Below, in pieces: positions 1 through 54,498 of a DNA stretch of 54,498 nucleotides (position 1 is the first letter of the stretch; every line of letters starts with the position of its first letter). Location of the stretch: positions 1-54,498 of the forward strand of contig JANQSY010000066.1 in the NCBI GenBank assembly GCA_028279065.1, given 5' to 3'. The notes below the pieces were generated by a model. It did no database searches, had not been told where the DNA came from, and saw only the letters and a program-made list of their open reading frames with translations. Origin of the DNA: Cytophagales bacterium (GTDB taxonomy: Bacteria; Bacteroidota; Bacteroidia; Cytophagales; CCMP332). A program made the translations under genes and the position numbers.

Positions 1-203
1 GGCCGAATCAATAGGACGAGCACAGGCATTCATTATTGCAATAGTACTTTACCAATGTAAGGCACATGGTATCTGGAGACGCATCGGTGGCGTCGGAAAC
101 TCTCAACTAACCCTGAAGGACTCGGGCATATTCATGTGGTGATTTCTTCTCTCCATGCAATATCTCTTGGATTGCAGATTCGTCTCACATTTTATGGGTT
201 CCT

Positions 204-1247
204 TCATGCAAATGCAACCTTCCAGTTGTCTGATATATTGATCGCAGAAGGAGTACAAGCAGGAGGTCTGTCAGCAACCTGAATGCCCAATGGAGGACAG
301 TTGTTCACTACGGGCATTTGATAATCCCGGTAAACACTGCCGATCAATTCTTTGGTGCCGTTTCCATCCAGGTCACGGTATTCTCTACACCATACACCGA
401 ACAACTGGTTACCCGGGATCCTTGGTGTTACGGTAAGCTGTCCAGAGGTCAAATTTACCCTAAGACGATCCGCAGCTGGGTCCGGAGGGCCTGAAGCTCC
501 TTTGATCGCATCATCTGCACTATAGGTTGGAGCCCAGGTAATACCTCCGACCATGGTCATCGGATCTGCATAAGGCGCATGAACAGGGGTAACGATACCA
601 CCGGTCAAAGCACCATCATCACGAGGGGTGTACATGGTGTAGGATAAGGAATCACCATCAGGATCTATTCCACCAAAGTCAACATAGAACAGTTGCTGGG
701 TACAGGCATACTCCGAAATCGGCGGGAACAGTTGTGGGGTACTGTTGATGATCTGTGAACCGGTTCCATCAACCACCGGAGGGAAAAGGGTGAACATGGT
801 CTGACCCATGCTACTTGGAGTAAGAATGTTGGTGATATTAGCGTTTCTGCAACAGGACTGCCAGGTGAACAGATAGCCTGAGGGATCGGTGTAAACCGTC
901 GGGCTCAGGGTCACAGTATCGGCATAAAAATGTCTTTCAACCGTGATAATGGTGTTTTGACAACCCGGGGTCTGGGGAGGAACAACAGAGTCCCAAAGCC
1001 TGGGCAGGGTAAAAGAACCAACATTGGTAGGTGGTAAACCCCCGGTGCCTCTTCGGTAAACATTGATTATGGCGGTGGCTGGAAGGCCAATTCCACCTGC
1101 ATCTCTATAAATGTTCACCCTCAACTCATAAGTGAAGTTGTTAACGTGGGTAATCAGGATCTCACCTCCTACAATGTGAGAAGCCTTTGTGGTTAATCCC
1201 AAAAACAGGAATAACGAAAGGAAAGTAAAGAATAACGCTTTTTTCAT
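204..1247 (-). CDS. Secreted SHIVGGE-type surface protein, short or truncated
   Basis: The start is placed at the ATG at 1247 because the next residues (MKKALFFTF...) form a clean signal peptide cleaved near residue 23. An upstream in-frame start at 1283 would put a polar stretch in front of it. The mature protein opens with SHIVGGEI and later has QSCCRNANITNI and GIDPDGDSLSY. These are recurrent in the N-terminal region of very long Bacteroidota surface proteins of the gliding/T9SS type. Those relatives normally continue for many hundreds of residues through PKD-like repeats to a C-terminal sorting domain. This one stops at about 347 residues with no sorting domain, and the 203 bases downstream show stops in all three frames. 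I infer either a truncated remnant or a short paralogue. Function is unknown beyond probable export through the Sec system. Confidence 0.7.
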   Translation of the reverse strand: MKKALFFTFLSLFLFLGLTTKASHIVGGEILITHVNNFTYELRVNIYRDAGGIGLPATAIINVYRRGTGGLPPTNVGSFTLPRLWDSVVPPQTPGCQNTIITVERHFYADTVTLSPTVYTDPSGYLFTWQSCCRNANITNILTPSSMGQTMFTLFPPVVDGTGSQIINSTPQLFPPISEYACTQQLFYVDFGGIDPDGDSLSYTMYTPRDDGALTGGIVTPVHAPYADPMTMVGGITWAPTYSADDAIKGASGPPDPAADRLRVNLTSGQLTVTPRIPGNQLFGVWCREYRDLDGNGTKELIGSVYRDYQMPVVNNCPPLGIQVADRPPACTPSAINISDNWKVAFA

Positions 1248-1591
1248 ACTCGTGATGTGGATGTAATAGTTTTCAGTTTCCAAAAATTAACAAAAAAATG
1301 GGGTTTTTCCGCGCCCAATTTTGCTAAACAACCGCAAAAGACAGCATTAAATATCAAACTGTCCATAGCCAAGTGAAAAATCCCCTTTAATGGGGGAGCT
1401 CACGAAATATCAGATAGCAAAACAAATAAATAAATGGACCTTTTCCATTTAATAAATGTGAATATGTTACTTGAGTATTAAGATAACTAGATTTATCAAA
1501 GAAAGTATATAACATTATTGATTAGCCCATTTTGAATGTAAAATGTACCATTGCCTTTCCGGAAATTTGCAGGCTTGAAAAAGTAGGGGAT
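1248..1591. other. Intergenic region between divergent genes
   Basis: AT-rich spacer between the divergent surface-protein gene and rlmD. It should carry both promoters. On the minus strand a TTAATTTTTGG stretch about 35 bases upstream of the surface-protein start resembles a Bacteroidota -7 box with one extra T. No RNA gene or convincing repeat was seen. An in-frame TTG at 1532 would extend rlmD to the left, but the extension does not look like family sequence. Confidence 0.4.
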
Positions 1592-2983
1592 TTGAAGAAA
1601 ATCATAAAAGACCTCGAGATCCTTGATTATGCTACAGAGGGGAAGGCGATGGGAAAACTGGACGGGAAGGTCTATTTCAGCCCAAATACTGTTCCGGGCG
1701 ATATCGTGGATCTCCGGCTTGTCAAAAAAAGAAGTTCATTTTCTGAGGGAAGGGTTATTAAGTATCACCGGTTTTCAGAAAAGCGGATAGATCCTTTTTG
1801 CAAGCACTTTGAGCTCTGCGGAGGGTGTCAATGGCAATCAGTGTCATATAGTGAGCAGTTGGTGTTCAAGGAGAATCAGGTAGGAGAAACCCTCAGAAGG
1901 ATCGGGGGGCTTGAAAAGGTAAAGGTGGAGCCAATTGTCGGATCACCTTTGGACAAGGAGTACCGCAACAAAATGGAGTTCTCCTTCTCAAATTCCAGAT
2001 GGCTCACACAAGAGGAGATAGAGTCCGGAGAAAGGTTTGATAGAAATGCATTGGGTTTTCATATCCCCGGCCGATATGATAAGGTTCTGGACCTGAACGA
2101 ATGCCACCTTCAGGATCTCAATTCCAATAGGATCCGAAATCGCATTAGATCCTTTGCAAGGAATTCGGAGCTTCCCTTTTACGACATTCATAAACATGAA
2201 GGTTTCTGGAGGATCATGATGCTCCGTAACAATTCCCAGGGAGAATGGCTGCTGCATTTCCAATTCGGATATCAGGATGAAGGGACTATTTCGGATTTGG
2301 CAGAGCTGATCAAAACGGAATTCCCCGAGATCACTTCAGCGTGTTACTCCATCAATCAAAAGAAGAATGATTCGATCTATGATCTGGAGATCAAACCTTT
2401 GATAGGCGATCCATTCATTTTTGAGACTTTGGGCACCCTAAAGTTCAAGATCGGCCCCAAAGCCTTTTTCCAAACCAACCTTGAACAGACAAAGAACCTT
2501 TATCAAAAGGTGCTGGAGTATGCACAATTCAAAGGAGACGAATTGGTCTGGGATCTTTATTCCGGTGTAGGGTCCATATCGCTATCTGTAGCAGGATTGG
2601 TAAGAAAGGTGATAGGAATAGAAACCGTTGAAATGGCTGTAGAAAACGCAAGGGAAAATGCGGAGATAAACGGCATCACCAACGCAGAATTTATCTCCGG
2701 AGACGTAAAAGACCTTTTGGCAAATAGAGAGGGGATCTTAGAAGAGAATCCTTCGATCGTGATACTTGATCCCCCTAGGGAAGGACTTCATAAGGATGTC
2801 TGTCAGGCTTTGATCGATCTGAAGGTTGAGAAGATCATCTATGTCAGTTGTAAGGTATCCACTCAGGCCAGGGATATCAAACTGCTTTCGGAAAGCTATG
2901 AAGTACAAAGAATTCAACCCGTCGATATGTTTCCGCATACGCATCATGTGGAATGCGTGGTTTCGTTGGAGTTGAAAGGATAA
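1592..2983 (+). CDS. rlmD: 23S rRNA (uracil-C5)-methyltransferase, RlmD/RumA family
   Basis: Methylates a uracil of 23S rRNA with S-adenosylmethionine, acting in the cytoplasm. An N-terminal TRAM-like segment (TEGKAMGKLDGKVYF, VPGDIVD) precedes a Cys cluster at residues 70, 76 and 79 plus C171, the [4Fe-4S] ligands of the RumA type. The SAM-binding segment is VWDLYSGVGSISL, followed by ILDPPREGLH. The catalytic Cys is in YVSCK (about residue 420), and the C-terminal HHVE supplies the usual general-base Glu. The start is uncertain: TTG at 1592 matches where relatives begin (KKIIKDLEI), whereas the frame is open from TTG 1532. There is no in-frame ATG nearby. Length is normal. The last 14 codons lie in a repeat that recurs at 9281-9323, so the gene's 3' end appears to have served as an insertion site. 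RlmD is preferred over RlmCD or TrmA because of the Fe-S cysteines. Confidence 0.9.
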   Translation: MKKIIKDLEILDYATEGKAMGKLDGKVYFSPNTVPGDIVDLRLVKKRSSFSEGRVIKYHRFSEKRIDPFCKHFELCGGCQWQSVSYSEQLVFKENQVGETLRRIGGLEKVKVEPIVGSPLDKEYRNKMEFSFSNSRWLTQEEIESGERFDRNALGFHIPGRYDKVLDLNECHLQDLNSNRIRNRIRSFARNSELPFYDIHKHEGFWRIMMLRNNSQGEWLLHFQFGYQDEGTISDLAELIKTEFPEITSACYSINQKKNDSIYDLEIKPLIGDPFIFETLGTLKFKIGPKAFFQTNLEQTKNLYQKVLEYAQFKGDELVWDLYSGVGSISLSVAGLVRKVIGIETVEMAVENARENAEINGITNAEFISGDVKDLLANREGILEENPSIVILDPPREGLHKDVCQALIDLKVEKIIYVSCKVSTQARDIKLLSESYEVQRIQPVDMFPHTHHVECVVSLELKG

Positions 2984-2986
2984 ATT
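2942..2986 (+). repeat. Left direct repeat: 3' end of rlmD (att-like)
   Basis: The segment from 2943 to 2967 is identical over 25 bases to 9281-9305, and similarity continues with scattered mismatches through the stop codon. It contains the last codons of rlmD. The second copy lies beyond the FlhA-like/TPR module, so the pair brackets about 6.3 kb. I interpret it as the left boundary of an island integrated at the rlmD 3' end. Confidence 0.75.
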
Positions 2987-3032
2987 GAAAAATAGGTTTA
3001 AAAAAATTAGTCAAATCGAATCCTAAAACTTT

Positions 3033-3075
3033 TTCTTGAATTATGTCTAATTTCCATCTACTACTATTTCAAGAA
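3033..3075. other. Inverted repeat at the left edge of the island
   Basis: TTCTTGAA at 3033-3040 and TTCAAGAA at 3068-3075 form an 8-bp perfect inverted repeat separated by 27 bases, between rlmD and the convergent FlhA-like gene. It could be a weak terminator stem for either gene or part of a recombination site. There is no strong U-tract, so the role is uncertain. Confidence 0.3.
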
Positions 3076-3085
3076 TTACTATGCA

Positions 3086-4465
3086 CTAATAGTCCAACTC
3101 ATCAATAATTCCAACAACGTTTATTTTGACATTATCAGGTATATCCCTTTCGCTGAAAACACGTATACCAGGAAGATCTGCTTGAAGTAACTCGATTAAG
3201 GTCTTTTGTGCTCCAATAGTCGTCAGTACTCCCTTCGTACTAATTGATGTTGCAAAATTCTGATATGCTTGATGGAATGACTCCAATAGTCTGGCTTTTT
3301 CTAGATGCTTTAAGGAAACCTCAGCAATATATTTTTCCACTGATGGAGATAATTTAACAAGCTTAATGCTTTGGTTGATAAGATACGGCTCAATAAAGTA
3401 ATAGTTGAGCTTATACTTTACATGATTGACTAGATCTATTATAGTGGGTTTCCTATTCGCCTTTGAAACTACCATTTCCGAAATTCCATAAGGCACAATT
3501 AGTTCCTCTTCCTCAGAATATTCCACCTTCATATTGACTTCAAGTAAATCTCCAATTATTCCCCTCAAATCTCGTATAGATAGACGTTCTTGTAATAACC
3601 TTCTGAGAATCTTAACCAGCTGTTCGGACCCTATCGTTTCAGTTGCATTGAATACGACCATGGGGAAAGCTTCATCTAATCTTCCTAAGACTTCATCCAT
3701 GCTATTTAGGTGAAAATAAGCCCCAAGGTTATTCATCACATTGTTTTTAGCTTCATCAAGTGATCGACAGTAGTTTAGGTTGATATCATTTAGTGTAGTG
3801 ATGAGACCTTTGGAAATCGATTCATCCACAACAAGGTCAACACCTTTTATGGTAAATCCGGAATCAAAGAAAACAGATTCTTTAAAGTTTTCAACTTGGA
3901 AATCGTCAATGGTTGTGCAGTTGGCAGGGGTTCTGAATAACATTCTCTCCTTTGAATAGGATGAAACGAGTATCTCAATTTGGTATTCAATCCAGCTCCT
4001 ATCTGCTCTGAGTTCATGGAGTTGAACAAAATCCTTTAGTGGTCTGTCGAAATTAATACCGTGATGCAGGAATGACCGGAAGAATTCCATTGAAACTTCA
4101 ATTGGAATACTGGTTTTCTTGACGAATGCTCGTACTACTTCGTTCGCTATCTCATTATTAATAATATATGTTCTGTTGGCTATTATAGCGTTATATATTC
4201 CGTGAACCAGTGAGATATCATCTTTTTTTGGGGTATCATCGAGGTAAATATTAGCAGGAAGGACTGTGTTATGAATGGAAACTGCTAGTGGAGAGTCAAG
4301 TACAAATTCGATCTCGTAAGTGAGGAGATAGTTAGGTATTCCAACGCACTCAGCAAAATGGGTGAGTAGCTCTCCAAGTTGGTGCTGAATATTGAATAGA
4401 TCATCAGAAGTTTCCGCTTGCAGAGAAGCCCTAGGAATATGAATGGAAATGACTGGATTACTCAC
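3086..4465 (-). CDS. FlhA/FHIPEP cytosolic-domain-like protein, soluble
   Basis: A 459-residue protein with no signal or membrane segment. It matches, by eye, the cytoplasmic domain of the FlhA/EscV (FHIPEP) export-gate family. A D1-like start lies at residues 4-75 (ISIHIPRAS, then VGIPNYLLTYEIEFV). A second segment is near 200-220 (DSGFTIKGVDLVVDESI). The signature LLQERLSIRDLRGIIGDLLE is near 288-308, and the C-terminal LPGIRVFSERDIPDNVKI (about 430-450) parallels the FlhA ...LPVLSxNEIPPxVKI segment. The export-channel transmembrane half is absent. The start is GTG at 4465, overlapping the TGA of the upstream TPR gene (GTGA), so translation is probably coupled. In FlhA and its relatives this domain forms nonameric rings and docks chaperone-cargo complexes. 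Whether that holds here is inference. No other flagellar or type III gene is visible. Confidence 0.75.
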   Translation of the reverse strand: MSNPVISIHIPRASLQAETSDDLFNIQHQLGELLTHFAECVGIPNYLLTYEIEFVLDSPLAVSIHNTVLPANIYLDDTPKKDDISLVHGIYNAIIANRTYIINNEIANEVVRAFVKKTSIPIEVSMEFFRSFLHHGINFDRPLKDFVQLHELRADRSWIEYQIEILVSSYSKERMLFRTPANCTTIDDFQVENFKESVFFDSGFTIKGVDLVVDESISKGLITTLNDINLNYCRSLDEAKNNVMNNLGAYFHLNSMDEVLGRLDEAFPMVVFNATETIGSEQLVKILRRLLQERLSIRDLRGIIGDLLEVNMKVEYSEEEELIVPYGISEMVVSKANRKPTIIDLVNHVKYKLNYYFIEPYLINQSIKLVKLSPSVEKYIAEVSLKHLEKARLLESFHQAYQNFATSISTKGVLTTIGAQKTLIELLQADLPGIRVFSERDIPDNVKINVVGIIDELDY

Positions 4466-7400
4466 TCTGACTTTTTAGTTGGGTGAATGATTGAGTGCCC
4501 CACCGGGGCAGATTCTAATACTTCTCCACGCGCTAATACGGGTATGCTCATGTCCGATATCGCTATGACTTTCTTCATTAAGGGGCGTAGAGCAACATCT
4601 TTAACTACAAGGCCAAACTTGTGTTCCTTGGATTTCTTGATGGCTTGCAGGTTGGTAGCAATAGTTTCTTTCAGTGCTTTCGTTAGGATCAATACATCAA
4701 TGCCGTTTCGCTTTTCCATCGCCTTTTTGAACTGGTCTTCTATAGTTTTATCCAATAAATACAACTTGTAAGAATCATTATTTCCCTCCAACTGTGGTCG
4801 AATCGTTGGGTTCATCCGAATCCTTGCTATAACCTCCGGTATGGATAATTGGGGATAATACCCTTTGTAGAAGTGATATATCAATACAAAATCATTGATA
4901 GGAGTTCTTTCCTCCACCAATCCCCGCACAAGGTTAGTAAAGGGTCCGATATGCTCATAAGTTTCAACTCCAGGGATGTCATTTTTATATTCGAGAATAT
5001 GTTCTTCGAGCAGGTTCTGGACTTCTTGTACCCGAACCATCTCAGCCAGCCAAAATGTAAGCTGCCGTTTAAAGCGGTCAAATACTCGGGTGACAATGGA
5101 CTTCTGCTGTTCAATTGATTTATTCTGCATTACTTCCAATTCCCCTTCCGCAACCAGGGTTTCCATAATCAGAATTTTATATCGACTATTCTTTTGTCTA
5201 GAAGCTCTAAGCCTTACACCAGGCACTTTCACACCATATCTGGACATGAATTCGGACCTCATTTCGGGAAGCCAGGTGCTTAAGAAATAGTCATTCAAGT
5301 CATATTCGTCAACAATATCATCTCCAAACTCTATAGCTATGGGGGTAGTGACGTTGATACCTATTGCTTCGCCCTGATCATCAGTCTGTGCTTTCTCCAC
5401 TGAATAATCAATGAGTGATCTAGTAGCGTATGTATAGGATCGCCTTTCATTAGTATCTTTTGCTTCATCTTGTTTCATTTCAAAACAATATCTGAACTGC
5501 AACCTGGTGAACTTTTCCTTTTTGGAATAACCTAAATAATCTTCAGCGTAGCTACTTTTCCCTAAGTCTTCAGCCTTAAGTGAGTACAGGTCATTAATTC
5601 CAGCTGCAATGGTACCTTTCATTAACTGAAGTGCCGCTATTCTAATTCTCACTTTTGATTCACCTGTCAATCCCAACTGCTTGATAATTTTCAAGCATTT
5701 CCTATAGTAGGTCAAGGCCTCGCCATGTGAATCAGTATATCTTTTAATAGCCTCTTTTTCGAGCCAGTTCTCCTCTTTTTTATCAAAGAAATCCGGTCTT
5801 TCGATCATATTAAATCGAGTATCTGCATACTTCATGTAATCGTTAAAATACCACCTATGAATCTCAGCAGGTTCCGGGTTTCGGTTTAGGTTCTTCTCAA
5901 GCAGTTCGATTCTTTGATCAAGATTAAATGCAGCATCCTGATTACCTATCCATGTTGCCGCCCACCAGGCAAAATCATGATGCAGCCAATTTCCAATTAT
6001 ACTCTTAAGACTATCTTGTATTTTACTAATTTTTGCAGGTTCCGAAGTATATTCAAGTTGGAGTCTTAAAAGTTCAAATGAGTTCCAATAGAATTTTTGC
6101 CTAATAATTTTAAGGTTACTATCAATTTCTCTCCTTTCTTCTGATTTGTAATATTTGGTTCGCTTTCTTCGGATCTTGTTCCATACAAAAAAAACTAATG
6201 CTTGATTGGGGTTGAATTCCTTTTCCCAAAGTCCTATGCTTTCTATTTTGCTGGCAGACAGAAAGCGAAAGAGTCGTTGTGTAACTCCATATCCTTCTTC
6301 CTCTATCTTTAACCATTCATGAGGTAAATACTCTTTAATCTTTGCCGCGAAATTTTTAATGTCGTCTTCAAAGTTCTTTTCAATGTTAGCATCTCTTTCT
6401 TTTTCAAGCTTTTTGAGACTTTTTTCCAATCGGATCTTTTGCTCGTTCTCTAAGACAGTAAGTTGCTTTCCCTTTTTATTACCGTTCTTTTTTAATACAG
6501 AACTCTCAAAGTCTTTACTCAAAATATCGCCAGCATCAAATCCTGTGTAGGCTGTTCGAGGTTGCTCTTCCTGCTTTCCAATTCTATTGATTTCCTCTTT
6601 CAAATCCTCGATCTTCTTTGTTTCCTTTTTGGTGGATTCTTCAAAATCTGTTAGCAGCTTGTCACCGGTTAGTTTGTAAAGCTCTACTTTAGCATCAAAC
6701 CAGTTTGGCTCAATACGAAGACACTCATTTTCAAGAATGCGAATTCGTTCTTCATTGTTGTCTTCAAGTAATGACAAGTAATAAAAAGGCTCAGCATAAT
6801 TGCCATTGAGCTCTATACTTTCTCTGTAAGCCCTTTTAGCTTCAATCTGATAATCTTTTACCCCAGTTCTGTTATAAAGGTGATGAAAGGCCTCACCATA
6901 CTCTTTTAAAACGAATGATGATACGATTGAGATTGCTTCTTTAGAATTTTTGGTGCTTTCCTTCCTTTTGGAAAGAGCATTTTTTTTATATCGTTTAAAG
7001 CGATCTATTAAATCACGACCGATGAATTCGAAGTAGTACGGTGCGTAGCTAATGGAATGAGACATTTGGTGTATTCGTCTTCCATCTTCCGCTTTGACGA
7101 AACAATGATACGCTTTTTCAAACTCACCATTTTCGGCATAAATTCGAATAAGACCATTTTGGATATCCGTCAAGTCAATTTCCGGAATTACGTCCTTAAA
7201 TTTTTCAGCTTTTTCAAAGAATTTTTTGGCAATATGATTGATGCCCCTGCTCTTGATATCCAGAAGCCAATATATGTAACCAATGTTCGCTAGTGCTGCA
7301 ATGTTGGCGGGGTTAATATCTAGGCATTTTTGGTACAATTTGATCACCATTAATGCTTCTTCCACATTCGATAGTGGATTTTGGCCTTGCCTCCAAGAAT

Positions 7401-8871
7401 ATTCTCTCTCTATCGCCTTTCTAAAGATGCCTGCTTCAAATCTGGGTTCTAATTCAAATAACTGTCCTAACGGGTCGGCGATCTTCGATTCATTGGTGAG
7501 AGAATTTCCGAATAGAAACAATAAATCATTGGCGGACTCAATTGGTCGCAGGCGTTCGGCTTCGTACAATTCCGACTCTGCTAGTTTTGAATCCCCAAAG
7601 CATCCAGCAATTAATGCATTGGTACAGTGCATCTTAAATAAAACTTTCCTCTTCGCTTCAGTACGAAATAATAAGGTTGATAGGGCTGTCTGAGCCTCTT
7701 CTGCATGTCTTGGAGTGGGATAAATATTTACGTTTTTTCTCCCATGAATCGCCGCCAAATTGTATTGAAATAGTATCATATTTGAATAGCCAATATGTGC
7801 ATTTGCCAGCGTAAGATACCTGTTGGTGATTTTACTCGAAATAATCGAAAGAGGCTTCTTGAGCGATCGTTTAACATATTGAGTGGCGTGGAGGCAATAA
7901 TTTGCTACCCAATTCAATTTGGAATATTTAATATCCTTCCAGAAAGGGTTGAACGGATCTAACTCTTTGATGGCCTTTAAATAAAGCTCTCCTGCTTTTT
8001 CGTAGGAAGCGAACGTATTGGATTTTGCATAATCTTTGGCTTCATAATAATAGGCCAAGCCTTTAAGGTACCTGGTGCCCAAATAGCTTATTTTGCTCTC
8101 TACATCCTTTCGTATTTGATTATAGATTTCTGTGGCTACGCTGTAGTAAATCTGCTCCAGCAGTCGCTTGTATTTTTCTACTTCTTGGTTACTGATCTCT
8201 TGCTCTAGGATATCCAGGTTGTAATAAATGGTTAAAGCCAAACGAGATGGTTGTTTTAAGCCGCCAAGCTTAATTTTGGGCATCACGATTATTTCATAAT
8301 TTTCCATTTGATCTCTGACTTCCCTGGGCCGGATGATGTATTCTCCTCCAATGTGTATATGAGATCTGTTAGGAAGACCTTCCAACTTTTTCTCTACCTC
8401 TGAGTTTTCCGATTCATAGTTTTCATCCACGAAATAGAGTCGCTGGATGCGCTCATTCAAAAGTCTAGCTATATCCTTAGGTACCCATTCCATGAATTTT
8501 TTATAAAGCGGTGAGATATCTGCAGAATCACTTACAGGTGAAAATTCACCAATGGAACAGGTATATCGAAAGGGTTTTTTCGATTCCTTAATCCAAAACT
8601 TGAACCAACCCCATGATAGGAAAGAAAGGACGGTAACCAGCAGTAAGCTAATAGAAATCCATAATTCTGGCGTAAGCGTCTTAAAATCAAATGATTTGAT
8701 TGCACACCACCAATCGGAATCAAGGGTGTAGACCACCACTTGTATTGCAGAGACAACTAATCCGACATAGAAGCCAAGACTACCAATCCTTTTTCGCTGT
8801 TGGAGACCCTTTTCAACGTTTTCGACTTTTTCGAGGATATCAGAAGGCGGCAATAAATTAGATACTCTCAC
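4462..8871 (-). CDS. Giant membrane-anchored TPR protein with C-terminal FlhA/FHIPEP-like domain
   Basis: 1469 residues from a GTG start, with no good ribosome-binding site. The layout as seen is: two N-terminal hydrophobic helices (about 31-50 and 70-91), anchoring it in the inner membrane; a long helical TPR-like region with recognisable repeats near 295 (YLKAIKELDPFNP), 514-538 (CLDINPANIAALANIGYIY), 683-703 and 1050; and highly charged coiled-coil stretches near 735-760 and 810-850. The last 300 residues resemble FlhA's cytosolic domain: TTPIAIEFGDDI near 1172, GVKVPGVRLR near 1215, LVEERTPINDF near 1322 and MSIPVLARGEV near 1443. No ATPase, nuclease or protease motif was found. It is the first gene of a two-gene unit with the soluble FlhA-C-like partner. 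I infer a scaffold or ring-forming complex at the membrane, possibly a host-defence or stress module. The function is unproven. Confidence 0.72.
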   Translation of the reverse strand: MRVSNLLPPSDILEKVENVEKGLQQRKRIGSLGFYVGLVVSAIQVVVYTLDSDWWCAIKSFDFKTLTPELWISISLLLVTVLSFLSWGWFKFWIKESKKPFRYTCSIGEFSPVSDSADISPLYKKFMEWVPKDIARLLNERIQRLYFVDENYESENSEVEKKLEGLPNRSHIHIGGEYIIRPREVRDQMENYEIIVMPKIKLGGLKQPSRLALTIYYNLDILEQEISNQEVEKYKRLLEQIYYSVATEIYNQIRKDVESKISYLGTRYLKGLAYYYEAKDYAKSNTFASYEKAGELYLKAIKELDPFNPFWKDIKYSKLNWVANYCLHATQYVKRSLKKPLSIISSKITNRYLTLANAHIGYSNMILFQYNLAAIHGRKNVNIYPTPRHAEEAQTALSTLLFRTEAKRKVLFKMHCTNALIAGCFGDSKLAESELYEAERLRPIESANDLLFLFGNSLTNESKIADPLGQLFELEPRFEAGIFRKAIEREYSWRQGQNPLSNVEEALMVIKLYQKCLDINPANIAALANIGYIYWLLDIKSRGINHIAKKFFEKAEKFKDVIPEIDLTDIQNGLIRIYAENGEFEKAYHCFVKAEDGRRIHQMSHSISYAPYYFEFIGRDLIDRFKRYKKNALSKRKESTKNSKEAISIVSSFVLKEYGEAFHHLYNRTGVKDYQIEAKRAYRESIELNGNYAEPFYYLSLLEDNNEERIRILENECLRIEPNWFDAKVELYKLTGDKLLTDFEESTKKETKKIEDLKEEINRIGKQEEQPRTAYTGFDAGDILSKDFESSVLKKNGNKKGKQLTVLENEQKIRLEKSLKKLEKERDANIEKNFEDDIKNFAAKIKEYLPHEWLKIEEEGYGVTQRLFRFLSASKIESIGLWEKEFNPNQALVFFVWNKIRRKRTKYYKSEERREIDSNLKIIRQKFYWNSFELLRLQLEYTSEPAKISKIQDSLKSIIGNWLHHDFAWWAATWIGNQDAAFNLDQRIELLEKNLNRNPEPAEIHRWYFNDYMKYADTRFNMIERPDFFDKKEENWLEKEAIKRYTDSHGEALTYYRKCLKIIKQLGLTGESKVRIRIAALQLMKGTIAAGINDLYSLKAEDLGKSSYAEDYLGYSKKEKFTRLQFRYCFEMKQDEAKDTNERRSYTYATRSLIDYSVEKAQTDDQGEAIGINVTTPIAIEFGDDIVDEYDLNDYFLSTWLPEMRSEFMSRYGVKVPGVRLRASRQKNSRYKILIMETLVAEGELEVMQNKSIEQQKSIVTRVFDRFKRQLTFWLAEMVRVQEVQNLLEEHILEYKNDIPGVETYEHIGPFTNLVRGLVEERTPINDFVLIYHFYKGYYPQLSIPEVIARIRMNPTIRPQLEGNNDSYKLYLLDKTIEDQFKKAMEKRNGIDVLILTKALKETIATNLQAIKKSKEHKFGLVVKDVALRPLMKKVIAISDMSIPVLARGEVLESAPVGHSIIHPTKKSE

Positions 8872-8948
8872 AGGGCTTAACGGTTATGGCATTTAGGTTT
8901 TGTCTATTAGGCTGGAGAGCAATTTCCTTTTTTAATGTTTCTTAATCA

Positions 8949-8966
8949 ATACCCAAAATTGGGTAT
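8949..8966. promoter_or_regulatory. Palindromic operator candidate upstream of the TPR/FlhA-like operon
   Basis: ATACCCAA-AA-TTGGGTAT is a perfect 8-bp inverted repeat about 80 bases upstream of the GTG start. On the minus strand it includes CAATTTTG, one mismatch from the Bacteroidota -7 consensus TAnnTTTG, so a repressor binding here would overlap the promoter. No dedicated regulator is encoded inside the island. The nearest is the Crp/Fnr-type gene just outside it. Confidence 0.4.
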
Positions 8967-9280
8967 TTTAGTTAGAGGCATGTTCATTTAAATATATACC
9001 AATAAAACAAGCAAGAATGAATTGGATAACCGCTTTAATCTCATCCTCTATTGAAAACCCTATTTATAGATTGTATTTCATTCCCAATATCATGGAGATT
9101 TCCCGACATTTTCCCTGGTTTTTCAAAAGATGAGAAGGATTTCCCATCTTTTTCCTATTTCTGATGAGAAAAAGCTGAGAAACGAACATGCTCTTGTCTA
9201 GGTCTTGTCCGAGCATATTCTCATATCATCAAAAACACTCTTTAAACTCAAAGGAGGCTGATTTTCAGCACAACAAACAT

Positions 9281-9323
9281 ATCATGTGGAATGCGTGGTT
9301 TCGTTAGGGTTGAGAGACTAAAA
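9281..9323 (+). repeat. Right direct repeat: displaced, diverged 3' end of rlmD
   Basis: 25 bases (9281-9305) are identical to the rlmD terminus at 2943-2967. The frame then continues with conservative changes to a stop in the same register: this copy reads HVECVVSLGLRD-stop, versus HVECVVSLELKG-stop in rlmD. It has no upstream rlmD sequence, so it is a 3' fragment. Such a duplicate is expected when an element integrates into a gene's 3' end and supplies a replacement end. Confidence 0.75.
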
Positions 9324-9422
9324 TCTCCAGAAAAAATTCGAAAGTAGGGCAGTGGGCTTATTCATGATGAGCAACAGCAGATAACGATGCTGAGATAATA
9401 TCTTCAAATCTTAAATTTGGTC

Positions 9423-10004
9423 ATGCCCATCGATGCCCTGATAAAATACTTCAACAGACATCTAACATTGAATAATGAAGAAATATCATTTATTCAGGAG
9501 GTCTTTATTCCTCGTAAGATCAAAAGGAGGCAATTCATTCTACAGGGCGGAGACGTTTGTAAACTCAACACATTTGTGGTTGAGGGCTGTTTGAAAATGT
9601 ATTACGTTGATGAAAATGCCAAAGAGCATAACCTACAGTTTGCCATAGAAGATTGGTGGATTGGAGACATTGGAAGTTTTCATAGTGGAGAGCCCAGCAA
9701 GCTTTACATAGAAGCAATTGAACCTTCTACCATTCTCCAAATCAAAAAAGAAAACCAGAATCGAATGTTTGTTGAGTATCCCAAGTTCAACAGAATTTTT
9801 AGGGTCATCACTGAGAATGCATTGGTTAGTTCTCAACACAGAATAATACAAAACAGCAGTTCCAACACTGAAGAACGGTACATTGATTTCATGCAACGCT
9901 ATCCAAACCTTTTTAACAGAATATCAAACGTCCAAATCGCCTCATACCTCGGGGTTACACCCGAATTCTTGAGCACTATTCGCAAAAGAATGGTTAAGTC
10001 TTAA
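9423..10004 (+). CDS. Crp/Fnr-family transcriptional regulator
   Basis: About 193 residues, typical of Bacteroidota Crp-like regulators. The N-terminal half is a cyclic-nucleotide-binding-type beta barrel (FILQGGDVCKLNTFVVEGCL, then DWWIGDIGSF). The C-terminal half carries a helix-turn-helix (VQIASYLGVTPEFLSTIRKR). The ATG at 9423 is preferred over the TTG two codons upstream. It lacks the FNR cysteines and the strict cAMP-contact pattern, so the effector is unknown. It lies in the same direction 85 bases upstream of a lipoprotein/oxidoreductase pair and may control it. It is the first intact gene outside the rlmD repeat. Confidence 0.85.
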   Translation: MPIDALIKYFNRHLTLNNEEISFIQEVFIPRKIKRRQFILQGGDVCKLNTFVVEGCLKMYYVDENAKEHNLQFAIEDWWIGDIGSFHSGEPSKLYIEAIEPSTILQIKKENQNRMFVEYPKFNRIFRVITENALVSSQHRIIQNSSSNTEERYIDFMQRYPNLFNRISNVQIASYLGVTPEFLSTIRKRMVKS

Positions 10005-10089
10005 ACTATATTAAGACTCTTTCTTAAGCTTCTTTATAGGCCCCTCATGAAGGGCTTCTTGACTTTTGTATCAAACAAATGGAAATGCC

Positions 10090-10581
10090 ATGTACAAAAG
10101 TCTTATAGCCTTAACACTTCTGTTAACTATAGTGAGTTGTAATCAAAATAATCGGAATGAAAAAGAGAATTTGAAAGTCATGCAAAAAGAAGAAAAACAT
10201 AAAATCAAGGCACTCTTGGGTGAATATAAAAAGTCACTGAATACTTCTGACGCAGAATTAGCGCAGCGCCTTTATACCAAGGATGGAATTTTCATGCCAA
10301 CCGAGGCACCATCGGCTATTGGTCACGAGAATATATTGAGATCCTATGAATTCATTTTTTCGAAGATCCAACTCAATATTGAGTTTTACATTGACGAAAT
10401 TGAAGTAGAGAACGACTTCGCCTTTGCATTCACCAATTCAAAAGGAACTACCTTAATTCACGCCACCGGGGATACTATACCCGAAGAAAATAGAGAGCTG
10501 TTTGTATTTGAAAAAGTGAATAATGAGTGGAAAATCGCAAGGTACATGTTCAATAAAACAGAACCCAAATCGCAGCGATGA
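10090..10581 (+). CDS. Lipoprotein with SnoaL/NTF2-like (DUF4440-type) domain
   Basis: The ATG at 10090 begins a lipoprotein signal peptide (MYKSLIALTLLLTIVSC) with the acylated Cys at residue 17. The ATG at 10066 would place eight extra residues before it. After a charged linker, residues about 40-160 have the NTF2-like pattern: a helix (LLGEYKKSLNTSD), LYTKDGIFMPT, and a closing ELFVFEKVNNEWKIARYMFN strand pair. Such domains bind small ligands or act as weakly catalytic isomerase/hydrolase folds, so the substrate cannot be predicted. Its TGA overlaps the ATG of the next gene (ATGA), indicating coupled translation with the oxidoreductase. Confidence 0.78.
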   Translation: MYKSLIALTLLLTIVSCNQNNRNEKENLKVMQKEEKHKIKALLGEYKKSLNTSDAELAQRLYTKDGIFMPTEAPSAIGHENILRSYEFIFSKIQLNIEFYIDEIEVENDFAFAFTNSKGTTLIHATGDTIPEENRELFVFEKVNNEWKIARYMFNKTEPKSQR

Positions 10582-11546
10582 AAGCAGCGGTAACAATCCG
10601 GCAAGGAGGCCCTGAGGTTATTGAATTAAAAGAGGTACCTAAACCTGACGTAAAGCCGGGTTGGGTACTTATAAATGTGAAAGCCTTTGGCCTTAATCGA
10701 TCAGAGATTTTCACCAGGCGAGGTGATTCACCGGGGGTAGAATTTCCACGTATTCAGGGAATTGAATGCGTCGGTATTGTAGAGGAAGATCCCTCAAGCA
10801 AGTATGGCAAAGGCCAACAAGTGGCAGCCGTAATGGGTGGAATGGGTAGGTTCTTTGACGGCGGATATGCTGAATATGCTTTAGTTCCTCTCGAAATCGT
10901 ATTTCCGTTTGAAAGCAGCTTGCAATGGGATATTTTAGGTGCCATTCCCGAGATGTTCCAGACGGTTTCAGGCTCATTGAACCAAGCGCTTGAAATTCAA
11001 TCCGGAGAGACGCTTCTAATTCGAGGTGGTACGTCATCTATTGGGATGCTGGCCTGTCAGCTAGCTAAATCGAAGGGATTACAAGTAGTTTCAACAACTA
11101 GAAATCCGGATAAAAAGCAATCACTCATTGAAAATGGCTCGGATCATGTAGTCATTGATAAGGGCCAGGTTAAGGATCAGGTCAGAGCATTATTTCCAGA
11201 TGGGGTTAATAAAGTATTGGAGTTAATTGGAACTCAAACGCTGAAAGATTCTTTGAAATGCATTGCACCAAAAGGTACAGTATGTATGACAGGAATACTC
11301 GGAAATGAATGGACCATAAAAGAGTTTACTCCAATGGGAGATATACCGTCGCTGGGGAGGTTAACGGTTTATATGGGGGAGTCCAAGAACTTGTCGAAAG
11401 AACTTCTGCAAGAATTCATTGATGATGTAGCAAAAGGAAATATCAAGCTCAACATCGACAATGTGTTCACCCTGGACCAAGTGGTCGAAGCCCATCAATA
11501 TATGGAGAACAATAAGGCAAAGGGTAAGATTGTAGTATTGACATAA
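10578..11546 (+). CDS. Zinc-independent MDR oxidoreductase (quinone reductase-like)
   Basis: A 322-residue medium-chain dehydrogenase/reductase. The N-terminal GroES-like fold contains GLNRSEIFTRRGDSP and FPRIQGIECVGIVEE, as in NADPH:quinone reductases. The catalytic zinc ligands of alcohol dehydrogenases are absent. The nucleotide-binding segment is LLIRGGTSSIGMLACQLAKSKG, and it ends with the usual VVEAHQYMENNKAKGKIVV. It probably reduces quinones or activated alkenes with NADPH in the cytoplasm. ATGA overlap couples it to the preceding lipoprotein gene. The exact substrate is unknown. Confidence 0.87.
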   Translation: MKAAVTIRQGGPEVIELKEVPKPDVKPGWVLINVKAFGLNRSEIFTRRGDSPGVEFPRIQGIECVGIVEEDPSSKYGKGQQVAAVMGGMGRFFDGGYAEYALVPLEIVFPFESSLQWDILGAIPEMFQTVSGSLNQALEIQSGETLLIRGGTSSIGMLACQLAKSKGLQVVSTTRNPDKKQSLIENGSDHVVIDKGQVKDQVRALFPDGVNKVLELIGTQTLKDSLKCIAPKGTVCMTGILGNEWTIKEFTPMGDIPSLGRLTVYMGESKNLSKELLQEFIDDVAKGNIKLNIDNVFTLDQVVEAHQYMENNKAKGKIVVLT

Positions 11547-11628
11547 AACCTTGGCTTGACAAGTAATCGACTATATTTTCACTGTTCATGGCTCAAAATT
11601 TCCTGTCCTTTTGATGGATAGGAAGGAT

Positions 11629-11841
11629 CTACAGAACCAACATTTCCATAAGGTTGGTGTATAGGTTGATGAGATTATGAAGGATCAATGCAGGCAAAAT
11701 GCTCTTGCACTGCAATGTAGCCCACCCAAGTATGTAGCCCAGTATGCCGGTAATGATGAATACTTCAACAACCGTCGGACATATTAAAATTGAATCTCTG
11801 AACTTTTGTTCTGACGGGAATTGACCTGAAAAACAGGGCCT
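11629..11841 (-). pseudogene. C-terminal remnant of a CPBP-family membrane protease
   Basis: On the minus strand an open stretch without a start codon reads VEVFIITGILGYILGWATLQ, then KSILPALILHNLINLYTN, before a stop at 11629. The G-x-LG-W run followed by S-I-L-P-x-x-x-x-HNxxN is the last conserved block of CPBP (CAAX protease/bacteriocin-processing) membrane proteins. The upstream EExxxR block is missing and an in-frame stop lies at 11842. I infer a decayed fragment. Its presence between two gene clusters suggests past rearrangement here. Confidence 0.55.
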
Positions 11842-11898
11842 TTACTTTCCAAAACCCAAAGTGACACACATTTTTTAAAGCCAGTAAGTAAAATTACC

Positions 11899-11939
11899 AA
11901 ATACTATCTAAATTAGTATTTACTAAATTAATTAGTATT
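11899..11939. promoter_or_regulatory. Operator-like repeat cluster over the dinB start
   Basis: AAATACTA (11899-11906) and TAGTATTT (11914-11921) are perfect inverted arms with a 7-bp spacer. TAGTA-TT-TACTA follows at 11914-11925, and a third TTAGTATT half-site (11932-11939) touches the TTG start. The arrangement is what a dimeric repressor of an inducible mutagenesis cassette would bind. No LexA/S24-type regulator gene is present beside it. Confidence 0.5.
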
Positions 11940-13146
11940 GAATTCGATTTTACACCTGGATTTGGATACGTTCTTCGTATCTGTTGAGCGACGTAAAAAT
12001 CCTAAGCTACACCGTAAACCCGTCCTCATCGGAGGTGTCAGCGATCGTGGAGTGGTAGCCTCATGCAGCTATGAAGCCCGCCAATTCGGGATTCACTCTG
12101 CCATGCCCATCAAAATGGCCAAAGCGCTTTGCCCTGAAGCCATCATCATGAGAGGTAATTCAGCGGACTATTCCAAAGCTTCAAAGGAAGTGACAGAAAT
12201 TATTCAAGAATCTGTTCCAGTACTGGAAAAAACATCTATCGATGAGTTCTATGCTGACCTTACAGGACTGGACAAGTTTTTCGGATGCTTCAAAATGGCT
12301 ACTGAACTACGCAGTAAAGTCATTCATGAAACAGGGCTGCCCATTTCGTTTGGCTTATCAGAAAACAAAACCGTATCCAAGATCGCTACGGGTGAGGCTA
12401 AGCCCAATAACCAACTATTGATCGATTACGGAAAGGAAAAAACTTTTCTTGCCCCGTTATCCGTCAAGAAGATCCCTATGGTAGGCGGCAAAACCCATCA
12501 AAAGTTGGTCAGCCTTGGTGTACGTAAGATCCAAACTATTCAGGAAATGCCCATCGATTTGATGGAAAGGGCATTTGGGAAAAATGGCGTAGTGATTTGG
12601 AAAAAAGCCAATGGTATTGACCATTCTATGGTGGTTCCGCATACGGAAAGAAAATCCATTTCCACCGAGCGAACATTCGACAGAGATACCACCGATATCG
12701 ATAAGCTAAAGGGCCTGCTCATCGCTATGACGGAAAACCTGGCCTTCCAGTTAAGAAGAGGGAGAAAACTGTGTGCTTGTGTTACTGTCAAGATCCGCTA
12801 TTCAGACTTTAATACCTACACACTGCAACACAAAATACCTTATACATCAGCAGATTATACTTTGCTCCCAAAGGCATTGGAGCTTTTCGACAAATTATAC
12901 GATAAGCGCTTGCTTATACGGCTGATCGGTGTTCGTCTCAGTGATATCCTGGATGGGCGCTATCAAATGGATCTGTTTAATAGTCAGTTAGAACTGCTTA
13001 ACCTTTACGATGCCATGGATCATATTCGTGATAAGTATGGCGATCGCTCCGTAATGCTGGCAGCCGGCATGGGTGCGAAGACCATTTCCCGTTGGAATCC
13101 CTTCACCGGAGAACCTCCGCCACTATTGGCTAATCGAAGACAGTAA
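11938..13146 (+). CDS. dinB: Y-family DNA polymerase IV (DinB)
   Basis: Error-prone translesion polymerase, 402 residues. The catalytic carboxylates are in LHLDLDTFFVSVE (start) and SIDEFYADLTGLD (about residues 100-112). GLSENKTVSKIATGEAKPN precedes the HhH/thumb, and KSISTERTF begins the little-finger domain. The start is TTG at 11938: relatives begin with a short SILHLDLDT sequence and no ATG is available upstream. The stop TAA overlaps the next gene's ATG by one base (TAATG), so the two polymerases should be made together. It has the dyad operator at its 5' edge. In Bacteroidota such genes often follow an S24/LexA-like regulator gene, which is missing here. Confidence 0.92.
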   Translation: MNSILHLDLDTFFVSVERRKNPKLHRKPVLIGGVSDRGVVASCSYEARQFGIHSAMPIKMAKALCPEAIIMRGNSADYSKASKEVTEIIQESVPVLEKTSIDEFYADLTGLDKFFGCFKMATELRSKVIHETGLPISFGLSENKTVSKIATGEAKPNNQLLIDYGKEKTFLAPLSVKKIPMVGGKTHQKLVSLGVRKIQTIQEMPIDLMERAFGKNGVVIWKKANGIDHSMVVPHTERKSISTERTFDRDTTDIDKLKGLLIAMTENLAFQLRRGRKLCACVTVKIRYSDFNTYTLQHKIPYTSADYTLLPKALELFDKLYDKRLLIRLIGVRLSDILDGRYQMDLFNSQLELLNLYDAMDHIRDKYGDRSVMLAAGMGAKTISRWNPFTGEPPPLLANRRQ

Positions 13147-16091
13147 TGCTCAATACCCATTCCTATTTCAGCTTTAAGTATGGAATATTATCGATCAAAG
13201 AATTGGTTGAATGGGGTCAAAAGCATCATTTCAAAACCCTGGCACTCACTGATATCAACAGTACTGCTGGCTGTCTGGAGTTTATCCGAACGGCCAAGAA
13301 TGCAGGCATAAAGCCTATCATAGGTATCGACTTCAGAAATGGGGCAAAGCAGCAGTTCATAGGTATTGCCCGAAACAATGAAGGGTTTTACCAACTCAAT
13401 AGCTACTTATCAAAATATCTGCATACCCAGACTCCCATACCTGCAGATATCAATGAGGTGTCGGATTGCTTCATCCTTTTTCCCATCGATAACGTCCCCA
13501 AAAGGCCGCTGAAGGATTATGAGTACATCGCTATCAAGCCATATGAGACCAAGAGATGGGTTTTAAAGTCACTTCCCCAAGATAGAATCATTGCCTGCCC
13601 GGTTTTCACCCTACCAACACAAGAAAACTATGAACTCCACTGTGTACTCAGAGCCATTGAGCTCAACACATTGGCAAGCAAGCTGGAGCCCTCGGATACC
13701 GGAAAACAGGAGGATATTTTTCTGAACAAGCAAGAGTTGATCAACGCTTATCGGGCGCTTCCCTCAGCGCTGGAGAATCTAAAACATCTGATAAAGAGCT
13801 GTCATATCGATTTTCAGTTTGCCCCAAAAGCTCAGTCACAAAACCTCCGTAGTTGGACCAATTCCCTGAAAAGTGACTACCAAAAGGTCCGCCAACTCTG
13901 CTTAGAAGGACTGGCCTATCGTTATGGAAAGAACCCCTCATTCAAAATCCGTAGACGGATCGTAACTGAATTGAATACCATCCAAAAAATGGGATTTATG
14001 TCCTATTTTTTGATCAGCTGGGATTTGGTAAAATATGCGCGCAGCAAAGGCTACTACTATGTAGGCAGGGGAAGTGGGGCAAACAGCATCATTGCCTATT
14101 TACTAAGGATTACGGATGTAGATCCGATTGAACTGGATCTTTATTTCGAGCGATTTATCAACCTTTTCCGAAGGAATCCGCCCGATTTCGATATTGATTT
14201 TTCATCTTCGGATAGAGACGATGTGACCCGATACTTATTCGAAAAGTATGAACACACAGCCTTACTGGCTACATACAGTACATTCCAGGCCAGGTCGATC
14301 ATCAGAGAAGTCGGAAAAGTGTTTGGCATACCTCCTCATGAGATCGAAAAATTGCAAAGAAACACGGGCAGAAATCCGGAAGACCGTCAGTTTGATCACC
14401 ATGCCCGGGTTATTTTGAACTACGGCTTAGAGCTCCAAAATTTTCCCAGCCATTTAAGTATTCACGCAGGGGGTGTTCTCATATCCGACAAGCCCATTCA
14501 TTATTTTACGGCTACCTCCTTACCCCCAAAGGGCTATCCCATTACACACTTTGACATGCATACCGCCGAGGATATCGGGCTATATAAGTTCGACATACTG
14601 GGCCAGCGGGGTTTGGGAAAGATCAAAGACGCTCTGGCCATTATCAGACAAAACAAGCCTGACACTCCCAGCATCGATATTCACAATGCCAAGCCATTTT
14701 TTGAAGACCCTCTGATCCAGAATAATTTGCAAAAAGCAAAGGCCATCGGTTGTTTTTATGTGGAGTCGCCTGCGATGCGAATGTTGTTAACAAAACTCAG
14801 AGCCAGGGAGTATCTGACGCTGGTGGCCGCCAGCTCTGTCATTCGACCGGGTGTAGCCCAATCCGGCATGATGAGACAATACATATTGAGGTATCGTGTT
14901 CCGGAGAAACGAAAAGAGGCCCATCCCACTTTGTTGGAAATCATGCCTGATACTTATGGTGTCATGGTCTACCAGGAAGATGTGATCAAAGTGGCTCATT
15001 ACTTTGCTGGGTTGACATTGGCGGAATCCGACGTGCTGAGAAGGGGTATGTCCGGAAAATACAGGTCCCGGGAAGAGTTTTCGAAAGTGAAAACCAAATT
15101 TTTCAGGAACTGCGAGCAAAAAGGATACCCGCTTCACCTGAGTTCAGATGTCTGGCGTCAGATTGAAAGTTTTGCCGGCTACGCTTTTGCCAAGGGACAT
15201 TCAGCCTCATATGCCATCGAAAGCTACCAAAGCTTATTCCTTAAATCCCACTACCCACTGGAATTCATGGTGGCAGTGATCAACAACGGTGGTGGTTTCT
15301 ATAGCAGAGAATTCTACATCCATGAAGCCAGAATGCACGGCGCGATCATAGAGCCACCCTGCATCAATAAAAGTCAGAAGCGTACCATCATCCAGGGCAA
15401 AGTGATCTATCTCGGATTGGATCTAATCAAAGACCTGGAAAGTCTTGTTATCATGGAAACCATTGCAGAACGGGATAAAGATGGCCCCTTTTGCTCTTTG
15501 GACCAATACGTCAAAAGAGTAAGTATATCTCTTGAGCAATTGTCACAATTGATTAGAATTGATGCTTTTCGCTTTACAGGTGAAAGCAAAAAGAACCTGC
15601 TTTGGAGAGCTCATTTTCTGCTGGGCAATAACGGTAAGAGCAGCACAAAACCAGTCCTTTTTGATCCTCAGGTCAAGAATTATTCCTTGCCAGCCGTTGA
15701 GCATGATAAGATCGAAGATATTTATGATCAAATGGAACTGCTGGGTTTTCCTTTGATCAGCCCGTTTCAATTGCTCAGCACCTCCCCTGACAATTCCATT
15801 AAAGCACAAGAGTTTCCAAACTACCTTAACAAAAGAGTCAGGACGATCGGATATCTTATTACTACTAAAAGAACAACTACAACACAAAAGCAAGACATGC
15901 ATTTCGGCAACTTCCTGGACGAAGAGGGAGAATTTATAGATACCGTCCATTTTCCTCCCGTGTCAAAAAAGTATCCGTTTCGTGGTAGGGGAATTTACCA
16001 GCTGGAGGGAAAGGTCGTTGAAGAATTCGATGCGATTAGTATAGAAGTTGATTATATGAAGCGCCTGGATTACAGATCGATTGAAGTGTAA
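13146..16091 (+). CDS. Short DNA polymerase III alpha subunit (DnaE-like, probably error-prone)
   Basis: 981 residues, shorter than replicative DnaE (over 1100). An N-terminal PHP domain (THSYFSFKYGILS, ALTDINSTAG) leads to the C-family palm: RGSGANSIIAYLLRITDVDP, then PDFDIDFSSSDRDD (about 344-357) with the catalytic aspartates. Later come TYSTFQARS, HAGGVLIS, YQEDVIKVA and AFAKGHSASYA. A C-terminal OB-like segment (RTIGYLITTKRTTT) is present, but an extended tau-binding tail is not evident. Being co-translated with dinB, it is most likely the partner in damage-induced mutagenesis, comparable in role to DnaE2/ImuC, rather than the replicase. No imuA/imuB-like gene is adjacent. Confidence 0.88.
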   Translation: MLNTHSYFSFKYGILSIKELVEWGQKHHFKTLALTDINSTAGCLEFIRTAKNAGIKPIIGIDFRNGAKQQFIGIARNNEGFYQLNSYLSKYLHTQTPIPADINEVSDCFILFPIDNVPKRPLKDYEYIAIKPYETKRWVLKSLPQDRIIACPVFTLPTQENYELHCVLRAIELNTLASKLEPSDTGKQEDIFLNKQELINAYRALPSALENLKHLIKSCHIDFQFAPKAQSQNLRSWTNSLKSDYQKVRQLCLEGLAYRYGKNPSFKIRRRIVTELNTIQKMGFMSYFLISWDLVKYARSKGYYYVGRGSGANSIIAYLLRITDVDPIELDLYFERFINLFRRNPPDFDIDFSSSDRDDVTRYLFEKYEHTALLATYSTFQARSIIREVGKVFGIPPHEIEKLQRNTGRNPEDRQFDHHARVILNYGLELQNFPSHLSIHAGGVLISDKPIHYFTATSLPPKGYPITHFDMHTAEDIGLYKFDILGQRGLGKIKDALAIIRQNKPDTPSIDIHNAKPFFEDPLIQNNLQKAKAIGCFYVESPAMRMLLTKLRAREYLTLVAASSVIRPGVAQSGMMRQYILRYRVPEKRKEAHPTLLEIMPDTYGVMVYQEDVIKVAHYFAGLTLAESDVLRRGMSGKYRSREEFSKVKTKFFRNCEQKGYPLHLSSDVWRQIESFAGYAFAKGHSASYAIESYQSLFLKSHYPLEFMVAVINNGGGFYSREFYIHEARMHGAIIEPPCINKSQKRTIIQGKVIYLGLDLIKDLESLVIMETIAERDKDGPFCSLDQYVKRVSISLEQLSQLIRIDAFRFTGESKKNLLWRAHFLLGNNGKSSTKPVLFDPQVKNYSLPAVEHDKIEDIYDQMELLGFPLISPFQLLSTSPDNSIKAQEFPNYLNKRVRTIGYLITTKRTTTTQKQDMHFGNFLDEEGEFIDTVHFPPVSKKYPFRGRGIYQLEGKVVEEFDAISIEVDYMKRLDYRSIEV

Positions 16092-16159
16092 GGATCTTAA
16101 CCACAGCATTGGCTCAAACCATATTGCGAGCCTGAATTCGATTCTCCATCTCATGACCT

Positions 16160-16167
16160 TATCTTTG
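16160..16167 (+). promoter_or_regulatory. Candidate Bacteroidota -7 box (TATCTTTG)
   Basis: TATCTTTG exactly matches TAnnTTTG. A TTCG 19 bases upstream is one mismatch from the -33 TTTG. It lies about 140 bases before the small conserved gene at 16306 and could drive it. Confidence 0.4.
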
Positions 16168-16305
16168 CGATAACCAGCAGGTTTGGTCTTATTGTTTCAT
16201 ATCTCTTGGTTAAAACTGAAAGGATCTCTATGCTTTCCTTCTCTCATTTGGAGATAGACAAACTTGTCAAATGGAAAATATCATTCTAATCAAATTTGGA
16301 CTTTA

Positions 16306-16680
16306 ATGGAGAACAGTCCCGAATTGGATGGCAAATACCTGGGTACAATCACCATCGATTTTGTGAAGATAGCTGATATACTAAAGGAGGCTTCGTATCA
16401 GCTAAAAGCAAGGAAGATCTCGGATTTCCCGATTTTCCCTGTAACCAAATCCCAGTCCCCTGTAGGAGAATTACTTTTGGGAGCTAAGGAGAAAGACCTG
16501 CAATGGAATTTTTTCTTCTCCTTTTTTGAGGATTTCCTTCAAAATGGACTGATCACAGAAGAAAAAAAGGAGCTATTCCTTAAAAGCTTTAAGGACCCCG
16601 AGGAGTATTGTTGTCTTTTTGTGATAGATAAGGATTTTCAAAACTTCATTTTCATTCCATTTCCGGAAGATCAGGACTGA
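16306..16680 (+). CDS. Hypothetical protein, 124 residues
   Basis: Not recognised. The ATG at 16306 (MENSPELDGKYLGTITIDF) is preferred to an in-frame TTG at 16264. The protein is soluble and mixed alpha/beta, with IADILKEASYQLKARK, a hydrophobic LQWNFFFSFFEDFL helix, and a C-terminal LFVIDKDFQNFIFIPFP strand pair. No signal peptide or catalytic motif is visible. Its last ten bases overlap the convergent thiL stop. Confidence 0.6.
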   Translation: MENSPELDGKYLGTITIDFVKIADILKEASYQLKARKISDFPIFPVTKSQSPVGELLLGAKEKDLQWNFFFSFFEDFLQNGLITEEKKELFLKSFKDPEEYCCLFVIDKDFQNFIFIPFPEDQD

Positions 16681-17717
16681 TCTCTGAAATGGTTCCAGCC
16701 CTGGGCCCGGATCGGAACATTATTTCCTGACCGCGTGACTAAAGTAGCTCCCTCGCCTTCCTCAACATACCCTATTGCCGTAATGTCCGGATGGTTTTTT
16801 ACCTTCTCAAAGTCTTCAAGCTTGAGTGTGAACAATAACTCATAATCCTCTCCCCCATTCAGGGCAGCCGTAGTTGGATCCAGACTGAAATCCATGCTGG
16901 CAGACCTTGTCTCTTCAGCAATTGGGATCTTGTCCTCATAGACCTTGAATTTGTTTTTGCTTTGGATCGACAAATGGATTAGCTCAGATGCCAGACCGTC
17001 AGAGATATCGATCATTGAACTTGGTTGAATACCGATCTCATTCATGGAATGGATCAGGTCTATCCTTGCCTCGGGTTTAAGTTGCCTTCCTACCAAATAG
17101 GAAAACTCGTCAAGATCAGGCTGCATTTCCGGGTTGGCTTTGAATTCCTGCTTTTCCCTTTCCAAAATATGCATCCCCAAAAAAGCTCCCCCAAGATCTC
17201 CTGAAACACAGATCACATCTTTTGGTTTGGAACCAGATCTTAAAGCAACCTTTCCTTTTTGCATGAAACCAATGGCTGAAACATTGATCATCATACCCTT
17301 TAACGATGCCGTAGTATCTCCTCCTATCACTCTTATTCCATAGGTCTCTGCTGCCTGTTTTACTCCCTTGTAAAATTCGTCAACAGCTTCAACGGAGAAT
17401 TTGCTGCTTAAGGCCACGGAGACAGTCACATGACTTGGTAGTCCATTCATTGCAGCAATGTCAGACAAGCTGACCACAACAGATTTATAACCCAAATGCT
17501 GCAAGGGCATGTAGGACAGGTCAAAATGAACACCCTCTACCAGGGTATCGGTGCTTATAGCAAGGACCTCATTTTTTGATGTGGCGATCAAAGCTGCATC
17601 ATCCCCTATTCCTTTAACCAAGGTCTCATCCACCTGATCTCCAATGATATCCTTAATCCTATCGATGAGCCCAAACTCACCTATCGCATCAATACCGGTC
17701 TGTTTTTCTCCTTCCAT
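16671..17717 (-). CDS. thiL: Thiamine-phosphate kinase
   Basis: Phosphorylates thiamine phosphate to thiamine diphosphate with ATP, the last step of cofactor synthesis. The AIR-synthetase/PurM-like fold motifs are GIGDDAALI, STDTLVEGVHFDL, SDIAAMNG, the GGDTT loop and SMIDISDGLASEL. The length of 348 is typical and the start is ATG. It lies 12 bases downstream of mce on the same strand, so the two are probably co-transcribed. Confidence 0.93.
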   Translation of the reverse strand: MEGEKQTGIDAIGEFGLIDRIKDIIGDQVDETLVKGIGDDAALIATSKNEVLAISTDTLVEGVHFDLSYMPLQHLGYKSVVVSLSDIAAMNGLPSHVTVSVALSSKFSVEAVDEFYKGVKQAAETYGIRVIGGDTTASLKGMMINVSAIGFMQKGKVALRSGSKPKDVICVSGDLGGAFLGMHILEREKQEFKANPEMQPDLDEFSYLVGRQLKPEARIDLIHSMNEIGIQPSSMIDISDGLASELIHLSIQSKNKFKVYEDKIPIAEETRSASMDFSLDPTTAALNGGEDYELLFTLKLEDFEKVKNHPDITAIGYVEEGEGATLVTRSGNNVPIRAQGWNHFRDQS

Positions 17718-17729
17718 GCAATTCTTTCC

Positions 17730-18134
17730 TTATTTCGGGGCATCCTGGCATAACTCAACCAGGATTCCACCCGTGCTTTTGGGGTGCAAAAATGCAATAA
17801 GCTTATTATCCGCTCCCTTTTTCGGGATCTCATTGATGAAAATGAAGCCAGCCTCCTTTAATCGTAATATTTCCGAATGGATATTTGAAACATCAAAGGC
17901 AATATGATGCATTCCCTCTCCCCTTTTTTCGATGAACTTCTTAATAGCAGATTCGTCTTTGGTTGCTTCTAGCAGTTCGATCTTCGATTCTCCCATTTGA
18001 TAGAAATGGGTGGTCACTCCTTCACTCTGGACCTCTTCAGATTTATACCCTTGTCTGTCAAATAAAGTATCAAAAAGGGCTTTTGCCTTGGAAAGGTCTG
18101 AAACAGCGACTCCGATATGTTCGATTTTATTCAT
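17730..18134 (-). CDS. mce: Methylmalonyl-CoA epimerase
   Basis: A 134-residue vicinal-oxygen-chelate (glyoxalase-fold) protein. HIGVAVSDL opens the first beta-alpha module, IELLEATKDESAI holds a metal-ligand Glu, GMHHIAFDV holds the second His, and GILVELCQ ends with the last Glu. It interconverts the (R) and (S) epimers of methylmalonyl-CoA in the propionate/succinyl-CoA pathway. No mutase gene is in view. It is divergent from the next forward gene across 59 bases. Confidence 0.92.
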   Translation of the reverse strand: MNKIEHIGVAVSDLSKAKALFDTLFDRQGYKSEEVQSEGVTTHFYQMGESKIELLEATKDESAIKKFIEKRGEGMHHIAFDVSNIHSEILRLKEAGFIFINEIPKKGADNKLIAFLHPKSTGGILVELCQDAPK

Positions 18135-18193
18135 GGAAAGAAACAGATTGGTTTAAATTCGCGTTTTAGGGATAAAAGCTATAAAAAAAAACC

Positions 18194-18601
18194 ATGTCCG
18201 TTGACATTGACCAAAATGTGGAGCTGGCAGGGATCCAAAAGGAGATAATGGAATACCTGGGCCTAAGATCTGAAAATCTGATCTTCGATTATATGAATAA
18301 GGACAATCATGTTGTCCTTAATCTGATCACAGTGAATCCACGACATAACCAATCATTTCTTTTTCACCAGGAATCAGGCATTGATAAGCTTGATGCCTTG
18401 AGGAAAATGTATAACTACGTAAGACATAAAAAACAAAAGGAAAACTCCTATACCATTCAATGGGTCGCTGATGGTGAGAGTGAATTACACACCAGCTATT
18501 TCAGAGCCAACAATATTTACGATGCCCTTGATAAACTATATTATGACAGGGATATGAACACAATCAGTGTTTTTAGTGTTGTTCTAAATCCGGTATCTTA
18601 G
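18194..18601 (+). CDS. Conserved hypothetical protein, 135 residues
   Basis: Not recognised. The ATG follows an A-rich leader (AAAAAAAAACC) as common in Bacteroidota. It is cytosolic with no hydrophobic segment. Features are an N-terminal acidic helix, NHVVLNLITVNPRH, and a C-terminal YTIQWVADGESELHTSYF with ALDKLYYDRDM. It lies eight bases upstream of the Fe-S assembly gene, so probably in one operon, and a link to Fe-S biogenesis is possible but unproven. Confidence 0.65.
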   Translation: MSVDIDQNVELAGIQKEIMEYLGLRSENLIFDYMNKDNHVVLNLITVNPRHNQSFLFHQESGIDKLDALRKMYNYVRHKKQKENSYTIQWVADGESELHTSYFRANNIYDALDKLYYDRDMNTISVFSVVLNPVS

Positions 18602-18609
18602 CAAAATAT

Positions 18610-18936
18610 ATGATCCAGGTAAGCGAAAACGCAAAGGAAAAAATAGCAAAACTGATGACCGATGAGGGTTATTCACCTCAGCATAATGTTCGCGTTTCGG
18701 TAAAGGGGGGCGGATGTTCCGGTCTTATGTATGATCTCACTTTCGATGACCAACTGAAAGAGGGAGATGAGGTCTTTGAGGATAACGGAGTCAAGGTGAT
18801 CGTTGATAAGAGAAGTATGCTTTACCTATTGGGAACTACCCTTGATTTCTCAGATGGGCTTAACGGAAAAGGATTTCAGTTTATCAATCCAAATGCAACT
18901 CGCACCTGTGGCTGCGGGGAAAGCTTCGCTGTATAG
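18610..18936 (+). CDS. IscA/ErpA-type iron-sulfur cluster assembly protein
   Basis: A 108-residue A-type carrier. VKGGGCSGLMYDL provides the first conserved Cys and TCGCGESF provides the C-terminal C-x-C pair, together the three cysteines that hold Fe or an Fe-S cluster. It transfers clusters to apoproteins. IscA, ErpA and SufA cannot be told apart from sequence alone. The end is convergent with the purF-like gene, six bases apart. Confidence 0.92.
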   Translation: MIQVSENAKEKIAKLMTDEGYSPQHNVRVSVKGGGCSGLMYDLTFDDQLKEGDEVFEDNGVKVIVDKRSMLYLLGTTLDFSDGLNGKGFQFINPNATRTCGCGESFAV

Positions 18937-18942
18937 CAGATC

Positions 18943-20832
18943 TCAGTATGCCCTTTCCAGGCTACCTTTCATAAAATTCACGAAAGATTTATTGACCACC
19001 CTGGTTCCTCCCTCGGTTGGGAAGTTTCCGGTAAAATACCAATCGCCTGTGTGGTTAGGGCAGGCTTCATGCAAGCCTTCAATGGTCTGATAGATCACAG
19101 CGATCTTAGCTTTGACCTCAGGCCCCTTTATGATCTCTGCAATAGATCCCGAAATATCATCAGTGCTGAATTGGTCATATAATTCCTGAATATGATTGAC
19201 CTGATTCAAGCCCTTTTCAAGACTTTCATTACATTTTGAGAGGGTCTTTTCAAGAATATCCTCCTTGTTGTTATTCTCGATAAGTTTGAGTAAGGCCCTG
19301 AAAGCCACAAAATCATGCATCCGTGACATATCGATCCCGTAGCAATCAGGGTACCTGATCTGAGGAGCTGAAGAAACAACAACGATCTTCTTTGGGTTGA
19401 TCCTATCCAGGATCTGTAAAATACTCTTTTCCAAAGTGGTTCCACGGACAATGGAATCATCCATTACGACCAGGGTATCCACATCCTTTCTTATCACCTC
19501 ATAGGTGGTATCATAAACATGGGCAACCATGTCATCCCTTTGATCATCATTGGTGATAAAAGTTCTGAGTTTGACGTCCTTGATCACAAGCTTTTCAACC
19601 CTGATCCTTTTTGAAAGGATCTTTTCTCTTTCCTTCTCATCCAGATCTGGATTTACAAGCTCTTCAAGCTTTTGTTTGTTGAGTCTTTTATCGAGCTCTT
19701 CGATCATCCCGAGGAAGGCTGTTTCCGCTGTGTTGGGGATATAGGAGAAAACCGTATTCTCAAGATCATTATCAATCTCTCTGAGGATCTGAGGGACCAG
19801 AAGTTCTCCTAGCTTCTTTCTTTCCCTGTATATATCCGGATCTGTTCCCCTGGAAAAGTAGATCCTTTCAAAACTGCAGCTCTTAGGTTCTCTCTCCTTC
19901 TGGAATTTCTCAAGTTTATGGTTACCAGCCTTGTCCATGATCAAGGCATGTGCCCTGGGAATCTCATGGATCTCGCTATACTCTATGTTGAATACGGTTT
20001 TAATAGCGGGTTTTTCAGAAGCTACCACCAGAAACTCATCATCGGAATAATAATACCCAGGTCTGATACCGTTTGGATCTCGGGCAACAAAACCGGCACC
20101 GTATCCAGTGAGGCCTGCCATTAGATACCCTCCATCAAAATCCTTGGTTGCTTTTTTCAGGACCTGACCCAGATTGAGATTGTCCTCGATGAACAAACTC
20201 AACTCCTGGGGATTCAGCTGATCTTTGTATTCCTGGATTATTTCGTCATTGGCCTTATCCAGAAAGTGGCCAATTTTTTCCATTACCGTAACCGTATCGG
20301 TCATCTCCCTTGGGTGCTGCCCTATTGACATCATGAAGGTGAAAAGTTCATCGACATTGGTGAGGTTGAAATTTCCAGCCATTACCAGATTCCGACTTTT
20401 CCAATTGCTCTCCCTCACCATAGGATGGCATACCGAAATGGTATTTTTTCCATGGGTTCCATATCGGAGATGGCCCAAGAAGATCTCTCCTGAATAATCA
20501 ACCCTGTTTTTGATCCAATCAGCACTCAGGTATTTTTCAGAGTTCTTGGAATATGCTTTTCTATATTGCTTACGAACCTTACCGAAAAGATCCTCCATCG
20601 GCTGTTGGGCTATGGACCTCAATCGATTGATATATTTTCCTCCGGGCTCATAGTCGAGCTTGATGGTGGCAATTCCAGCACCGTCCTGGCCTCGGTTGTG
20701 TTGCTTCTCCATCAGGAGAAATAGCTTGTTCAGAGGAAATAGCGGTGTTCCGTATTTGTCAATATAATACTGGTAAGGCTTCTTAAGCCTTAGGAGGGCA
20801 ATTCCACACTCGTGCTTAATCTGGTCACTCAT
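18943..20832 (-). CDS. Amidophosphoribosyltransferase-family protein, long (629 residue) form
   Basis: A class II glutamine amidotransferase fused to a phosphoribosyltransferase. An eight-residue propeptide precedes the nucleophile C9 (HECGIALLR). EKQHNRGQDGAGIATI and HLRYGTHG shape the glutaminase site. The PRPP-binding loop is VVMDDSIVRGTTLEKS, followed by a typical IRYPDCYGIDM. It should make phosphoribosylamine, the first step of purine synthesis. At 629 residues it is longer than classic PurF (about 470-510), with insertions between the two domains (KRLNKQKLEELVNPDLDEKE) and near the end. It may be the Bacteroidota-specific variant rather than the sole PurF. Confidence 0.85.
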   Translation of the reverse strand: MSDQIKHECGIALLRLKKPYQYYIDKYGTPLFPLNKLFLLMEKQHNRGQDGAGIATIKLDYEPGGKYINRLRSIAQQPMEDLFGKVRKQYRKAYSKNSEKYLSADWIKNRVDYSGEIFLGHLRYGTHGKNTISVCHPMVRESNWKSRNLVMAGNFNLTNVDELFTFMMSIGQHPREMTDTVTVMEKIGHFLDKANDEIIQEYKDQLNPQELSLFIEDNLNLGQVLKKATKDFDGGYLMAGLTGYGAGFVARDPNGIRPGYYYSDDEFLVVASEKPAIKTVFNIEYSEIHEIPRAHALIMDKAGNHKLEKFQKEREPKSCSFERIYFSRGTDPDIYRERKKLGELLVPQILREIDNDLENTVFSYIPNTAETAFLGMIEELDKRLNKQKLEELVNPDLDEKEREKILSKRIRVEKLVIKDVKLRTFITNDDQRDDMVAHVYDTTYEVIRKDVDTLVVMDDSIVRGTTLEKSILQILDRINPKKIVVVSSAPQIRYPDCYGIDMSRMHDFVAFRALLKLIENNNKEDILEKTLSKCNESLEKGLNQVNHIQELYDQFSTDDISGSIAEIIKGPEVKAKIAVIYQTIEGLHEACPNHTGDWYFTGNFPTEGGTRVVNKSFVNFMKGSLERAY

Positions 20833-20857
20833 GGATTATGTGGAAATTTTTGAAATA

Positions 20858-20865
20858 CAAAGTTA
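20858..20865 (-). promoter_or_regulatory. -7 promoter box for the purF-like gene
   Basis: On the minus strand TAACTTTG matches TAnnTTTG exactly, 25 bases before the ATG. A clear TTG at -33 is not seen; TTAG is the nearest. Confidence 0.5.
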
Positions 20866-20880
20866 AAAACAAAGGATCGG

Positions 20881-21477
20881 CTAATTGCTATCAGGGTTTA
20901 AGACAAGATAATTATAATCAAGAACCATCTGTTTGTGATTCTTGAAGCTGTAAACGCCGTCTTCAAATTTTTTCAAAATCCAACTCTGATCTGCTATTAA
21001 GATCTTGGAAGCCTCAAGGAAGTTTTCAGGATCAACTTTCACTACCAGATCCTCTTTTTTTAGGTAGACATCGGTATAAAGGACCTTTCCTACAATCCCA
21101 CTGAAATCCTGCTCCTCATTGGGTTTCCAAAGCTTGGTCTTTCTTATTTCCCTATGGAGCAAACTAATTGGACCATCGATCACCTCTTTCATCATGTAAT
21201 ACGTGGTTGAACCCTTTCCCATCTGCACATTGACCGCCCGATAAACCGTATCCTTGATCACAATGCAATTCAGATCACTGACCCTGTATTTCTTTACTAC
21301 CATTGAATTTTCTGAGGTGTTTGCAAGGGATATCTTGCTTTCAGAGACCGATTGGATAAACCCGTATAGGGTATCACCCTGCTGGGTTACTATGTAGTCT
21401 CCGGAAATAGGAACCTGCCCGAAGGAGAAATGAATAGATGCTATCAAAAGCCCAAAAAAAACGCTGACCCGGCTCAA
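20881..21477 (-). CDS. Secreted hypothetical protein
   Basis: About 198 residues. It starts with TTG and has a signal peptide (VFFGLLIASIHFSFG) cleaved before QVPISGDY. The mature part has GDYIVTQQGDTLYGFI, a beta-rich pattern seen in many Bacteroidota periplasmic proteins that begin with GxxxxxxGDTLxG. No enzymatic motif is evident. It sits upstream of the purF-like gene on the same strand. Function is unknown. Confidence 0.65.
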   Translation of the reverse strand: MSRVSVFFGLLIASIHFSFGQVPISGDYIVTQQGDTLYGFIQSVSESKISLANTSENSMVVKKYRVSDLNCIVIKDTVYRAVNVQMGKGSTTYYMMKEVIDGPISLLHREIRKTKLWKPNEEQDFSGIVGKVLYTDVYLKKEDLVVKVDPENFLEASKILIADQSWILKKFEDGVYSFKNHKQMVLDYNYLVLNPDSN

Positions 21478-21525
21478 TGGAGTTTTACCTTTAGTTCTAT
21501 TATAGTCGAAAAACCTGACAAAAGT

Positions 21526-22305
21526 TCATTGAATTTTTTTTACGGTAAAATTCAAGCCAAAAACCGAATCCGGGGAGAACTTTGTTATTGACCCCTTTTG
21601 TTCAAGAACCAATTCTCCGCCTGGTTCTACTCCTTTAAAAATTCCTCCGGTCTTCTTGGATTCAAAATTCATCTCAACCCAGCAGCCGATCCCAAAAAGA
21701 TGGCCCAGATAAAAAGAATGAAGTTCTTGTTTGAAATCAGGGGTCAGGTTCATCAAACCTTCAAAGAAGGTTGAGCAAACATCTCTAAGGATACTGACCC
21801 TTTCAGCTTCATTTTCCAGGATCTTAACAATCGAGGTCCTTCCTAAAACATGATCTAATGAATTGATATTCAGACCAATACCAATTATAGAAGACTCGAT
21901 CTTATTCCCTTGCAAATAGTTTTCAATAAGAATACCACCAACCTTTTGGCCTTTGAAGAAAATGTCATTTGGCCACTTGATCTGCCATTCTTTTCCTGGT
22001 CTCAGTTTTTGAAAGGATCTAATTATGGCAAGTGAACTAAGTTTTGTCAGCAGAAATTTTTCCTCGATAGGAAAACCCATGTCCGAAATAGCTATGGAAA
22101 AAGTAAGGTCCTTCCCGGACTCAGATTGCCACTTATTTGTCCTTCTACCCCTTCCACTTTTTTGATGGTTGGTTACTACTATAAATGATCGCTTATCAAT
22201 CCCCTCTGCCAATTTTTCTTTGGCATAATCATTGGTCGAACTAACTGACTCAAGGAAAATGACAGGTTGACCGGCTATGCTATCCGGAAATGTCCTGTTG
22301 GTCAA
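21526..22305 (-). CDS. birA: Biotin--[acetyl-CoA-carboxylase] ligase, no HTH
   Basis: Class I biotin protein ligase, 259 residues, lacking the DNA-binding domain of E. coli BirA, so it is catalytic only. SVSSTNDYAKEKLAEG lies at the substrate-entry region. GRGRRTNKWQSESGKDL is the biotinyl-AMP loop (GRGRxxxxW). KWPNDIFFKGQKVGGILIEN is the catalytic core with the conserved Lys. It attaches biotin to carboxylase carrier proteins. The start is TTG at 22305; no ATG exists near the N-terminus. It is divergent from rsfS. Confidence 0.9.
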   Translation of the reverse strand: MTNRTFPDSIAGQPVIFLESVSSTNDYAKEKLAEGIDKRSFIVVTNHQKSGRGRRTNKWQSESGKDLTFSIAISDMGFPIEEKFLLTKLSSLAIIRSFQKLRPGKEWQIKWPNDIFFKGQKVGGILIENYLQGNKIESSIIGIGLNINSLDHVLGRTSIVKILENEAERVSILRDVCSTFFEGLMNLTPDFKQELHSFYLGHLFGIGCWVEMNFESKKTGGIFKGVEPGGELVLEQKGSITKFSPDSVFGLNFTVKKIQ

Positions 22306-22339
22306 CTTATTTGTAGATTTAAAAAAGAAAAAGCTTTCA

Positions 22340-22750
22340 TTGGTAAAGGTAAAAAGAGGTCAAAAAAATTCCGAAGCTATCAGGGATTCCATTGTGGAGG
22401 GGATGAATGAAAAAAAAGCTTTGGATGTTGTTATCATTGATATAAAAAGCCTCTTTAATCCCCTAGCTGACTATTTGATCATTTGTATCGCTACCTCTGA
22501 TAAGCATGCAGAAGCCATTTCCGACGAGGTCGAAAAAACCGTTTTCAAAAACCAAAAAGAAAATCCTTGGGTTTCTGAAGGCAAAGACCTGAATGAATGG
22601 ATCATTTTGGATTATGTAAACGTTATGGCTCATGTATTTCTAGAGGAAAAAAGAAATCATTTTGCCTTAGAAGAACTTTGGGCAGATGGAAAAGTGAAAA
22701 GAATTGAGTCCAAAAAGGAAGAAGAAATAACTGAAAGGACAGGAAGTTAA
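22340..22750 (+). CDS. rsfS: Ribosome silencing factor RsfS (Iojap family)
   Basis: Binds ribosomal protein L14 and blocks subunit joining in starvation. The core is IVEGMNEKKALDVVIIDI, PLADYLIICIATSDKHAEAI, DLNEWIILDYVNVMAHVF and NHFALEELWADGK. The frame is open from 22277, but TTG 22340 (LVKVKRGQKNS) gives the family length and leaves 34 bases to divergent birA. The start is therefore a best guess. Twelve bases before ftsH, it heads the forward envelope operon. Confidence 0.88.
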   Translation: MVKVKRGQKNSEAIRDSIVEGMNEKKALDVVIIDIKSLFNPLADYLIICIATSDKHAEAISDEVEKTVFKNQKENPWVSEGKDLNEWIILDYVNVMAHVFLEEKRNHFALEELWADGKVKRIESKKEEEITERTGS

Positions 22751-22761
22751 CATAGAGTAAA

Positions 22762-25017
22762 GTGGATCAGCCTAAGAAAAACAATAAAGGATTTATCCCA
22801 GGAAAGGGAGGACGGCCAAACTATCAGCTGTACTTCATCCTTGCCCTGGTGGGGATGGTGATTCTGGTGACCATGGTCAATCGTGCAAGTTCGACCATAA
22901 CCATTACACCGAGAAAGTTCAAGGAAATGATGCTTTCCAACGATGTTCAGGAAGTGGTCCTGATCAAGAACCGTGACCTTGTGGAAGTAACCCTCAAGGA
23001 TGAAGCATTAAAGAATGAAAAGTATAAAAGGGAGCTTGAAGACCGTGGTCCATTCAGCCTTAACAACGGCCCACACTATTCATTTCAGGTTCCCTCGGTA
23101 GAAACCTTTGACAGGGAATTCAAGGAGATCGAGAATCAATTGTCGGAGTCTGACAGGATCGGGTATAAGATCGACAGTCGATCGGACTTTACCAGTTACC
23201 TTCTGAATTGGGGATTTCTATTCTTGATCCTTTTCGGTTTCTGGTTTCTAATGAGGAGAATGACCGGTGGCGGTGGCCCGGGTGGGCAGATCTTCAACAT
23301 TGGAAAATCCAAGGCTGCGCTTTTTGATGCGGAAAATCAGGTCAAGATCACCTTCAAGGATGTAGCTGGTGCAGAAGAAGCCAAGGAGGAGGTTAAAGAA
23401 ATTGTTGAGTTTCTAAAAGAACCGGCAAAATTCACAAAGTTGGGAGGCAAGATCCCAAAAGGTGCCCTTCTGGTAGGCTCCCCAGGTACGGGAAAAACGC
23501 TTTTGGCCAAAGCTGTAGCGGGTGAAGCAGGTGTTCCTTTCTTTTCCCTTTCGGGATCGGATTTCGTTGAAATGTTCGTTGGAGTTGGGGCCGCCAGGGT
23601 GAGAGACCTGTTCAAGCAGGCCAAGGAAAAGGCCCCGGCTATCATTTTCATTGACGAGGTTGATGCCATCGGACGAAGTCGGGGAAGGGGCCAACTTCCA
23701 GGGGCTAATGATGAAAGGGAAAATACCCTTAACAGCCTCCTGGTGGAAATGGATGGTTTTTCCACCGATTCAGGAGTCATTATCCTTGCAGCTACAAACA
23801 GACCTGATGTACTGGATTCGGCATTGTTGAGGCCTGGCCGTTTCGATAGGCAGATAAGTATTGACAAACCGGATATTGCCGGAAGAGCGGCGATCTTCAA
23901 GGTCCACCTTAAGGACCTGAAACTTTCCAAGGAGGTCGATCCAAAAAAATTGGCTGCACAAACACCAGGTTTCGCAGGAGCAGAGATCGCAAATGTCTGC
24001 AATGAAGCAGCACTAATAGCTGCAAGAAAGAACCGACATGAGATCCACATGGACGACTTTCAGGATGCGATTGACCGGGTAATCGGAGGTCTGGAAAAGA
24101 AAACAAAGATCATTTCCCCAGAGGAGAAGAAGATCGTTGCCTATCATGAGGCAGGGCATGCGGTTGCAGGTTGGTTCCTGGAGCACGCAGATCCCTTGGT
24201 TAAGGTCAGCATAGTTCCAAGAGGTATAGCCGCCTTGGGATATGCCCAATACCTTCCTAAGGAGCAGTTCCTGCATACCGAAGAGCAACTTTTTGATGAC
24301 CTCTGCATGGCCTTGGGAGGAAGAGTTGCTGAAGAGATCATATTTGGAAAGATCTCCACAGGAGCACTAAGCGACCTGGAAAGGATCACAAAAATGGCAT
24401 ATGGGATGGTAACGATCTATGGAATGAATGAGAAGATCGGTAACCTTTCCTTTTACGATTCCAAGCAGAGTGAGTATTCGTTTACCAAACCTTATTCTGA
24501 AGAGACCTCTAGAGTGATAGATGAAGAGGTCAGAAACATAGTTGACCGGGCTCATCAACACACAAAAAACCTTCTGATGGAAAAAAGAGAAGAGCTGGAA
24601 AAGGTGGCCAAAGAACTCCTCAAGAAAGAGATCATTTATCAATCCGATCTTGAAAAACTGATCGGGGAGAGGCCGTTTGAAAAGCCCACCACCTATCAGG
24701 AATATGTAAATAAGGAAGACCCTGTTCCTTCAGAAAATCTTGAGGAAAAAGAAAGAAAGCAAAATCCAACAACTGCCGAAAAACCAGAGGAACAAGAAAG
24801 CAAAGAAGACCAGGATTCTTCAACAAAAGCCGAAGAAAATGTGAGGAATGAAGAACAGAAAGAACCAGTTCAAGAAAATGAGCTTTCACCGGAAGATGCC
24901 ATTTCCTCAGCTCCTGCCTCAGGAGCTGAGGATGTTAATCAAAAACACAATTCCGATGAACCCACAGCTGATCCAGAAGAGGAATCTCCTGTAGGTAGAA
25001 AAAGTCTGTTCGACTGA
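22762..25017 (+). CDS. ftsH: ATP-dependent zinc metalloprotease FtsH
   Basis: Membrane-bound AAA+ protease that extracts and degrades membrane and regulatory proteins. The start is GTG. TM1 ([16 protein letters not shown]) and TM2 ([16 protein letters not shown]) flank the periplasmic domain. Walker A at about 239-246 is GSPGTGKT (usually GPPGTGKT), Walker B is [11 protein letters not shown], the second region of homology ends [10 protein letters not shown], and the zinc site is HEAGH (about 462). From about residue 653 there is an extra Glu/Lys/Ser-rich, low-complexity tail of roughly 100 residues not seen in most relatives. It is 11 bases upstream of lpxH. Confidence 0.95.
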
Positions 25018-25028
25018 CAAAAATCTCA

Positions 25029-25823
25029 ATGAAGGCGGAATTCCCGGTTCTCTTGGATTTGGAGAATCTGCCAAGCGGCAGAAAAATTTACTTTGCCTCT
25101 GATTTTCATTTAGGCGCTCCTGACCCCAAATCCAGCCTCGAAAGGGAAAAAAAACTTGTCCGCTGGCTTGAAATGGCTCAAAAGGATGCCGAAGCCATCT
25201 TTCTACTTGGGGATATCTATGACTTTTGGTATGAGTATCGAACCGCCATTCCAAAGGGATTTATCAGGTTTCAAGGCAAGCTTGCTGAACTATCAGATCA
25301 GGGCATTAAGATCTTCATGTTTACAGGAAACCACGACATGTGGCTTTTCGACTATTATCCCAAGGAATTGGGAATTCCGATAATCAGAAAAAATGTTGAG
25401 ATCAAGGTAGGTTCAACGAAACTCCTAATAGGCCATGGGGACGGTCTTGGGCCTGGCGATAATACATACAAGGCCCTTAAAAAGGTTTTTGCTAATCCTG
25501 TTTGCCAATGGCTTTTCAAATGGATTCATCCAGATGTTGGGATAAGAATAGCGAATGCCTGGAGCAGAAAAAGTCGCATCTCCAATACCAAGAGCCATGA
25601 CTTTAAGGAAGAATCGGAAAGATTGATCCACTATTGCAGGGAGGTAGAAAAGGTCAGTCATTATGACTACTATGTATTCGGGCACAGACATCTTCCTCTG
25701 GAGATCGAAATAGGCGAAAAGAGTAGGTATTTCAACCTTGGGGAGTGGGTTAACTTTTCTCCATACGGGGTATTCTCAAACCTGGGATTCCAGCTTTTGG
25801 AGTTCGAAGGAAAAGGAAAGTAG
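25029..25823 (+). CDS. lpxH: UDP-2,3-diacylglucosamine diphosphatase
   Basis: Calcineurin-like phosphoesterase of lipid A synthesis: it hydrolyses UDP-2,3-diacylglucosamine to lipid X and UMP at the inner membrane. The metal-binding motifs are all present: SDFHLG, LGDIYDFW, TGNHD, GHGDGLGPGD and FGHRH. The length of 264 is as in Bacteroidota LpxH-like proteins. FtsH precedes it (in E. coli FtsH controls LpxC), so the pairing fits LPS homeostasis, though that control is not demonstrated here. Confidence 0.9.
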   Translation: MKAEFPVLLDLENLPSGRKIYFASDFHLGAPDPKSSLEREKKLVRWLEMAQKDAEAIFLLGDIYDFWYEYRTAIPKGFIRFQGKLAELSDQGIKIFMFTGNHDMWLFDYYPKELGIPIIRKNVEIKVGSTKLLIGHGDGLGPGDNTYKALKKVFANPVCQWLFKWIHPDVGIRIANAWSRKSRISNTKSHDFKEESERLIHYCREVEKVSHYDYYVFGHRHLPLEIEIGEKSRYFNLGEWVNFSPYGVFSNLGFQLLEFEGKGK

Positions 25824-25892
25824 TTCAGAACCTTGAATTAAGTTCTTTCTTCTTCGGATTTTTGCTTTTTTCGCCTCTATTCGGGATTCCCT

Positions 25893-27143
25893 TTGGAAAT
25901 AGTTAAAAATTCAGTTTGGTCAACGATAAGTGTCGGGCTAAGGGGGCTTTTTTCTTTCTTTATTAACAAGGTCATTTCTTTTTATTTCGGCCCTTCGGGA
26001 ATAACCTTCCTTTCCCATTTTCAAAACCTATCCAGCATTTTCATCCTTTTGCCAAATGATGGTGTCAATAAAGGGATCATTAAGTATCTAAGCGATCCAA
26101 GGCTAGAAGAAAGGAATAAGCACATTCTGGTATCAACCGGCCTTGGGTTGAGTCTTGGTCTGTTTCTGATCACGGTTTTCCTTTTTCTTTTTTTCAAAGA
26201 ATTTTTTCCGAATCCCTTTCCGGATACAGATCGAAACTGGCTATTCACAGCTCTGCTTCTTTTCGGCTTGCAGGTGATCAACTACTACTTTCTTTCCATA
26301 CTTCTATCTCAAAAGCGACTACCGACATATGTCATGATCCACGTAGGTGGGAATTTCCTCTCCTTGCTGTTGGTAATACTCTTCTCCTTCAGATCCCAAT
26401 ACGATATCGCTCTGCTGGGCTGGGCTGCCGGTCCTGCTTCTGCCTTTCTTATAAGTCTATTTTTCATATGGAAATTGGGCCTTTTGAGAATTCTCGGCGA
26501 AAAGATCAGCTTGAGAATCAAGGCAATAAAAAATTTGGGAGAGTATATTCTGGTGGCCCTAAGCATACTGGTTTTTTCGAAAATCACGGATTTCGCAATA
26601 AGAGAATTTGCTATCCTGGAATACAATCCTGAACAAACAGGCTTTTGGCAAGCAGTGGTAAGGATCTCAGATTTCTACCTAATGGCTTTTCTGGCTTACT
26701 TAAATATGGTCTACTACCCCAAGGCAAGTGAGCTTTCCAACATGAAAAATCAGGGCGGAAATTTTACCAGGAAGTTCTTTTTGGGTTCCGCACCTGTCCT
26801 GGCATTGGGATTACTCCTGATCTACCTCTTAAGAGAGCAAGTCCTGATCCTCTTTTTTAACAGGGATTTTCTGCCAGCCGAAGGATACTTTGGATTTCAG
26901 CTGCTGGGTGATCTGATGAAAATGCATTCCTGGGTATTGTCATTTCTTTTGCTGGCCCATGCAAGGGTCCGGCTTTTTATCGCTTCTCAAGGAATATTCG
27001 CAGGGATCTATCTCGCATCCGTGTATTACTTTACCCTTGAAAGCGGCATTCTCGGCTTGCCAGTAGCGCATTTTGTCAGATACCTTTTATACTGGTTATT
27101 TATGGTCTTCGTTTATAGAAAACTTCTATCAGGACAAAATTGA
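25893..27143 (+). CDS. O-antigen/polysaccharide flippase (Wzx-like)
   Basis: A 416-residue integral membrane protein with about 12 hydrophobic helices. The N-terminus (VWSTISVGLRGLFSFFINKV) and GPSGITFLSHFQNL resemble the WzxE/O-antigen translocase group, which moves undecaprenyl-linked sugars across the inner membrane. It starts at TTG; no upstream ATG is usable. It ends in a TTGA overlap with a second flippase. It is a likely lipid-carrier-linked glycan exporter for the adjacent glycosyltransferases. Confidence 0.82.
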   Translation: MEIVKNSVWSTISVGLRGLFSFFINKVISFYFGPSGITFLSHFQNLSSIFILLPNDGVNKGIIKYLSDPRLEERNKHILVSTGLGLSLGLFLITVFLFLFFKEFFPNPFPDTDRNWLFTALLLFGLQVINYYFLSILLSQKRLPTYVMIHVGGNFLSLLLVILFSFRSQYDIALLGWAAGPASAFLISLFFIWKLGLLRILGEKISLRIKAIKNLGEYILVALSILVFSKITDFAIREFAILEYNPEQTGFWQAVVRISDFYLMAFLAYLNMVYYPKASELSNMKNQGGNFTRKFFLGSAPVLALGLLLIYLLREQVLILFFNRDFLPAEGYFGFQLLGDLMKMHSWVLSFLLLAHARVRLFIASQGIFAGIYLASVYYFTLESGILGLPVAHFVRYLLYWLFMVFVYRKLLSGQN

Positions 27144-28399
27144 AGTTCGAGAAACTTATTCCCAGTAAGGAGCTAATCGAGTCAAAGGAGTTCAGGTCCA
27201 CTGCCTGGCTTTACGGGACCCAGATCCTTTTTATAGGAATTGGATTCATAAATAAGTCCATCCAAACCAAAACCCTGGGCCCTGAGATCTATGGAGACTT
27301 TGCATTTTTTGTTTCATTTCTGATGTTTTCAAGCCTGTTCTTCCATTTTGGGTTTTTTTCTTCCGCCCAGGTATTGATCGCAGAAGACCAAAACAAGAAA
27401 AAAGAGTCAGAGTTGATCGGAGCCGCTTTGGTTTATTTCCTTTTCTGTTGCGTTGCGTACATAATATTCATTTTGGCAATTGCTGATTTCCTGGATGATT
27501 TCTATGACCTCTCCCTTTCTGAGATCTTCAGAAAATTATCTTTCCTGGCACCCCTTTTTACTTTCCGGTTCTTTGTTAATTCTCTGGCTACCGGAACCGG
27601 AAAGGTTTTGGCAATTTCCATTTATCCACTGATCTCAAGGGTCATTTTTCTGATCGCACTGGGAGCTTTGATGTTTTATAACCTTATTGATCTGGAAAGG
27701 GTACTTGTGTGGAACCTTGTATCTACTCTGATCGCTGCCGTGGCTATCCTTTTCGTTTTTAAACCATCCTTTAAAAATTTTCCACTCAGGGCAAGACAGA
27801 TCCTTAAAAAAAATAAGGAGCACGGCTTTCATATGTATACGGGAGCGATCTTTCAGCAGAGTACTTATAAACTCGATGAAATGATGATACCATATTTCGT
27901 CGGCACCACAGGTTTGGGTTTCTATACCCTTGCTGGATTGCTTTGTTCCCCTATTCCCTTGTTGAGCCAATCCGCATCAAGGGCCCTATATAGGAAAATG
28001 GCAGCCGGAGACAGGATCACTCCCACATTTTTCCGGCTGAACCTTATTTGGCTGGTAAGTTCTGGCCTCGGCCTGGCGTTGGTCGTGCATTGGATCGTCC
28101 CAATTCTTTTTGGGCCCGGTTATGAAGAGGTAGCAAACATTGCCTCAGTTCTGGTAATAGCATATGTGATCTCCGGCCTTTTAGGCCCCTTCATGTTCTT
28201 GAATGCAAAATCCCAGGGAAAAAGGATCAGAAATGCGAATTTCATAGGCACCCTGGTTAATGTTGGGGGGAATTTTGCTTTGATCCCGATTTGGGGGATC
28301 ATGGGTGCAATTTATGCCAGCATCCTTTCTCGTCTTTTCAACTTCATTTTCTACTATTACTATTACAAAGCCTACCTGAGGGAATCCCAGGAAAAATGA
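27140..28399 (+). CDS. Second polysaccharide flippase (RfbX/MATE-like)
   Basis: 419 residues, about 12 transmembrane helices, different in sequence from the gene before it. An early NKSIQTKTLGPEIYGDFAFFVSF segment and a LLGPFMFLNAKSQGKR loop near residue 350 are typical of polysaccharide-biosynthesis flippases. It starts at TTG inside the previous stop and ends in ATGA with the glycosyltransferase. Two flippases back to back suggest two substrates or a sub-functionalised pair. Confidence 0.8.
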   Translation: MKFEKLIPSKELIESKEFRSTAWLYGTQILFIGIGFINKSIQTKTLGPEIYGDFAFFVSFLMFSSLFFHFGFFSSAQVLIAEDQNKKKESELIGAALVYFLFCCVAYIIFILAIADFLDDFYDLSLSEIFRKLSFLAPLFTFRFFVNSLATGTGKVLAISIYPLISRVIFLIALGALMFYNLIDLERVLVWNLVSTLIAAVAILFVFKPSFKNFPLRARQILKKNKEHGFHMYTGAIFQQSTYKLDEMMIPYFVGTTGLGFYTLAGLLCSPIPLLSQSASRALYRKMAAGDRITPTFFRLNLIWLVSSGLGLALVVHWIVPILFGPGYEEVANIASVLVIAYVISGLLGPFMFLNAKSQGKRIRNANFIGTLVNVGGNFALIPIWGIMGAIYASILSRLFNFIFYYYYYKAYLRESQEK

Positions 28400-29544
28400 A
28401 GATCCTTTTGATCAGTTCATTGCTTCCAAAAGAGGAAGGAGAAAATATCCTTAGTACATCCTATGCCTTAGCAGACCTGGCAAATCAATGGCATGAACAA
28501 GGCGCTGAAGTTGAGGTAATGAGACCCATCTGGATCCCCTCTGAAGCAATAGGGCTTGGCTCAGGGAGATTCCGGTATAAGGATATTTTGATCACCACTT
28601 TTCCAATTATTAGAGTACCCAAGATCTTCAGGTATAGTACAGGCCCCTTGATTGGGTATCTAAAGAAAGAAGGGATCAGGCCCCAAATCATAATCGCTCA
28701 TATGAGTCATTCCATCCGTATGGGGACAAAGATTTCAAAAAAGATGGGATTGCCCTTGTTGTCCGGCCTTCATGGAGGTGATCTTCAACTGATCAAAGAA
28801 AAGCCTGGTTTTCTTTTGCCATTCCTCAGAAAATCCCAAGCCATCTGGACAAGGTCTTTGGCTTCAAAAAATCAACTCCGTAGCTATTCAGATGAGGACT
28901 TTGGAGAGGTCGGTGATTGCTTTTCAGGGATAGAAAGGGAAGAACTGCTAGATTTCCCGTTAGCCAAGAATAAGTTTGAAGGCGAAGAAGCTAAACCCTT
29001 AAGGTTCATATCTGCCTGCACCCTTATTCCTCTAAAAAATCTGGACATTGTTATCGAAGGACTATCTGACCTGAAGGATATTGATTTTTCATATTCAATT
29101 TATGGGGAGGGTCCTGAAAAAGACCGACTTCAGGGAATCATAAAAAAGTTTGAACTGGAGGGTAGGATTTCAATCTTTCCGTTTATTACAAGGGAAGAGT
29201 TATTGGAAAAAATGAAGGAGGCCCACTTCTATCTTATGCCCAGCACTGGAGAGACCTTTGGGCTTTCATTTGTGGAAGCTGCCGCAAAAGGTTGCATTAT
29301 CCTAGGGCTTCAAGGGCATGGGGTTGATGGGATATTCAAGGATGAAGAAGAGGCAATCATGCTCAAGGATCCATCTCCTCAAGATCTCAGGAACCGCATA
29401 GCCACCTTGATAAAGAACCCTCACTCTTTGAAAAAAATGCTGGAGAAATCCCTGGCAAAAGTTTCAACCCTTGAAAACTCGATCCTTGCAAAGCAGCAAC
29501 TGGATTTCATGGAGAAAACAATTGGAAGGTGGAGAGACCGCTGA
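28396..29544 (+). CDS. Glycosyltransferase family 4 (GT-B)
   Basis: The start is the ATG at 28396, inside the previous stop (ATGA); the frame is open further upstream but overlaps the flippase. It begins MKILLISSLLPKEEGEN, with a donor-site pattern ISACTLIPLKNLD, IYGEGPEKDRL and MPSTGETFGLSFVEAAAKG in the C-terminal half, as in GT4 retaining enzymes. It probably adds a hexose to a lipid-linked glycan at the cytoplasmic face. Acceptor and sugar are unknown. Confidence 0.85.
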   Translation: MKILLISSLLPKEEGENILSTSYALADLANQWHEQGAEVEVMRPIWIPSEAIGLGSGRFRYKDILITTFPIIRVPKIFRYSTGPLIGYLKKEGIRPQIIIAHMSHSIRMGTKISKKMGLPLLSGLHGGDLQLIKEKPGFLLPFLRKSQAIWTRSLASKNQLRSYSDEDFGEVGDCFSGIEREELLDFPLAKNKFEGEEAKPLRFISACTLIPLKNLDIVIEGLSDLKDIDFSYSIYGEGPEKDRLQGIIKKFELEGRISIFPFITREELLEKMKEAHFYLMPSTGETFGLSFVEAAAKGCIILGLQGHGVDGIFKDEEEAIMLKDPSPQDLRNRIATLIKNPHSLKKMLEKSLAKVSTLENSILAKQQLDFMEKTIGRWRDR

Positions 29545-30470
29545 TCTCAATAATTTGTACTGTCTACAATCAAGAGTCATTTATCGAAGATTGTCTTAAT
29601 TCGGTGTTTTCTCAAGACTATCAAAACTTTGAATTAATCATTCACGACAATGGTAGCACGGATGGAAGCGTCAGGAAAATAAACCAGCAGTTAAGAGATA
29701 AGGAAAAAGTAAAATTCAAGGCTCTCAATAATAATATAGGCCTTCCAAAGGCTTTTAACCTTGGGTATAGGCTTTCAATTGGCGAATTCATCATTGATCT
29801 ATCTGGCGATGATATGCTTGCCAAAGGTGCACTTCAGAGCTTCATAAGCCATTTCCGAAATCTGGATGAGGAGCATGGAGTGGTTTATTCCAACTCAACC
29901 TTAATCAATGCCTCCGGAAGGGAAATTGGGAATCACTTCAGACCTGGAAAAAAGCCTCCTGAAGGGTGGATCTTTTCTGATCTGTTAGAGCGATACTTCA
30001 TCTCTGCTCCCACAATGATGTTCAGAAGAAGGGTCCTGGAACAACTAAATGGATATGATGAAGATCTGATCTATGAAGACTTTGATTTCTGGGTTAGATC
30101 ATCAAGAGAGTTTAAATATTCCTACCTGGATAAGATAACAATTCTGGAAAGAGACCACGGGGGCTCATTTTCCGCTTCAAAGCTTGATCCTCAATTTGAG
30201 AATTCTACATTTCAGGTTTGTAAAAAGGCATATGAAATTCTCAGGGACGAAAACGAACTGGCTGCTTTGAGAAAGAGGATCAGCTATCATTTAAAACAAT
30301 GTATTATAAATGATGACCAAGCCAACTTAGAGGCTTACCTGGCATTGTTTCAACGCTGTGATCCAGGGCTTACTTCCAGATCATGGGTGTACCTTCTCAA
30401 AGCTTTTCCATGGATCACAAAGAGGATCTATTTCATCTTGAAATCCCCCTTCTCAATCAAACCCAGGTAG
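29529..30470 (+). CDS. Glycosyltransferase family 2 (GT-A)
   Basis: 313 residues. It starts at GTG, overlapping the GT4 gene by 16 bases. The GT2 core is ISIICTVYNQESFIEDCLNS, LIIHDNGSTDGS and FIIDLSGDDM (the DxD-like metal site). The acceptor segment is YDEDLIYEDFDFWVR (ED motif). It has no membrane anchor. Its last 43 bases run antisense to the end of rsgA. Confidence 0.87.
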   Translation: MERPLISIICTVYNQESFIEDCLNSVFSQDYQNFELIIHDNGSTDGSVRKINQQLRDKEKVKFKALNNNIGLPKAFNLGYRLSIGEFIIDLSGDDMLAKGALQSFISHFRNLDEEHGVVYSNSTLINASGREIGNHFRPGKKPPEGWIFSDLLERYFISAPTMMFRRRVLEQLNGYDEDLIYEDFDFWVRSSREFKYSYLDKITILERDHGGSFSASKLDPQFENSTFQVCKKAYEILRDENELAALRKRISYHLKQCIINDDQANLEAYLALFQRCDPGLTSRSWVYLLKAFPWITKRIYFILKSPFSIKPR

Positions 30471-31342
30471 CTTTTAAATCTGCTTTCTGAAATCTCCCCC
30501 TTGCCAAGGGCTTCAAGGACCTTGCAATTCGGTTCATTGAGATGCAAACAATTGTGAAATCTGCAGCTTTCACCAACCTTGCGAATCTCCGGGAAAAAGT
30601 GGGATATTTCATAATCTTCGATATCATCGTCAAGGGCAAATTCCTTGATCCCAGGAATATCTATGACTTTGGTTTCTCCCCCAACATCAAACATTTGGGC
30701 GAATGTAGTAGCATGTTTTCCTTTTTTTGAAAAATCCGAGATCTCGGAGGTCTTGAGGTCCAGATCAGGAAAAAGGGAATTCATGATGCTCGATTTTCCT
30801 GTTCCCGAGTGTCCAAAGAATAAGTTTGTTTGTTGATCCAGAAGCACAGCTAGTTTCTCCATTCCTACTCCTGAAACAACAGAGGTTTTGATAATATCAT
30901 ATCCTATTGACAGGTAAAGCGATTCCATTTCCTCCAGTAGCTCACTCTCCGAAGCATCAAGAAGATCCCATTTATGGATAAGGATAAGAGGCTTAATATC
31001 GAAAGCTTCACAGCAAACAAGAAATCGATCCAGGAAACCAGGACTGGTTCTTGGCAGCCTTTTTGTAAATACAAATACCGCCAGGTCAATATTTGAAGCT
31101 ATAATATGGGAATGCTCTGTTTTTCTAGGCGACTTTCGGATAAGGTAATTCTTCCTTGGGAGAACTTTGGTGATCATATGATCGCTGCCATGAACTTCTA
31201 CTTTGTCCCCTACTGCCACAGGATTGGTAAGCTTGGAATCTTTGAGCCTGAGCTTTCCTTCCAATCGACCCTCTACCGTTTTTCCACTTCCCAGCCTGAT
31301 TTCATACCAAAGCCCTGTAGATCTATAAACCGTTCCAACCAT
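30428..31342 (-). CDS. rsgA: Ribosome small subunit-dependent GTPase A
   Basis: Circularly permuted GTPase that matures the 30S subunit. It has an N-terminal OB fold and a G domain with GHSGTGKSSIMNSLFP (Walker A/P-loop) and DIPGIKEFAL (G3). The C-terminal zinc knuckle is CRFHNCLHLNEPNC. The G4 position reads HKWD where the family has NKxD; the Asn that contacts guanine is His (CAT). This could lower guanine specificity or be a sequence error. Length is normal and the start is ATG. Confidence 0.92.
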   Translation of the reverse strand: MVGTVYRSTGLWYEIRLGSGKTVEGRLEGKLRLKDSKLTNPVAVGDKVEVHGSDHMITKVLPRKNYLIRKSPRKTEHSHIIASNIDLAVFVFTKRLPRTSPGFLDRFLVCCEAFDIKPLILIHKWDLLDASESELLEEMESLYLSIGYDIIKTSVVSGVGMEKLAVLLDQQTNLFFGHSGTGKSSIMNSLFPDLDLKTSEISDFSKKGKHATTFAQMFDVGGETKVIDIPGIKEFALDDDIEDYEISHFFPEIRKVGESCRFHNCLHLNEPNCKVLEALGKGEISESRFKSYLGLIEKGDFKMK

Positions 31343-31388
31343 TCTTCAGGTATTTATCATCTTTGAAGAAGCTATTCGATCCGAAGTT

Positions 31389-33779
31389 ATGCAAAGAAAT
31401 ATCATCAAAATTGCCCTTCTCCTTATTATCGGGGTTGGTATATTTTCCAGCAAGGCTCAGGAAGTTTCAGAATGGAAGCCTTTGGGACCATTTTTTCCAT
31501 ACTTGAGATCCCTTAAACCCGCAGGCATTGGATGGGTTGATGCTATCTGGTCGGATCCAAAGGACAGGTCCCATCTTTTGATCGGTGCCCGCTCAGGAGG
31601 ATTGTGGGAAACCAAAGATCTTGGAAATACATGGAAATGTTTAACGGGAGATCTTCCTGTATATGGTGTTTTCTGTATAGATGTAAATCCTAATGATCCA
31701 AATGAGATCCTTCTTGGAACAGGGATGACCGGAGGAGGATTCCATAAATTCCAGCACCATACCCAAGGAATTTTCAAAAGCACCGATGCGGGAAAATCAT
31801 GGAACCTAAGCAATTCACCAAAGGACAAAACAGTGGTGACTGAATTGGAACGAGATCCATTTAACCCGACTCATCTGTTAGCTCTTTACATCAGACATTC
31901 CTCGGCGTGGAGAGCAAATGGAGGTGAATGGTCCGGAGGCTATCTGGTTGAGAGTTGGGATGGGGGTTCGACATGGACCAAAAAGCTCGTGGAAATACCT
32001 GATAGAAGTGAAATAAGGGAAATTAAATTTAGCCCTTACAAAAGTAGAAAGGTCTATTTATCCGGAAGAGGTTTGTTCCTGGAAAGCAATGACTCAGGAA
32101 AAACCTGGGAAGATAAGTTTCAAGAATTGGTCCTTACCGATTCCCTGGAACGACTTAAGAATGAAAAAGGCATAACGAAATCCCATTTAATCGCAATGGA
32201 TATTGCTCGGTTCGGAGATAAGGAAACCCTGTATCTCTTCGCACATTATCCGAGGTTTGGAAATGCCCCAAATGGAAACAAACTATACAAATTCAAAGAA
32301 GGTGAAAAGCCTATCATGATCCCTCACCCCCGGACTTCAAAGGTGAGCACCCGGGGGAGGGTTGGAAGGGTCCTTGTCAGATCTTGCCCCTGGGAAGAGG
32401 ACCTTTTGTTTTATGGAAAAACAAATCTTTCAGTGGTTTCCTGGAACCCGGATGAAAAAGATTTTAATCTCAAAAAGTGCTTTTCCCCAAGGGGACAACT
32501 TCATGATGATTTAAGGGATCTGGTGGTAATTGATACCAACCACATACTGGCTGGAACGGATGGAGGGTTTATGATCTCAGAAAATGGGGGAAGGGCCTGG
32601 AAATACATTATGGGAGATGGCTCTTCGGAAAACAGCATCAATAATACAGAGTTCTATGATTTTGATGCTGAAATGTTCAAAGGAAAGCCCTTTATGATCG
32701 GAGGTGCGCAGGATAATTCAAGTTTTATGTATTATGATGGGAAATGGGTTCAACATGGGGCGGGTGACGGAGGGGTATGCAAAGTGCTCTCGGTGAATGA
32801 TACTTCAATCTATTTTTCCCTAAGCACCAACTACTTTACACGTCTGGGGAAAATGGACAGTTTTCCTTACCCAAAATTCCAAGGTAATTTTTCCTATGCC
32901 TCATCCCTTTACGACAGGGTCATTTTCCCCGTTTCAGATCTTAGTGACATTTATATTATTGGAAAAGTACCAGATAAGGATGATCAGTGCAGTTATCCTT
33001 CAAGGGGCTCTGGAAAGGGGACAAGAAATAAGATCCTTTCCATGAGCGGGGTTAAGGGAGCCTATAAAAGAGGTTGCTTTTACGGTTCAGACTTCCTGGA
33101 GTTAAAAGGCTACCCTGAAGAAATAAAAAGAAACTGGAATGCAAAAACCCCTCTAAAACCACCATATAGCAATATTAATGTTGTCTCAGGGGTGGTTGGA
33201 GATCCTGACATCATCTACTTCAGTATTTCGGATTGGGGCGGAACGGATTTCAGTCTGTTTAAAACCGCTGATCGAGGGCAGAACTGGGAAAATCTCACAC
33301 CCACTCTATCTAAGGACATCAACAGGAAGAAAGCTCATATTTCGGACATTCTGATAGACCCAAACAATACAAAGCATGTTTGGATTTGTTTCAGTCATTT
33401 CCTTGATGGACAAAAGATATTTGAAAGCAGGGATGGTGGATTTACCTGGAAGAATATTTCCAAGGGATTGGAATTTGGAAATGTTCCCTGTAATGATCTT
33501 GATTATGACTCTGAAAATCGAGTCTTATATGTGGGAAATGATAATGGGGTGTATTATGTCAGAACTAACAGCAACTTCACAGGATGGAAAAGATTGAACA
33601 AAGGGCTACCTATGGTAAGGGTGACCCACCTGAAGGTTGTTCCGAAATCTGGAAAACTCTTTGCAGCCACCTGGGGAAGAGGAGTTTGGGAATCCCCCTT
33701 GCTGGAGAAGTCTGAAGACCTGGGTCCTGAGACCGGCAAAAAAAGGAAAAAGAAAAAAAAATCTAGGAAGGATCGATAG
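31389..33779 (+). CDS. Secreted BNR/sortilin-like beta-propeller protein
   Basis: 796 residues with a signal peptide (IIKIALLLIIGVGIFSSKA). Repeated Asp-box-like motifs occur through the length: ETKDLGNTWKCL, KSTDAGKSWNLS, ESWDGGSTWTKK, ESNDSGKTWEDK, ENGGRAWKYI, KTADRGQNWENL and ESRDGGFTWKNI. These build a multi-bladed beta propeller as in sialidase/VPS10-type proteins. Catalytic sialidase residues are not apparent. It ends in a Lys/Arg-rich tail (KKRKKKKKSRK) rather than a T9SS sorting domain, so it is probably periplasmic or peripheral. Its last 17 bases overlap convergent waaA. Confidence 0.75.
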   Translation: MQRNIIKIALLLIIGVGIFSSKAQEVSEWKPLGPFFPYLRSLKPAGIGWVDAIWSDPKDRSHLLIGARSGGLWETKDLGNTWKCLTGDLPVYGVFCIDVNPNDPNEILLGTGMTGGGFHKFQHHTQGIFKSTDAGKSWNLSNSPKDKTVVTELERDPFNPTHLLALYIRHSSAWRANGGEWSGGYLVESWDGGSTWTKKLVEIPDRSEIREIKFSPYKSRKVYLSGRGLFLESNDSGKTWEDKFQELVLTDSLERLKNEKGITKSHLIAMDIARFGDKETLYLFAHYPRFGNAPNGNKLYKFKEGEKPIMIPHPRTSKVSTRGRVGRVLVRSCPWEEDLLFYGKTNLSVVSWNPDEKDFNLKKCFSPRGQLHDDLRDLVVIDTNHILAGTDGGFMISENGGRAWKYIMGDGSSENSINNTEFYDFDAEMFKGKPFMIGGAQDNSSFMYYDGKWVQHGAGDGGVCKVLSVNDTSIYFSLSTNYFTRLGKMDSFPYPKFQGNFSYASSLYDRVIFPVSDLSDIYIIGKVPDKDDQCSYPSRGSGKGTRNKILSMSGVKGAYKRGCFYGSDFLELKGYPEEIKRNWNAKTPLKPPYSNINVVSGVVGDPDIIYFSISDWGGTDFSLFKTADRGQNWENLTPTLSKDINRKKAHISDILIDPNNTKHVWICFSHFLDGQKIFESRDGGFTWKNISKGLEFGNVPCNDLDYDSENRVLYVGNDNGVYYVRTNSNFTGWKRLNKGLPMVRVTHLKVVPKSGKLFAATWGRGVWESPLLEKSEDLGPETGKKRKKKKKSRKDR

Positions 33780-34989
33780 ACCCAAGGATCAGATCTACAG
33801 ATCCTCTCCCGCTTTCAATGAACTTTCTTGCCATCAAGCTGGCATTTTTGAGGACCTCGGGGTCGCTTAGGTATTCTATAGTTTTCTTTATCTGCTCAGA
33901 GTTTTCAACCACAAATCCTCCCTTCATTTGACTGAGTTGAACGGCTTCCGGAAATTTATGCAGTTCCGGACCAAAGAGAACCGGTTTTCCCCAGCCAGCC
34001 GGTTCGAAAATATTGTGTAATCCCTCCTTGAAACCTCCACCTATATAAGCTATATCAGCATAGCGATATATGGAAGAAAGCATCCCAATATTGTCGATGA
34101 TCAAGATCCTCTTTTCAGATCCTGCATCTTTTATAAGCTCTGAAAAAAGAATGGATTCCTCCGGAAACAGGCTTCTGAAGTAAGCAATGGAAGAAGATGA
34201 TATATCATGTGGAGCCAGTATCACCCGCTTCTTTCCATCGGTTGAGATGACATCCTTCAAATGGATCATATCGCTTGGCCATGGACTTCCCACAACAAAA
34301 GCAGTGTTATTTTCCAAAAAACCTTCTATCTCAGGAAACTTCCGGTCCAGGCTAACGATTTCAGCGACCCTATCAAATCTTGCGTCTCCGCTAATCTTGG
34401 ACTCTATCCCATACTCGGCAAGCAAATCTTTTGCTTTCCTGCTTACAACAAAGATCCTGGATATTCGGGCGAGCCTGTTTCTCATGAACTTCCCTAGACC
34501 TTTAAAATAGAATTGGTCCTTTCTGAAATCAGCTGAAAACAAAACGCTTTGGATTCTCCTTTTTTCCAATTCCAGAAGGAAAAAATACCACAGGTCATAT
34601 CTGGCAAAGAATGCGATCTCAGGTTGTAGGAGATCAATGAATTTCTGTGCGTTGGAAGGTGAATCCAAGGGAAGATAATAGAACAGGTCCCCCTGATCAC
34701 GTGAATCTTTTCCTTCGAATGCGGAAGGGGAAAAAAAGGTAACCACTACCAGGGCATCCGGGTCTTTGGTTTTTATCCCCGAAATAAGGGGTTTGGAAAG
34801 CTCATATTCTCCCAGAGAAGAGGAGTGGAACCAATACCTCTTTTTGGGATTGTTTTTCAGATCATCCTCTAATCTTTTGAACAGATCCTTTCTTCCTGAG
34901 ATCCATTCAGAGGCCTTTCGATCCCAAATAGAAGCTACCCGGATAGCCATGGAAAAAAGCCAGATCCCTATACTGTAAAGCGTGCTCAT
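33763..34989 (-). CDS. waaA: 3-deoxy-D-manno-octulosonic acid (Kdo) transferase
   Basis: Adds Kdo to lipid IVA at the inner membrane. An N-terminal hydrophobic anchor (LYSIGIWLFSMAIRVASI) precedes the GT30 motif FHSSSLGEYE with the catalytic Glu. The GT-B C-terminal domain includes YIGGGFKEGLHNIFEP and WGKPVLFGP. The length of 408 is typical. It works in the pathway with lpxH found upstream. The start is ATG at 34989. Confidence 0.92.
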   Translation of the reverse strand: MSTLYSIGIWLFSMAIRVASIWDRKASEWISGRKDLFKRLEDDLKNNPKKRYWFHSSSLGEYELSKPLISGIKTKDPDALVVVTFFSPSAFEGKDSRDQGDLFYYLPLDSPSNAQKFIDLLQPEIAFFARYDLWYFFLLELEKRRIQSVLFSADFRKDQFYFKGLGKFMRNRLARISRIFVVSRKAKDLLAEYGIESKISGDARFDRVAEIVSLDRKFPEIEGFLENNTAFVVGSPWPSDMIHLKDVISTDGKKRVILAPHDISSSSIAYFRSLFPEESILFSELIKDAGSEKRILIIDNIGMLSSIYRYADIAYIGGGFKEGLHNIFEPAGWGKPVLFGPELHKFPEAVQLSQMKGGFVVENSEQIKKTIEYLSDPEVLKNASLMARKFIESGRGSVDLILGSIDPS

Positions 34990-35000
34990 TGAGAGGTAAA

Positions 35001-35029
35001 GAAAAAAAAAAGAGGCCTCTCGGCCTCTT
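35001..35029 (-). terminator. Rho-independent terminator after the peroxiredoxin gene
   Basis: AAGAGGCC-TCTC-GGCCTCTT forms an 8-bp perfect stem (35010-35029). Read on the minus strand it is followed by a run of T (complement of A 35002-35010), right after the peroxiredoxin stop at 35050. Confidence 0.9.
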
Positions 35030-35049
35030 CAAATTTTTATAATGAGAAA

Positions 35050-35676
35050 TCAGTGGGATGACAGATACTCAGCTACTCCATCTCGTGTAGCCGCCATAGC
35101 ATCCTTTCCTGCACTCCAGTTTGCCGGGCAAACTTCACCATGTTCCAGATTATGGTGCCAGGCATCCACTATACGGATAGTCTCATCGATGTTCCTTCCA
35201 AGCGGGAAAAAGTTAACATACTCATGTCTTACGATCCCTTCCTTATCGATGAAAAAGGTTCCTCTGAAGGCGATCGGAGCTCCATCAAAGATCAATTCTC
35301 CATCCTCATTATAGTCATAATCACCGCCAAGAACACCATAATTGGTAGAGATCGTCTTTGCGGTGTCCGCCACGATCGGATATTTAACTCCCTGAATTCC
35401 ACCTTGATTCTTTGGTGTCATCAACCAGGCAAGGTGAGCATCTTCGTGGTCGGTCGAACAACCGATCACCTGGACTCCCCTCTTCTCAAACTCCTCAAGG
35501 TTTTCCTGAAAAGCATGGATCTCGGTTGGACAAACAAATGTGAAATCCTTTGGATAAAAGAAGAGTACTATCTCCTTTTTTCCGAGGTAATCACCCATAT
35601 TGAAATCTGTAATTTCTGTTCCATTTACAACGGCTTTCGCCTTAAAGCTTGGGGCTTTTCTCCCTACTAATGACAT
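35050..35676 (-). CDS. 2-Cys peroxiredoxin
   Basis: A 208-residue AhpC/Prx1-type thiol peroxidase. FYPKDFTFVCPTEIHAF holds the peroxidatic Cys in the PxxxTxxC setting, and HGEVCPANWSAG holds the resolving Cys. It reduces H2O2 and alkyl hydroperoxides in the cytoplasm. It is co-directional with and 26 bases after the Fur/PerR-type gene, and ended by a strong terminator. The pair looks like a peroxide-stress operon. Confidence 0.94.
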   Translation of the reverse strand: MSLVGRKAPSFKAKAVVNGTEITDFNMGDYLGKKEIVLFFYPKDFTFVCPTEIHAFQENLEEFEKRGVQVIGCSTDHEDAHLAWLMTPKNQGGIQGVKYPIVADTAKTISTNYGVLGGDYDYNEDGELIFDGAPIAFRGTFFIDKEGIVRHEYVNFFPLGRNIDETIRIVDAWHHNLEHGEVCPANWSAGKDAMAATRDGVAEYLSSH

Positions 35677-35702
35677 AGCGTAAACAATTTATTGGTTAGA
35701 CA

Positions 35703-36149
35703 TTATTTAATTCGAATTTCTTTGTTGGGGTTCAACTTCTCCCCCCTTATGTGCAACTGCATATCGGCGAGTTCAAAGTTTTGGATCCTCTTCTTTTGAA
35801 GATAATCCCTGATTAGAGAATTTAGTTCTTCATCATAAAAGTCAATGATCTCTTTGGTATTGGAGCAGATCAGGTGGTGATGATTATCCATTCTTGCATC
35901 ATATCTTACAGGTCCCTTACCTGACATCACCCTTTTTGCAAGGCCGGCCTCAACAAAAGTGTCAAGGGTATTGTACACGGTGGCCAAGGTGATACTTGGG
36001 TTCTCAGATTGGATACTATCAAAGACCTTGTCCGCGGATGGATGACTTTTCACACCGACCAAAGCCCTGTAAACCACCATTCGCTGATGTGTGGCTTTAA
36101 GTCCTGCATTGCCCAGTTTTTCCTTTATCTGATCAAGCGAAATCTCCAA
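35703..36149 (-). CDS. perR: Fur-family peroxide regulator (PerR-like)
   Basis: 148 residues from TTG at 36149. The frame is open to 36215, but that N-terminus (MYRKLFLISF...) is atypical and AT-rich. The winged helix has ATHQRMVVYRAL and SITLATVYNTL, and the metal-binding part has DNHHHLICSNT. The classic C-terminal CxxC zinc cysteines of Fur are absent. Position upstream of the peroxiredoxin and the palindrome over the leader point to an autoregulated PerR. Which metal it binds cannot be seen. Confidence 0.85.
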   Translation of the reverse strand: MEISLDQIKEKLGNAGLKATHQRMVVYRALVGVKSHPSADKVFDSIQSENPSITLATVYNTLDTFVEAGLAKRVMSGKGPVRYDARMDNHHHLICSNTKEIIDFYDEELNSLIRDYLQKKRIQNFELADMQLHIRGEKLNPNKEIRIK

Positions 36150-36161
36150 ATGATAATTTTT

Positions 36162-36177
36162 ATTATTTAGAAATAAT
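36162..36177. promoter_or_regulatory. PerR/Fur-box-like palindrome
   Basis: ATTATTT-AG-AAATAAT is a perfect 7-2-7 inverted repeat, 13 bases upstream of the TTG start of the PerR-like gene. It resembles the TTATAAT-type Fur/PerR box and supports autoregulation of the perR-peroxiredoxin operon. Confidence 0.6.
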
Positions 36178-36271
36178 TTTCTTGTAAAACTAATTAAAAA
36201 CAATTTGCGATACAAGCCTGGTGATTAAAGCAAATAATTGCATGAGGGTTTCAATTGATAGGCTTTAGTTC

Positions 36272-36279
36272 TAATTTTG
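36272..36279 (+). promoter_or_regulatory. -7 promoter box for nhaD
   Basis: TAATTTTG matches TAnnTTTG exactly and lies 33 bases before the ATG. The -33 element is weak (TTTC about 20 bases upstream). Confidence 0.5.
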
Positions 36280-36311
36280 CGCGCTGATTTTTTAGGTACT
36301 AGAAGAAATTA

Positions 36312-37592
36312 ATGGGTCTGCTTGAAATCGCGCTAATCCTGATCTTTTGTCTTGGTTACGCAGCAATCATCTTTGAACATGTCATCCATGTTGAAAAAAC
36401 AGCTTCAGCAATTCTCACGGGAATACTTTGCTGGACACTTTACATTCTAGGGGTTGAAAATTCCGATCTGGTAAACAGCCAATTATTCACCCACCTAAGT
36501 GATATTTCATCCATTCTTTTCTTCCTAATGGGAGCCATGGCTATTGTGGAGTTGATAGACGCCCATGAAGGATTCAATGTGATCCTGAACAGAATAAAAA
36601 CAAGGAACAAGAAGGCCCTTTTATGGATACTCTGCGTCCTCAGTTTCTTTCTTTCTGCAATCCTGGACAACCTTACCACTTCTATAATCATGGTATCGTT
36701 GCTTCGAAAACTGATTGTGGTGAGAAATGAACGTTGGTATTTCGCTGGTATGGTCATCATCTCTGCAAATGCAGGGGGAGCCTGGACACCAATCGGAGAT
36801 GTAACCACTACCATGCTTTGGATCGGTGGCCAGATCACCTCAGTCGAGACCATGAAGACACTACTTATCCCTAGCATCATTTGCATGATCGTTCCCTTGC
36901 TTTTTGCTACCAAACAGATCAAAGGGAAGATCCCTGACCATAAATCTGGGTTGGATGAAAATAGAAACACCTCTCCTTTTGAACGCCGTTCGATACTATT
37001 GCTTGGAGTCCTGGGTCTGATCTTCGTCCCCTTCTTTAAGTCGATCACCAACCTTCCCCCTTTTATGGGAATGATGTTTAGCCTTGGAATGCTTTGGGTG
37101 GCTACAGAACTGATCCACAGAAGAAAAGAATTCGAGGAAAAGAAACAGTTCCTTGTATCCTCCGCGCTTAGTAAGATCGACCTGTCATCTGTTCTTTTCT
37201 TTTTTGGGATCCTCGCTGCTATTTCAGCCCTCGAAGCAACTGAGATCCTGCATGGCCTGAGTCATTTTCTGGAACACGCGATTTCCGACTACAAAATAAT
37301 TGTCTTTGCCATTGGTATTCTTTCAGCCATTGTGGACAATGTTCCCTTGGTGGCAGCCTCTATGGGCATGTATCCTATGGAGCTCTTTCCCACTGACCAC
37401 CAGTTCTGGCAGTTCATGGCCTATTGTGCCGGAACCGGAGGAAGCATCCTTATCATCGGGTCGGCCGCAGGGGTGACAATTATGGGGATGGAAAAGGTAA
37501 ATTTCTTCTGGTATATCAGAAGGATCTCTCTGCTAGCTTTCTCGGGATATGTTGTTGGGGCAATTACCTACCTGGGACTGATGGCTATTTAG
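36312..37592 (+). CDS. nhaD: Na+/H+ antiporter NhaD
   Basis: 426 residues with about 12 transmembrane helices (ion-transporter superfamily). Conserved segments are ILDNLTTSIIMVSLLRK, GGAWTPIGDVTTTMLW, and VDNVPLVAASMGMY with the buried Asp-Asn pair. It exports Na+ (and Li+) in exchange for protons, consistent with a saline habitat. It is divergent from the perR-like gene. Confidence 0.9.
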   Translation: MGLLEIALILIFCLGYAAIIFEHVIHVEKTASAILTGILCWTLYILGVENSDLVNSQLFTHLSDISSILFFLMGAMAIVELIDAHEGFNVILNRIKTRNKKALLWILCVLSFFLSAILDNLTTSIIMVSLLRKLIVVRNERWYFAGMVIISANAGGAWTPIGDVTTTMLWIGGQITSVETMKTLLIPSIICMIVPLLFATKQIKGKIPDHKSGLDENRNTSPFERRSILLLGVLGLIFVPFFKSITNLPPFMGMMFSLGMLWVATELIHRRKEFEEKKQFLVSSALSKIDLSSVLFFFGILAAISALEATEILHGLSHFLEHAISDYKIIVFAIGILSAIVDNVPLVAASMGMYPMELFPTDHQFWQFMAYCAGTGGSILIIGSAAGVTIMGMEKVNFFWYIRRISLLAFSGYVVGAITYLGLMAI

Positions 37593-37776
37593 CAGGCGGG
37601 TTCTGGTTTTTTACCGGGATACCCATTTGATGGATGGCATCAACCAGATCAAAGATCAGATCATTCAATTCTGTAGACAGGCTATGATTCCCTGGATCAG
37701 AATTTCCGTTTTGGGAAACCTTTTTCTCTGAAACTTTGTGGTTTTTCAAATTGTGATCAGGTTCGGGCTTATCCAA
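37585..37776 (-). CDS. Possible small protein, 63 residues
   Basis: A hydrophilic frame starting at TTG, ending in LNDLIFDLVDAIHQMGIPV, an amphipathic segment. The first half is rich in Lys, Asn and Ser. It overlaps the nhaD stop by eight bases and has no recognisable family. The C-terminal half reads like real protein, but no promoter was seen, so it may be spurious. Confidence 0.3.
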   Translation of the reverse strand: MDKPEPDHNLKNHKVSEKKVSQNGNSDPGNHSLSTELNDLIFDLVDAIHQMGIPVKNQNPPAK

Positions 37777-37892
37777 GCTATCTTTTTTACGAGCACAAAA
37801 AAATTAAAAAAATACCAGAATTTCTCTTTTTTCAATGGATTATCCACAAGCCAATCTAATGTTTTTTTGATTTTTCACAAAAATATTACATA
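37777..37892. other. AT-rich spacer with two DnaA-box-like 9-mers
   Basis: Between convergent genes lies a very AT-rich stretch with long A and T runs. TTATCCACA (37840-37848) is a perfect DnaA box, and TTTTTCACA (37871-37879) fits the relaxed TTWTNCACA. Both are in the same orientation, 31 bases apart. Two boxes between convergent genes are weak evidence for any replication role. Confidence 0.3.
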
Positions 37893-38666
37893 CTATTTTC
37901 CGGTAAATTTTGGTGGCCTTTTCTCAATAAAGGCATTCATGCCCTCTTTTTGGTCTTCAGAATCGAATAATAAGTAGAAATTCTTACGTTCAAAGTGCAG
38001 CCCTTCATCCAAAAAAGTTTCGAATGAGCGGTTAACTGCTTCCTTAGCCAAAGAAGCCGCCAAAGGGGACATTTTTGAGATCTTTTCAGCAAGATTGAGG
38101 GCTTCTGTAAGATAAAATTCCACAGGCACTACCTTATTCACCAATCCATGTTTTTCAGCTTCTGTTGCAGAAAGAAAATCACCGGTTAGGACCAATTCCA
38201 TTGCCTTGGCTTTACCCAAAGCTTTAGTTAATCTTTGTGTTCCCCCGGCTCCCGGCATTACACCGATCTTGATTTCTGGTTGGCCAAACTTGGCCGTTTC
38301 TGAGGCGATGATCATATCGCAAAGCATGCTCAGCTCACAACCTCCTCCCAGAGCAAAACCAGAAACCGCTGCAATAATTGGTTTTTTGGTCTTTCTGATC
38401 TGATCCCAGGTGGAAAACTGGTCTATCTTGAGCATATCAACGGAATTCCTACCAGCCATTTGCTTGATATCAGCACCGGCCGCAAAAGCCTTCTCATTTC
38501 CTGCAAGGACAATAACCCGAACGGAATCATCCTTATCAAGTGCCTGCAGGGATTCTTTTATCTCCTGCATTAGCTCAAGATTAAGTGCATTAAGTTCTTT
38601 GGGTCTGTTAAGAGTCAGAAGTGCTACACCTGGCCTTGCTGCCCTTTCTTCAAGCAAAAATTTCAT
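37893..38666 (-). CDS. Enoyl-CoA hydratase/isomerase (crotonase family)
   Basis: 257 residues. The oxyanion-hole segments are FAAGADIKQMAG and GFALGGGCELSM. The two catalytic glutamates are in CELSMLCDM and PEIKIGVMPGAGGTQRL. It hydrates trans-2-enoyl-CoA esters in fatty-acid or amino-acid breakdown. It is monocistronic by appearance, and the chain-length specificity is not predictable. The ATG start is clear. Confidence 0.92.
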   Translation of the reverse strand: MKFLLEERAARPGVALLTLNRPKELNALNLELMQEIKESLQALDKDDSVRVIVLAGNEKAFAAGADIKQMAGRNSVDMLKIDQFSTWDQIRKTKKPIIAAVSGFALGGGCELSMLCDMIIASETAKFGQPEIKIGVMPGAGGTQRLTKALGKAKAMELVLTGDFLSATEAEKHGLVNKVVPVEFYLTEALNLAEKISKMSPLAASLAKEAVNRSFETFLDEGLHFERKNFYLLFDSEDQKEGMNAFIEKRPPKFTGK

Positions 38667-38692
38667 GGTGATGAATTGAACCGAAAAGAACC

Positions 38693-38729
38693 AAAAAAAA
38701 GAAGGCTTTCCAAAAATTGGAAAGCCTTC
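38693..38729 (-). terminator. Rho-independent terminator
   Basis: An 11-bp stem GAAGGCTTTCC/GGAAAGCCTTC (38701-38711 and 38719-38729) with a 7-base loop. On the minus strand it is followed by eight T. It ends the GNAT-like gene and separates it from the crotonase gene downstream. Confidence 0.9.
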
Positions 38730-38832
38730 CTACTCTTGCTTTTTGAACGAATTAAACAGGTGTATGAAAAATTGCTGTCTTCAGAGTTATATCCCCCTGA
38801 TAGACAAAAGGTAACCTGAACTTCTGATTTTC

Positions 38833-39753
38833 CTAAAAATTTCCTTTAAGTCTGCATTTTAAGCTTGGAACTCCTCCCAGCCTTGACTTGAAAGCGGCTA
38901 GTCCTGCATTCTCCGGACCATCAAGGGGCCCAGCGATCCCAAGATCAAAAATCTCACAACCAAGTTCTTGAGCTCGATTATGCATTGCCAGAGACAAAAA
39001 GACCATTGGACTGAATTTATCATAGTCAGGGTCTGTACCTGGAATGAACTTATAATAGACTCGTCTAGAGACCCTTACCCCAATACCCGCAGCGATTATC
39101 CGATCTTTGTCCAGCACCTCAAATAGATCATAATTATCCCTAAAGAGGTGAATTTGTCTTTCAAGATCCCGGAACTCAATATTTAACGGGATCCCTTTGA
39201 TCGATCTCCATCTCAAGATATTCTCGTAAGCCCTTTTCAAGCCAAGGGTAGAATTCATTTTCATCTCATATCCTGCCCGCATAGAGGCTTTGACCTTCCT
39301 CATTAGTGATGGGTGAAGGCCTGGACTCATTGAGTCGGAACAAGGTATATGAAAGCTCATGGTCTCTGCCTCTAGAGTAAACCCCAGGTTCAACAGGACC
39401 TTCACCTGAGTCATTACAAGTTCTTCATCATATGATTCCGGTGGCAGATCGATGGTAACTTCTCTAATTCCTTTTTCCTGGAGAATGGGGACAAGCTTTT
39501 TGAAGAAATCAGAAATGGCCTGCGATGAAGGCCGATTTCCCAAGGGGTCAATACCTCCGAAGGGCAATCCTGCACCTGAATGGATACTATTATCAAAAAG
39601 TCGGAATTGGAGAAGCAATTTTTTCCCCTCAAGATCCTTCCCTAGTGCAATGTGATCATTCTCCGGTTTGTTCTTGAATCCAGGTTTGTTAAAAAGGAAT
39701 TCAGGTTTGGTTCCTGTTGGTATCTTGGGAGCTGTGATACTGATCTTCAACAA
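38833..39753 (-). CDS. GNAT/FemAB-like acyltransferase
   Basis: 306 residues, with TTG as the only start in range. The C-terminal half has the GNAT-type pattern: DKDRIIAAGIGVRVSRRVYYKF, then SPMVFLSLAMHNRAQELG and CEIFDLGIAGPLDGPENAGLA, as in FemAB-fold proteins that take an acyl or aminoacyl donor. An RWRSIKGIP stretch marks the middle. I infer N-acyl transfer to a cell-surface or small-molecule acceptor; no substrate can be named. Confidence 0.6.
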   Translation of the reverse strand: MLKISITAPKIPTGTKPEFLFNKPGFKNKPENDHIALGKDLEGKKLLLQFRLFDNSIHSGAGLPFGGIDPLGNRPSSQAISDFFKKLVPILQEKGIREVTIDLPPESYDEELVMTQVKVLLNLGFTLEAETMSFHIPCSDSMSPGLHPSLMRKVKASMRAGYEMKMNSTLGLKRAYENILRWRSIKGIPLNIEFRDLERQIHLFRDNYDLFEVLDKDRIIAAGIGVRVSRRVYYKFIPGTDPDYDKFSPMVFLSLAMHNRAQELGCEIFDLGIAGPLDGPENAGLAAFKSRLGGVPSLKCRLKGNF

Positions 39754-39798
39754 TGAAAAGCTAAGGATTGAAAATTATTAATTTTCGAGCTACAGCCG

Positions 39799-40677
39799 AT
39801 GACCTATTTATTATTAAGCCTTCTTTCTTCGGTCGGGATTTTCCTTTTTTTCAAATTCTTCCATTTAAAAAAGGTCTCCTTACTCAAAGCGGTAACTGCT
39901 AATTACCTCTCCTGCACTCTGACAGGATTGATCTACCATTTCGATAGCATCAGCCAGGTCAGGTTGAATGATCTGAGTTGGTTTCCCTATGCCCTGGTAA
40001 TGGGGATGGTTTTCTTTTTTACCTTTTCCTTAATGGGAAGGACAACAGCCTTGAATGGAGTAACTGCCGCTTCAATGGCCACAAAACTCTCACTCGTATT
40101 TCCTACCCTTATCTCAATAGTCATTCTAAAAACAACCTCAACAAGTATCTTCCTCTGGATCGCTTTAGCGATTTCCATTCCCGCCATTGTTCTGGCAAGC
40201 ATAAAGTCGAAAAACAAGGAGATATCCAATTCCGGGTTATTATTACCATTGGCTGTATTCATACTTAGCGGGGCAATTGATGGTGGCATCAACATCTTGA
40301 ATTATTCATTTCATGAAAATCCAAGTTTTGTCCATTTTCCCGGGGTGGTGTTTTTCCTTGCAGCGGTCACAGGTTTTAGCTACCATTTGGTTAAAGGCTC
40401 TCGTATTTCACATTGGGGTGATAAATGGGTATGGGTAGGAGGATTTGGACTGGGAATAGCAAATTATTTTTCCATTGAATTTTTACTCAGAGGCCTTCAA
40501 CATTTTGACAATGACGGAGCATTGGTTTTCCCGTTTCTGAATGTAGCTATCATAGTTCTGAGTTCCATGGCAGGCGTATCATTTTTCAAGGAAAGGTTAA
40601 GCAATCTAAATTTGGTTGGTCTTGGCCTTTCCATAATCTGCCTTTGCCTCTTGATTTTTGCAGGTTTAAATGGATGA
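39799..40677 (+). CDS. EamA/DMT-family transporter
   Basis: 292 residues in ten short hydrophobic helices arranged as two repeated halves, as in drug/metabolite transporters. Recognisable pieces are NGVTAASMATKLSLVFPTLIS in the first half and GALVFPFLNVAIIVLSSMAG with FKERLS in the second. The substrate is unknown. It overlaps the next gene by ATGA and begins an operon divergent from the GNAT-like gene. Confidence 0.83.
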   Translation: MTYLLLSLLSSVGIFLFFKFFHLKKVSLLKAVTANYLSCTLTGLIYHFDSISQVRLNDLSWFPYALVMGMVFFFTFSLMGRTTALNGVTAASMATKLSLVFPTLISIVILKTTSTSIFLWIALAISIPAIVLASIKSKNKEISNSGLLLPLAVFILSGAIDGGINILNYSFHENPSFVHFPGVVFFLAAVTGFSYHLVKGSRISHWGDKWVWVGGFGLGIANYFSIEFLLRGLQHFDNDGALVFPFLNVAIIVLSSMAGVSFFKERLSNLNLVGLGLSIICLCLLIFAGLNG

Positions 40678-41267
40678 ATAGCATTTCGGTAATTACAAGC
40701 GGTTTTTATTCTGAAAAGGGAAGCAAGTTCTTCTCATATCTTTTTCCCCTTTCAAATCAGGAAAAGGTTCCAAAAATCCTCCAGGAGCTTGGAAATAAAC
40801 ACCCTGAGTCCAGGCATATCTGCTATGCTTATCGCCTTATTGGATCTGACATCATTGAGTTTTCTCATGATTCCGGGGAACCCGGCCATAGCGCAGGGGA
40901 TCCTATTCTCCATCAACTAAAAGCATTCGACCTTATTAATACCGTGGGAATTGTTGCCAGGATATATGGAGGAACAAAGCTCGGCATACCGGGATTGAGA
41001 AACGCATACGGATCAGCGATCCGTTCTGCAATTGAGAAGGCCAAAATTTCAACTTTCATTCCCAAGCGGGAAATACTGATCAATTACGGTTATGAACTTG
41101 AAAGCGAAATTGGAAAATTGGTTCATAATTATTCTGGCCAGATTTTGAATAGCTCCTATCAGGAGACTTGCTCAATAAAAGTATCGTTTCCGGAGAAATC
41201 CATTCAAGAAGTAATAAAAACCCTTGTTTCGATGAAGTTCAGGGGTATTGAGTTCAATGAACTTTAA
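40674..41267 (+). CDS. YigZ/IMPACT family protein
   Basis: The start is the ATG at 40674, inside the previous stop. About 197 residues. The N-terminal IMPACT domain shows AYRLIGSDIIEFSHDSGEPGHSAGDPIL and RIYGGTKLGIPGLRNAYGSA, matching the family signatures (GEPxGTAGxPIL, YFGGxKLGxGGLxRAY). A C-terminal ferredoxin-like DUF1949-type half follows. The role is uncertain; relatives are linked to translation regulation. Confidence 0.88.
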   Translation: MNSISVITSGFYSEKGSKFFSYLFPLSNQEKVPKILQELGNKHPESRHICYAYRLIGSDIIEFSHDSGEPGHSAGDPILHQLKAFDLINTVGIVARIYGGTKLGIPGLRNAYGSAIRSAIEKAKISTFIPKREILINYGYELESEIGKLVHNYSGQILNSSYQETCSIKVSFPEKSIQEVIKTLVSMKFRGIEFNEL

Positions 41268-42711
41268 AAACAAAACTCCAGGTCAGCTTTTAACAATCTT
41301 CAGCCCAATAATCTCGGGGCTGGCTTTTTGCCTCAGTTACCATTCATTGGTTATCGATGACTCCTTTGTTCTTTATCGATACGGGAAAAATTTGATCGAC
41401 TTTGGAGTATGGAATTATAACCCAAGTCAGCTCCAATTGGATGAGGCCTATACAAGTTTAGTTGGAGCCGGAATATCCATAATCCCTGCATTGTTAAAAA
41501 TGGATCCCAAATGGTTTACGGTCCTTGTCAATGCATTGGTTCTCGGTTTAATCATATTTCAATTAAAAAAGAAGGCATTTCAAAACACCAGCCTCATTCT
41601 TTGGCTATTACTCGGAAATGCCCTGCTTTTCGTACACTTTTTTTCCGGCATGGAAACCTTCCTTTTCATGCTTGTTCTATTTACCCTTTTCTGGAAGATT
41701 CTTAAGGATGAGGAAAGTGAATGGATCCCAGCCATTTCTTTAATGTTATTCTTGATCCGTCCTGATGGGGTCATATTCTCCCTGTACGGATTTTTCATAA
41801 GCTTCACTAAAGGCCGGAGAGGAAAATTTTATTCGGTACTATGCATTATGAGCATAGCTGTGTACTGGATTTTGAGAACATGGTATTTTGAACAACTCTT
41901 TCCAAATCCTATCCACATAAAATCACTCCAGGGTTTCAAGCCAGGGATTTTTATTTCGAACCTATTTCAGGCAAAATTTTACATCGTCTTTTTAGCAGCC
42001 CTTGTATTTTTTCTTCAGGAGAAGAAGCTCAGAATATTGGCTTTACTCGCATTGGGAACCCTTATATTCCTTTATGCTCCTTCAAGGTTGATGATGAATT
42101 ATGGAGACCGGTTTTTCTTTCAGATATCATTTCCCCTTTTTGCTCTTTCCGTTATCCTTATTCCGATTAAAAGGAAGATCCTGATCTCATCGATCCTCTT
42201 CTTCAATGTTTACTCCCTTGTCCCCTTTCAATACAATCCCCTGTTGACATATGGTCAAAGGCTTCAGTATTCCTATGTGGATCTGGGAAAGAGGCTGGCT
42301 CCCTTTCAAGGCCATACCATGGTCACCGGCGAGGGTGGTTCCTTGCCCTATTATTCCTCCTGGAGAAATTTTGATCCTCTTGGGTTGGGAACCAGGCGGG
42401 GTTCAGAAGGACAAATCGATTTTTTGGAAATTGCCAACCCGGATTTGGTTTTCTTCTATGAAAATGAAGAGGGAATGCTGGAATTGATCCCGGGAGTGGG
42501 GAAATCAAATGATGTGGACAACTGGCTCAAAGAAAATGGGTTCTACAAGGTCTCGGCGTGTTGGTTTTCCCCGGATTACAGGATCCATTCTTTTCTGAAA
42601 AGTGGAGTTGAGGATGAGGAAAAGATAAAATCAGCTCTAATTGAGAATGAAGAATACTCCAAACAAAGTATTACCAAATTCCAAAAATGGTTCTACGGAC
42701 TATTTCACTAA
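41257..42711 (+). CDS. GT-C-type integral membrane glycosyltransferase-like protein
   Basis: About 484 residues, with many hydrophobic helices. The ATG at 41257 is preferred to TTG 41248. The first loop DDSFVLYRYGKNLIDFGVW and YTSLVGAG, followed by FFSGMETFLFML, LIRPDGVIF and YFEQLFPNPIH, is the signature layout of GT-C polyprenyl-phosphate-sugar transferases (AftB/DUF2029-like). A C-terminal soluble part (VTGEGGSLPYYSS, LEIANPDLVFFYENEEG) follows. It probably transfers a sugar on the periplasmic side. Confidence 0.75.
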   Translation: MNFKNKTPGQLLTIFSPIISGLAFCLSYHSLVIDDSFVLYRYGKNLIDFGVWNYNPSQLQLDEAYTSLVGAGISIIPALLKMDPKWFTVLVNALVLGLIIFQLKKKAFQNTSLILWLLLGNALLFVHFFSGMETFLFMLVLFTLFWKILKDEESEWIPAISLMLFLIRPDGVIFSLYGFFISFTKGRRGKFYSVLCIMSIAVYWILRTWYFEQLFPNPIHIKSLQGFKPGIFISNLFQAKFYIVFLAALVFFLQEKKLRILALLALGTLIFLYAPSRLMMNYGDRFFFQISFPLFALSVILIPIKRKILISSILFFNVYSLVPFQYNPLLTYGQRLQYSYVDLGKRLAPFQGHTMVTGEGGSLPYYSSWRNFDPLGLGTRRGSEGQIDFLEIANPDLVFFYENEEGMLELIPGVGKSNDVDNWLKENGFYKVSACWFSPDYRIHSFLKSGVEDEEKIKSALIENEEYSKQSITKFQKWFYGLFH

Positions 42712-43100
42712 CCACAACCGATAATTGCATCGGCCTCGATCTCAACAAGATACTCAGGGCTGATCAGCCCGCTTACCTCTACCATTGTGGTAGCAGGGCC
42801 AACCCCCTTAAAGAACTCACCATGTGCATTTCCTACCCCCTCCCAATTCTGAATATTGGTGACGAACATCCGGGTCCTTACCACATCTTTTCTACTACCT
42901 CCAAGGTTTTCCAAAACCCTTTCGATCTTTTCGAGAATGAATTTGGTTTGGGAATATTCATCGTCCCCTACTACCTCCTGGGCCTCATTAATTGCAACAG
43001 TACCCGTTACAAAAACTCTTTCTCCCACCTGAACCGCTCTGGAGTAGCCAACCTTCTTTTCCCATGGGGCATCTGAATTAAGATTCCTTCTCTTCTTCAT
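42708..43100 (-). CDS. RidA/YjgF-family protein
   Basis: 130 residues. Family landmarks are GYSRAVQVGERVFVTGTV, DVVRTRMFVTNI with the substrate-binding Arg, and a final VEIEADAI with the catalytic-site Glu. RidA hydrolyses reactive enamine/imine intermediates released by PLP enzymes. The start overlaps the end of nhaC by 23 bases, so the pair is probably co-transcribed. Confidence 0.93.
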   Translation of the reverse strand: MKKRRNLNSDAPWEKKVGYSRAVQVGERVFVTGTVAINEAQEVVGDDEYSQTKFILEKIERVLENLGGSRKDVVRTRMFVTNIQNWEGVGNAHGEFFKGVGPATTMVEVSGLISPEYLVEIEADAIIGCG

Positions 43101-44472
43101 CTGATATCCTTCTGATCTTGATATTCAAATATGCAAAGGCAACAGTCATGAATGGGCTGATGATATTAAAAAAGGCAAATGGTAAATATGTAAATGTCGA
43201 AACCCCTAATACACTGGCCTGGGTAGCTCCGCAAGTATTCCAAGGGATCAGTACAGATGTAACCGTCCCGGAGTCTTCCAGGGTCCGGCTCAATACTTCC
43301 GGCTTCAGTCCCCTTTCTCTATAGGTTTTCGCATACATTCTTCCTGGCACGACAATGGACAGGTATTGGTCGGCGGTAATAACATTGAAGAAAATGCAGG
43401 TTGAGGCCGTAGAGGCTACCAGAGAGCCTGTGCTTTTCACCATCCCGATGATCCTCCTTCCAAGGCAGGCAAGCATGCCATTCATTTCCATTATTCCTCC
43501 GAAAAACATGGCACATAGGATCAGCCAGATCGTGTTCAGCATTCCGGCCATACCTCCTGCACTTAAAAGGTCGTCAACGGCAGAATTTCCGGTCGCAATG
43601 CTGGTCTCACCAAACATGGAGATCATGATCGCCATATAGCCTCCTTTTAATCCAGCTGACTCACCTGAAATCTGCTGAAAAAGATGAGGCTGAAAGATCA
43701 GGGCAAAGAGAGCCCCCATAAGCACACCGATGGCAAGGGCAGGAATTGCCGGTGTTCTACGAATTATCATGAAAATTACCGTTGCCGGAACAATAAACAG
43801 CAAGAGGTTTATGTTGAATGTTTCGTCAAGAGAATTCAGTACTGACTCGATCCCCTGGATCTCCCCACCGCTCCCCTTGAACCCCATAAACGTGAAGATC
43901 ACAATAGTGATCAGAATAGAGGGGCCGGTAGTGAAGATCATGTATCGGATATGGGTGAAAAGGTCGGTCCCGGCCATTGCGGGTGCAAGATTTGTGGTAT
44001 CCGAAAGCGGTGACATCTTGTCCCCAAAATAGGCTCCTGAAATAATTGCTCCAGCTATCATTCCCTCACCCCAACCCAGGGTCTTACCAATACCGAGCAA
44101 TGCCACACCCAGGGTTGCTATCGTGGACCATGAACTTCCTGTAGCCAGCGAAACCAGCGCGGAGATCACGCAGGCAGCCATCAGAAAAATTGATGGGTTC
44201 AAGAGTTTAAGGCCATAATAGATCATTGCAGGTACCACTCCGCTAAGCAACCATGTTCCGGCAAGAGAACCGATCAATAGAAGGATCAGCATTGCTGGCA
44301 AAGCAGAGGATATACTGTTCACCGCGCCATCCAGAATTTCATTCCATTTGAAACCCAACCTGAAGGATATTATGACAGCAATCCCTGCGGCAAACAACAA
44401 TGCGATCTGACTTGAACCTGCAAGAGTATCTTCCCCGAAGTAAATAACATTTAATCCGAGTAGGATTACCAA
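43078..44472 (-). CDS. nhaC: Na+/H+ antiporter NhaC, apparently frameshifted at its start
   Basis: 464 residues in this frame. NhaC-family segments are ALPAMLILLLIGSLAGTWLLS, SLATGSSWSTIATLGVALLGIG, GAYFGDKMSPLSDTTNLAPA and PWNTCGATQASVLGV. The listed TTG falls inside the first transmembrane helix. The in-frame sequence upstream (TPKTPSVLLSLVPIFFLV) is clearly family-like but has no ATG, GTG or TTG before a stop. ATGs at 44560-44569 come into frame if one base is removed from the A7 run at 44534-44540. Either a sequence error, slippage or a mutation is implied. Confidence 0.88.
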   Translation of the reverse strand: MVILLGLNVIYFGEDTLAGSSQIALLFAAGIAVIISFRLGFKWNEILDGAVNSISSALPAMLILLLIGSLAGTWLLSGVVPAMIYYGLKLLNPSIFLMAACVISALVSLATGSSWSTIATLGVALLGIGKTLGWGEGMIAGAIISGAYFGDKMSPLSDTTNLAPAMAGTDLFTHIRYMIFTTGPSILITIVIFTFMGFKGSGGEIQGIESVLNSLDETFNINLLLFIVPATVIFMIIRRTPAIPALAIGVLMGALFALIFQPHLFQQISGESAGLKGGYMAIMISMFGETSIATGNSAVDDLLSAGGMAGMLNTIWLILCAMFFGGIMEMNGMLACLGRRIIGMVKSTGSLVASTASTCIFFNVITADQYLSIVVPGRMYAKTYRERGLKPEVLSRTLEDSGTVTSVLIPWNTCGATQASVLGVSTFTYLPFAFFNIISPFMTVAFAYLNIKIRRISDEEEKES

Positions 44473-44810
44473 AAAGAAGATTGGTACAAGAGAAAGAAGT
44501 ACCGAAGGGGTCTTAGGAGTCAGGGCTAGAAAGTTTTTTTAATAATAGCCAATTATTCATTCTCATCATATGAACCTGGAGAGCTTGATTACTAAGGGGT
44601 TACAAAAGAGGAAACAATGAATTAATAAATGTTTAAAAAAGCCTTAAACCAAGCCCGGTCCTTCTTGACAACAAAACAAGCATAAGTATTTGTGTACCAA
44701 TAATTTATAAAAACCTCCAGAAAAGTCCCGAATTAATTATTTCAAAATCTAAGGGAGACAAACCTATAATATCTAAGGACAAATTTTGCAGGGCATAAAA
44801 TCGAAAAGAT
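44473..44810. other. Intergenic region between nhaC and the PhoX-like gene
   Basis: Besides the 5' end of nhaC (see that entry), the region is AT-rich with an inverted GTTTAA...TTAAAC near 44632-44650. An AAATTTTG close to TAnnTTTG lies about 30 bases before the PhoX-like ATG. No RNA gene or ORF is convincing. Confidence 0.4.
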
Positions 44811-46634
44811 ATGAAAAAACTATACTCCTTAGCTCTAACAATATTAATATCGACAGTTGGTTTCGCGCAATTTCCAACCACTATGGAAATCGATACCACC
44901 TGGCTACCCGATGAAGTTGTTATGCCTGCAAGTCCTTTAAAAATGCAGGTGATATTTGTCGGTGGATATGATATGGTGCAAACTACCTCAACCTATGGGA
45001 ATCCAGCAGGTGAGGCAGTAGCCAAACAATGGCATGATTTCATTGGCTTCACTCCTGATAACTCTTCCAACGACCTGGGTTGGGTCTCGGTAAACCATGA
45101 AATGATCGTTCCAAACGACTCGATCGGTGACGGTGGTGGAATGACAGTATTCAAAGTACGCTGGGATCAGGCCACTGATTCTCTTAAGATCGTCCCCCAA
45201 ACGCTTAGCGATGGAAGGTCAGGAGATTTCTTCAATGTTGACTTTGTCAACCACACTGGCGAAACCGGAATGAACTGCGGCGGAATCGCTTCCATTGTGG
45301 ATGGACGCATTTGGACCGCGGAAGAGTGGTTCAGAGGCTCCAATCAGGATATCGCAGATAGAGACGCCTCTGACTTCACAATTGGTACAGGTACAGCAAA
45401 TGGTATATCATCTCCAGCCGGATTCCCTGGATTCAATGGAGAGACCATTTCCAAGTACCAGAATTACAATTACATGGTCGAAATAGATCCAAGAGAAGCT
45501 GTTGCCGTTCGAAAGCAGTACAATTGGGGTCGTCAAGCATTCGAAGGTGGAGTCATCATGGCAGACAATAAGACGGTTTATCTGGGTGAGGATGGAACTC
45601 CAGGTTGGTTTTCCAAATTCGTAGCGGATACGGCGGGAGTGTTCACATCAGGCGATCTCTATGTTTACAAGCATGATGCAGCTGGGGCAAATTGGGTACA
45701 GATAGACAATACGGATCTCAACAAGATGTTGAACTACAAAGACGAAGCAGTTTCAGCAGGTGCTACGATGTTCAACAGGATCGAATGGGTTACCATGGAT
45801 AACAATACAGGTAAAGTCTATTTCACAGAAACAGGTAGAGACAATCCTGGAAGTCGTTGGAGCGGAGAGCATGCCGGAGGAGCCGTTCATGCACCACATC
45901 ATATCGCAAGGGCGACTGCTCAAGGAACCGATGCTGATTCTTCAGACTATGAGGACTTTTATGGAAGAATTATGGTTTATGATCCTGTGACTGACGAGGT
46001 AACAGTATTCCTGGAAGCAGGTCCAGCAATGCCTGACCCTCCAACTTCACCTTATCCCTACCGGGCTCTTTCAAATCCTGATGGTTTGAGTGTTTTCTAC
46101 AATCAGGGAAATTCTTATCTCCTGATCCAGGAAGACCTGAATGGAACATCCCATGGCAGAGTGCCAGCAGGAGTGCAAAACAGAACTTGTGAGATGTATA
46201 TGCTTTACCTGGGAATCCAGAATCCGACCATCGATGATTTGAGAAGAATCTCGATTGTTCCCAAAGGAGCAGAGATCACTGGTGCTATTGGAATTGATGA
46301 CAACATAATTCTGGTCAACTCTCAGCACCCTTCGACTTCCAACCCCTTCCCGTTCAACAACTCCCTGACTTACGCGATTACCGGATGGAACGGCGTATTG
46401 TCAGATCTTGAAAGGTGGAATCCCCAGGTAGAAAGTTCATTTAACTTCTACCCCAACCCAACAACAAGGGAATTATTCCTCATCGAGCCCATGGATGTAG
46501 CGATTTACGGTGTGGATGGTGTTAGGGTGAAAGTTCTGAGAAACGTGAAATATGTAGATGTTTCTGACCTGACTCCGGGAACCTACTTTGTGAAAAACTC
46601 AGTTGGCGAAACCAAGAAGCTCATTATCCGGTAA
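44811..46634 (+). CDS. PhoX-like (DUF839) secreted protein with T9SS sorting domain
   Basis: 607 residues. A Sec signal (LYSLALTILISTVGFAQ) precedes a PhoX/DUF839-type beta propeller: MNCGGIASIVDGRIWTAEEW, YNYMVEIDPREAVAVRKQ, VYLGEDGTPGWFSKFVAD, and NRIEWVTMDNNTGKVYFTETG. The C-terminus (about 545-607) is a type A sorting domain starting FNFYPNPTTRELF and ending KKLIIR, so it crosses the outer membrane by T9SS. PhoX enzymes are Ca/Fe-dependent phosphatases. Activity is not shown here. It is followed by a strong terminator. Confidence 0.83.
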   Translation: MKKLYSLALTILISTVGFAQFPTTMEIDTTWLPDEVVMPASPLKMQVIFVGGYDMVQTTSTYGNPAGEAVAKQWHDFIGFTPDNSSNDLGWVSVNHEMIVPNDSIGDGGGMTVFKVRWDQATDSLKIVPQTLSDGRSGDFFNVDFVNHTGETGMNCGGIASIVDGRIWTAEEWFRGSNQDIADRDASDFTIGTGTANGISSPAGFPGFNGETISKYQNYNYMVEIDPREAVAVRKQYNWGRQAFEGGVIMADNKTVYLGEDGTPGWFSKFVADTAGVFTSGDLYVYKHDAAGANWVQIDNTDLNKMLNYKDEAVSAGATMFNRIEWVTMDNNTGKVYFTETGRDNPGSRWSGEHAGGAVHAPHHIARATAQGTDADSSDYEDFYGRIMVYDPVTDEVTVFLEAGPAMPDPPTSPYPYRALSNPDGLSVFYNQGNSYLLIQEDLNGTSHGRVPAGVQNRTCEMYMLYLGIQNPTIDDLRRISIVPKGAEITGAIGIDDNIILVNSQHPSTSNPFPFNNSLTYAITGWNGVLSDLERWNPQVESSFNFYPNPTTRELFLIEPMDVAIYGVDGVRVKVLRNVKYVDVSDLTPGTYFVKNSVGETKKLIIR

Positions 46635-46659
46635 ATTCTTTCATTTTCATTTTGGTAAC

Positions 46660-46708
46660 ACCCCGGGCTGTTTGTAGCACATTCCAACGCCCGGGGTTCA
46701 TTTTTTTT
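46660..46708 (+). terminator. Rho-independent terminator
   Basis: ACCCCGGGC (46660-46668) pairs with GCCCGGGGT (46689-46697), followed by TCA and eight T. It closes the PhoX-like gene and ends five bases before the peroxidase ATG, which may therefore need its own promoter or readthrough. Confidence 0.85.
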
Positions 46709-46712
46709 ATTC

Positions 46713-48575
46713 ATGAAGTACTTTTTTCTTCTTATTCCTGTTTCCTTACTACTTTTTTTGAATCAGGGTGGATCCAAACCAACTGAGACGATCCATGACT
46801 ACGGACCAGAATACCATTCGGGCCTGAACGAACTTCAAACAAAAGCTGAATATTTTCATCATAGTGTGACGAAAGGAGGTTCTCAACAAGAGCTTATCAA
46901 AGCCTTTCACTCATGTAAAAAGGCTTATAAAAGGGTAGAATTTCTGACCGATTACCTTGATCACGAATTCTGTAACAGATACTTGAATGGAGCTCCTCTA
47001 TTAAAATTGGAAAAAAACAGCCCTGTTCCGACATCTCTTGAACCGGAAGGGCTTCAACGTCTGGAAGAATTAGTATATGAGAATCCACCCAATATTGGTG
47101 AGATAAAAAAGCTCTCGGGGTCCTTTGTTTCAAGCACAAAAAAATTCTACAAGGTTCAAACGAACCTGACCATTCAAGACAGACAAGCGTTTGATGCCAT
47201 GCGATATGGCATATACAGAATCTTTACACTAGATCTATCCGGGTTTGATTGCCCATCATCGGATTCTGCCGTATCGAATGCTTTGTATTCATTCGGTTCC
47301 ATTGCGGCAATGTATCAGGAATATGAAGATGAATTGAGGCAGAAAAATGAAAAACTGTTTGACGAGACTACAGATCGATTTTCAGAAGCCAAAGCCTATT
47401 TGCAAAGCAATCAGGATTTTGAGGAGTTCAATAGACTTTACTTCCTCAGAGAATTTTTAAATCCACTTTGTAACGCGGTTTTAAAGAGTAGGGAGTCCTT
47501 AGGAATCGAAAAATGGAGTGAGGTTTTTGCATTCGATCGATCCGTTTCAGAAACAGAGGGACTCTTGTTCGGTTCGGAATTCCTGAACCCCTATTTTTTC
47601 TCTAAGTTCCCTGAGGAAGAGGATAGTGAAATTGTCCAAGCGCTTGGAAAGGAGCTTTTTTTTGACCCAAATCTCTCCTCCAATGGCCAAAGGTCCTGTG
47701 CCTCCTGCCATAATCCAAAGCTTGCCTTTAGCGATGGGAAAAGAAAAAGCATCTCCTTTGATCAGAAAAGCACTACGCCAAGGAACTCACCAGGATTGAT
47801 CAATGCCATATATGCTGAAAAGTACTTTTTGGACCTTAGAAGCGAAGATCTTGAATCCCAAATCGAAAATGTTCTGTTCTCAAGCAAGGAGTTCGCACAT
47901 GACTGGAAAACCCTTGAGGAAAGCCTTCTTAGCAAGGGTTATGACCAACGCTTCACCCAAGCATTTCCTCAGCACAAAGAACGGCCGATCAACAAATACA
48001 CCGTCGCCTCTGCACTGACCTCATACCTGATCTCCCTTCAAGGACTGGACTCAGAATTCGATCAGTATGCCAGGGGAGAGACTCAAGAAATAGATCCAGA
48101 AGTTGAAAAGGGATTTAATCTTTTTATGGGAAAGGCAGCCTGCGCGACCTGCCACTTCCCTCCTACCTTCTCTGGATTGGTGCCACCCTATTATTATGAA
48201 ACCGAATCGGAAGTGCTTGGTGTACCATCTGAAGCCGCAGAACCCTTCGAATTAGACAAGGATCTGGGAAGGTATGATGGAAGATTGGAGGACAGAATAG
48301 ATTTCTTCAAGCACAGTTTTAAAACACCTACGGTACGAAATATCCAGCATACCGCGCCCTATATGCATAATGGAGTTTACGACTCTTTGGAACAGGTAGT
48401 TGATTTCTATAATCGTGGAGGCGGAATGGGGTTGGGCCTTGATGTTCCTTTTCAAACCCTCCCTGGGGACAGCCTTGAACTAAATTCCAAGGAGATCAAT
48501 CAACTTATCGCATTTATGAATGCCCTGGAGGACCTCAGTTCAGCGGATACTTTGATGGAGATAAAGGGTTATTGA
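46713..48575 (+). CDS. Di-haem cytochrome c peroxidase fused to an imelysin-like domain
   Basis: 620 residues with a signal peptide (YFFLLIPVSLLLFLNQGGS). Residues about 30-290 are helical, with FHSCKKAYKRVEFLTDYL and LEPEGLQRLEELVYE resembling imelysin-type iron-associated domains. From about 300 it is a CcpA/MauG-type peroxidase: ALGKELFFDPNLSSNGQRSC with CASCH (about 329) and CATCH (about 478) haem sites, and FKTPTVRNIQHTAPYMHNG near the C-terminus. It should reduce H2O2, or act in oxidation chemistry, in the periplasm. Confidence 0.85.
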   Translation: MKYFFLLIPVSLLLFLNQGGSKPTETIHDYGPEYHSGLNELQTKAEYFHHSVTKGGSQQELIKAFHSCKKAYKRVEFLTDYLDHEFCNRYLNGAPLLKLEKNSPVPTSLEPEGLQRLEELVYENPPNIGEIKKLSGSFVSSTKKFYKVQTNLTIQDRQAFDAMRYGIYRIFTLDLSGFDCPSSDSAVSNALYSFGSIAAMYQEYEDELRQKNEKLFDETTDRFSEAKAYLQSNQDFEEFNRLYFLREFLNPLCNAVLKSRESLGIEKWSEVFAFDRSVSETEGLLFGSEFLNPYFFSKFPEEEDSEIVQALGKELFFDPNLSSNGQRSCASCHNPKLAFSDGKRKSISFDQKSTTPRNSPGLINAIYAEKYFLDLRSEDLESQIENVLFSSKEFAHDWKTLEESLLSKGYDQRFTQAFPQHKERPINKYTVASALTSYLISLQGLDSEFDQYARGETQEIDPEVEKGFNLFMGKAACATCHFPPTFSGLVPPYYYETESEVLGVPSEAAEPFELDKDLGRYDGRLEDRIDFFKHSFKTPTVRNIQHTAPYMHNGVYDSLEQVVDFYNRGGGMGLGLDVPFQTLPGDSLELNSKEINQLIAFMNALEDLSSADTLMEIKGY

Positions 48576-48612
48576 CCTCCAGCCATCGATAGCTAAAAAT
48601 CAAAATGGATTC

Positions 48613-48642
48613 CAAAAAAAAGGGCACCCACCGGGTGCCCTT
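48613..48642 (-). terminator. Rho-independent terminator
   Basis: AAGGGCACCC-ACC-GGGTGCCCTT is a perfect 10-bp stem (48620-48642) with a T run on the minus strand (A 48614-48621). It ends the T9SS BNR gene and may also stop the peroxidase transcript. Confidence 0.9.
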
Positions 48643-48665
48643 CTTTGAGAATATATAATAGAGGA

Positions 48666-50531
48666 TTACTCTATTACAACTTTGGTTGAGACAGCGTTTT
48701 GTCCTGATCTTACAGAAACAAGGTAGATTCCTGCATTCAGGTTATTTACGTCAAGAGTAACAACATTTCCTCCCGCATTAAGGTCAACATTCTCAGTGAC
48801 CACAGACTGTCCAAGCATGTTGGAAATAACAACTTCGTAAGAAGCGTCAGTCCTAAGGTCAAGGTCGATGTTGATCAGATTATTAGCAGGGTTAGGATAA
48901 ACTCCCATGTCAACGTTGTTCACAACGTCTTCTTTCAATCCAAGTAACGTAACATCAGTTGGATAGTGAACGATGTATGACTGAACTACTCCAGGAGAAG
49001 TGGAATTCCACTGTGCATCCAGGTAGTCATCAGATTGCCATACTACATGAGCGCTATTGCCCACGATCCATGGCCATGCATACAGATAGTAATCCTCTTC
49101 TACCCAAGAAGAAGCTATAGTTCCGTTAACCTCGTCACATACGTTCCTTGTAGCATTCCAGGTGTTACCACCATCGAAAGAAGCGATAGCGTAGACATCA
49201 GAACCGGGTCCTTTCTTACCATCATTTCCGTCCATAAGGACTCCTAGACCAACTAGATCTTCCCTTACCGCGGTGAAATGAATTACTACCTCTCCGTTAT
49301 CACCAAGGGAGATTGCGGGGCTAGCAACTGGACCATGTGTATAGTAGTTACCGATGGAGTCAAGAACACCAGGAGTTCCGTCTTCGCCATCTCCGTCTTC
49401 ATCAACATAGGTTAGCAGTCTAAGTGCTGCCATGTCGACAGAATCAAGAGTGTTGAAGTCTGGTCCCATGCTTTCATTCCAATATGCCAGTCCTTTTCCC
49501 AAAGTGGCATAGTATCCCAGCCAATTGTAATCTGTAGCTCCAGATCCATATGCTCCGGTAGCCGCAGCAATATGAACCATGCCATTAACATCTATTGATG
49601 TGGACATCATATTGTCAAAGCAATAGTTGATTTCATCTCCAGCACCATCAACATCTCTGGTGATCCCGGTTGTATCAAGAGTAGTAACTCTAATTACATT
49701 CCAGCTATCTCCATTATCAGTTGATTTGAACAGCATTACGGATCCCTGTCCGCCAGTGGTAATGGCTACAGTGGGTCCTCTTTGAACTACGTTCATACCC
49801 TCTGCCCAAACTCCTTCGCCATCACCTGCGGTCCAAAGGCTGGTCGCAAGATCGGCAACTGTGGTATCACTTAGCTTATCCCAAGTAACACCACCATCGG
49901 TTGAACGAGAGTAAAGGAATCCAGCTTTTCCATTAACAGCTCCAGGGATAACATGGTGAACGTAGTTTCCTACTGATCCATAAGAATTGGAGAATGTTCC
50001 ACCAAGTATCTGAGTTGTTGTATCCTCGGCCCATGTACCTGTTCCAGGAGTAGCCCTGGAGTTCATGTACTGAGGAGTATGAGAAAATACCCTGTCATTG
50101 TTGTCATCAGAACAGATGGAAGGCCATCCGCAACGATTCGAACGTATTGGGTATTCAGCTGGGCCCCATGTTTGAGCGGTAGCATCATAACGACGGTAGC
50201 CAATGTTCCTGTTAGGACCACCACCAGCACCAGGCTCATCAGCAGTAGAGATCACAGAGACATCTCCATTGGAGCTGATAAAAATCCTGTTCTGCATGGA
50301 TGCATTGGTTTGAACATCGTATGATGTCTGAAATAGGGTGTCACCCCAAGATCCCCCGGCTGCCTGAGTTGAACCCACAATAGGAGTGGCGGCCTTCAAA
50401 AGGTCCATCTCGTATGGGGTTACATCACTTGGCTTTGGATGGAGCTTGGCGTTTACCACTTTGCCTCCTGCGTACACAAAAGACATGGCGCAAACTGCCA
50501 ACACGGTTGTAAATAGTTTCCTCATATTCAT
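48666..50531 (-). CDS. Secreted BNR-repeat protein with T9SS type A sorting domain
   Basis: 621 residues with a signal peptide (LFTTVLAVCAMSFVYAGG). Asp-box-type repeats (RSTDGGVTWDKLS, KSTDNGDSWNVI, SFDGGNTWNAT) imply a sialidase-like propeller. DVDGAGDEINYCFD and DEDGDGEDGTPG are Ca-binding-like Asp-rich loops. The last 75 residues, from MGVYPNPANNLINIDL to STKVVIE, are a type A sorting domain. Catalytic residues are not recognised. Two Mets at the start (positions 1 and 3) are both possible. Confidence 0.85.
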   Translation of the reverse strand: MNMRKLFTTVLAVCAMSFVYAGGKVVNAKLHPKPSDVTPYEMDLLKAATPIVGSTQAAGGSWGDTLFQTSYDVQTNASMQNRIFISSNGDVSVISTADEPGAGGGPNRNIGYRRYDATAQTWGPAEYPIRSNRCGWPSICSDDNNDRVFSHTPQYMNSRATPGTGTWAEDTTTQILGGTFSNSYGSVGNYVHHVIPGAVNGKAGFLYSRSTDGGVTWDKLSDTTVADLATSLWTAGDGEGVWAEGMNVVQRGPTVAITTGGQGSVMLFKSTDNGDSWNVIRVTTLDTTGITRDVDGAGDEINYCFDNMMSTSIDVNGMVHIAAATGAYGSGATDYNWLGYYATLGKGLAYWNESMGPDFNTLDSVDMAALRLLTYVDEDGDGEDGTPGVLDSIGNYYTHGPVASPAISLGDNGEVVIHFTAVREDLVGLGVLMDGNDGKKGPGSDVYAIASFDGGNTWNATRNVCDEVNGTIASSWVEEDYYLYAWPWIVGNSAHVVWQSDDYLDAQWNSTSPGVVQSYIVHYPTDVTLLGLKEDVVNNVDMGVYPNPANNLINIDLDLRTDASYEVVISNMLGQSVVTENVDLNAGGNVVTLDVNNLNAGIYLVSVRSGQNAVSTKVVIE

Positions 50532-50691
50532 TTTCGTTATGGTTAAAAAATGGTTTCTGACGAGCTAAAATAATAAAAACACCATTCATACAAGAGTTTT
50601 CAAGCCTTAAAATGAAATATTGCCTTCCGCGTAAATTGATTTACAGGAAATATTGAATTCACACCCTGATTGTTAGCAGGGCAAAATGAGC

Positions 50692-51945
50692 CTATAAGCG
50701 CTCAAGGGCAAATAAAAGCTTCTCAAGATGTTCCTCGGTATTGTACAAATGTGGGGTAACACGTATGCCTGTAACCGACTTGGTATCAACCGGGACGGTC
50801 ATGATCCTATAATCATCGAACAACGCTTTTGAAACGGGGCCTGGATTGCTGCCTTTAAGCCTGAAATTTCCTAGACCAGCGTACCTATTTGGATCCTCAG
50901 GGGTATTGACAATGATCTTTCGAAAACTTCTTGCCTTTTGGGTCCAGTAGGTGGTATTGGAACGTAACCTTTCTTCCTTTCGCCTTCCCCCTATGAACTT
51001 ATGAAATTCAATGGCGTTTCTGATCCCTCTTCGTGTACCCAATGGCTGTGTTCCCTGACGTTCGAACTTCCGGATATTTTCTGGATCGTTTTCCACATCT
51101 CCAAACAATGGCCAGACCTTTGAAACATGTTCCTTCTTGATATATAACAATCCAGATCCAACTGGGGCACATAGCCATTTATGCAAGCTTGTTCCAACAT
51201 AATCCGCTCCCAGATCCCTTATCTGGAAGTCCACATGAGCAAAGGAATGCGCAGCGTCAACAATGACCTCTACCCCCCTGGAATGGGCCATTTCAGATAT
51301 TTTTTTACAAGGGAGGACCTGCCCGGTCAAATTGATCATATGGGTTACAAGGATCACTTTGGTCTTCGGGGTTATAGCTTTTTCATAGGCATTGACCAAC
51401 TCATCGTCGGAAACCGGATCCATAGGAAGACTGATCTCTTTTACTACAATACTGTCCCTTTTTTCCCTTTGCCTGAAGGCATTGATCATGTTGGGGTAGC
51501 ATTGGTCAGTGATCACTGCCTCATCTCCCTTTTGGAGTTCCAATCCGTTGATGACTATATTCAACGACTCAGTGGTATTTCGGGTAAGAACAATTTCCTC
51601 AAGGTCCACACCGCAAAATTCTGCCATGGCCTTCCTGGTCTCAAGGGTTTCATCATCAAGATCCGACCTCATCATGTTGGAGGTCCTTTGATTCAGTTCC
51701 CTTCCGTATCCAACGAATTTCTCATAATCCTCCCTGATCTGTGGACTGAAATATCCGTTTTCGAGATTGATGAAATCCGGAGATGGGTCATAGGCTTTTC
51801 TTACAAATTCCCAGTCAAAATCCTGGTCTCCGATTTCCGGTAAGGTCAATTTTGATATCCCTTTGCTTGCTTCAGCGAGGGAAAATGGGGCATAAATGAA
51901 GCCCAAGCCTAAACCTGTATTCCTTAAAAATTTTCTTCTTTCCAT
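50692..51945 (-). CDS. Class V aminotransferase-fold PLP protein with export signal
   Basis: 417 residues. It opens RRKFLRNTGLGLGFIYAPFSLAEA: a twin-arginine-like start then a hydrophobic helix, so export is likely. The fold resembles the isopenicillin-N-epimerase/cysteine-desulfurase group: LTRNTTESLNIVINGL, the VDAAHSFAHVD Asp contact, and SLHKWLCAPVGSG with the PLP-binding Lys. It may racemise or desulfurise an amino acid in the periplasm. The substrate is unknown. Confidence 0.8.
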   Translation of the reverse strand: MERRKFLRNTGLGLGFIYAPFSLAEASKGISKLTLPEIGDQDFDWEFVRKAYDPSPDFINLENGYFSPQIREDYEKFVGYGRELNQRTSNMMRSDLDDETLETRKAMAEFCGVDLEEIVLTRNTTESLNIVINGLELQKGDEAVITDQCYPNMINAFRQREKRDSIVVKEISLPMDPVSDDELVNAYEKAITPKTKVILVTHMINLTGQVLPCKKISEMAHSRGVEVIVDAAHSFAHVDFQIRDLGADYVGTSLHKWLCAPVGSGLLYIKKEHVSKVWPLFGDVENDPENIRKFERQGTQPLGTRRGIRNAIEFHKFIGGRRKEERLRSNTTYWTQKARSFRKIIVNTPEDPNRYAGLGNFRLKGSNPGPVSKALFDDYRIMTVPVDTKSVTGIRVTPHLYNTEEHLEKLLFALERL

Positions 51946-52119
51946 GTCATTTCATTGAGAAGGGGCCCTAATTCTGTTGAAAAGTGTAAAAAATCGAACA
52001 ATGATGTTTAGTAATGAACATTTTTTTGAGAGCCATTTGGTGTAATCTACTCAAAATCAAGGTCTTATATAAGATGGCATTTTAATTGGTAATTAACAAG
52101 GTCTCCGGAAGAAAACAAA

Positions 52120-54498
52120 ATGCTTAAAAACTATATCACAGTAGCCATCCGAAACATTCTGAATGATAGGTTTTATTCATTCCTGAATATTTTCGGACTT
52201 ACCCTGGGACTGACTTGTTTTATCCTAATTCTACTCTTCATAACTGACGAACTCAGCTACGAAAAAGGATTTGCAGATAACGAAAGGATCTATAGGGTCT
52301 GTGAGATAATAGCATCTGAGGGAGGTGGAGAGAATTCCGCAAGCGTTCCGGTTCCAATGGGTACTACCCTGATGCATGACCACGCCGACCTTATAGAAAC
52401 CCAAACAAGATTCTTCAACTGGCAATCTCCAAAATTTGTCTTAAGGTCAGGAGAGCAATCATATGTGGAAAAGAAGCTCTTTCTTGTTGACTCCACCATC
52501 TTCGATGTCTTTGATTATGAATTCGTCCGTGGAGACAAGGCCACAGCATTTATTGAACCCAATTCAATAGTATTATCCAAAAGAGCAGCTAAGAAATACT
52601 TTGGGGATGAGGATCCGATAGGCAAATTTCTGGATTCAAACAACTTTTGGGACCATAGCCTCAAAGTCACAGGGGTGATCGACAATGAATCCAAAACCAG
52701 CCATCTTGATTTTGATGTCCTGGTCAATATGTCGACCATTCCAAAAAATGAGAATTCCCGGTGGATGTTCCAGAATTATTATTGGAATCCAGCCTGGACA
52801 TATATCAAATTGAAAGAAGGGGTAAATCCTGAATCACTTGAAGAGAGGTTCCCTGACCTTATCAAAAAGTACTTTCCTGAAAACATTCATGAAAATGCCT
52901 CAATGTATCTGTTTCCTTTGGCAGATGTGCACCTTAAGTCCAATCTGGATTTCGAGATGCACCCCAACAGTGACATTACTTATATCTACATCTTCTCTAT
53001 CATAGCTGGATTGGTCCTGGTCATAGCCTGTGTGAACTTTGTGAACCTGGCTACTGCAAGGACCTCAAGAAGGGCAAGAGAAGTTGGTATGAGAAAGGTC
53101 TTGGGAGCATATAAGAAAGAACTGGTCTGGCAGTTTATGGGAGAAACCCTTTTCCAAACCTTTATCGCTCTTTTCATGGCCCTCATTGCGGCGGAATTGT
53201 TATTAAAATCATTCAATTCCTTTTCTGGGAAATCGTTTTCACATGATTTCATTTTCGACCCCTACATGATCACTGGATTTTTTGCTGTATGGTTAATAGT
53301 TGGAATCATTTCCGGATCCTACCCCGCTCTTTACCTTTCCAGCTTTCAACCGATCAAGGTGCTCAAAAGCGGAACTGTGGGATCAACAAGGAAATTCAGC
53401 CTCCGGTCCATGCTTGTTATTTTGCAATTCGCTATCTCTATTATCCTTATCTCGGGTACAGTTGTCGCATTCAAACAGCTTCATTATTTACAAGAAGCCA
53501 GACTGGGATTCGACAAGGAAAAGGTATTGATGATCCCTTTCAATAATGGTTTGGAGATCGTTCGGTGGGATGCGATGAGAAAAAAGCTAACCGACCATGA
53601 GGGCATTTCGGAGATCACCACATCTGCCTATATTCTTGGTGACGGACACCAAACCGATAATTATACCTTTCAAGGGACCACTGAGGCTCAGCAGATCGCA
53701 TTTCTTGGTGGTGGTGAGAATTTCGCAACTACCTATGGTATTGAATTAATTGCGGGAAAAGACTTTTCCCGTACCAAAAGGGATACAAGCTTCATTCCTA
53801 TGATCATAAATGAAACTTTGGTCAAACATTTGGGATGGGCCGATCCTGAAGAAGCAATAAACAAAAGAGTTATGAAAAGAGGGGGTAGAAATCTCCAGGT
53901 GGTAGGTGTTGCCAGGGATTTCCATTTTGCCTCCCTACATCATCATGTTACACCGGTCGTCGTTGAAGGGCCTAGGGCTTACCATTGGGGAATGGGTGGG
54001 ACATATCTGGCCATCCGCTTTGATGGCAAAAGTTATGAATCGGTAATCAGTCATACGCAAAACACATTGGCTGAATTCTTTCCAGAGATCCCTTTTGAGT
54101 ATTATTTCCTTGATGAGAACCTGGATGCACTCTACAAGACCGAAAATATCATGTCAAAGGTGATCACTACTTTCTCGTTGTTTGCTATCGTGGTTGCCTG
54201 CCTTGGATTACTTGGACTGACAGCCTACAGCGCTGAGCAAAGGACAAAGGAAATCGGTATCAGGAAGGTGTTAGGAGCTACCGAAGGAAATCTGGTGGTG
54301 TTGTTGAGCAAGGAATTCTTCATCCTTGTCATTATTTCATTCCTGATAGCCGTTCCGGTCTCCCACTATAGCTTGAACTCCTGGCTACAGGATTTTGCTT
54401 ACAGAATCGACATTTCATGGATGACTTATGTAGTGGCTGGTCTTGTAGCATGGTTGATAGCAATGGTTACCGTTGGGATTCAGGCTTTAAAAGCTTCT
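52120..54498 (+). CDS. FtsX/MacB-type ABC transporter permease, 3' end outside window
   Basis: 793 codons to the window edge, with no stop reached. It has two MacB-type halves. An N-terminal TM (FYSFLNIFGLTLGLTCFILI) is followed by a periplasmic MacB-like domain (FDYEFVRGD, SIVLSKRAAKKYFGDEDPIG) and three TMs with EVGMRKVLGAYKKELVWQF. A second set starts RSMLVILQFAISIILISG, repeats INETLVKHLGWADPEEAINK, and ends with KEIGIRKVLGATEGNLVVLL. Only a few residues seem missing. Its ATPase partner is not in view. Such permeases often export peptides or lipoproteins, or act in signalling. Confidence 0.9.
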   Translation, partial: MLKNYITVAIRNILNDRFYSFLNIFGLTLGLTCFILILLFITDELSYEKGFADNERIYRVCEIIASEGGGENSASVPVPMGTTLMHDHADLIETQTRFFNWQSPKFVLRSGEQSYVEKKLFLVDSTIFDVFDYEFVRGDKATAFIEPNSIVLSKRAAKKYFGDEDPIGKFLDSNNFWDHSLKVTGVIDNESKTSHLDFDVLVNMSTIPKNENSRWMFQNYYWNPAWTYIKLKEGVNPESLEERFPDLIKKYFPENIHENASMYLFPLADVHLKSNLDFEMHPNSDITYIYIFSIIAGLVLVIACVNFVNLATARTSRRAREVGMRKVLGAYKKELVWQFMGETLFQTFIALFMALIAAELLLKSFNSFSGKSFSHDFIFDPYMITGFFAVWLIVGIISGSYPALYLSSFQPIKVLKSGTVGSTRKFSLRSMLVILQFAISIILISGTVVAFKQLHYLQEARLGFDKEKVLMIPFNNGLEIVRWDAMRKKLTDHEGISEITTSAYILGDGHQTDNYTFQGTTEAQQIAFLGGGENFATTYGIELIAGKDFSRTKRDTSFIPMIINETLVKHLGWADPEEAINKRVMKRGGRNLQVVGVARDFHFASLHHHVTPVVVEGPRAYHWGMGGTYLAIRFDGKSYESVISHTQNTLAEFFPEIPFEYYFLDENLDALYKTENIMSKVITTFSLFAIVVACLGLLGLTAYSAEQRTKEIGIRKVLGATEGNLVVLLSKEFFILVIISFLIAVPVSHYSLNSWLQDFAYRIDISWMTYVVAGLVAWLIAMVTVGIQALKAS

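Follow-up and report, generated by a model that had tools for sequence, protein, structure and literature searches.

Two adjacent genes of a Cytophagales bacterium encode proteins with the FlhA/SctV cytosolic domain, known from the export gate of type III systems, and they do so in a genome that lacks such a system. The genes lie on the minus strand of the window (the whole stretch of 54,498 nucleotides that was analyzed), overlap by 4 nt in long, intact frames, and form a coupled module (Table 1). The original prediction had described two overlapping open reading frames of 1469 and 459 residues, and both are present as it said. It missed the loss of the SD2 subdomain from the large protein, and it missed the setting of the genes in an insertion at the 3' end of rlmD. 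We propose, with a little less than even confidence, that the pair is an rlmD-insertion module that works as a membrane-tethered scaffold with gate-less FlhA-C domains.

Table 1. Features of the gene pair and of the rlmD insertion, in window coordinates
Feature	Positions	Strand	Remarks
rlmD-type 23S rRNA uracil methyltransferase gene, insertion target	1532-2983	+	
rlmD-side copy of 49-nt repeat, end of rlmD reading frame	2936-2984	+	
459-aa protein	3086-4465	-	SD3-SD4 at about residues 243-454, no domain assigned to the N-terminal half; ORF list, Pfam, hhalign
1469-aa protein	4462-8871	-	FlhA-C domain at C terminus, preceded by N-terminal membrane hairpin and long helical part (TPR weak)
SD3-SD4 stretch, 1469-aa protein	4513-5076	-	PF00771 positions 460-654
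SD1-like stretch, 1469-aa protein	5101-5397	-	PF00771 positions 321-414
Predicted membrane hairpin, 1469-aa protein	8593-8787	-	about residues 29-50 and 69-93; hydropathy only
Conserved distal end of insertion, about 225 nt	9097-9327	-	common to rlmD insertions in G255, G131, and G240
Distal copy of 49-nt repeat	9274-9322	+	41/49 identical

That the shared domain is the cytosolic part of FlhA/SctV, the export gate protein of type III systems, is well supported. Against the Pfam FHIPEP model (PF00771; cut-off, 29.1 bits), the 1469-aa protein scored 65.1 bits (E = 6.1e-18), with its best stretch at residues 1265 to 1453 on profile positions 459 to 654 and an extra, SD1-like stretch in the same frame, and the 459-aa protein scored 45.3 bits (E = 6.2e-12) at residues 243 to 446 on profile positions 465 to 656. 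The NCBIfam models of FlhA and SctV (TIGR01398 and TIGR01399) also matched, at about E = 1e-12 to 1e-13. Their scores of 46 to 51 bits were far below the equivalog cut-offs of 692 to 772, as expected because the membrane half is missing. The PDB entry closest in sequence to the 459-aa protein was 6wa6 (E = 7e-5), a cytosolic domain of the SctV type, and hhalign matched residues 246 to 454 (98%; E = 1.4e-13) to a profile built from the domain of the large protein together with type III homologues. Moreover, the ERxxIxD motif of FlhA/SctV is kept. Thus, the FlhA/FHIPEP-like identity first proposed holds for both proteins, as PF00771 exceeds its cut-off in each and the matches, at E of 6e-18 and 6e-12, are significant.

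What the two proteins retain of the export gate is limited. In both proteins, all matches lie at profile position 321 or above, and the N-terminal multi-pass export-gate domain, which PF00771 covers to about position 310, is absent. The matches cover cytosolic positions only, and the earlier claim that both proteins lack the export-channel half is thereby upheld. Neither protein has all four of the subdomains SD1 to SD4. In the 1469-aa protein, SD1 is followed directly by SD3-SD4, and the stretch of approximately 45 profile positions occupied by SD2 in FlhA/SctV is missing; in the 459-aa protein, only SD3-SD4 is significant. We note that an SD1 at the start of the 459-aa protein (first 85 residues) was suggested by eye and by the predicted strand-helix-strand order, and this candidate was rejected for want of a profile match. 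SD2 contributes to the export-chaperone site of FlhA/SctV, and the domain as a whole receives cargo in type III systems. With SD2 lost, binding of type III-like cargo or export chaperones by the large protein is therefore unlikely. The loss has a parallel, as a Myxococcales SctV-like protein (L056, 1006-2040) that keeps its membrane half has a similarly shortened SD2 region.

Predicted structures lead to the same family. Foldseek matched the AF2 models of the large and the small protein to FlhA-C/SctV-C with a best E of 3.6e-12 and 1.6e-8, respectively, and VIA compared the large-protein model with 3mix at a Z of 12.2 over 263 residues (rmsd, 17.1 Å). Mean pLDDT was 65.5 for residues 1137 to 1469 of the 1469-aa protein and 58.2 for the 459-aa protein, such that AF2 confidence was low to middling, and full-length superpositions had an rmsd of about 17 Å. 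Because type III homologues were already present in the alignments given to AF2, the agreement in fold is not separate evidence from the sequence matches.

That the genome has no type III system is also well supported. The source genome is 97% complete, and searches of it found no other FHIPEP protein, no FliP (SctR), and no FlhB (SctU), with positive controls each time. Among the annotated genes of the window, no flagellar or injectisome genes and no type III pseudogenes were seen. What the original prediction had said of a missing type III system is thus true of the whole genome with respect to FliP, FlhB, and a second FHIPEP. Moreover, the association with flagellar or type III genes that it had named as contrary evidence is not seen at this locus.

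The pair appears to be rare among the genomes sampled. Ordinarily, FlhA-C/SctV-C belongs to a single machine, the export gate of type III systems. Protein searches found no related proteins in 291 genomes of the order or in the 59 nearest relatives, and PF00771 searches of 395 genomes sampled from the class and 345 from the phylum found no orphan FHIPEP besides the pair, these four samples overlapping in part. In the phylum sample (n = 345), full-length FlhA was present in 75 genomes, none of them that of the window. We note a partial FHIPEP match in a genome of the same class (G298; L005, C38:88573-89307), which covers profile positions 257 to 502 only (E = 4e-71) within a 925-aa open frame. 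In a wider contig scan, 22 of the 22 loci examined among the matches listed encoded full-length type III gate proteins; two of the scan alignments (A2 and A4) included made-up variants or fragments, which served solely to shape the search pattern. Matches on plasmid replicons of Sinorhizobium and Ciceribacter were considered as orphan FHIPEP proteins and rejected as true SctV. Scans of viral contigs for the domain of the pair gave nothing, and no paper on orphan FHIPEP proteins or stand-alone FlhA-C domains was found in the open-access literature. Relatives of the pair may exist unnoticed in UniProt.

How the pair came to lie beside rlmD is suggested by the ends of the islet. Two copies of a 49-nt repeat of the rlmD end flank the genes and are 84% identical, and no other site in the window exceeds 29/49. 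Both copies read as the RlmD C terminus ending in a stop codon, and rlmD is intact. The 6289 nt between them, a 6.3-kb islet, are filled by the 1469-aa and 459-aa genes as sole cargo. There is no further open reading frame of more than 50 aa in the islet outside the two genes, and therefore no integrase is encoded there. The inner flank on the rlmD side has no conserved sequence beyond the core. The islet end had no match in Rfam, and the folding of the distal end was not significantly special (z-scores, -0.95 to -1.6). Downstream of the islet (11938-16091), a DNA polymerase IV-type gene is followed directly by a DnaE-type polymerase gene. In another genome of the same family (G009), rlmD is followed directly by other genes with no repeat and no insertion; the stretch from rlmD to an AIRS-type gene in G009 is without the DNA polymerase IV-type and DnaE-type genes.

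The distal end recurs at rlmD in other genomes with other cargo. In G255, which belongs to another family of the order, the approximately 225-nt sequence lies beside rlmD in three tandem full copies with different genes between them. The units of G255 (L083, 3780-8620; L122, 3220-17644) are about 1.2 to 2.1 kb long with one main gene each, and partial copies lie further out; the arrangement is cassette-like, with no recombinase visible. When 291 genomes were searched with a model of the end (R1), G131 (137.8 bits) and G240 (48 bits), which belong to the genus of G255, matched strongly, and G255 itself matched in part. All other matches were weak, several of them lying on rlmD ends. Cargo at rlmD in the three genomes includes a PD40 protein, a LuxR-type regulator, a protease, RND efflux genes, and glycan-type genes. 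No integrase was seen in these stretches when the first residues of each open reading frame were read and nine Pfam scans were made. In G131 and G240, the gene adjoining the distal sequence points toward it, and the sequence is therefore not simply a promoter. No distal site was found in viral contigs, plasmids, or phages. In an alignment of the core, the left half CAAACAAACA occurs in most distal copies and differs from rlmD, and the rlmD-side copy of the window has the right half TTGGAGTTGA, which is present in other distal copies. Recombination within the core would be expected to produce such a pattern of halves. We infer that the pair was horizontally acquired and that the insertion is, or was, mobile.

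The islet partly resembles known elements. The 3' end of rumA/rlmD is the target of streptococcal integrative and conjugative elements, such as ICESag37 (PMC5633684), and the islet shares with ICESag37 the same target gene end and direct repeats at its ends. ICESag37, however, is conjugative and has a serine integrase and 20-bp att sites (PMC5633684), whereas the islet lacks an integrase, carries only two cargo genes, and has a conserved distal end of approximately 225 nt. The rlmD insertions are like integrase-less islands and gene cassettes in being small units of few genes at a shared site, in tandem in G255, but no recombinase is known for them and the distal end showed no special single-strand folding. 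Of the features that mark a site-specific island, the islet has the flanking repeat of the target end, and an uninterrupted site and other cargo are both found in other genomes; the islet has no integrase gene.

The 1469-aa protein would place the FlhA-C domain at the membrane. Hydropathy shows two hydrophobic segments, starting near residues 29 and 66, in agreement with the two N-terminal membrane helices originally described. Lysine and arginine residues number 6 before, 2 between, and 4 after the segments, which suggests an N-in/C-in topology with the bulk of the protein predicted to be cytosolic. The TPR repeats described for the same protein were recovered as a weak Pfam match, and the best E of 0.003 fell short of the cut-off. 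We note that approximately residues 95 to 300 (7970-8590, minus strand), before the TPRs, look TolB-N/CsgG-like by eye, and no profile supported the likeness. Unlike FlhA/SctV, then, the pair has neither the membrane part of the export gate nor a type III locus; in the large protein, SD2 is missing and the domain is joined to an N-terminal hairpin and an extended helical region, and the second copy of the domain is soluble.

How the two proteins might work together is drawn from the family. FlhA-C/SctV-C forms a nonameric ring, in which SctV-C subunits pack side by side, and two FlhA-C domains encoded in one operon, one of them on a membrane-anchored protein, seem to be explained most simply by a scaffold or ring. 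The N-terminal hairpin would hold the 1469-aa protein at the inner membrane, and nearly all of the protein would therefore be in the cytosol. The 459-aa protein would supply a second, soluble SD3-SD4, and the FlhA-C domains of both proteins could pack side by side, like SctV-C subunits in the ring. The long helical part might recruit a client or partner. The topology, the hetero-assembly, and the client binding are, like the mobility of the insertion, each what we infer. Against a scaffold speak the low-to-middling AF2 confidence, the loss of SD2, and the finding of no homologous pair in the other genomes searched.

Alternatively, the pair could be an anti-phage or stress system, in which the large protein senses a membrane event and the FlhA-C assembly gates an effector. 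Its sporadic presence, its compact two-gene operon on an insertion, and its combination of a membrane anchor with a large scaffold would fit such a system, but a Pfam scan found no enzymatic or toxic domain in either protein and no defense family model was matched, PADLOC giving only Csx20 at an E of 0.015. Moreover, the efflux, regulatory, protease, and glycan-type genes carried by other insertions at rlmD are not defense-like. The defense or stress role offered originally is thus unsupported by the PADLOC result and by the ordinary cargo at the same site elsewhere, and we consider a defense role possible but unlikely. Doubt of another kind concerns the insertion itself, as the rlmD repeat might be a local duplication instead of an integration footprint and the genes might be old residents. 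In favor of this, the islet is without an integrase and the mobility of the insertion is putative. Against it, the distal copy sits within approximately 225 nt of non-rlmD sequence that is found again beside rlmD, with different cargo, in another family, and the insertion is absent from G009, a genome of the same family as that of the window. We regard a local duplication as quite improbable.

A role in the export or assembly of envelope proteins by another route, such as the type IX system, with FlhA-C as a receiver of cargo or chaperones, is less probable still. Receipt of cargo is what the domain does in type III systems, and Por-type C-terminal secretion signals in window proteins indicate a type IX system, but SD2 is missing from the large protein, the islet is without secretion genes, and such rarity fits poorly with a core secretion role. 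Finally, that the genes are the decayed remnant of a type III system is highly improbable: the FHIPEP homology is real, but both frames are long and intact, the genome has no other type III component, no pseudogenes were seen nearby, and the domain occurs twice, joined to parts unrelated to it.

Returning to the membrane-tethered scaffold, we speculate more broadly that FlhA-C was recruited outside type III as a two-protein, membrane-tethered ring, and that the ring has spread as cargo of an undescribed kind of integrase-less rlmD insertion in Bacteroidota whose 225-nt end is recognized by a recombinase acting in trans. As a whole, this wider proposal is a speculative one, and we think it somewhat unlikely to be right in every part. 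If it is true, the FlhA-C ring would be a module usable outside export, and the pair would be a simple system for testing the ring by itself. The FlhA-C domain family is already known, and the observation of a mobile element at rlmD may be new in itself. Ultimately, the rlmD insertions, which have an end in common but differ in cargo, suggest that Bacteroidota harbor a family of mobile elements that is yet to be charted.
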